From the IMG/VR virus record IMGVR_UViG_3300046011_001033, positions 1 to 26,443 of that record: a stretch of 26,443 nucleotides of DNA. One strand, given 5' to 3'. Both the position numbers and the translations under genes were made by a program. The notes beneath the pieces were generated by a model. That model was not told the DNA's origin and ran no database searches. It saw only the letters and a program-made list of their open reading frames with translations. This DNA is from a virus. Position 1 is the stretch's first letter. Every line of letters starts with the position of its first letter. Positions 1 through 26,443 of the stretch are shown here, one piece after another.

Positions 1-185
1 TCACAGATTGCCCGTAATACTTCACGCCATGGGGTTGGTTCTAAATTGATGTCCGTTTTGGGTTGGACAATTTCACGCTTCAACGCACGGACCAAATTAT
101 CATAGTCCGATTTCTGTTCAATCATCTGCAACCGCATCCGCCTGATTTCTTGTTTCAGGTTGTGAACTTCTTGGTAATGGCTCAT
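1..185 (-). CDS. Unknown protein, 3' end cut by the window edge
   Basis: An open frame of 61 codons starts at ATG 185 and runs off the left edge. The ATG overlaps the stop of the preceding gene as ATGA, which suggests translational coupling and supports the start. The visible part is charged and probably helical or coiled coil (MSHYQEVHNLKQEIRRM at the N-terminus), followed by a segment containing TPWREVLRAIC. I do not recognise the family. It is the last visible gene of the operon that begins with the Mom-like protein. Confidence 0.7.
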   Translation of the reverse strand, partial: MSHYQEVHNLKQEIRRMRLQMIEQKSDYDNLVRALKREIVQPKTDINLEPTPWREVLRAIC

Positions 186-397
186 TTGTCACCCCCTTCG
201 GTTAGTTTGATGAATCCCGTGTTTTGGTTTGCCCCAGTGATACGGATAAAATCCACTTCAATCTTTGCTGAATTGATAATTACTTGGCTTACATCTGCCA
301 TTGTTTTTGCCGTTTCGATGTCGATGTCACCATCCTTTAATCGTTCCAACACTTCAAATAGGTGGTCACGCACATCGTTAATCTTGTTTCTTGCCAT
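182..397 (-). CDS. Small conserved phage protein of unknown function
   Basis: This 71-residue protein has a helical first half (INDVRDHLFEVLERLKDGD) followed by a segment containing TAKTMADVSQVIINSAKIEVDF. That pattern is familiar from short phage proteins annotated only as hypothetical. It has no enzymatic motif, signal peptide or membrane segment. Its ATG lies inside the 3' end of the HNH gene (20-nt overlap) and its TGA overlaps the next start as ATGA, so it sits within a translationally coupled operon. The function is unknown. Confidence 0.75.
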   Translation of the reverse strand: MARNKINDVRDHLFEVLERLKDGDIDIETAKTMADVSQVIINSAKIEVDFIRITGANQNTGFIKLTEGGDK

Positions 398-977
398 GTT
401 TTTTTATGTATTTTGTTATTTCTCGTTTGATATTGATTGCATCTTTGATTTCCTTCGGGTACTTCATTGGGTGGTGTTCCTTCATGAAGTGCATTTTGTC
501 CACCATTTCCAAGTTGCTTATGTCGCAATTGTTTTTGTTGCCATCCTTAAACACAATGTATTTGAATGGTGGGATTTTGCCGTTGTGTTGTTCCCAAGTT
601 AATCGGTGAAGGGGTTTGTACCCTTGCTCGGTTTTAATCGTTATAAAGTCCCTATAACTGCTTAAATGCCCTATCGGATGGTAATTGTGTGGGCGTTGCC
701 CTTTGACAAATCGTGTTTCAGCACCATTCAGCATTACACCCTTTGTTCCTTTGCACCAACTTGTGCATCCTTTTTTGAATTTAGGCAAATGCTTGTGTGC
801 GGTGTTTTTCAAATAACCCTGCCAAAAATCCTTATCCTTTCTTAACTTGTTTTTGTATGCAATGTTTTTGATGACATTCGGTGTGCAATTAAACTTCACC
901 GCCAAGTCCTTGTTGTGGGTTACGGGGAACAACAAGCGAAATTCATCCATTTCGGATTCCGTCCATATTTTCATCAA
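378..977 (-). CDS. HNH endonuclease (HNH_3 type) with N-terminal DNA-binding segment
   Basis: The protein has 199 residues. The C-terminal half carries an HNH_3-like core: PLHRLTWEQHNGKIP (residues 122-136, His124 and His131), then FKDGNKNNCDISNLEM (143-158, with Asp145, Asn147, Asn150 and Asn155). The N-terminus (WTESEMDEF then LAVKFNCTPNVIKNIAYK) looks like the helix-turn-helix found in front of many phage HNH nucleases. The usual HH pair is FK here, which I recall in other phage members. The ATG at 977 overlaps the upstream gene by 35 nt; a later Met would delete the conserved WTESE segment. It is probably a free-standing, homing-type nuclease. Confidence 0.88.
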   Translation of the reverse strand: MMKIWTESEMDEFRLLFPVTHNKDLAVKFNCTPNVIKNIAYKNKLRKDKDFWQGYLKNTAHKHLPKFKKGCTSWCKGTKGVMLNGAETRFVKGQRPHNYHPIGHLSSYRDFITIKTEQGYKPLHRLTWEQHNGKIPPFKYIVFKDGNKNNCDISNLEMVDKMHFMKEHHPMKYPKEIKDAINIKREITKYIKKHGKKQD

Positions 978-1209
978 TCATTTCTATTAATTCATCGTGA
1001 TTCATTTGGTCCATGTAGATTGGCGTATTATCTCCAATCCATGTATTCCATGTATTGTATTCCAAGTATTCAATGGCATCAATTTCTTCCATTTCATCCT
1101 GGACCAATATGTCAATCATTTTTTGTTTGCAGTAAATGATGCGTTCTTGCACCATGTCAATACCAATGATGGCTTCATCAAAGCCATCCGCCTTTATGTA
1201 ATTTGCCAT
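943..1209 (-). CDS. Acidic conserved phage protein of unknown function
   Basis: This is an 88-residue, strongly acidic protein. The pattern DGFDEAIIGID, then IIYCKQKMIDILV, EAIEYLEYN-like text and GDNTPIYMD recurs in many unrelated phages in proteins annotated as hypothetical. No catalytic motif or membrane segment is evident. It starts 1 nt after the acetyltransferase stop and its 3' end overlaps the HNH gene by 35 nt, so it belongs to the Mom-like operon. A role in modification or counter-defence can only be guessed from position. Confidence 0.8.
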   Translation of the reverse strand: MANYIKADGFDEAIIGIDMVQERIIYCKQKMIDILVQDEMEEIDAIEYLEYNTWNTWIGDNTPIYMDQMNHDELIEMIDENMDGIRNG

Positions 1210-1210
1210 G

Positions 1211-1771
1211 TCAAAATAATTGTAGTATGTTGTTGTTCAATTCTATTTTCCATAAATTAATGTCGTTGGATGCTTTGAATCCAACATGGTTTATTTTACC
1301 CTTTATCCATGTGTCGTAATGGGTAAATCCAAGTGACCTCCAAAAGTTGTTTGAATCCAAATCAACACGGCACCGCAAAGTGAAACCAATCCGATGAAAC
1401 TTGATGCAAAATTGTTTGCATACATCAAGCAATGCAGTACCATAGTGCAACCGCCTTGCATCGTTCCTAACACAGATTTGTTGAATCTTGGCGTATCTGT
1501 ATGCCGTCATCCCTGGGGTGATTAATACATAACCAACCGCATCATTGTTTGCTTCGCAAATCAGTACCACAAAGTTCCGTTCACCGCCAAACACATATTT
1601 ATCCCAAATTGATTTTTGAATAAACCCAACGGCGTTTGAATTCTCCTTTTGAAGTTTGTCAATCAATGCCATGTCCTTAATGGTTGATGTGCGGACCGAA
1701 ATGTCCTTTATTTTGTCGTGATACAAAACATTTATGAATCCCGTTGAGCAATCAAATTCGCCTAAATTCAT
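1211..1771 (-). CDS. GNAT-family N-acetyltransferase
   Basis: This 186-residue protein has a GNAT fold signature. The central strand and acetyl-CoA loop read AKIQQICVRNDARRLHYGTALL (roughly residues 94-115; the RRLHYGTAL loop corresponds to the Q/R-x-x-G-x-G/A site). A downstream RCRVDLDSNNFWRSLGF segment matches motif B. The substrate is unknown. It begins just after the Mom-like gene, with the leader GACAAATA-ACAA-ATG overlapping that gene's stop, so both are probably on one transcript. Mom itself is GNAT-related, so the pair may act in one pathway (inference). Confidence 0.85.
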   Translation of the reverse strand: MNLGEFDCSTGFINVLYHDKIKDISVRTSTIKDMALIDKLQKENSNAVGFIQKSIWDKYVFGGERNFVVLICEANNDAVGYVLITPGMTAYRYAKIQQICVRNDARRLHYGTALLDVCKQFCIKFHRIGFTLRCRVDLDSNNFWRSLGFTHYDTWIKGKINHVGFKASNDINLWKIELNNNILQLF

Positions 1772-1781
1772 TTGTTATTTG

Positions 1782-2453
1782 TCAAAATAATTTTGTTTGT
1801 GTTGTTGGTTGATAACTTGCATCATATCTTATGTTGTCACCCTTTGGGTATTCCATTGGTTCAATTCTCAATTCCTTCTTGAAATGTTTAATCTGTGTTT
1901 TGCTTCCAATAAAATACACATACCTATTCTTTGGTGGTCTTTGTACCTGGTACATTCGATCACCATACTTTTCTTTGAGTTTTTCAATTCTATTGGATTC
2001 AAATGCAAATTCATCCATCAGTGTTCGTGAATGTAAGTGTTCCAATCCCTTTACTTTCCAATCAAGTTGTGTGTGGCTTTCGCCAAGGTATAAAAAGTTC
2101 GTTGCCTGATAAATGTATCCAGTATGCCCAAATGATTTATCCGCATAAGACACAACAATCATTGGTTTGGGCAACTGCTTCAAACATTGTCCAACAAAGA
2201 ACGATGCTGAATTCTTCTTGGCTGATTCGTCAATACACAATCGATTCAATTCGTAAACCAAATGTTCAAAGGATTCCCCGCAAATACTTCTTTTCATTGT
2301 CAATGGGATTGCATTGCCAAATGTGCAAACACCAATTATCAATCCGTGGTCAAACAAACCAAACGCATACGAAATGGATGTCATGCGTTTTAGGTAATGT
2401 TTTTTTAACAACCATTCCTTGCAGTCGTGATTTTCAATTGGCCGAACTTCCAT
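1782..2453 (-). CDS. mom-like: Mom-like DNA adenine modification protein
   Basis: The protein has 223 residues. It resembles the phage Mu Mom family, GNAT-related enzymes that convert adenine to N6-carbamoylmethyladenine and protect phage DNA from restriction. Visible family features are VRPIENHDCKEW (residues 3-14), KKHYLKR (17-23), YAFGLFDHGLIIGVCTFGN (29-47), ELNRLCIDES (68-77), SYAD (102-105) and HTGYIYQATNFLYLGE (110-125). A basic C-terminal region with YPKGDNIRYDASY ends in QTKLF. I chose ATG 2453 because the longer frame needs a TTG start inside the promoter. GACAAATA lies 2 nt before the ATG. I infer an anti-restriction role. Confidence 0.88.
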   Translation of the reverse strand: MEVRPIENHDCKEWLLKKHYLKRMTSISYAFGLFDHGLIIGVCTFGNAIPLTMKRSICGESFEHLVYELNRLCIDESAKKNSASFFVGQCLKQLPKPMIVVSYADKSFGHTGYIYQATNFLYLGESHTQLDWKVKGLEHLHSRTLMDEFAFESNRIEKLKEKYGDRMYQVQRPPKNRYVYFIGSKTQIKHFKKELRIEPMEYPKGDNIRYDASYQPTTQTKLF

Positions 2454-2467
2454 GCTATTTGTCAATG

Positions 2468-2498
2468 CGAATATAGTTAATCCACACGGAATAAACAA
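2468..2498 (-). promoter_or_regulatory. Housekeeping-type promoter of the Mom-like operon
   Basis: On the minus strand TTG (2498-2496), 20 nt and TATATTCG (2475-2468) approximate the Bacteroidota pattern, with one deviation in the second box (TTCG for TTTG). It lies directly after a terminator hairpin and ends about 15 nt before the ATG at 2453. The transcript would therefore be almost leaderless. Confidence 0.5.
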
Positions 2499-2520
2499 TG
2501 GGGGCGTTATGCCCCCATTT
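2498..2520 (-). terminator. Hairpin terminator between the winged-helix gene and the Mom-like operon
   Basis: A perfect 6-bp GC stem (GGGGGC / GCCCCC) encloses a 5-nt loop and is flanked by A/T pairs. It is followed by T-rich sequence on both strands (ATTGTTTATT on minus, ATTTTGTTTG on plus), so it may work in both directions. It lies 7 nt past the stop of the upstream gene and immediately before the next promoter. Confidence 0.75.
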
Positions 2521-2526
2521 TGTTTG

Positions 2527-2784
2527 TTAAAATTCGTACTCAGTTAAAAAATCAACAAATTGACCTGGGCAAATTTGGCAGAACTTATCATCGCTTACAC
2601 ACACATAATTTTTTTGTGTCAATTGAGACAAATATCCCTTTACTTGCTTTTCGGTGAAATCGGTTACAAATTCCATAACTTCTTTGAAATATGTAAAGTC
2701 ACCACCAGTATATCGGTCAGATGCTTTTACAATTGATTGCAAAACTGAGATTTCGTTGTCGTTTAGATTTGTGTAGTTTTTCAT
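2527..2784 (-). CDS. Small winged-helix-like protein, possible regulator
   Basis: From ATG 2784 this gene gives 85 residues. The text LNDNEISVLQSIVKASDR, then FTEKQVKGYLSQLTQKNYVCVSDD looks like a small winged helix: helices, a recognition-like helix and a two-stranded wing. It could bind DNA, but no target is known. I chose ATG 2784 because GACAAATA sits exactly 2 nt upstream, as in two other genes; ATG 2796 is also possible, while the longer TTG frame overlaps the promoter. It is a single-gene unit between its own promoter and the 2498-2520 hairpin. Confidence 0.72.
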   Translation of the reverse strand: MKNYTNLNDNEISVLQSIVKASDRYTGGDFTYFKEVMEFVTDFTEKQVKGYLSQLTQKNYVCVSDDKFCQICPGQFVDFLTEYEF

Positions 2785-2805
2785 AGTATTTGTCATATTG
2801 TTCAA

Positions 2806-2836
2806 CAAATGTACACCTATTATTTGTAATTCCAAA
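2806..2836 (-). promoter_or_regulatory. Housekeeping-type promoter of the winged-helix gene
   Basis: TTTG (2836-2833), exactly 19 nt and TACATTTG (2813-2806) match the Bacteroidota consensus fully. It lies in the A/T-rich gap after the terminase gene and points at the ATG at 2784. Confidence 0.75.
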
Positions 2837-2863
2837 TATAAAATGAAAAATAATTAAAAAAAA

Positions 2864-4021
2864 TTATCGGATGTCGTATTGGCCGTATGACGATTTGATT
2901 CCAAGTGCCATCATCTCGAAGTACCTCCAACTGTCAATTCCGTGATCCGTTCCCGTTGGTGTATTCATTGTACGCCCTTGGGCATCGGTATCCCAACAAT
3001 AGTTGCGCAGTTCTTTAATTAGGTTTGTGGAAGTGGATGTAACCAAATACGATTGGCTTTGCATGATTTGGATTCCGTAGTTGATTGAATCCTTTCCCTT
3101 GGTCACTCCCTTAATTCTTATCCCGTATCTCCGTATTTCATCAATTGACTTTGGTTCTGCGCTATCCGCATATACTGGCACAAAGTTGGGCAATGCCTTT
3201 GCAATATCCGAATTAAGCATCCCCGTGCGATATGCGACCTCATCAACGATTCGTTGGCCATTGTACTCATATACGGCCACTATTGCCGTAGGGTCGTTTG
3301 TATAACCGAAATCGACACCGCAACCAAGCAACCTTGCATCCTCGGGAATCTTGTCAATAGTTTGCCAATTGCTGAATATAACCCCTTGTAGGTTTCCAAT
3401 CTCACCAAGCCCATATACTTTCCACCAATTACGCCAATAGTTGCTTGTTTCAGCCCTATCCCGTGCCTTTTCAATTTCTGCCACGATGGATTTATCCAAC
3501 GCTTCGTTGTCCTTGTATGTTAGTACAATCATTTCCGCATCAGGGTCGCCCACCAATTCGCTATCCACCCAAAACTCCGCCACTGGGTTGTAATCCAAAT
3601 AAATGAATTTACGGGTACGGATTGCCATTTGGTAGTACGATTCCCAATCTATGTTGTTGCACTCGTTTACGAATAAAACATCACGCCTTGCACCCCTCAA
3701 CTTTTGTGGTTGATCCGCCGAAAAGAATTCAATGTATGAATCATTTGAGAATGTGTAGGTGAGTGAAGATTTGTTCCACTTGTTTGGGTCATACATTCCC
3801 ACCATGTCCATGATTTTTAGAAAGTCACGGATTGCACCCCTCCGCAAATGCGGGATGGTTTCGGACACCACACTAATTTCACACTTTGGGTTTTGCACCG
3901 CGTATGTGATAAGCATGGGAATAATACTGAATGTTTTGCTCGAACTTGTTCCACCGCGCACGATTCTAACCCGCTTTCGCAGTTGTGAAATCTTTGTTTG
4001 GGCGGTGGTTCTTTGAAGCAT
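2864..4021 (-). CDS. terL: Terminase large subunit
   Basis: This 385-residue protein is the ATP-driven packaging motor and DNA-cutting nuclease. The ATPase part shows a Walker A-like loop RGGTSSSKT (residues 22-30), the RGAIRDFL region and a Walker B FVNEC (117-121), with Glu120 the likely catalytic residue. The C-terminal RNase H-like nuclease shows GCGVDFGYTNDPTAIVAV, YADSAEPKSIDEIRR and DHGIDSWRYF, which carry the acidic metal-binding residues. The length is typical for compact phage terminases. Its ATG overlaps the stop of the small subunit candidate by 1 nt (TAATG). It lies far from the portal gene in this window. Confidence 0.95.
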   Translation of the reverse strand: MLQRTTAQTKISQLRKRVRIVRGGTSSSKTFSIIPMLITYAVQNPKCEISVVSETIPHLRRGAIRDFLKIMDMVGMYDPNKWNKSSLTYTFSNDSYIEFFSADQPQKLRGARRDVLFVNECNNIDWESYYQMAIRTRKFIYLDYNPVAEFWVDSELVGDPDAEMIVLTYKDNEALDKSIVAEIEKARDRAETSNYWRNWWKVYGLGEIGNLQGVIFSNWQTIDKIPEDARLLGCGVDFGYTNDPTAIVAVYEYNGQRIVDEVAYRTGMLNSDIAKALPNFVPVYADSAEPKSIDEIRRYGIRIKGVTKGKDSINYGIQIMQSQSYLVTSTSTNLIKELRNYCWDTDAQGRTMNTPTGTDHGIDSWRYFEMMALGIKSSYGQYDIR

Positions 4022-4341
4022 TATTTTACATCCAAATCAATACCATTGAAAATTGGTTTTTCGGTGGTGACATCAATTTGTTGGGTAGGCATACCAAAGC
4101 CCGAATCCATCAATTGTTTGTATGCACCGACATCACCTTTCCTTGCCTTGTGTATCATGGCAAGTGTTATTAAATCTTCTTGGGATAGTTTTTCCAATTC
4201 ACCCGTAATGGGGTTTTTGCTTTCTTGCATTACCTCCAACCATTTCCGTGCGATGGTGCTTCGGTTCTTGCTTCCCTTTGGCCTGCCATTGGGGTTGCCA
4301 CTCTCCCCAGGTTGGAACGGAATCAAATCTTCTTTGCTCAT
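4021..4341 (-). CDS. terS: Candidate terminase small subunit (DUF5681-like)
   Basis: From ATG 4341 this is a 106-residue protein. Near its N-terminus FQPGESGNPNGRPKGSKNRST matches the DUF5681 signature, found in phage proteins next to the large terminase subunit. A helical remainder follows (LSQEDLITLAMIHKARKGDVGAYKQLMDSG). The small subunit normally recognises phage DNA and loads the large subunit; that role is inferred from position and the 1-nt overlap. A longer frame to 4392 would need GTG and overlap the neighbour, whereas the ATG has a strong A-rich leader. Confidence 0.75.
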   Translation of the reverse strand: MSKEDLIPFQPGESGNPNGRPKGSKNRSTIARKWLEVMQESKNPITGELEKLSQEDLITLAMIHKARKGDVGAYKQLMDSGFGMPTQQIDVTTEKPIFNGIDLDVK

Positions 4342-4358
4342 TCTGTTTTTGTTCTGTT

Positions 4359-4532
4359 TTAATCGTTTGGCAAAATAGGAATCGGCATCCACATATAAGG
4401 TTCGTGAATTGGGTAATCATCACTGGCACGATACCATTGCCCGTCTAAAATGTAGGCAACCTCTTTGGTGTCAATTAATACCCACACTTGGTCATGTGGT
4501 ATGGTGTCGCGGGTTTCTCTCCATGCTTTCAT
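4359..4532 (-). CDS. Small DUF551-like protein
   Basis: The gene encodes 57 residues starting MKAWRETRDTIPHDQVWVLI and ending with a YMWMPIPILP motif. The alternation of WVLIDTKEVAYILDGQWYR and a W-M-P-x-P-x-x-P end resembles the DUF551 family of small phage proteins with unknown function. The ATG overlaps the ParB-like stop as ATGA, which fixes the start; the longer frame would require TTG. Confidence 0.65.
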   Translation of the reverse strand: MKAWRETRDTIPHDQVWVLIDTKEVAYILDGQWYRASDDYPIHEPYMWMPIPILPND

Positions 4533-5035
4533 AGTTCTAATAATTTCCAAACGGCTTGTTCGGGTGTTGATGCTATTTTTTGTAGTGCTTTTTTTACTTG
4601 GTTGTATTCATCAGGTGTGTATTCCAATGTGATTTTTTGTGTATCAATCTTTGGTTCGTCCTCCACTTCGTCAATAACTTTTGGAAGTTCCAATCCCCAA
4701 TCTTCTAAATCGTCCGCGTCAAAATCGTTGGCAAGTGCATCCCAATCCCACGATCCGTAATTGGTGTTGTCGCGGATTAAAAATTCCATTTGGCGTTCTG
4801 CACTCCAATCAACTTTTTGGCAAGGTACGGTTGTAAACCCAAGTTCTTTCATTGCCATAAATCTTTGGTTGCCACCCAAAATCATGTTGTCTTGGTTGAT
4901 AATCAATGGTCGAACCATCGTCATGTCGGGGAATTCCCGAATGGACTTTACCAACTGTTCAAACTTGTGGTCCTTAATGAACCTGGGATTCGCATCGTTG
5001 GGATGAATGTCGTTTATATTGTACGCTTCAATCAT
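4529..5035 (-). CDS. ParB/sulfiredoxin-fold nuclease-like protein
   Basis: This 168-residue protein has a ParB N-terminal-type domain: NANPR-like text at residues 12-17, FEQLVKSIREFP (25-36), then PLIINQDNMILGGNQRFMAM (43-62). GGNQR is the characteristic nucleotide or phosphate loop. There is no partition-type helix-turn-helix; the C-terminus is acidic. Phage ParB-like proteins of this sort are often encoded near terminase and methyltransferase genes and some cut DNA. Here it follows a small HNH gene and precedes the terminase, with ATGA overlaps on both sides. A packaging or processing role is inferred. Confidence 0.87.
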   Translation of the reverse strand: MIEAYNINDIHPNDANPRFIKDHKFEQLVKSIREFPDMTMVRPLIINQDNMILGGNQRFMAMKELGFTTVPCQKVDWSAERQMEFLIRDNTNYGSWDWDALANDFDADDLEDWGLELPKVIDEVEDEPKIDTQKITLEYTPDEYNQVKKALQKIASTPEQAVWKLLEL

Positions 5036-5283
5036 TTGTTCATTTTTATTTGGTGTGTGATGATTAAAAAATCACGATATTGTTTTTTGTCACCATACTT
5101 GATGTGGCATGGCCTACAAAGTGCTTGTAAATTCTCAATGGTATCTTTTGTTTTACTCCCTCCCATTCCGCGGCAATCAATATGATTTATGTCCACGGCT
5201 TTTGAGCCACACACTTCGCATGGAATAAAATCGGATGTGTCGTATCCGAAATGATTCATGTAAATTTTAGTGTGTTTCTGCAT
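5032..5283 (-). CDS. Small HNH endonuclease with zinc-binding cysteines
   Basis: This 83-residue protein has a complete compact HNH domain: CEVC (residues 22-25), DINHIDCRGMGG (31-42, His34), IENLQALCRPCH (49-60). Two CxxC pairs form the structural zinc site, and His34, Asn51 and His60 fit the HNH signature. It lies two genes before the terminase pair. Small HNH proteins beside terminases, such as HK97 gp74, are known to assist packaging cleavage. Its 3' end overlaps the ParB-like start as ATGA. Confidence 0.9.
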   Translation of the reverse strand: MQKHTKIYMNHFGYDTSDFIPCEVCGSKAVDINHIDCRGMGGSKTKDTIENLQALCRPCHIKYGDKKQYRDFLIITHQIKMNK

Positions 5284-5470
5284 TTAGTTGCCTAATTTGT
5301 GTTAACCATTCGCCCCATCGTTCACGATCCGCAAACCTTACTTTGCACTTATCACAAATATAAATCAAATTGGAATCTATGTGTGGTCCAGTGGGGTTGA
5401 TTTTTTCTTCCGTGCTTACTTTGTAATGGTCACAAACTTCACATTCATTCTTGCACTTTATAAGTTTCAT
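5267..5470 (-). CDS. Small two-CxxC protein, zinc-ribbon-like
   Basis: This 67-residue protein has CEVC near residue 10 and ICDKC near residue 38, spaced as in a small zinc ribbon, then a basic C-terminal helix (FADRERWGEWLTQIRQL). The function is not known. It overlaps the genes on both sides, by 26 nt upstream and 17 nt downstream. The similarity of its first CEVC motif to that of the HNH gene next door may mean a shared zinc-finger origin (inference). Confidence 0.7.
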   Translation of the reverse strand: MKLIKCKNECEVCDHYKVSTEEKINPTGPHIDSNLIYICDKCKVRFADRERWGEWLTQIRQLNAETH

Positions 5471-5852
5471 ACACTTGGGTCAATTCATTTATCATGGTTT
5501 GCCATGCCTTTGGGTTGCAAGTACACGGCTTGTAAATTCTTTTGCTTTGGAATATCCTTGACCACATTTCCGCAATCTTGGTTGCTTCCGTTGGGCTTAA
5601 TGTTGTGGAGTTGATGGATTTGAAGTGTGTCCACCAATCGTATTCGCCTTCGGTCATGCACAATGGTTTGCGGTTTGGGAATATCTTGTTCAATTTGTGT
5701 TTACGGGCATCGCAGCCGCAATCCTCTCCAGCTACAAACTTGGTCAAAAATTCAATCCCCGTGGCTTTCGTTACCTTCTGTATCGTATCCCCCAGTCCGA
5801 TGGATGGTCGTGATTCGGTAAACTGTTTCCGTGTGTCTTTTTTCTTCTGCAT
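5445..5852 (-). CDS. Cys-containing conserved phage protein of unknown function
   Basis: This 135-residue protein has GLGDTIQKVTKATGIEFLTKFVAGEDCGCDARKHKLNKIFP in two adjoining parts (about residues 19-59), followed by KPLCMTEGEYDWW and a CTCNP motif. The pattern is familiar from Bacteroidota phage proteins called hypothetical. The cysteines (GEDCGCD, PLC, CTC) could bind zinc. The start at 5852 lies 101 nt inside the sigma factor gene; no later Met would keep the conserved GLGDTIQK region, so the long overlap seems genuine. Confidence 0.75.
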   Translation of the reverse strand: MQKKKDTRKQFTESRPSIGLGDTIQKVTKATGIEFLTKFVAGEDCGCDARKHKLNKIFPNRKPLCMTEGEYDWWTHFKSINSTTLSPTEATKIAEMWSRIFQSKRIYKPCTCNPKAWQTMINELTQVYETYKVQE

Positions 5853-6360
5853 ATATCTTGTATTTGTTTTGTGTCCTTTGTTTGATAAATTGTTTGGCGT
5901 TCTTGATGGAGTTAAACACCGAATGTGTTGGAATACCCGTGCGTTTTTCTATCTCTCTCATGCTATGACCATACACAAAATGGAGTTCCAATAACATTTG
6001 GTCATAGTCACGCAGTTCATCAATTGCGTTCTTTACCTCACCCATCAAATCAGAATGTGCCATTTCAGCCATTTCGGGGCTTTCTACGGGAACAAAATGG
6101 TCTTGGTGTGGTATTGTGTTCTTTTGGCTTCGTTTGATGTCCATAAACGCATTGTGAAGCATTTTGAAAAGATAAATGGTGTTGATTGTTCCGTGGTGGT
6201 TTGTTAGCCGTGTAAAATTTCCTTCCGCCAGTTGTATTTCTGCCAACTTCAAATACATTGATTGTACCATGTCGTCCGATTCGTCACCCGTCGCCCCAAG
6301 GTATTTGGCAATCTTCAACCATTCGTTGTGCCGTTTCGCTATGGCTTCAAGTGTTACCAA
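5752..6360 (-). CDS. ECF-like RNA polymerase sigma factor
   Basis: The 202-residue protein has the two-domain layout of extracytoplasmic-function sigma factors. Sigma region 2 covers about residues 10-78, with DESDDMVQSMYLKL (26-39) and LFKMLHNAFMDIKR (64-77). Sigma region 4 covers about 113-160, with LRDYDQMLLELHFVYGHS and the helix-turn-helix MREIEKRTGIPTHSVFNSIK. It would redirect host RNA polymerase to phage promoters. The best start is TTG 6360, because the next Met (residue 31) lies inside region 2. The tail after residue 165 overlaps the next gene. I propose it recognises the late motifs near 15.7, 20.6, 22.9 and 23.9 kb. Confidence 0.85.
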   Translation of the reverse strand: MVTLEAIAKRHNEWLKIAKYLGATGDESDDMVQSMYLKLAEIQLAEGNFTRLTNHHGTINTIYLFKMLHNAFMDIKRSQKNTIPHQDHFVPVESPEMAEMAHSDLMGEVKNAIDELRDYDQMLLELHFVYGHSMREIEKRTGIPTHSVFNSIKNAKQFIKQRTQNKYKIYAEEKRHTETVYRITTIHRTGGYDTEGNESHGD

Positions 6361-6700
6361 TGTATGATTCTATTTGTAATTTGAAATCGTCAAACGAATA
6401 TACAACCACATAGGCGTAATTCATTGCAGTGACTAACTTTTCCCACTCTTTTTGGTGTGTGCTTTGCTTGTTTGGTTTGATTTTAAGTTCGATGAATAAC
6501 CCGTGGTGTGTTTTATTGGGGATGAACAACACAAGGTCGGCCACCCCCGCCAATACTCCTTCGGCTTTTAATCTTTGAGCCGTTCGCAAATCGCGTGATC
6601 CTCCATTGGGAACATGAATCAAATGGTTTGCCCACTGGCGGTATGCCAACCGAAACCACTTAACGCAGTTGACTTGTAAACGGCTTTCAAGATGTTTCAT
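6347..6700 (-). CDS. VRR-NUC domain nuclease
   Basis: The 117-residue protein is a stand-alone VRR-NUC (PD-(D/E)xK) nuclease. The motifs are Glu5, HVPNGGSRDLRTAQRLKAEG (29-48), GVADLVLF (52-59, Asp55), FIELK (69-73, Glu71 and Lys73) and Gln83. In phages this domain acts in replication and recombination, including cutting of branched DNA. It lies in the replication-side operon, coupled to the upstream small gene by ATGA, and its 3' end overlaps the sigma gene by 14 nt. Confidence 0.93.
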   Translation of the reverse strand: MKHLESRLQVNCVKWFRLAYRQWANHLIHVPNGGSRDLRTAQRLKAEGVLAGVADLVLFIPNKTHHGLFIELKIKPNKQSTHQKEWEKLVTAMNYAYVVVYSFDDFKLQIESYIGNT

Positions 6701-6867
6701 TCAGCGTCAAGATACAATGACTTGGCTTTTGTGAAACCCGCATTGTATGCCATTTGTTGGTCCATTTGTTCTAATCGTTTCAGGTGGTGAATCACTTCGG
6801 GTCCTGGTACTGCGGTGGGGTGGTTTTCTTCTAACCACTCAACGAATCTTTCTATTGGTGTTTTCAT
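6697..6867 (-). CDS. Small unknown protein related to the duplicated small genes upstream
   Basis: This 56-residue gene starts at ATG 6867 (MKTPIERFVEWLEE) and ends LYLDAE. Its ATG lies 29 nt inside the preceding gene and its TGA overlaps the nuclease start as ATGA. The arrangement of an FVEWLEE start, a central LKRLEQMDQQMAYNAGF helix and an acidic tail resembles the small proteins at 7048-7290, 7580-7834 and 7831-8079, but without their NETYGG end. The function is unknown. Confidence 0.75.
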   Translation of the reverse strand: MKTPIERFVEWLEENHPTAVPGPEVIHHLKRLEQMDQQMAYNAGFTKAKSLYLDAE

Positions 6868-7051
6868 AATAAATTAAATCTAATTCCTGACAATCGTATA
6901 AATAATTTGCGTGTTGCTCATCGGTGATGATTAATCCTTCTTTGTGAACTGTGGTACACACTTCGCAATTACAGACATTTTTTTCTCTGTAAATCCTTTT
7001 TCCTATTCGGTCAATGAACCATTGCTTATCGTGTACCACTATCCTAATCAT
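6839..7051 (-). CDS. Small unknown phage protein with CxC/CxxC cysteines
   Basis: This 70-residue protein starts MIRIVVHDKQWFIDRIGKRIYR, then has NCEVCTTVHKEGLIITDEQHANYLYDCQELDLIYY. The FIDRIGKRIYR and HANYLYD pattern is one I recognise from small Bacteroidota phage proteins without assigned function. The cysteines may bind zinc. The start overlaps the upstream stop as ATGA. Confidence 0.72.
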   Translation of the reverse strand: MIRIVVHDKQWFIDRIGKRIYREKNVCNCEVCTTVHKEGLIITDEQHANYLYDCQELDLIYYENTNRKIR

Positions 7052-7290
7052 TTGTAAGTTTCGTTGTAAAATTGTCCAAATGTCATTACAACTGATTCAT
7101 TCATCATTACATATAGTTCGTATTCATAATGCAACCTAATGGCTTGTTCCTTTTCTATTGCTTTGGCTTGTTCTAAAAGGATTTCATGTTTGTATTTTAC
7201 TTGGTATGTTGTTTTATCAACAATGATAATTCGGTGTTCAATTAATTGGTCAAGAAACCATTCAACGCTACTTTGTTTATTGTTTGTCAT
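7048..7290 (-). CDS. Small duplicated-family protein, copy 1 (NKQSSVEWFLDQL type)
   Basis: This 80-residue protein starts MTNNKQSSVEWFLDQL and ends FGQFYNETYK. It is a paralogue of the proteins at 7580-7834 (MSNNKQSSVEWFIDQL...FEQYYNETYGG) and 7831-8079 (MDNKQQTAVDIL...GEQYYNETFGG). The middle is a variable, helical segment with KAIEKEQAIRLHYEY. The start has a strong Shine-Dalgarno-like GGAGGAGGT 6 nt upstream, rare here. The function is unknown. Confidence 0.75.
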   Translation of the reverse strand: MTNNKQSSVEWFLDQLIEHRIIIVDKTTYQVKYKHEILLEQAKAIEKEQAIRLHYEYELYVMMNESVVMTFGQFYNETYK

Positions 7291-7583
7291 TGCTCACCTC
7301 CTCCGTATGTTAATGGTACTTCAATTACTTGAACTCCGCAATGGTCTGCGTTATCCCACAAAGTTGAATCATCACAATTTAGAATCTCTAATAGATGCCT
7401 TGCTTCTTCTTCCGTTGTTTCTTTGGTGTTGTAGATGATGAGAGTTCTTTTTGTGGTAACGGGTGCTAAATTCTTAAGGTGTTTTTCAATCATTGATTCG
7501 TGGAATTTTTCTGGGTAATTTTTAAGGTAATCTCTAATCGCATCAGCAGTGTTTAGTAATTGTTCTTCTGTGTATAGTTTCAT
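7287..7583 (-). CDS. Small unknown protein inserted among the duplicated genes
   Basis: This 98-residue protein is acidic and largely helical (MKLYTEEQLLNTADAIRDYLKN) and ends VPLTYGGGEQ. The start region is unlike the flanking paralogues, but the last six residues match the tail of the 7580-7834 protein. Those codons contain the Shine-Dalgarno-like sequence of the next gene. It is coupled on both sides by ATGA. The function is unknown. Confidence 0.75.
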   Translation of the reverse strand: MKLYTEEQLLNTADAIRDYLKNYPEKFHESMIEKHLKNLAPVTTKRTLIIYNTKETTEEEARHLLEILNCDDSTLWDNADHCGVQVIEVPLTYGGGEQ

Positions 7584-7834
7584 TGCTCACCTCCTCCGTA
7601 GGTTTCGTTGTAGTATTGTTCAAAAGTGATTGGTTCGTTTTCACTTATTCCATGCCACCAAGTGTTAAAATGTTCCGTCTTGTGCATTGCTTTGGCTTTT
7701 GTTTTTAGTTCCATGTACTCGCTTACATCTATTGATATTTGAACTCTGCGAATACTTACATTTTCCCAAGCATCGCCTTTTTCTTCAAGTTGGTCAATGA
7801 ACCACTCCACGCTACTTTGTTTATTGTTGCTCAT
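7580..7834 (-). CDS. Small duplicated-family protein, copy 2
   Basis: This 84-residue protein starts with SNNKQSSVEWFIDQLEEKGD and ends FEQYYNETYGGGEQ. It is nearly identical at both ends to the protein at 7048-7290 and similar to 7831-8079, while the middle differs (RRVQISIDVSEYMELKTKAKAMHKTEHFN, in part). Its 5' DNA closely matches copy 1 and the repeat lies in direct orientation, which points to tandem duplication. It has a GGAGGT 6 nt before the ATG. The function is unknown. Confidence 0.75.
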   Translation of the reverse strand: MSNNKQSSVEWFIDQLEEKGDAWENVSIRRVQISIDVSEYMELKTKAKAMHKTEHFNTWWHGISENEPITFEQYYNETYGGGEQ

Positions 7835-8079
7835 TGTTTACCTCCGAATGTTTCGTTGTAGTATTGTTCACCAGTTATTGGTAATGTACTTTCAGGATAA
7901 TCAATTCCATGAACTGTTCCTTTGTTGTATGCAGTTTCAATTCTTTCTTTCTCCATTTCTTTGGCTTCTCTGATTTCCTCTTGATGGTCTATGTAAAAAG
8001 TAATTGCTTGTGGTATGCCTAACTTCATTGCTAACTTTCCACATAGGATGTCCACTGCCGTCTGTTGTTTATTGTCCAT
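7831..8079 (-). CDS. Small duplicated-family protein, copy 3
   Basis: From ATG 8079 this gene gives 82 residues, beginning MDNKQQTAVDILCGKLAMKL and ending GEQYYNETFGGKQ. The longer upstream frame only repeats the reading space of the neighbouring gene. The start overlaps the preceding stop by 11 nt. The middle has a charged helix (EEIREAKEMEKERIETAYNKG). Its last codons supply GGAGGT for the next start. It is the most diverged of the three copies. Confidence 0.75.
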   Translation of the reverse strand: MDNKQQTAVDILCGKLAMKLGIPQAITFYIDHQEEIREAKEMEKERIETAYNKGTVHGIDYPESTLPITGEQYYNETFGGKQ

Positions 8080-8377
8080 AGCCCAAATCCTTTTTAACTT
8101 TTTCTTGATTAGATTGACGCTTGGAATACTTTTCACCACGCAGTTCAATAAATTCTTCTTGAATCCTTCTTCGCATCCTTGTGATGGAATCACTTGATGT
8201 TAATTGTCCATCCGCCAAAATGCGTAAAAATTTTTGTGTTGGGAAATCGCCCGTTGAATAACCCTTGGCGTTCATTTCTAAACCCCAAATCCATGCAACC
8301 AATTGTTCGTCCGAATCTCTAAATGTGGGGTATTGCGTTAACAACTCAATAACCACCGTTCTTGTTTCTTGTTTCAT
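8069..8377 (-). CDS. Conserved phage protein of unknown function downstream of the helicase
   Basis: This 102-residue protein has LLTQYPTFRDSDEQLVAWIW, then FLRILADGQLTSSDSITRMRRRIQEE and ELRGEKYSKRQSNQEKVKKDLGY. The LADGxLTxxxSIxRxRxxxQE pattern is typical of a small basic phage protein next to replication genes; nucleic acid binding is possible but unproven. The ATG at 8377 follows a short gap containing a TATATTTG box. Confidence 0.78.
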   Translation of the reverse strand: MKQETRTVVIELLTQYPTFRDSDEQLVAWIWGLEMNAKGYSTGDFPTQKFLRILADGQLTSSDSITRMRRRIQEEFIELRGEKYSKRQSNQEKVKKDLGYGQ

Positions 8378-8386
8378 TTGTCCCTA

Positions 8387-8394
8387 CAAATATA
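8387..8394 (-). promoter_or_regulatory. Isolated TATATTTG box upstream of 8069-8377
   Basis: TATATTTG fits the second half of the Bacteroidota promoter and sits 9 nt before the ATG at 8377. No TTG is found 18-20 nt upstream, so this is at best a weak promoter. Confidence 0.25.
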
Positions 8395-8405
8395 GTATTT
8401 TATTA

Positions 8406-9653
8406 TTAAAATTGTCGTGGTGTTAAATTTTCCCGATAAATTGTATACCTACCTTCAAAATATGTTGGGATGGTTACACATTCGCCGTTTCTATTTTTGG
8501 CTATAATCAGTTCCGCTTCCTCCACTTCTGGTTTTTCTTGTTCGTAATACATCGGCCTAAATGGGAACATAACGATGTCCGCATCTTGTTCAATTGCACC
8601 TGATTCACGAAGGTCACTCAACATGGGGCGTTTGTCTGCCCGTTCTTCGGATTTGCGTGATAACTGTGCAAGTATCATTACGGTGATTTTCAGTTCTTTC
8701 GCCAACAATTTCAAAGTCCGTGAAATCTCTGCAACTTCTTGTTCGCGGTTTGTCTTTGTTCCTTTAATCAACTGAATGTAATCAATGACAAGCAAGTCCA
8801 AACCTTTGCGGGATTTGTGCAATTTCGCCTTTGCTTTGATTTGGGCGATCCGTGAATCAACATCGTCATCAATAAAAAATTCAATCTGTTGGTTGTTTGC
8901 GATATTGCACACTTGTTCAATCTCATGTGACTTCAATACCCCGTTGCGAATCTTCCAATTCTCAATATCACCAATTAATGAAATGTATCTTTTGGCCAAT
9001 TGTTCGTTGCTCATTTCAAGGGAAATAAATAATGCCTTTCCACCGCGTTGTGCAAACTCTTTGGTCAATGTAAGTGCGATTGCAGTTTTACCCATTCCAG
9101 GTCTACCCGCCATTACAATCAAATCCCCTTCGTTGTAACCGCCAATGTACTTATCCAAAAATTGCCACCCCGTTGGTTTACCCGTTAATGTTCCACCCTT
9201 TTCCGCGTTGTACACAATTTGATCCACAACCTTGTTTGTAACCTTGACAATACTTGATGGTTCTTTGTGTGTTGAAAATGTTGTTTCATCCAACACCTTT
9301 TGAATGTCACCAACCAACCCTTCCAAATCCTTTTCGATGTTTAATGCCAACACACCCGCAACAACTTGGCGTTTGATGTATTCGTATTCCAATTGCAGTA
9401 AGTGTGGTTTCAAATCCATGATTCCACTGGCTTCTTGTTGCAACTGAATTATTTCAATCACTTCTTTGCGTTCAAAGTGTTGTGATAAACTCACATAATC
9501 AATCTCAATGTTGTTGTAATACATATCCGTCATAACCTCAATCAGTTTCACCGATACCTTATCAGTAAACCAATTTTTGTTTATGCGTGGAAGGAAATGT
9601 TTTGCATCGTTGTAAAACAATACATTGCTTAAAATCATTCGTTCAATGTTCAT
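8406..9653 (-). CDS. dnaB: Replicative DNA helicase, DnaB type
   Basis: This 415-residue ring helicase unwinds DNA at the phage fork. An N-terminal helical domain (about 1-100) is followed by a RecA-like motor: GRPGMGKT Walker A (183-190), FISLEMS (209-215), LLVIDYIQLI Walker B (287-296), then MILAQLSRKSEERADKRPMLSDLRESGAIEQDADIV in adjoining parts, containing the sensor and arginine-finger region. Its ATG overlaps the stop of the replication-organiser gene as ATGA, the expected pairing of loader and helicase. Confidence 0.96.
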   Translation of the reverse strand: MNIERMILSNVLFYNDAKHFLPRINKNWFTDKVSVKLIEVMTDMYYNNIEIDYVSLSQHFERKEVIEIIQLQQEASGIMDLKPHLLQLEYEYIKRQVVAGVLALNIEKDLEGLVGDIQKVLDETTFSTHKEPSSIVKVTNKVVDQIVYNAEKGGTLTGKPTGWQFLDKYIGGYNEGDLIVMAGRPGMGKTAIALTLTKEFAQRGGKALFISLEMSNEQLAKRYISLIGDIENWKIRNGVLKSHEIEQVCNIANNQQIEFFIDDDVDSRIAQIKAKAKLHKSRKGLDLLVIDYIQLIKGTKTNREQEVAEISRTLKLLAKELKITVMILAQLSRKSEERADKRPMLSDLRESGAIEQDADIVMFPFRPMYYEQEKPEVEEAELIIAKNRNGECVTIPTYFEGRYTIYRENLTPRQF

Positions 9654-10357
9654 AGTGTTGCAATTTTCGGTTTATTTGGTGTAAATTCAAGTTTATTTGG
9701 TTGTAATTTTTGCATCCATTGGTTGGCAGCGGACTTCCATTTTTGAATCTTTGCCCCGCCTTTGCGTTTCCAATCCATAGATTCCCAGTAATAAAAAAAT
9801 TCTGCGCCATCGCTTGGTGAATACTTGGATTCTTTGAAATGTTCCATGCACTGTTCCAAGGTCGGCAACCCCACATTTTGCGGGGGGCTTGTTGTTTCTT
9901 CTTTTTCTTTTTCTGTCACAACTTCACGCAGTTCCTTTGTTAATTTATTACTTTGTTCAGTTATTACTTTATCTATAACCTGATCCTCGGAGTGTCCGAT
10001 TTTCGGTAAGTCCGTAGATGTGTCAATCCGTGATTCAGAATTTGTTGGTTCTTCATACACCATGTGATTCCATCCACGCATCAAATTTGTGTTGGTGTCA
10101 ATCATTCGGATCGAAACGATGTAACCTTTTTCCACCAACCCTTTCCAAGCGTTATTAAAACGATGCCGACCCATGTTCAATGACTTACCAAAGTTTATTT
10201 TGTAAACCATCCAATCCTCTGGCAGTGATAACAAGTGTACTAAAATGCTTTTTTCCTCTGCAGTGAGTGTCAAACTCTGTAAAATTTCATTACTGATGGG
10301 GGTGTATCTGCTTTTCCCCGTCTTTTTACTTCTGATAATTTGCCCTAAATTTTCCAT
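9650..10357 (-). CDS. Replication organiser / initiator-like protein
   Basis: The protein has 235 residues. The N-terminal half looks like a winged helix: YTPISNEILQSLTLTAEEKSILVHLLSLPEDW, then NMGRHRFNNAWKGLVEKGYIVSIR (split here). A polar linker rich in E, T and K follows (about 110-165). The C-terminus (FFYYWESMDWKRKGGAKIQKWKSAANQWM, split) resembles replisome organisers that recruit the helicase. It is coupled to the helicase by ATGA. It is the first gene of the replication operon and is preceded by a structured leader, so its synthesis may be controlled at translation (inference). Confidence 0.82.
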   Translation of the reverse strand: MENLGQIIRSKKTGKSRYTPISNEILQSLTLTAEEKSILVHLLSLPEDWMVYKINFGKSLNMGRHRFNNAWKGLVEKGYIVSIRMIDTNTNLMRGWNHMVYEEPTNSESRIDTSTDLPKIGHSEDQVIDKVITEQSNKLTKELREVVTEKEKEETTSPPQNVGLPTLEQCMEHFKESKYSPSDGAEFFYYWESMDWKRKGGAKIQKWKSAANQWMQKLQPNKLEFTPNKPKIATL

Positions 10358-10452
10358 AAAAAATTAAAGCCCTTGAACAAACCACCAAGTACGAGTTGAT
10401 GGAATGCCAAGGGCAAAAGGTCTATGGTAGTTATCTCGTACATAACTGTAAT
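10358..10452 (-). ncRNA. Structured 5' leader of the replication operon with interleaved pairings
   Basis: No gene is seen between 10358 and 10508. On the minus strand a predicted start near 10452 is followed by a 6-bp hairpin AGTTAT/ATAACT (10447-10442 and 10434-10429). Its 7-nt loop GTACGAG (10441-10435) is fully complementary to CTCGTAC (10395-10389). Between and beyond these, GCCCTTG (10414-10408) pairs with CAAGGGC (10375-10369). The order A-B-A'-B' is that of a pseudoknot. The last segment ends 11 nt before the ATG at 10357. It could be a translational regulator, a riboswitch-like element or part of an origin; no known family was recognised. Confidence 0.55.
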
Positions 10453-10458
10453 ACGCAA

Positions 10459-10488
10459 CAAATATACAAAAAAGAACTATCTTTGCAA
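10459..10488 (-). promoter_or_regulatory. Housekeeping-type promoter of the replication operon
   Basis: TTG (10488-10486), exactly 19 nt and TATATTTG (10466-10459) match the Bacteroidota pattern. The expected start point (about 10452) lies immediately before the first leader hairpin, so promoter and RNA structure support each other. Confidence 0.72.
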
Positions 10489-10508
10489 CAATCCGTTCTT
10501 GTTATTTG

Positions 10509-10703
10509 TCATTTCATGGGATTAGTGGGGGGATGCCGATGCCCCCCATTTTTTGTTTCATACAAGGCCACCATCGCTAAAAATAGAAATCCGAATCCAA
10601 TACCACCCGCAATGATTTGTGCGGTCTGTGGATACTTTACAATGCACCATCCATAAGTCAAACCGCTAATGATGGTTAAAAATACAATGATGATGTTTCT
10701 CAT
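10509..10703 (-). CDS. Small membrane protein, two predicted helices
   Basis: From ATG 10703 the product is 64 residues. Hydrophobic segments IIIVFLTIISGLTYGW (about 4-19) and IIAGGIGFGFLFLAMVAL (about 29-46) suggest two membrane helices, with a short polar tail. The start overlaps the preceding stop as ATGA; the longer frame would add unrelated residues. The tail codons form the hairpin at 10525-10548. The function is unknown. Confidence 0.7.
   Translation of the reverse strand: MRNIIIVFLTIISGLTYGWCIVKYPQTAQIIAGGIGFGFLFLAMVALYETKNGGHRHPPTNPMK
10525..10556 (+). terminator. Terminator-like hairpin with the T run on the plus strand
   Basis: GTGGGGGG, a 9-nt spacer and CCCCCCA form a 6-7-bp GC stem, followed on the plus strand by TTTTTTG. 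On the minus strand it lies inside the last codons of the 10509-10703 gene (tail NGGHRHPPTNPMK) and has no T run after it. It could still stall minus-strand transcription, but as written it would best end a plus-strand transcript. Confidence 0.5.
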
Positions 10704-10882
10704 TTGTAGATGTTTTGTTCTTGTTCGATAAAATATATAATGCCAATTATAATTATTGGCAACATAATCATTCCCGTCTTTTGGTCTTGTGTCCATTTTA
10801 AGGCGTTGTAATCGCCTAAAATGAATGAAATGCACACATACACCACCCATACAATTAAAATCGTTCTAATGGCGTATTTCAT
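10700..10882 (-). CDS. Small membrane protein, two predicted helices
   Basis: This 60-residue protein has hydrophobic segments TILIVWVVYVCISFIL (about 7-22) and GMIMLPIIIIGIIYFI (about 37-52) and ends EQEQNIYK. It forms a pair with the next two-helix gene, coupled by ATGA. Position among early genes does not suggest a role; superinfection exclusion or host membrane takeover are possibilities only. Confidence 0.7.
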   Translation of the reverse strand: MKYAIRTILIVWVVYVCISFILGDYNALKWTQDQKTGMIMLPIIIIGIIYFIEQEQNIYK

Positions 10883-11280
10883 GCCTTTTTTAACATTATA
10901 GTGTCCTCATTTTGAAGGTACTGGGCGGGTTCGTAAACTTCCCCCGTTTGTTCGTTCAAATAAATTCCGTGATTCATGTTCTTGTAGGCGTGTTGGTGCA
11001 GTTTTTCGCGTTCCTTCAATTCCGCCCGTAATTCCATCACTTGTGGTATGTGGTCGTAATTATACCGACCTCCACCCGCCTTGCGTGTGATTTCGTATCC
11101 GTGGTACACTTGTCCATGCCATTTTCCTGCTTCGGTCAATGCAAGGGGTTTCACTTGATCCTGAAAGTTCTTGATGGTATCCGCCAATTCCTTTAATTCA
11201 ATGTGGAATTGTAGGGGGCAGTAATTGCCACCCCCTATTTCCAACATCGTGTCCGATAGTTGCTCAATCATTTTTTTCAT
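10879..11280 (-). CDS. Conserved phage protein next to the SSB-like gene
   Basis: From ATG 11280 the product is 133 residues, mainly helical. A central GQVYHGYEITRKAGGGRYNYDHIPQ segment followed by ELRAELKEREKLHQHAYK is familiar from phage proteins of unknown function encoded beside single-strand-binding proteins. Met 11280 lies 1 nt after the SSB-like stop; an ATG at 11298 is also possible but overlaps that gene. No catalytic motif is evident. Confidence 0.75.
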   Translation of the reverse strand: MKKMIEQLSDTMLEIGGGNYCPLQFHIELKELADTIKNFQDQVKPLALTEAGKWHGQVYHGYEITRKAGGGRYNYDHIPQVMELRAELKEREKLHQHAYKNMNHGIYLNEQTGEVYEPAQYLQNEDTIMLKKA

Positions 11281-11281
11281 C

Positions 11282-11740
11282 CTAAAATGGCAATTCATCG
11301 TGTGAAACTGGTTTCAATTGTGCCAAGGTATCTTGACCATCCACAACAAACTTTTCAAACACTTGTGCGTATGCAAGTATCTCATGTAATTTGATGTCAC
11401 CATTGATGACCAAATCACCCGCAACCTTTAACACACTCATACGGGTAATGCGTTTGTCCGTTTCGGGGTCCTTTGCCTTTACTTGGAATGGTTGCGCACC
11501 TGGTTGTGCCATCACGGGCGCAATCTTGTAATAGATGCGGTCTTTGAATTCTTTGGATGTGATGGTGTAATCGGTTTCCACACCCACTTTGAATTTGGTT
11601 TGATCCGCACTTTTGGATGCATACTCACCCGAATCGCCATTGGCAAAGGTGATTTCAAATTTGTACAATGTGCCGTACTGACCATTGTAAGTTCCGTTGG
11701 CAGTTACATTGGTTACTGCGCTTCTTTTTTGTTGTTCCAT
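11282..11740 (-). CDS. ssb-like: Single-stranded DNA-binding-like protein
   Basis: This 152-residue protein has a beta-rich N-terminal part (TANGTYNGQYGTLYKFEITFANGD, split in two here, then VGVETDYTIT and IYYKIAP) consistent with an OB fold. The C-terminal tip HDELPF resembles the acidic DDDIPF tip through which SSB recruits partner proteins. It would coat single-stranded phage DNA. The start overlaps the helix-turn-helix gene by 28 nt. It is not a canonical SSB, so the assignment rests on the tip, strand pattern and operon position. Confidence 0.72.
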   Translation of the reverse strand: MEQQKRSAVTNVTANGTYNGQYGTLYKFEITFANGDSGEYASKSADQTKFKVGVETDYTITSKEFKDRIYYKIAPVMAQPGAQPFQVKAKDPETDKRITRMSVLKVAGDLVINGDIKLHEILAYAQVFEKFVVDGQDTLAQLKPVSHDELPF

Positions 11741-11925
11741 ACTATTTTGTTTTTTAATTGGTAGTTTAGTTTTGTTAAAATCTCAAATTGTTTTTCCATT
11801 GAAAGGCCGTTTCGTTTGAATTGGAATTTCCAGGTGGTAACTGTTGCGTAGTTGGCGTGTAATAACTCCGCCAACTCTTTGTTTGACTTGTTAAATACTT
11901 GTGTTAGTGCTTCGTGTGTTGTCAT
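11713..11925 (-). CDS. Small helix-turn-helix DNA-binding protein
   Basis: This 70-residue protein has a helix-turn-helix arrangement: NKSNKELAELLHANYATVTTWKFQF (split) then LSMEKQFEILTKL. It resembles small Cro/XRE-like or phage-regulator proteins. It lies in the early operon, overlapping the upstream gene by 35 nt and the SSB-like gene by 28 nt. It could bind the GACAAATA boxes near early promoters (speculative). Confidence 0.75.
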   Translation of the reverse strand: MTTHEALTQVFNKSNKELAELLHANYATVTTWKFQFKRNGLSMEKQFEILTKLNYQLKNKIVWNNKKEAQ

Positions 11926-12115
11926 TTATGATGATAATTTGATGTGCTTGTCCGAGTGTGAACAACTGCCAATCCTCATGCCCTTCAAAGGTTATGGAAT
12001 AAGTGCCGTTGTTTTGGTAATGCTTTTCGATGATGTTAATGTTCTTGTATGTTCTGCGTTGTAAAATGGTTTCAACCGCATCCAATTCAAAAAGGGTTCT
12101 AAAATATAGTGTCAT
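11891..12115 (-). CDS. Small early protein of unknown function
   Basis: This 74-residue protein (MTLYFRTLFELDAVETIL, later NNGTYSITFEGHEDWQLFTLGQA) has alternating strands and no known motif. The start is fixed by an ATGA overlap with the preceding stop; the 3' end extends 35 nt into the helix-turn-helix gene. Confidence 0.65.
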   Translation of the reverse strand: MTLYFRTLFELDAVETILQRRTYKNINIIEKHYQNNGTYSITFEGHEDWQLFTLGQAHQIIIINDNTRSTNTSI

Positions 12116-12309
12116 ATAGTTCCCTCTATTGTCATACCAAAGTGAAATGCTTCGGTGTATGTCATTTGCCCTTCAATGGTTACTTCCCACAGTATCATGT
12201 GGTCATCGTGCATGAGTTTGGCATCCACACTCCATGGCTTTCTGTATTGGATGATGTAATCTTTCATCTTATCCAATTGCTTTTGCGTTATCCAAAGTGT
12301 TTCTATCAT
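12112..12309 (-). CDS. Small early protein of unknown function
   Basis: This 65-residue protein starts MIETLWITQKQLDKMKDYII and contains MILWEVTIEGQMTYTEAF. It is similar in size and in its W-x-V-T-I-E-G text to the next gene's SITFEGHEDW segment, so the two may be distant paralogues. Both ends show ATGA coupling. Confidence 0.65.
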   Translation of the reverse strand: MIETLWITQKQLDKMKDYIIQYRKPWSVDAKLMHDDHMILWEVTIEGQMTYTEAFHFGMTIEGTI

Positions 12310-12512
12310 TTTGCTTTGCCTTTATACATTCTGCGTTGAACCAACATTTGAGTGAACTCATTGAATTCGGGGATGTATTCATCCTTTTCAAACTGGTATG
12401 GGGTTGCTTCGGGGGTTTGTTCAAAACGCTTGTTGTTGCGTTTGATGCAGTGCCAGGAATAACCAATGGCAAATGCAATGGGTGTTCCGATGATTAAGTA
12501 AATGATATCCAT
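12306..12512 (-). CDS. Small protein with N-terminal membrane anchor
   Basis: This 68-residue protein has one hydrophobic segment (IIYLIIGTPIAFAIGYSW, about residues 3-20), then a basic and polar soluble part (KRNNKRFEQTPEATPYQFEK...). It probably anchors in the inner membrane with the C-terminus in the cytoplasm. GACAAATA lies 2 nt before its ATG, and it starts the second early transcription unit. Confidence 0.7.
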   Translation of the reverse strand: MDIIYLIIGTPIAFAIGYSWHCIKRNNKRFEQTPEATPYQFEKDEYIPEFNEFTQMLVQRRMYKGKAK

Positions 12513-12526
12513 GTTATTTGTCTTTT

Positions 12527-12558
12527 CAAAAATAGGTTAAAGTATTTGCAATTCCAAA
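12527..12558 (-). promoter_or_regulatory. Housekeeping-type promoter of the 12512-10509 operon
   Basis: TTTG (12558-12555), 20 nt and TATTTTTG (12534-12527) match the Bacteroidota consensus. Only about 15 nt separate it from the ATG at 12512, and GACAAATAAC fills most of this. Confidence 0.68.
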
Positions 12559-12723
12559 TTAAATGCGTTTTAATATAAAATCAAACGCTTCGTGTAAAGT
12601 GACTGTGCGGTAAATTTCCGCCATGCGAAAGGCGTGTTCGTATGTTGGTGCATACCATGTTTTGGTGTACAATTCCTTTCCGCTTTCTGTGCGATAAACA
12701 CATTCGTAAATGTTAAGTGTCAT
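12559..12723 (-). CDS. Small early protein of unknown function
   Basis: From ATG 12723 this gives 54 residues starting MTLNIYECVYRTESG and containing KTWYAPTYEHAFRMAEIYR. The ATGs at 12729 and 12744 are alternatives; the last lies inside the promoter, so it is unlikely. The compact alpha-beta layout has no recognised family. It is the first gene after the lysis terminator, and its transcript would have almost no leader. Confidence 0.62.
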   Translation of the reverse strand: MTLNIYECVYRTESGKELYTKTWYAPTYEHAFRMAEIYRTVTLHEAFDFILKRI

Positions 12724-12733
12724 GTTCATGATG

Positions 12734-12764
12734 CAAATATACATTTGGTATTTGAAATTCCAAA
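12734..12764 (-). promoter_or_regulatory. Housekeeping-type promoter starting the early region
   Basis: TTTG (12764-12761), exactly 19 nt and TATATTTG (12741-12734) are a full match to the Bacteroidota consensus. It lies just past the amidase terminator, so it marks the switch from late to early genes. Confidence 0.8.
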
Positions 12765-12773
12765 CATATACAC

Positions 12774-12802
12774 AAATAAAAAAAGGGATTTTACTCCCTT
12801 TC
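12774..12802 (-). terminator. Terminator after the lysis operon
   Basis: On the minus strand AAAGGGA, a 6-nt loop and TCCCTTT form a 7-bp stem (12801-12795 with 12788-12782) running into a T tract down to about 12778. It lies 13 nt after the amidase stop. Confidence 0.8.
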
Positions 12803-12814
12803 TTTTGTAAATGG

Positions 12815-13453
12815 TTACTTTTCCTTTGTGAGTGACTTCAACATTTCAATCAAACGGGGGCAAGGATACACATCCGCCTTGTCCGCACGAACTGAATTAT
12901 GTGTGAAAACACCTGATTCGTTCTTCAATGCACGCTTAGTTACAACCCAAATATCCTCATTGTAGGTTAAATCAATGCCGTACTTTTCATTCCACAGAAT
13001 CAACAAGTCCTTCACGGATTGAATTTGTTCGTCCGTGTACTTATGCCACAACTTGTATCCTTTGTAGGCCGTTGGAAGTTCCGTCACTTGGTCCGATGGT
13101 ATTTCACCACCCACATAGTTGTAAAACTTTGTGCCTTTTTTGGTGATTGGTCCCCAGTTGCAAACCTCAATTCCGATGGATGTTCTATCTAATGGTAAAT
13201 ACGGGCAACCATGCCCCATGAAATGCTTTGTGCCTAACCCTAAATGGTACGCCCAATACTCACTTCCAAACCCTTGAACGATTGTGCCGTCCGTTGAGAT
13301 GGCAACACAAGTGGCAACCTTGTTGGCAACCTTTTCCCAATAGGCGAATGTTTGTTCACCGCTTCCGTTACCCGCGGTGTGGTGTAAATACACCTGGGTC
13401 TTTTTAACCGCTTCGCGATTGTATGCCCTAAATGGTACTTGTTTAATTTTCAT
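12815..13453 (-). CDS. N-acetylmuramoyl-L-alanine amidase (endolysin)
   Basis: The 212-residue protein is an Amidase_2/PGRP-type enzyme cutting the amide bond between muramic acid and the peptide stem. LHHTAG (23-28, with His24 as likely zinc ligand), TCVAISTDGTIVQGFG (48-63), RTSIGIEVCNWG (90-101) and FTHNSVRADKADVYPCP (183-199, His185, Lys192, Asp194) fit the T7-lysozyme-like zinc site. It has no signal peptide, so release depends on the holin-like protein just upstream. ATG 13453 overlaps that gene by 11 nt. It is the last gene of the late operon. Confidence 0.93.
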   Translation of the reverse strand: MKIKQVPFRAYNREAVKKTQVYLHHTAGNGSGEQTFAYWEKVANKVATCVAISTDGTIVQGFGSEYWAYHLGLGTKHFMGHGCPYLPLDRTSIGIEVCNWGPITKKGTKFYNYVGGEIPSDQVTELPTAYKGYKLWHKYTDEQIQSVKDLLILWNEKYGIDLTYNEDIWVVTKRALKNESGVFTHNSVRADKADVYPCPRLIEMLKSLTKEK

Positions 13454-13649
13454 CTTGTTTTTTACTTGCCCCAAAATAGAATGATACTACCATAGTCACA
13501 ATGGATGTTACCCCACCCGCAATGGTAAAATAAATGTCCTTTTGATCCGTTGGAAAATCCCAAAAGATTATTGAAAATAAAATGGCATAACTCAATGCCA
13601 AAATTAGGATGGCTACAATGCCCGTTACATTTGCTTTGAATCTGTCCAT
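13443..13649 (-). CDS. Holin-like small membrane protein
   Basis: This 68-residue protein has two hydrophobic segments, VTGIVAILILALSYAILFSIIF (about 8-29) and IYFTIAGGVTSIVTMVVSFYFG (about 39-60), with a charged tail SKKQDEN. Size, two helices and direct coupling to the amidase gene fit a holin that opens the inner membrane. Sequence alone does not prove that role. The ATG overlaps the upstream stop as TAATG. Confidence 0.78.
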   Translation of the reverse strand: MDRFKANVTGIVAILILALSYAILFSIIFWDFPTDQKDIYFTIAGGVTSIVTMVVSFYFGASKKQDEN

Positions 13650-13765
13650 TATCCTTGACCCACACTGGGCTTTTTTGATTTGTGTTTATTGATGTGCTTG
13701 GTATGTCTACCCAACTTCTTCTTGGGCTTCACACGAAATGTCGTTGTGTTGGTTGCCTTTGCCAT
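13649..13765 (-). CDS. Very small basic protein
   Basis: This 38-residue gene starts at ATG 13765 with MAKATNTTTFRVKPKKKLGR and ends KKPSVGQG. It overlaps both neighbours as TAATG. The VKPKKK core and a C-terminal GQG are features I recall from tiny basic proteins in other Bacteroidota phages at the lysis region. The strong positive charge suggests DNA, RNA or membrane binding; the role is unknown. Confidence 0.75.
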   Translation of the reverse strand: MAKATNTTTFRVKPKKKLGRHTKHINKHKSKKPSVGQG

Positions 13766-14112
13766 TACAATCCGTTTAGTTTTAGCATATTGTTCATACT
13801 CAATGTGTCCATGTCTGCAATTGCCGTATCAACTCCCATGAACATCATGGTCTTTGCATACTTTTCCGCCTTGGCTTGTGCCTTGGCAACATCCGCTTTT
13901 AACGCTTCTTTTTCTGCAACCTTTGATTCAACCATCTTTGCGTTCATCGTTTGAGCCATTTTGGTGACTTCTCCCGCACTTTGAATGTTTTTTGATACCT
14001 TGTTAAGCAACGCATCTATTTCGTCAATCTGTGGGCTTGGTTTAGCGTGGGCAATTGTGAACACATAACCAGTGATAAACAACGCACTAAATACGATTAA
14101 AATGTTCTTCAT
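13765..14112 (-). CDS. Exported helical protein in the lysis region
   Basis: From ATG 14112 the product is 115 residues. It has a clear signal peptide (MKNILIVFSALFITGYVFTI then AHA before KPSPQ), with no lipobox cysteine. The mature part is helical and rich in Ala, Lys and Met (VAEKEALKADVAKAQAKAEK). It would lie in the periplasm. It follows a membrane-anchored coiled-coil protein, coupled by ATGA, which suggests a two-component partner, but the missing lipid anchor argues against a classical outer spanin. Confidence 0.72.
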   Translation of the reverse strand: MKNILIVFSALFITGYVFTIAHAKPSPQIDEIDALLNKVSKNIQSAGEVTKMAQTMNAKMVESKVAEKEALKADVAKAQAKAEKYAKTMMFMGVDTAIADMDTLSMNNMLKLNGL

Positions 14113-14390
14113 AGTTTTTTCATTGTTTGCATGATGCGAATTTCGGTCATGGTTGCAGCCAAACACGAATCGGACTTTTTAAGGGCGTATGTGAGTTTGT
14201 CAATCTTAATATCCAACGCTTCTATCTTTTGGTTTGCCTTTTCAATCTGTTCTTTATAGCCCGAACGAAGGTCAAAGTAAAGATAAGAAACGGCCAAAAG
14301 CATACAAAAAGCAACGGCAGCAATTGGGTTTTTGCGAAATTGGTCAAACGACACGGGCAACGCATTGGGTTTTACTTTTGGTGTTGTCAT
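14109..14390 (-). CDS. Membrane-anchored coiled-coil protein, Rz-like layout
   Basis: This 93-residue protein has a cytoplasmic N-terminus of about 23 residues, one membrane helix (AAVAFCMLLAVSYLYF, about 24-39) and a coiled coil (YKEQIEKANQKIEALDIKID, then KLTYALKKSD). Topology and position before the holin and amidase genes resemble an inner-membrane spanin. No sequence signature confirms it, and a lipoprotein with spanin features lies elsewhere (17434-17952). Confidence 0.68.
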   Translation of the reverse strand: MTTPKVKPNALPVSFDQFRKNPIAAVAFCMLLAVSYLYFDLRSGYKEQIEKANQKIEALDIKIDKLTYALKKSDSCLAATMTEIRIMQTMKKL

Positions 14391-14391
14391 C

Positions 14392-14619
14392 TTATGCTAC
14401 TGGTGGGAATGGTGGTGGTGGTGGTGGGATGTATTCGGCTTCGGGCAAATCTAAAACCCAAGCGTATTCGGTTATTGCAACTTCGGGTTTGTCCTCATCG
14501 GAAAGAAACAAAAACCAAACGCCGTTAATATCTTGAACGCAATTAAAGAATTGATATGGTGCGTAGTATTGCCCTTGTATCAAATCCTTTTGTTCTGGTG
14601 TAAGTGTGTAACCTATCAT
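14392..14619 (-). CDS. Small virion-associated protein with poly-proline tail
   Basis: This 75-residue protein starts MIGYTLTPEQKDLIQGQYY, continues FFNCVQDINGVWFLFLS and ends EYIPPPPPPFPPVA. The LTPEQ-QGQYY-FNCV-DINGxWF pattern recurs in Bacteroidota phages between fibre and lysis genes. The run of six prolines comes from repeated CCA codons. The start is coupled by ATGA to the adhesin-like gene. I infer a tail or host-contact accessory role. Confidence 0.72.
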   Translation of the reverse strand: MIGYTLTPEQKDLIQGQYYAPYQFFNCVQDINGVWFLFLSDEDKPEVAITEYAWVLDLPEAEYIPPPPPPFPPVA

Positions 14620-15443
14620 ACTTGTCTTGAAAGGGTTGTTTGAAATGCTTGTACGGCGGTGTCAAAGTTTAATGCTTGGGTGTCGGTTAATCCTAACCCC
14701 AATGATGCAAAAGCACACTCTCTAATTGAATAGTAAGTGGTTGTATTATCTTCGTTAAAAGCACCTAAATAAGCATTAACATTACTTACTGATTTTACTG
14801 ATAAAGATTTACTTACTTGGCTCGTGCCATTTTTGAAATACTTTGATGTTGTTGTTGGTGCAGTTCCACAATAAAATCCTTGTCCGTTCGTATTGGTAAA
14901 AGTTGCTCTATTTGTTGCAAAATCTCCCGAATCGTAACCCGCTAAATCTGTATTTCTGCGAATAAACAAAGATAAATTATTACTACCCGTAACATTACCA
15001 CTACCCATTTCATAGAATTGAATCGCCCCGCTTTGTGCTGATGTTCTTGAATAAAAAGAAAGGTGGTTGTTATCGTAAGTTAGCCCATTAGTGCTTGGAA
15101 TAAAAGAAGTATTCATATACGCACTTGTTCCGTTTGGAGTAACTCCAGTACTCGCAAAAGTCCAACCGCTTGTAAATGTACCCGTAAAACTTGACGATTT
15201 CAAGTTCTGCGCACACGCCGCCGCACTTGCCCCTACCATTGGATAGATGGCTTTCATGCTTGACCATATACCCGCAGTTTTCATATCCAATACCAATTGA
15301 TTGGTTGCGTTCTTTTCGGTTTCTGACAATGTTCCACCCGCAGTGGTTACGCGGTCAAAAAATGCTTGTGCATCGGGGTCAAAGCCACCGCCACTACTGG
15401 CAGTAAACCCGCCAACCCTTACACCAACTCCAACGCCAAACAT
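14616..15443 (-). CDS. Putative tail adhesin with concanavalin/LamG-like domain
   Basis: The 275-residue protein has a glycine-rich start, then FDPDAQAFFDRVTTAGGTL and TNQLVLDMKTAGIWSSMKAI (about 21-65), a helical region common in Bacteroidota phage virion proteins. From residue 85 on it is rich in Ser, Thr, Gly and Asn with alternating strands (SFTGTFTSGWTFASTGVTPN, HLSFYSRTSA), compatible with a sugar-binding beta sandwich. It is probably surface-exposed on the tail and contacts host glycans; this is inferred from composition and context. It overlaps the upstream stop as TAATG. Confidence 0.75.
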   Translation of the reverse strand: MFGVGVGVRVGGFTASSGGGFDPDAQAFFDRVTTAGGTLSETEKNATNQLVLDMKTAGIWSSMKAIYPMVGASAAACAQNLKSSSFTGTFTSGWTFASTGVTPNGTSAYMNTSFIPSTNGLTYDNNHLSFYSRTSAQSGAIQFYEMGSGNVTGSNNLSLFIRRNTDLAGYDSGDFATNRATFTNTNGQGFYCGTAPTTTSKYFKNGTSQVSKSLSVKSVSNVNAYLGAFNEDNTTTYYSIRECAFASLGLGLTDTQALNFDTAVQAFQTTLSRQV

Positions 15444-15715
15444 TATTCTCCGTACATTACAACTGAACCACTCGCCAAGGTGATTGAACTGATATAACTA
15501 CCATCGGCAACGGCAATGAATGTGCCTTGCTTTAATGTTACACCACTCAATCCCAATGTTGTCATCAAAGATGCCGCGGATTGATCCAAAATTGCAGATA
15601 CAACGGCATCCGCATTTACCACAAACCCACGGAATCTTCCCGTGTTGGCACTTGTGTTTGATACGACCTTTGAACCCGTGTAACCCGCGCTAAATGAACT
15701 TGCTGAAATACTCAT
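15443..15715 (-). CDS. Small beta-rich tail-region protein
   Basis: This 90-residue protein starts MSISASSFSAGYTGSKVVSN and ends ITLASGSVVMYGE. It contains GRFRGFVVNADAVVSAILDQ and TLKQGTFIAVADGSYISSIT. The layout is typical of short proteins among Bacteroidota phage fibre genes. It is preceded by one of the four ECF-type promoter motifs, so it heads the fibre/lysis late unit. Confidence 0.75.
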   Translation of the reverse strand: MSISASSFSAGYTGSKVVSNTSANTGRFRGFVVNADAVVSAILDQSAASLMTTLGLSGVTLKQGTFIAVADGSYISSITLASGSVVMYGE

Positions 15716-15717
15716 GT

Positions 15718-15747
15718 CTATAAAACGATTAGATGGTTATTTGTTCC
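15718..15747 (-). promoter_or_regulatory. Candidate ECF-type late promoter, copy 1
   Basis: On the minus strand GGAACA (15747-15742), 14 nt and CGTTTTATAG (15727-15718), then 2 nt and ATG. The motif overlaps the last codons of the upstream gene. The GGAAC and CGTT boxes with about 15 nt between them match the general form of ECF promoters. It has no housekeeping TAnnTTTG box. Confidence 0.68.
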
Positions 15748-16073
15748 ACATTCTCCGCACCATAAATGGATACCAAGGCATCGTACACGGCATTTACCAA
15801 CAATGATTCTGCGGGGATTGTTTCGTACGATACAACCGATAATTCAAGGTTGGAAAAAGTGGTGTTAAAATCTTCAATGCCTTGAATTGGGGCTTTACCT
15901 TCTGCCAATGCTTGTACACTTGCAAAAACAAAAGTTGCGATTTGGGCGGGGATGATTCCGTCTTTTTGACTTTTTACATCTGCGTAACCTTCTGCGATTA
16001 CTACTACTGAACCCGATGGGATTGATAAACCGCTTGTAAGGTTTACGCTTGTATTGATTTGTATTGCTTTCAT
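15729..16073 (-). CDS. Tail-region protein of unknown function
   Basis: This 114-residue protein has a beta-strand start (MKAIQINTSVNLTSGLSIPS, then GSVVVIAEGYADV) and a helical second half (NAVYDALVSIYGAENVEQI). I recognise the type from Bacteroidota phage fibre clusters but know no function. It is encoded 12 nt after the large fibre gene. Confidence 0.72.
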   Translation of the reverse strand: MKAIQINTSVNLTSGLSIPSGSVVVIAEGYADVKSQKDGIIPAQIATFVFASVQALAEGKAPIQGIEDFNTTFSNLELSVVSYETIPAESLLVNAVYDALVSIYGAENVEQITI

Positions 16074-16085
16074 ATATTTACAAAA

Positions 16086-17174
16086 TTAGAATAAATCGTT
16101 CCAAGTGCTACCATTGTAGCAACATAGTTTGTTAGTGGTGGAATCGTAAACTACCAATCCCGCAACAGCCGTGATTGCGTTCTTTTGGGTTGTTGTCATT
16201 CGGGGTGGGAGGAATCCGCGGGTAGTTGAACGAATGTCCAACATTGCGGAAGCATCTGCGGCCGATTGTGCGCCCAATGTTGTTGCCCCTGTGTTTTGAC
16301 TGAAAAAATTACTACCATACAAAATGTTTTGAAATTCAACATTGGCACTCATTACAAGATTAGCCCCTCTAATTGTACCACCAAAAGTTGTTTCTAAATT
16401 ATCCCTTACAGTAACCGCAGCCGTCCCCGCACTATTCTGCACCAAAAGCGATGTAGTGGCGGATGTTGAGCCACTGCCTTTGATTTGTAGTCGGGATGTT
16501 GGTGAATTTTCTCCAATGCCGACATTACCTCCTTTTATTACAAATCTATATTCAGTACCATCAAATATACCTAATCCACCCGCACCCACAGTTCCATTAC
16601 TATTTGTTGTACTTACAATTAAATAATTCCTTCCTCCCGCCGCTGCTAATGCATCAAGTTCTATAAAAGGACCGCCACCCGTAGCCGTACCATATCTTAA
16701 AGCCAATACAGATGGAGTTGCAGCCGATCCAACAAACTCAACTTGTCTTGTCGGCGCATTCGTACCAATCCCCAACCTTTTTGTTGTGTTGTTCCAAAAG
16801 AAATTGGCCGCATCACTTGCAAACGCACTACCATCGCTGAACTGAATTGCACCACTCACTCCACTTGGATTTGTTGATGGTGTAACAATGTTACCCGAAC
16901 CCAATACACTTGTGCCATTGATGGTTTTGATGTTTGTTCCCGATACTAATGTATCTTGTTTGGTGGCTAATTGGGTTGTGTTGGCAATCGCCACAGAGTT
17001 AACAGTTGGTGAACCCGTCAAGTTTACACCCGTTGTGGATACCTCCATTGGTAGATTGTTACCATTACCATCAGAAAGTACCTTTGGTGTTCCACTTATG
17101 GCGGTATTATCGCCCGTTTTTATTAGTCCTGGGTATGTTCCCGCAGGGGTTAAGCCGTTTAATGATATTCCCAT
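16086..17174 (-). CDS. Tail fibre protein
   Basis: This 362-residue protein has an N-terminal GISLNGLTPAGTYPGLIKTG anchor-like segment found in many Bacteroidota phage fibres. Repeated GIGxNxPTxxL motifs follow (LGIGTNAPTRQVEF, VGIGENSPTSRLQI), typical of trimeric beta fibres. The C-terminal FLPPRMTTTQKNAI then GLVVYDSTTNKLCCYNGSTW is a common fibre tip. No S74 auto-cleaving chaperone domain is present. It should form trimeric host-binding fibres. Confidence 0.85.
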   Translation of the reverse strand: MGISLNGLTPAGTYPGLIKTGDNTAISGTPKVLSDGNGNNLPMEVSTTGVNLTGSPTVNSVAIANTTQLATKQDTLVSGTNIKTINGTSVLGSGNIVTPSTNPSGVSGAIQFSDGSAFASDAANFFWNNTTKRLGIGTNAPTRQVEFVGSAATPSVLALRYGTATGGGPFIELDALAAAGGRNYLIVSTTNSNGTVGAGGLGIFDGTEYRFVIKGGNVGIGENSPTSRLQIKGSGSTSATTSLLVQNSAGTAAVTVRDNLETTFGGTIRGANLVMSANVEFQNILYGSNFFSQNTGATTLGAQSAADASAMLDIRSTTRGFLPPRMTTTQKNAITAVAGLVVYDSTTNKLCCYNGSTWNDLF

Positions 17175-17176
17175 GA

Positions 17177-17437
17177 TTATATATTATTCCAAGTATCGTT
17201 AATTGAATTCCATTGTGTGTTGATTTGTTGCCATTCCAAGGTTGCAAAGGTCGGGTTTCGTGTGATTTGCCCAATGCCTTGCGCCCATAAAGTGCCATCA
17301 CAACACTTTTTTGAGTATGTGTTTTTGTCCTTGCACAAACACGCCCGTGTTCCACCACCTTGCGGTGATGACCTTGATGGGGTTTTCCACCCATTCTGTG
17401 TGTTGTTCGGATTATTAGGGTTGTTCCAATTGCTCAT
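17177..17437 (-). CDS. Small Asn-rich, Cys-containing virion-region protein
   Basis: This 86-residue protein begins MSNWNNPNNPNNTQNGWKTP, has a cluster ACLCKDKNTYSKKCCDGTLW (about 32-51) and ends in a W-x-x-I-N-x-x-W rich tail. The CLCKD-YSKKCCDG-AQGIG pattern recurs in small Bacteroidota phage proteins next to fibres. The four cysteines may bind metal or form disulfides. Coupled by ATGA upstream. Confidence 0.75.
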   Translation of the reverse strand: MSNWNNPNNPNNTQNGWKTPSRSSPQGGGTRACLCKDKNTYSKKCCDGTLWAQGIGQITRNPTFATLEWQQINTQWNSINDTWNNI

Positions 17438-17952
17438 TTTTTGAAAATTAAAAGTATTAAAAATAACAATGCTAACACCGATCCAATCGCTACACCAACT
17501 TTTTGTGGTACGCTAATGCGTTCCCTATACTGAACTTGTGGTGGTAACTGAATTGTCTTAGTATAACGGATGGTATCTGCCTTAACAATTGTCTTAACTC
17601 TTATCACATCGTGATTTCTGTAAACAATCGTTTTAACGCCATCTTTTTCTATTGTGAGGGTGTCAATCGTTTTTGTTGTGAAAGTGTCTGTAATGGTCAC
17701 AGAATCACGCACAAACACGGTATCAATGCCATACACGCTTATTTGTGCCATGGCGGGGTTCTTTTTGATGGCTTGTTCTAAATGCCACTGCGCAGAACAC
17801 CCCGTCAACAAGATGATAAGTGTTAATAATTTACCACCTTTGACAAACAAATCGCACTTCACCTTATTGATGGTTTTCAACTGCGTCATGTAGGTGGTCA
17901 ATTTCTTGACCTTTTCATCCTTTGGCTTGTATGTCTTTTTTACAGATTCCAT
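17434..17952 (-). CDS. Lipoprotein with C-terminal membrane helix, candidate u-spanin
   Basis: This gene encodes 172 residues from ATG 17952, or 151 from ATG 17889, which gives a normal signal peptide. LLTLIILLTGC ends in a lipobox (LTGC, Cys52 or Cys31), followed by SAQWHLEQAIKKNPAM. The middle is rich in short strands (DSVTITDTFTTKTIDTLTIE, then TIVYRNHDVIRVKTIVKADT). The C-terminus is a membrane helix (KVGVAIGSVLALLFLILLIFKK, split). Lipid anchor plus C-terminal helix with a strand-rich link is the layout of unimolecular spanins such as T1 gp11, which fuse inner and outer membranes during lysis. It lies among virion genes, 4 kb from the endolysin. Confidence 0.75.
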   Translation of the reverse strand: MESVKKTYKPKDEKVKKLTTYMTQLKTINKVKCDLFVKGGKLLTLIILLTGCSAQWHLEQAIKKNPAMAQISVYGIDTVFVRDSVTITDTFTTKTIDTLTIEKDGVKTIVYRNHDVIRVKTIVKADTIRYTKTIQLPPQVQYRERISVPQKVGVAIGSVLALLFLILLIFKK

Positions 17953-18452
17953 GAAACATAGTTTGACGGATTTGTATTTGGGTATTCCCCCGCTTGTTGG
18001 TCCTCGGTGTACTGTGAAAATAATTGTGGGTAGTAACTCAAATAATCCACAACCCTACGGCGATAAGTTTCCGCAATGTTTCTTTGGCGTTGAACCAATG
18101 TATCAATTTCACTTTTATCTGGCAAAGTGGTGTTTTCGGGGGAGTTCCTCAAAATACCCGCATTGCTTACCTCGTAACCATGAAACAACAACAAATCAGC
18201 CATGGCGTAATGAATCAACATCGGTTGTACATAGTGTGAAACCAAAGTTTGGTAATTGCCCGTCAATGTTCCGTTTTCAACCTGGGTTAAAATGTACCGA
18301 TACAACTTCGTTCCCAAAAGTTCTTGAACTTGTATGTCTTGACTGATTTTAACAAAGGGATAGATTTTATCTACATCCACATTACCACCCAATTGGGTAT
18401 ACTTGAATATCAATTCTTTGTCTACGAGTAATATGTCATCGTTTGCGTACAT
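17940..18452 (-). CDS. DUF6712-like head-tail connector
   Basis: This 170-residue helical protein contains VDVDKIYPFVKISQDIQVQ and ELLGTKLYRYILTQVENGTL (about residues 25-65), a signature of DUF6712, found in Bacteroidota phages next to the portal. Later TLVSHYVQPMLIHYAMADLL and YRRRVVDYLSYYPQL are amphipathic helices. It probably acts as a head-tail adaptor. It starts 1 nt after the portal stop. Confidence 0.82.
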   Translation of the reverse strand: MYANDDILLVDKELIFKYTQLGGNVDVDKIYPFVKISQDIQVQELLGTKLYRYILTQVENGTLTGNYQTLVSHYVQPMLIHYAMADLLLFHGYEVSNAGILRNSPENTTLPDKSEIDTLVQRQRNIAETYRRRVVDYLSYYPQLFSQYTEDQQAGEYPNTNPSNYVSWNL

Positions 18453-18453
18453 C

Positions 18454-20238
18454 TTATTTATTCTTTAATGATCCTTTGTTTGGCATATCAATGGGGCGTG
18501 TTTTGGCGGTATTCCACCCACTTGGTGAGAATGGCACACCCGCATTGTCCGCGCTTTTGTTTGATACTTCGTTGTAATTATCTAAATCCCTACTTTCGCC
18601 AACCTCGTTTGGTTGCTTTGGCAAAAACTTCCCTTTGACTTGTTTGCGCCTGAATGTCAATCGTTCCCATCTGTGGTGACAATTTACACCGCCTTTGTAC
18701 TTCCAAATTGAATAGGAACTTTGACCGCTTGGGGCGAATTGTCCGTTCACACCCGCATCACCCATTTGGATGATATCTTCCCTACGGAATATCACTCCGC
18801 TTTTGGCTTCTTGAACCATTGTAGAGCAAAACTCCCTTGATTTGTTGGATACGAAATCAGGACCGTAACGGTATCGGATTTTGTAAACCCCTTTATCGTC
18901 ATCACTTTTTTTATTGGGGTTGTCATACGCCAAGTTAAATTTCATTTCTTCGTCCGCGTCTGTAACCTCTTGAACATCAATAAGTTCCCATTCATCGGTG
19001 TTAATTATTTCCCCCTTGTCTTTCAAATGTTCTATCCAAGATTTTTCGTCTTGGATGGTCATGTCCGCTAAATCAATCTTTTTTTTTTGAGATGCTAACG
19101 ATACGCCCGTTTCTTCCTCACGTGTTTCATCATCGATGACATTGCCACTCAAATCAGTAAACTCCAAAGGTTGTAAGGTCTTAAAGTACAGATTCAAATT
19201 GTACCCATTAAAATTCAATACCTTGGTGACTGCATCAATAATCAATCGTTGAAAAGGACGGATCACTACGTTATCAAACAAGATAGATGCTGACTTCAAT
19301 TCGTCTGCGTTGCTACCAAATCCCGTGTTATCTTTAATACCCAACAACAAAGGAGATACAATGCGGTGAGCAACCATGATCTTCTGCATGGATTCTTGGG
19401 AAAGGAACTGATATTGGTTGTGGGCATCACTCAATTGAACGGGGGTAATATCCGCAGCCGATTCCTTGCCATCGTTCCACGAGATAATAAACCTACCCGC
19501 GTTTGACGATCCACCAAACTTTTGTTTGATTTGGGCTTCCACAGTGTCTTTAACCTCGGCGGGTGGTTGCCCGTTATTGAAGTTAATCAACATTGATGGG
19601 GCTAACCCATTCATGATGTTGTTAATATGGAAATTGGAAATTTCCGCTTCCAAGTTGGCATATTGCGTACCGCCTTGGTAATCCACTGGTGCGAAGTAAA
19701 ACGAACCCGTTGAATATGGTTTGATGGTTAAAATACATTCATTTGCACTTTGGTCATACCCGAACGCCCTAAATTCAATTGGCGTGTGGTTACGCTTCAT
19801 GTTAGCCCAATCGGGGCAATAATAGTACTTTTCAATTTCCCCCTTTTCGTTGCACTTGGCGGGACGAAGGGTTTGTTGTGGAAAGTGCTTGGCTTGGACA
19901 TACTTTTTGCGGTCCTTTGACTTTACAAGTTGGAATGATGCTTGCCCCAACATCTTCAAATCCATTGCAACGGCGCGAAGGTCATCCGCACTGAACAACT
20001 TTTTGAATTCAATGTAACCTGGCAAATCCCTTGATGCCCTTGTAACCTCCAACCCTTTACCAAAGATTTGGTCCACAGTGCCTTTGATACACGCATTGTT
20101 GGTGGGTGATGAATGGTATAGGTCAATCAAGTATTGATAGTAATTATTATCATCACCATATTGCACCCAATCTTTGTTCTTTTGCTCAATGATGGATGGT
20201 GCGGTGTATGATTGTAATTGTATAAATTCTAAACTCAT
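18454..20238 (-). CDS. Portal protein with long C-terminal extension
   Basis: From ATG 20238 the product is 594 residues. The first 390 or so show the portal fold: WVQYGDDNNYYQYLIDLYH, NACIKGTVDQIFGKGLEV, PLLLGIKDNTGFGSNADELK and VIRPFQRLIIDAVTKVL. It forms the dodecameric ring through which DNA enters. An extra C-terminal part (about 440-594), with YSIWKYKGGVNCHHRWERLTF and a basic, disordered tail, also occurs in related Bacteroidota phages. The start overlaps the upstream stop as ATGA; the longer frame needs TTG. Confidence 0.9.
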   Translation of the reverse strand: MSLEFIQLQSYTAPSIIEQKNKDWVQYGDDNNYYQYLIDLYHSSPTNNACIKGTVDQIFGKGLEVTRASRDLPGYIEFKKLFSADDLRAVAMDLKMLGQASFQLVKSKDRKKYVQAKHFPQQTLRPAKCNEKGEIEKYYYCPDWANMKRNHTPIEFRAFGYDQSANECILTIKPYSTGSFYFAPVDYQGGTQYANLEAEISNFHINNIMNGLAPSMLINFNNGQPPAEVKDTVEAQIKQKFGGSSNAGRFIISWNDGKESAADITPVQLSDAHNQYQFLSQESMQKIMVAHRIVSPLLLGIKDNTGFGSNADELKSASILFDNVVIRPFQRLIIDAVTKVLNFNGYNLNLYFKTLQPLEFTDLSGNVIDDETREEETGVSLASQKKKIDLADMTIQDEKSWIEHLKDKGEIINTDEWELIDVQEVTDADEEMKFNLAYDNPNKKSDDDKGVYKIRYRYGPDFVSNKSREFCSTMVQEAKSGVIFRREDIIQMGDAGVNGQFAPSGQSSYSIWKYKGGVNCHHRWERLTFRRKQVKGKFLPKQPNEVGESRDLDNYNEVSNKSADNAGVPFSPSGWNTAKTRPIDMPNKGSLKNK

Positions 20239-20582
20239 AGTGTTTTCCAATTAGGTGTACCAGGGGCAGTTGTTGTGAACTGCTTCCAAGTGTTGTAAAT
20301 GTTTGTTGTTCCCGTAATCCAATATCCCAAAACCTCCCAAATCAACACATTCCCATTGTACACACGAAACAATAATTCATCCGTGTTCTTTGCCACTGCG
20401 TTAATTGGCGTTAGAGCGGGTAAATTCATTGTGATGAAGGAATATGACTTCACACACGCAGTCGTGGTGGAAACCATCGTTTTTGTGGGTTTATGCCATA
20501 CCTCAATGGTTGCCGTTGACACACCTTCAAAATCCACGAACGATGTGAATGTAACTGATGTTGATGTGTTATTGATGTGCAT
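20235..20582 (-). CDS. Small beta-rich protein before the portal gene
   Basis: From ATG 20582 the gene gives 115 residues (MHINNTSTSVTFTSFVDFEG) rich in beta strands (FRVYNGNVLIWEVLGYWITG). It may be a head or tail accessory subunit. The start lies 2 nt after an ECF-type promoter motif, and the longer frame would begin with TTG inside the terminator. It is the first gene of the portal operon. Confidence 0.75.
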   Translation of the reverse strand: MHINNTSTSVTFTSFVDFEGVSTATIEVWHKPTKTMVSTTTACVKSYSFITMNLPALTPINAVAKNTDELLFRVYNGNVLIWEVLGYWITGTTNIYNTWKQFTTTAPGTPNWKTL

Positions 20583-20584
20583 AC

Positions 20585-20614
20585 CTATAAAACGCAATTC
20601 TGACTTTTTGTTGC
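20585..20614 (-). promoter_or_regulatory. Candidate ECF-type late promoter, copy 2
   Basis: GCAACA (20614-20609), 14 nt and CGTTTTATAG (20594-20585), 2 nt before the ATG. It begins immediately after the T tract of a terminator, the normal order for a new transcription unit. This placement is the best support that the motif is a promoter. Confidence 0.72.
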
Positions 20615-20645
20615 AAAAGAAAACCCCCACCGATTTGGTGAGGGT
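20615..20645 (-). terminator. Terminator after the major tail protein gene
   Basis: On the minus strand ACCCTCACC, a 5-nt loop and GGTGGGGGT form a 9-bp stem with one mismatch, then TTTTCTTTTG. It lies about 27 nt after the stop of the major tail gene. Confidence 0.82.
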
Positions 20646-20671
20646 CGTCAAACTATAAAACTGAAATCAAA

Positions 20672-21238
20672 TTAAGCCGCAAGGACGGGGGTAATTACAC
20701 TTGAAATTTCAGAGTAATTGTCCGCATCAACGGGTGTTGGAGGATTTGGTTCACTTGACATGAATGTCAAAGTATTCAAACGGGCATCACCCATTTGCAC
20801 ACCCCATGAAGATGATCCGCCATTGGCATCACAACCCAAGGTTTCACCCAACAACCAAAATTGGTCGTTTCTATCCCATACGATGATTTGCCATCTACCT
20901 TGTGCCAAAACCTTCAATTGGTCCATATCGGCATCGCCCGTTACGGGGGTTTTACCGCTTGGTTTGAATGACAAAGTAAACAAAGTTTCGTATGCGTTTG
21001 TTCCGTTATCGCGTGATGCGATTACAGTTGTTTCGATGGTTGACAAACCTTTCAATTCCCAAAAAGGGGCAGAAAGTGGAGTGGTAGTAGTACCATTGTC
21101 AATCAAAGTAACTAAACCCGTTCCGCTTTTTGTAACTCGGTTAGCAAATTCAAATGGCACAAAGAATGCACCTTTCAAACCGCCTACAAATTGCTTACAT
21201 GGTTCGTATCTTCCTAATAAAGTTCCACAAGTTGGCAT
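20672..21238 (-). CDS. Major tail protein
   Basis: This 188-residue protein begins MPTCGTLLGRYEPCKQFVGG then LKGAFFVPFEF. It contains RWQIIVWDRNDQFWLLGETL and a GCDANGG-SSWGVQMGDARLNTLTF stretch, the pattern of tube-forming tail proteins in Bacteroidota siphoviruses. A few hundred copies would stack to form the tail tube. The gene is flanked by two terminators, and no promoter was seen directly upstream, so readthrough of the capsid terminator or an unrecognised promoter is needed. Confidence 0.82.
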   Translation of the reverse strand: MPTCGTLLGRYEPCKQFVGGLKGAFFVPFEFANRVTKSGTGLVTLIDNGTTTTPLSAPFWELKGLSTIETTVIASRDNGTNAYETLFTLSFKPSGKTPVTGDADMDQLKVLAQGRWQIIVWDRNDQFWLLGETLGCDANGGSSSWGVQMGDARLNTLTFMSSEPNPPTPVDADNYSEISSVITPVLAA

Positions 21239-21258
21239 ATTTTTCTATTTTGTTGGTT

Positions 21259-21290
21259 AAAAAAAAGGGGCGGGTGTTTACGCCCACCCC
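21259..21290 (-). terminator. Strong terminator after the major capsid gene
   Basis: On the minus strand GGGGTGGGCG, loop TAAA and CACCCGCCCC form a 10-bp stem with one wobble and one mismatch, followed by eight T (21266-21259). It starts 23 nt after the capsid stop. It is the strongest terminator in the window and probably sets capsid mRNA levels. Confidence 0.9.
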
Positions 21291-21313
21291 GTGTTTATAT
21301 TGTTCCTATATTA

Positions 21314-22255
21314 TTAGGTTACATTAATTACAACTTGTTGAGTTGGGTTAGTGGCAATGATACCACCAGTGAAACGCATGATTACACGCACATTCTGTGA
21401 ACCATCGATGTCGCTCATGTCGATAACCTTAACCTCGTTGTAATCGCTCAACAAACCAGTACCGAAGTGCAAATCTGACTTCATACCCAATACACAGTCG
21501 TAGTCGTTAAGACCAGGACACATGGTTACGGGGATACCTTGGAAGTTCATTGGCTTTTCACCTACATAGAATTGGAAGTTGTAATTACCAGCAGACAACG
21601 CGGCTTGGTATGCTTTCATGGTAGATGGACCAACATAGTATTGGTAACCTTCTTTGCCATACAATGCTGCGGGTGAGTAATCCAATGCTTCTTGCAAACG
21701 AGCAACAACATTTGATCCAGTAGTTGCACCACTGAAAGGACGAACGATTGCAGAGTTGTCAATCAAATAACCAACCATACCATCTTGACCAGGAACCAAT
21801 GCGGAATCATACCACAAGTTTGATTTCCAAATACCCAATTCGTTTGCTTGTGCTACTTCGGCAGCGGTTTGTGCCAACATGAATTCTTCGAAAGTTGCAG
21901 GCAATTTTTCAAATGCACTGAAACCCGCTTGTGCTGCTTCCCATGTAGTGCGCAATTGGTTCTTACAAAGTTGTAAGTTTACTTGCTTTTCGATGGTAGT
22001 CAACACATATTCACCCAAAGTTACTGATGAAGAATCAGTGAAATCACAAGTTGCATCGGCAATGGTGATTGAATCTTGGTAGTTACGGATAACTTCTTTG
22101 AAAGCCACATTGGGATGCAATGTGATAAGTTCTTTTGCCAAGGTCTCGCCTGACAACAACGCAGCCGCAATGTATTTGTTACCAAATAAACCCGCGTAGG
22201 TATTTGGAGATACTGTTGGGCCACTCAAATTGATTTTGTTTAATTTATTGTTCAT
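21314..22255 (-). CDS. Major capsid protein
   Basis: This 313-residue protein has the features of the HK97-fold capsid family in Bacteroidota phages: a flexible N-terminus (MNNKLNKINLSGPTVSPNTY), a long helix with TWEAAQAGFSAFEKLPATFE and FMLAQTAAEVAQANELGIW, then strands around YYVGPSTMKAYQAALSAGNY, FQGIPVTMCPGL and the C-terminal FTGGIIATNPTQQVVINV. It forms the icosahedral shell. The position after the protease and scaffold-like genes and before a strong terminator agrees with high late expression. Confidence 0.88.
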   Translation of the reverse strand: MNNKLNKINLSGPTVSPNTYAGLFGNKYIAAALLSGETLAKELITLHPNVAFKEVIRNYQDSITIADATCDFTDSSSVTLGEYVLTTIEKQVNLQLCKNQLRTTWEAAQAGFSAFEKLPATFEEFMLAQTAAEVAQANELGIWKSNLWYDSALVPGQDGMVGYLIDNSAIVRPFSGATTGSNVVARLQEALDYSPAALYGKEGYQYYVGPSTMKAYQAALSAGNYNFQFYVGEKPMNFQGIPVTMCPGLNDYDCVLGMKSDLHFGTGLLSDYNEVKVIDMSDIDGSQNVRVIMRFTGGIIATNPTQQVVINVT

Positions 22256-22264
22256 TTTAGTGGT

Positions 22265-22894
22265 TTAGTTAAAAAGTTGGTCGAATACTCGGTCTTTAAT
22301 TGTCTTTTCACGCTTACTTGAAATGTGAAAATTCATTTTGCTTGTGGTTGTTGCTTCGGGGTTGAATGGAGTGTGAGGGGCGGGTTCAGTCGCCAATCTT
22401 TCTTCCAATTCAGCGTTCACGGCACTCAATGCAGTTTTTTCCATTTCCAATGCTGACAAACGGGCTTCAAACTTGGCTTCAAGTTCTTTGATTTGTGCGC
22501 TGAAATAAGATTCTTCCATTTCGGTTTTAGATTTCACGGTTTTCTTTGGTTTCATTCCCATTTCTTCCTTGATTTCCTCTTTCATGATATCGTCTTGGGC
22601 TTCAACTTCCTCAACGATTTCTTCCTCAACTTCGGCTTCTTTTTTAGCGATTTCAACGATTACACCATTTTCATCAACCTCAACGATGTTACCATCTTCC
22701 ATGGCAAATTCACCTGCGGGTGCGGGGATTTTACCATCTTCGGTTACGATAAACACGGCTTGGCCTACTTCAAAGGCATCCGCTTCAAAAATGGCTTGGC
22801 CATCTTCGGTTTTTACTTGTTCCAACGCAACGGCAACGGGTTCATTGATACCCAATTTTACCATGATGCGGTCCAAGATTGATTCTGCGTTCAT
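22265..22894 (-). CDS. Scaffold-like acidic capsid assembly protein
   Basis: From ATG 22894 the product is 209 residues. The N-terminal half has a short beta repeat-like region (AIFEADAFEVGQAVFIVTED, FAMEDGNIVEVDENGVIVEI). A very acidic stretch (AEVEEEIVEEVEAQDD) and a coiled coil (SAQIKELEAKFEARLSALEM) follow. This fits an internal scaffold that shapes the capsid and is removed by the upstream protease. The ATG at 22900 is possible but lies inside the promoter motif. Confidence 0.78.
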   Translation of the reverse strand: MNAESILDRIMVKLGINEPVAVALEQVKTEDGQAIFEADAFEVGQAVFIVTEDGKIPAPAGEFAMEDGNIVEVDENGVIVEIAKKEAEVEEEIVEEVEAQDDIMKEEIKEEMGMKPKKTVKSKTEMEESYFSAQIKELEAKFEARLSALEMEKTALSAVNAELEERLATEPAPHTPFNPEATTTSKMNFHISSKREKTIKDRVFDQLFN

Positions 22895-22896
22895 AC

Positions 22897-22926
22897 TCAT
22901 AAAACTTTATTTTTTTAGATTGTTAG
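22897..22926 (-). promoter_or_regulatory. Candidate ECF-type late promoter, copy 3 (diverged)
   Basis: CTAACA (22926-22921), 14 nt and AGTTTTATGA (22906-22897), 2 nt before ATG 22894. It keeps the exact spacing and the core GTTTTAT but differs at several positions from the other copies. It would drive the scaffold and major capsid genes. Confidence 0.5.
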
Positions 22927-23509
22927 ATTTTTGATATTCCAATAAAAGGTCTTTGACTTCGTCAAGTAATGATGGTTGTTTACTCATCTTCATTTTGTCT
23001 GCGAAATAACCTTCAATGCTGAATCCTTTGAACTTGCCATCCTTGGCATCATTCCACACATCATCGTTGGTGATTTTCAAACAACCCATCCATGTACCAA
23101 TCGGATCGTTCATTCCGTAGATGGCCGATTTGTCCTTTTCCATGTCCTCTTTAATCCAAGTTTCAACCATGCAAACACCTTGAACCGCCAATTCGTGTTC
23201 AATAGTGGCGTTGCCTTGATTACCCTTCATCAAAAACATCTGCGATGCTTTGCGTACGGTATCCTTGGAAAAGTAAATGTAAAATTCATCCATAGCCCCA
23301 TCCACAATTTGTTTGCGGTATATGGGTTTGTCTGGAATTAAGATTGGTCCCATCAAAATGCGTTTTTCAGCATCTACTTTGGCAAACTTTACTTCATGGG
23401 ATTTTAACGCAACAAAATTGGATTCAATGGCGGGGGCTTCCACGATGCTTATCGCATCAATGCCACTTGCCATTTGTTGTTCATCCAATATAAGTTCAAC
23501 TATGCGCAT
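22907..23509 (-). CDS. XkdF-like prohead protease
   Basis: The 200-residue protein fits the XkdF-like/S78 type serine protease family that matures phage heads. Visible features are IDAISIVEAPAIESNFVAL (17-35), GPILIPDKPIYR (54-65), ATIEHELAVQG (101-111, His105 as likely catalytic residue), GTWMGCLKITND (138-149) and FKGFSIEGYF (160-169, Ser164 as likely nucleophile). It sits directly before the scaffold and capsid genes. The ATG overlaps the upstream stop by 1 nt (TAATG). Confidence 0.87.
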   Translation of the reverse strand: MRIVELILDEQQMASGIDAISIVEAPAIESNFVALKSHEVKFAKVDAEKRILMGPILIPDKPIYRKQIVDGAMDEFYIYFSKDTVRKASQMFLMKGNQGNATIEHELAVQGVCMVETWIKEDMEKDKSAIYGMNDPIGTWMGCLKITNDDVWNDAKDGKFKGFSIEGYFADKMKMSKQPSLLDEVKDLLLEYQKSNNLKK

Positions 23510-23880
23510 TATTTGAATAATTTTTCAATGTCTTTCTGCAATTGACCAACAACGGTCTTTTGTCTAAAAAACAAAGCAGCGTTTTGAAGGTCGGGATAAT
23601 TTCTAATATCTAAACCCATGTCTTTGATGCCTTTTTCTAATTCTGCATACATTTTTGCTACTTTGTCAAAGTCGTTTGATAAGGCATTGCCCAATTGAAA
23701 TGCACCACGAAGAACACGCACACCTTCATTGTAGTCACTATTGTATTTGTCCAATTTCTTTCTACCTTCAATATATGCGGCTTTAATTTGGTCAAGCGAT
23801 GCCAATTCCACTTTAATTGCACCTAATTCAACTTCTTGAACGGCACTTGATGCCATGAATTTTTCAAATGATGTTTTCAT
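23509..23880 (-). CDS. Helical structural-region protein
   Basis: This 123-residue protein is almost wholly helical (LASLDQIKAAYIEGRKKLDK, VLRGAFQLGNALSNDFDKVA, KTVVGQLQKDIEKLF). I recognise no family. It follows the tape measure gene, begins 3 nt after an ECF-type promoter motif and is coupled to the prohead protease. A virion or assembly role is likely from position only. Confidence 0.75.
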   Translation of the reverse strand: MKTSFEKFMASSAVQEVELGAIKVELASLDQIKAAYIEGRKKLDKYNSDYNEGVRVLRGAFQLGNALSNDFDKVAKMYAELEKGIKDMGLDIRNYPDLQNAALFFRQKTVVGQLQKDIEKLFK

Positions 23881-23883
23881 ATT

Positions 23884-23913
23884 CTATATAACGATTTATC
23901 CAGGGAATGTTGC
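23884..23913 (-). promoter_or_regulatory. Candidate ECF-type late promoter, copy 4
   Basis: GCAACA (23913-23908), 14 nt and CGTTATATAG (23893-23884), then 3 nt and ATG. The first box lies inside the final codons of the tape measure gene. It would begin the head gene unit. Confidence 0.68.
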
Positions 23914-25794
23914 GTTTTGTTGGATTCTTCGGTCAAGGGCTTGTTGGGTACTCATGTCCGTTGCAACTGCATACGCCTTGATTGGCTTTTGGTTTTGTTG
24001 TGCCAACGACCTTGCTATCTGCGCTGACGGATCAGCCGAACCACCCACGATTGAAACACTTGGTCCGCTTGGTGCGGTTGATGCCGTATCACTTGAACCT
24101 GGCACGGGCGTTGATGTCATTTTACGAACATTCGCAAAACCCGTTGCAATAACCGCCGCCGCATTTATGTATCCCAATGGTGTACCCGCACCCGCTGCCA
24201 ATGCTTTTGTAGCACCCGCATAGGTGTCAATAATTGCACCCGCAACCGCTAATGTTTTTGCCGTGGCCGTTTCTTCACCAACTGCATTTCCTAACGCTGA
24301 AAGTGCGTTTGATGTGGCATCCATTATTGCCATCTTTGCATCAAATTCCTTTTGTGCCAAATCCTTCTTTTTGGCTTCTTCATCCTTGGCAATGTCGATA
24401 CGCTTGTTTGCCAATTGTTGTTCCAATTCGGTTGTGGATTGCCCCGCATCCTTTCGGGCTTGGATTTGGTTTTGTAATCTTTCCAATTCCAAATTGGTCA
24501 ACGCATCTTGTAATTCTTTTTCGTTGGTCAAAGTTTGTGTCAACCTCAATTGTTCTTTGGCGTATTGGTCATCAATGAACTTGGCTTCATCCTCGGCGGA
24601 TTTTTCCATGAACGCCTTTAATTCTTCGTCTGCCTTTTTCTTATCATCCAACTTTTTCTTTTCGGCATCCGCTGCGATTTGACCTAACTTGATTTGGTTG
24701 GCTTCTTCCGCTTCTTGAATCAATCTGTCTTTTTCTGCTTTGGTGTATTTGCCCCGTGCAATTTCACGCTTGGCGTTATCCAAATCGAACTCGGCTTGTT
24801 TCTTTGCTTTTTCTTCTTCGTCTTGAATGGAATCAATGATGTTCTTTCTGTCGGCTTCACGGATTTTGTCCGATGCTTCACGCCTTTGTGATGCGTATTC
24901 TTTTTGCTTTTCAGCCAGTTCCTTTTGGCGATCCGCTTCCGCTTTCGCCATTTCTTTTTTGCGTTCTTCTTCTTCTTTGTCAAGTTTTTTGGCTTCACGA
25001 TTGAACAACCTTCGTTTGGCTGCCAATTCCGTTTCTGCGTTTTGGGTTGCAACAACGGCATCACTGATTGCCTTTTTGGATTCCTCGGTTTGTCCGTTTA
25101 ACTTTTGGTCTAAACGGGCTGCGGCCAACCTATCTTGTGCAAACTTCAATTCCTTTGCTGCCAAGTCGGTTTCGCTTTTCCGCACTTGTTCCAATGCCTT
25201 TTGTCTGTCGGCCAATGATGCGTTTGAATCTGATAACAATTCACGGGCTTGTGCCAATTCCTTGTTCCCTTTTGCACGGGCTTCATTCAATGCCAATTCC
25301 CTATCCTCTAATTCATCTTGCATATCGGCAAGTTTACGCCCTTCGGTTGCAGCCGTTCCGAATAGCCCCGCAACCAATTCCAAACCATTTGCCAAACCAT
25401 CAACAAGCAATGTGGCAAACCCTGAAACGGCTTGGATGATTGGGTTCAATATAGCCCCGAAAATGGATGTGACACGGGCAAGGGCATCCATCCCTTCTTC
25501 ACTCTTTGTTAGCGCAGCACGAAGCCCCGCAAAGATGCCCACAAGCGCAGCCAATATCGCCCCAAGTGGGTTGGCAACCAATGCCATCATTGATTTACCT
25601 ACGCCCGTAAATGCGGATGCAGTTCGCCCCAATGAACCTGGCAATTCACCAAACTTATCACTCATATCGGACAATTTGGATGTCAAACCCGATGCCGCTT
25701 GTTTGGCCTTATTGGTGAACTTGCTAAACGAGGATTCCGCTTGGTCAACCTCGGTGGTGTCCACCTTTACTTTGTAATCTAATTCTTCCGCCAT
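23896..25794 (-). CDS. Tail tape measure protein
   Basis: The 632-residue protein sets tail length and helps DNA delivery. It has an N-terminal KVDTTEVDQAESSFSKFTNK segment, a hydrophobic stretch SMMALVANPLGAILAALVGI at about 68-88, and a second at about 114-135. A long charged coiled coil rich in A, E, K and Q spans about 150-490. A hydrophobic C-terminal region (AVAGAIIDTYAGATKALAAG) follows. At about 0.15 nm per residue the tail would be near 95 nm. The gene lies upstream of the capsid genes and away from the major tail gene, an unusual order. Confidence 0.9.
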   Translation of the reverse strand: MAEELDYKVKVDTTEVDQAESSFSKFTNKAKQAASGLTSKLSDMSDKFGELPGSLGRTASAFTGVGKSMMALVANPLGAILAALVGIFAGLRAALTKSEEGMDALARVTSIFGAILNPIIQAVSGFATLLVDGLANGLELVAGLFGTAATEGRKLADMQDELEDRELALNEARAKGNKELAQARELLSDSNASLADRQKALEQVRKSETDLAAKELKFAQDRLAAARLDQKLNGQTEESKKAISDAVVATQNAETELAAKRRLFNREAKKLDKEEEERKKEMAKAEADRQKELAEKQKEYASQRREASDKIREADRKNIIDSIQDEEEKAKKQAEFDLDNAKREIARGKYTKAEKDRLIQEAEEANQIKLGQIAADAEKKKLDDKKKADEELKAFMEKSAEDEAKFIDDQYAKEQLRLTQTLTNEKELQDALTNLELERLQNQIQARKDAGQSTTELEQQLANKRIDIAKDEEAKKKDLAQKEFDAKMAIMDATSNALSALGNAVGEETATAKTLAVAGAIIDTYAGATKALAAGAGTPLGYINAAAVIATGFANVRKMTSTPVPGSSDTASTAPSGPSVSIVGGSADPSAQIARSLAQQNQKPIKAYAVATDMSTQQALDRRIQQNATFPG

Positions 25795-25934
25795 GACTTA
25801 ATTTTTCTTTTGTATTGTTTTGCAACTTGCTTTAATGTTTGGTTGTATTGGTATTTGCCTTTGGCGATTTCCACCGTGTCGGATACCCCATACCATTCTT
25901 GTGATTGTAAAAGTTGAATTATCTGTGTTATCAT
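25779..25934 (-). CDS. Small basic protein upstream of the tape measure gene
   Basis: This 51-residue gene starts MITQIIQLLQSQEWYGVSDT and ends KQYKRKIKSWRKN. Its ATG overlaps the preceding stop as ATGA and its 3' end overlaps the tape measure gene by 16 nt, so it fills the only apparent gap here. It could be a tail assembly accessory, but no family is recognised. It contains no slippery sequence that I can see. Confidence 0.72.
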   Translation of the reverse strand: MITQIIQLLQSQEWYGVSDTVEIAKGKYQYNQTLKQVAKQYKRKIKSWRKN

Positions 25935-26443
25935 TTTTTAAGTACTAAAAAGTTTGCATTGATGAAATTGATGGTGTGTAAACCCGCAGCCGCACCATAC
26001 ATTTTCCAAACAAAGGTGACTTCATCCGTGGGTGACAAATCCAAAACAGTATCAATTTGAATACCATGGAAATTTGAATCAGTAACCAAATAAGCGGTGG
26101 TGTTTATGCCGTTCACTTGGATGGCAAATTCCAATTCTTTGTTTCCACTCTGTGCAAAATTACAAGTGCCAATAAATTTGTATTGTCCGCCATTTGTACA
26201 CACATAGGTTGATGGGTTCAAAGTGAAATTGATGTTGTCAACATAACCAATTGATTCTTCTTCCTCCATTGGGATTGTTTCCCATGTCAAACCATCTGTG
26301 GATGATGCCGTCACCGTATCCGAATACATCGTGATTTGGTTGAATTGGATGATGGATTGAATGGTGTCAACTTGCTGAACCAAACTGAACACATTGTTTT
26401 TGTTGTAGTCTGTATCTTGGTTGGTGTCCAAATAATCTTGGCC
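25931..26443 (-). CDS. Beta-rich tail protein, N-terminus cut by the window edge
   Basis: An open frame of 170 codons enters at the right edge with GQDYLDTNQDTDYNKNN and has no start inside the window except a TTG at 26431. The N-terminal part is coil-like (FSLVQQVDTIQSIIQFNQIT). The rest has strands typical of a jelly roll (VCTNGGQYKFIGTCNFAQSG, LEFAIQVNGINTTAYLV, LHTINFINANFLVLKK), similar in layout to C1q/TNF-like phage fibre tips. It is probably a tail or fibre component. Confidence 0.7.
   Translation of the reverse strand, partial: GQDYLDTNQDTDYNKNNVFSLVQQVDTIQSIIQFNQITMYSDTVTASSTDGLTWETIPMEEEESIGYVDNINFTLNPSTYVCTNGGQYKFIGTCNFAQSGNKELEFAIQVNGINTTAYLVTDSNFHGIQIDTVLDLSPTDEVTFVWKMYGAAAGLHTINFINANFLVLKK

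Follow-up and report, generated by a model that had tools for sequence, protein, structure and literature searches.

A Mom-family gene very probably lodged in an exchange slot behind a phage terminase gene

Introduction

When a gene for a DNA-modifying enzyme directly follows a GC-rich hairpin and a promoter, do these two elements serve that gene, or do they belong to the site in which it lies? The question is raised by a virus contig of 26,443 bases (the window, by which the whole stretch of DNA analysed is meant), in which all main genes are on the minus strand and the span 1211-2520 contains two genes, Mom and an ordinary GNAT acetyltransferase. In the direction of transcription, the order is the gene for the terminase large subunit (terL), a 67-nt gap that contains an element named P2, the small gene p89, the hairpin, a promoter named P1, Mom, the GNAT gene, p88, an HNH endonuclease gene, p71, and p147. 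From Mom on, neighbouring genes are at most 10 nt apart or overlap.

The terL gene (2864..4021, −; Terminase_3, E=3e-13) is the left border of a variable segment, to which belong the small accessory gene p88 (943..1209, −; phrog_13182, E=1e-17), whose presence varies among relatives, the HNH endonuclease gene (378..977, −; PF13392, E=1e-12), which in some relatives comes directly after terL and P1, and p71 (182..397, −), a small gene that travels together with the HNH gene. The right border is the core gene p147 (3..185, −), which resembles the C-terminal part of DnaA and of which only the N-terminal part is present, as it is cut by the contig end; its full-length counterpart in the relative L112 matches Bac_DnaA_C with E=2e-14, and it lies downstream in almost all relatives that extend that far. 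By terminase, the nearest named relatives are phages of Flavobacterium psychrophilum (52%), and because of this relationship the host is probably a member of the Bacteroidetes. In the one F. psychrophilum phage examined, the genes behind terL are annotated as hypothetical, and the slot described below could not be traced there.

The Mom protein

The gene at 1782..2453 (−) codes, from its ATG, for 223 residues that match the Mom profile PF25680 over positions 3-202 of 202 with E=1.8e-41 and 142.5 bits (cutoff 27.1), and phrog_1384 with E=3e-53. The only solved Mom structure, PDB 8bv8, is matched by sequence at E=1e-10 and is also the best PDB match of the AlphaFold2 model (pLDDT 87; Foldseek E=8e-11, TM 0.69), with other GNATs ranking after it at E=5e-5 or worse. 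That entry, which contains the Mom of phage Mu, is titled "Mom inactive mutant S124A". Mu S124, in the 241-residue Mup55 numbering, aligns with S84 of the window protein. Among 43 homologues, this serine shows no variation, and the same is true of H19, Y20, R71, N81, and Y115; D105 is conserved in at least 90% of them. By sequence and by model, the gene is a genuine new member of the Mom family PF25680, as the original prediction had supposed when it called the gene Mom-like. The same prediction had named the catalytic residues as the place where it could be refuted; with S84 conserved and the fold matching 8bv8, it was not.

The enzyme probably modifies the phage DNA against restriction, and by analogy its product would be adenine carbamoylmethylation. 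Another explanation is an enzyme of GNAT fold whose activity has shifted from DNA modification to the acetylation of a protein, a small molecule, or tRNA. Mom does lie within the GNAT superfamily, the model also matches ordinary acetyltransferases, and a GNAT gene directly follows. However, Mu Mom is the best match in both fold and sequence, well ahead of the other GNATs, the equivalent of S124 and the other motifs are invariant, and DNA methyltransferases take the slot of Mom in relatives, so that such a change of activity appears very unlikely.

Models of defence systems recognised none of Mom, GNAT, and p89. In bacterial genomes, Mom was found at 10 scattered MAG or genome loci, with no clear host. 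Of the nearest Mom homologues from outside this group of phages, only L001 has the neighbourhood in common, and in the others Mom is embedded elsewhere.

The promoter behind terL

P1 (2468..2498, −; TTGTTTATTCCGTGTGGATTAAC-TATATTCG) is a putative promoter of the Bacteroidetes sigma-A type, with a predicted start at about 2463 and a 10-nt leader. It reads TTG-N20-TATATTCG, compared with the consensus TTTG/TANNTTTG of the primary sigma factor of Bacteroidetes (PMC6847099), whose -7 box has also been given elsewhere (PMC9723704). A single match to TANNTTTG proves nothing, since the window does not contain the bare motif more often than shuffled sequences do (28 occurrences, 32 expected). A scan for E. 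coli-type promoters misses P1 and finds 7 sites where 14.9 are expected, which is uninformative for the host group.

The comparison with related phages is more telling. The relatives are the 80 closest viral contigs by terminase (93-100% identical; deeper branches are unsampled), 78 of which are readable past terL; P1 follows terL in 76 of these 78, in 34 distinct versions and regardless of the next gene, a count that overstates independence, as the relatives are metagenomic fragments and not independent lineages. The spacer of P1 measures 19 or 20 in every case, and the promoter lies 0-7 nt past the terL stop codon or behind one inserted small gene. Each locus has a single copy on the coding strand, with 0.15 occurrences expected per 26-kb strand. 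One relative (L087), which has no modification gene and no recognisable P1, is labelled as P1 by default in the segment table. P1 is accepted as real because of its conservation in the 76 relatives, the lone match in the window being weak. As it also stands before methyltransferase, GNAT, HNH, or core genes, it is, as far as sequence comparison can tell, part of the site and of the downstream operon and not of Mom. It is predicted to be active as a promoter, and with one mismatch to the consensus in its -7 box (TATATTCG), the copy in the window could be a weak one.

The hairpin and the P2 unit

The hairpin at 2497..2519 (−), AATGGGGGC-ATAAC-GCCCCCATT followed by the T-rich TTGTTTATT, stands alone in the window as a perfect stem of eight or more pairs with six or more G-C pairs among them, and shuffles lead to an expectation of 0.1 such stems per window. 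Directly upstream lies p89 (2527..2796, −), which has a slight winged-helix similarity and gives weak matches only (DnaD_N, E=0.015; MotA-like phrog_1345, E=0.012); in relatives, its position is filled by unrelated small genes. Ahead of p89 stands P2 (2821..2840, −; TATATTTGGAATTACAAATA), a palindromic element resembling a promoter or operator, of which the window contains three copies when up to three mismatches are allowed, with none expected, and which is conserved behind terL in those relatives that bear the insert.

The 61 distinct loci fall into 23 in which an additional small gene, in most cases with P2 ahead of it, separates terL from P1, and 38 in which this gene is lacking. A hairpin of the GGGG(G)C...(G)CCCC type just before P1 is found at 17 of the 23 loci with the insert vs none of the 38 without it (Fisher p=2e-10, uncorrected for shared ancestry and hence overstating independence). 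P2 element, small gene, and hairpin thus occur together in 17 of the 23 inserts, and the block is missing from the 38 other loci; as read from the sequences, the P2 unit is a mini-gene that can move and that carries a promoter and a terminator of its own. The hairpin, which tracks the P2 insert across loci and coincides with Mom at only 3 of its 17 loci (L083, L084, L105), is not Mom's; it is the probable transcription terminator of this small-gene unit, an optional insertion that separates terL from P1.

According to the original prediction, the hairpin insulates Mom from the upstream genes and a private promoter expresses it on its own schedule, the modification being toxic or needed late. 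The order of hairpin, promoter, and Mom in the window, common to L083, L084, and L105, is what such a device would look like, and both elements are indeed found directly upstream of Mom, the hairpin as the strongest stem of the window and P1 as a feature conserved in 76 relatives. Yet the other 14 of the 17 hairpin loci lack Mom, in L144 and L156 Mom follows terL and P1 directly and a hairpin is missing, and among 66 distinct regions upstream of Mom such a hairpin appears only in the window's own phage, most of the regions also lacking a box similar to -7. P1, for its part, would drive any gene that comes next and continue into the tail genes. A timing device specific to Mom is consequently most improbable: the assignment of the hairpin to Mom gives way to its association with the P2 insert, and that of the promoter to its place ahead of whichever gene follows.

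Palindromes of the P2 kind are also present elsewhere in the window. Three near-identical copies (TATNTTTGGAATTNCAAATA), with none expected, lie at 2821-2840, 12543-12562, and 12749-12768 (−) and adjoin small genes, one of which, p61b (12744-12559), is homologous to a small gene in the P2 unit behind the terminase gene of L155. A second strong hairpin resembling a terminator, GGGGTGGGCG...CACCCGCCCC followed by T8, is located at 21239-21313 (−) after the probable capsid gene.

Gene content between terL and p147

The segment is complete from terL to p147 in 69 relatives, which show 28 gene orders. Exactly one modification gene is present in 30 of them, always as the first gene after P1, and none has two; the remaining 39 hold no recognised modification gene, so that the slot is not reserved for modification. 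In 10 segments there is no insert, and P1 runs straight into the core gene. The modification genes with Pfam or PHROG support are C5, N4/N6, and phrog_757 methyltransferases and Mom, and the other first genes behind P1 are GNAT, a fusion of an ABC-ATPase and a GNAT domain, HNH genes, and the core gene.

Mom itself occurs in the slot in three divergent types. The terminase of L084 is 99% identical to that of the window and its Mom only 54%, and the corresponding values for L105 are 96% and 53%; because divergent alleles adjoin near-identical terminases, Mom must be regarded as exchanged. Taken together, the comparisons make it very probable that the Mom gene occupies an exchange slot between terL and p147, in which P1 is resident and the hairpin belongs to the P2 unit. 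A slot with a resident promoter that alternates Mom with methyltransferases is a new form of accessory-gene hotspot; a literature search found no description of a slot in which Mom and methyltransferases are swapped.

Two further features of the relatives deserve mention. The ABC-type ATPase-GNAT fusion (phrog_11143, of unknown function) lies in the slot behind P1 at L099:3166-4314 and also in L107, L108, and L121, and may represent a new enzyme of modification or of counter-defence. In L123, L128, L135, and L158, weak Mom-like matches (23-34%) are located upstream of terL, at a distance of 1.1-1.9 kb and close to a ParB-like gene, where there may be a second variable site.

The neighbouring GNAT gene

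The GNAT gene (1211..1771, −) starts 10 nt after the Mom stop codon and codes for a protein of 186 residues and unknown function (PF00583, E=1e-9), whose model (pLDDT 87) has an ordinary fold with NatE, RimI, and SpeG as the nearest structures. In named phages, no match was found at E 1e-5. It could be that Mom and its neighbour form a two-enzyme system in which the GNAT supplies or finishes the base modification: the 10-nt spacing recurs in L105 with a different Mom allele, and Mom adjoins this GNAT in L207 and L233-L237 as well. Against this, the GNAT stands alone behind P1 in L085, L088, L093, L158, and L162, copies 67-100% identical to it occur in 79 viral contigs of which most have no adjoining Mom or methyltransferase, and most Mom loci have no GNAT. 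A two-enzyme system is therefore unlikely; judged by these sequences, a partnership of the two proteins is possible and not indicated.

Proposed working of the slot

In relatives, the run of genes that starts at P1 includes p147 and four more genes and reaches an open frame of at least 877 codons, with no gap above 31 nt; the end of this frame is homologous to the right-hand edge of the window, and the tape-measure gene follows. To the genes that separate p147 from the tape-measure gene, a function is ascribed by position. A search for a terminator separating Mom from the genes behind it found none in the window, nor in the downstream stretches of L095, L110, L118, L154, and L114; in L098 and L162, a further insert with a terminator comes after p147. 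The separate timing of Mom that had been proposed does not agree with this continuity, as P1 runs on without a terminator into structural (tail) genes.

Under the favoured reading, that of an exchange slot with a resident promoter, the host-type P1 at or just after the terL stop would make any gene placed behind it the head of an operon that extends into the tail genes. Since P1 and the tail module are linked by genes with hardly a gap, the slot gene would probably be made together with this module, just before packaging. Mom would then modify the replicated DNA before or during packaging, which would shield this DNA against restriction once it enters the next host. Most likely, the slot would serve the phage for altering its DNA modification and hence its restriction resistance. 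Termination at the hairpin, late co-expression with the tail genes, and protection from restriction are all deduced from sequence. A protein at window 5752-6360 (−) resembles sigma factors and Q-like antiterminators (phrog_1740, E=4e-5; phrog_79, E=5e-5) and is a candidate regulator of late promoters.

Relation to known systems

The window Mom resembles that of phage Mu (PF25680; PDB 8bv8) in family, fold, essential serine, and surrounding motifs, and differs from it in being about 27% identical and having a shorter N-terminus. The setting is also different, as the window gene lies behind terL under a host-type promoter, whereas the com-mom operon of Mu is at the genome end under the activator C. 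A com-like gene overlapping the start of mom is absent, p89 lying 73 nt upstream and not being Com-like, and there are no GATC (Dam) sites in the 73-nt spacer upstream of the window Mom. Mom-like genes of Listeria A511-like, Staphylococcus Twort-like, Proteus, and further phages (phrog_1384; 266 phage records) are homologous and 36-42% identical. For the window Mom, the comparison defines in addition where the gene is inserted, which promoter precedes it, and by which genes it is replaced.

As with morons and accessory-gene hotspots, genes come and go between otherwise near-identical genomes. The P2 unit with p89 is similar to a classical moron, having its own promoter and terminator and being present or absent as a block. 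Mom, in contrast, brings neither and uses the resident P1 to join the downstream operon. The orphan DNA methyltransferases of phages (C5, N4/N6, phrog_757) share the slot and the promoter with Mom and perform methyl transfer in place of the Mom modification. The slot may be seen as a natural experiment, in which near-identical phages carry different DNA-modifying enzymes behind the same promoter, and it would allow a direct comparison of how useful each chemistry is against restriction by the host. The replacement of Mom by methyltransferases supports a DNA-modification role for Mom outside Mu, and the comparison corrects the tempting view of the hairpin and promoter as a timing device specific to Mom.

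Tandem Mom genes

Outside the window, Mom genes also occur in tandem, with three in L002 (4290-6504) and two each in L055 (2161-3734), L056 (4248-5821), L057, L063, L068, and L069. In these seven loci, the first copy (4290-5222 in L002, 4248-5174 in L056) has an in-frame insert of about 90-115 residues near Mom residue 145, which shares a motif with the N4/N6 methyltransferase in the slot of L141 (E about 1e-4) and whose annotated phage matches are DNA methyltransferases. At 12 of the 80 Mom loci (L001-L080), there are two or more Mom-like genes, in many cases strongly divergent, which suggests several modification specificities per phage. Because of the swapping of Mom with methyltransferases, the tandem genes, and the methyltransferase-like insert, it is conceivable, and held here only tentatively, that the Mom family diversifies its targets as restriction-modification methyltransferases do, the insert-bearing copies being sequence-specific Mom enzymes with a borrowed target-recognition domain.
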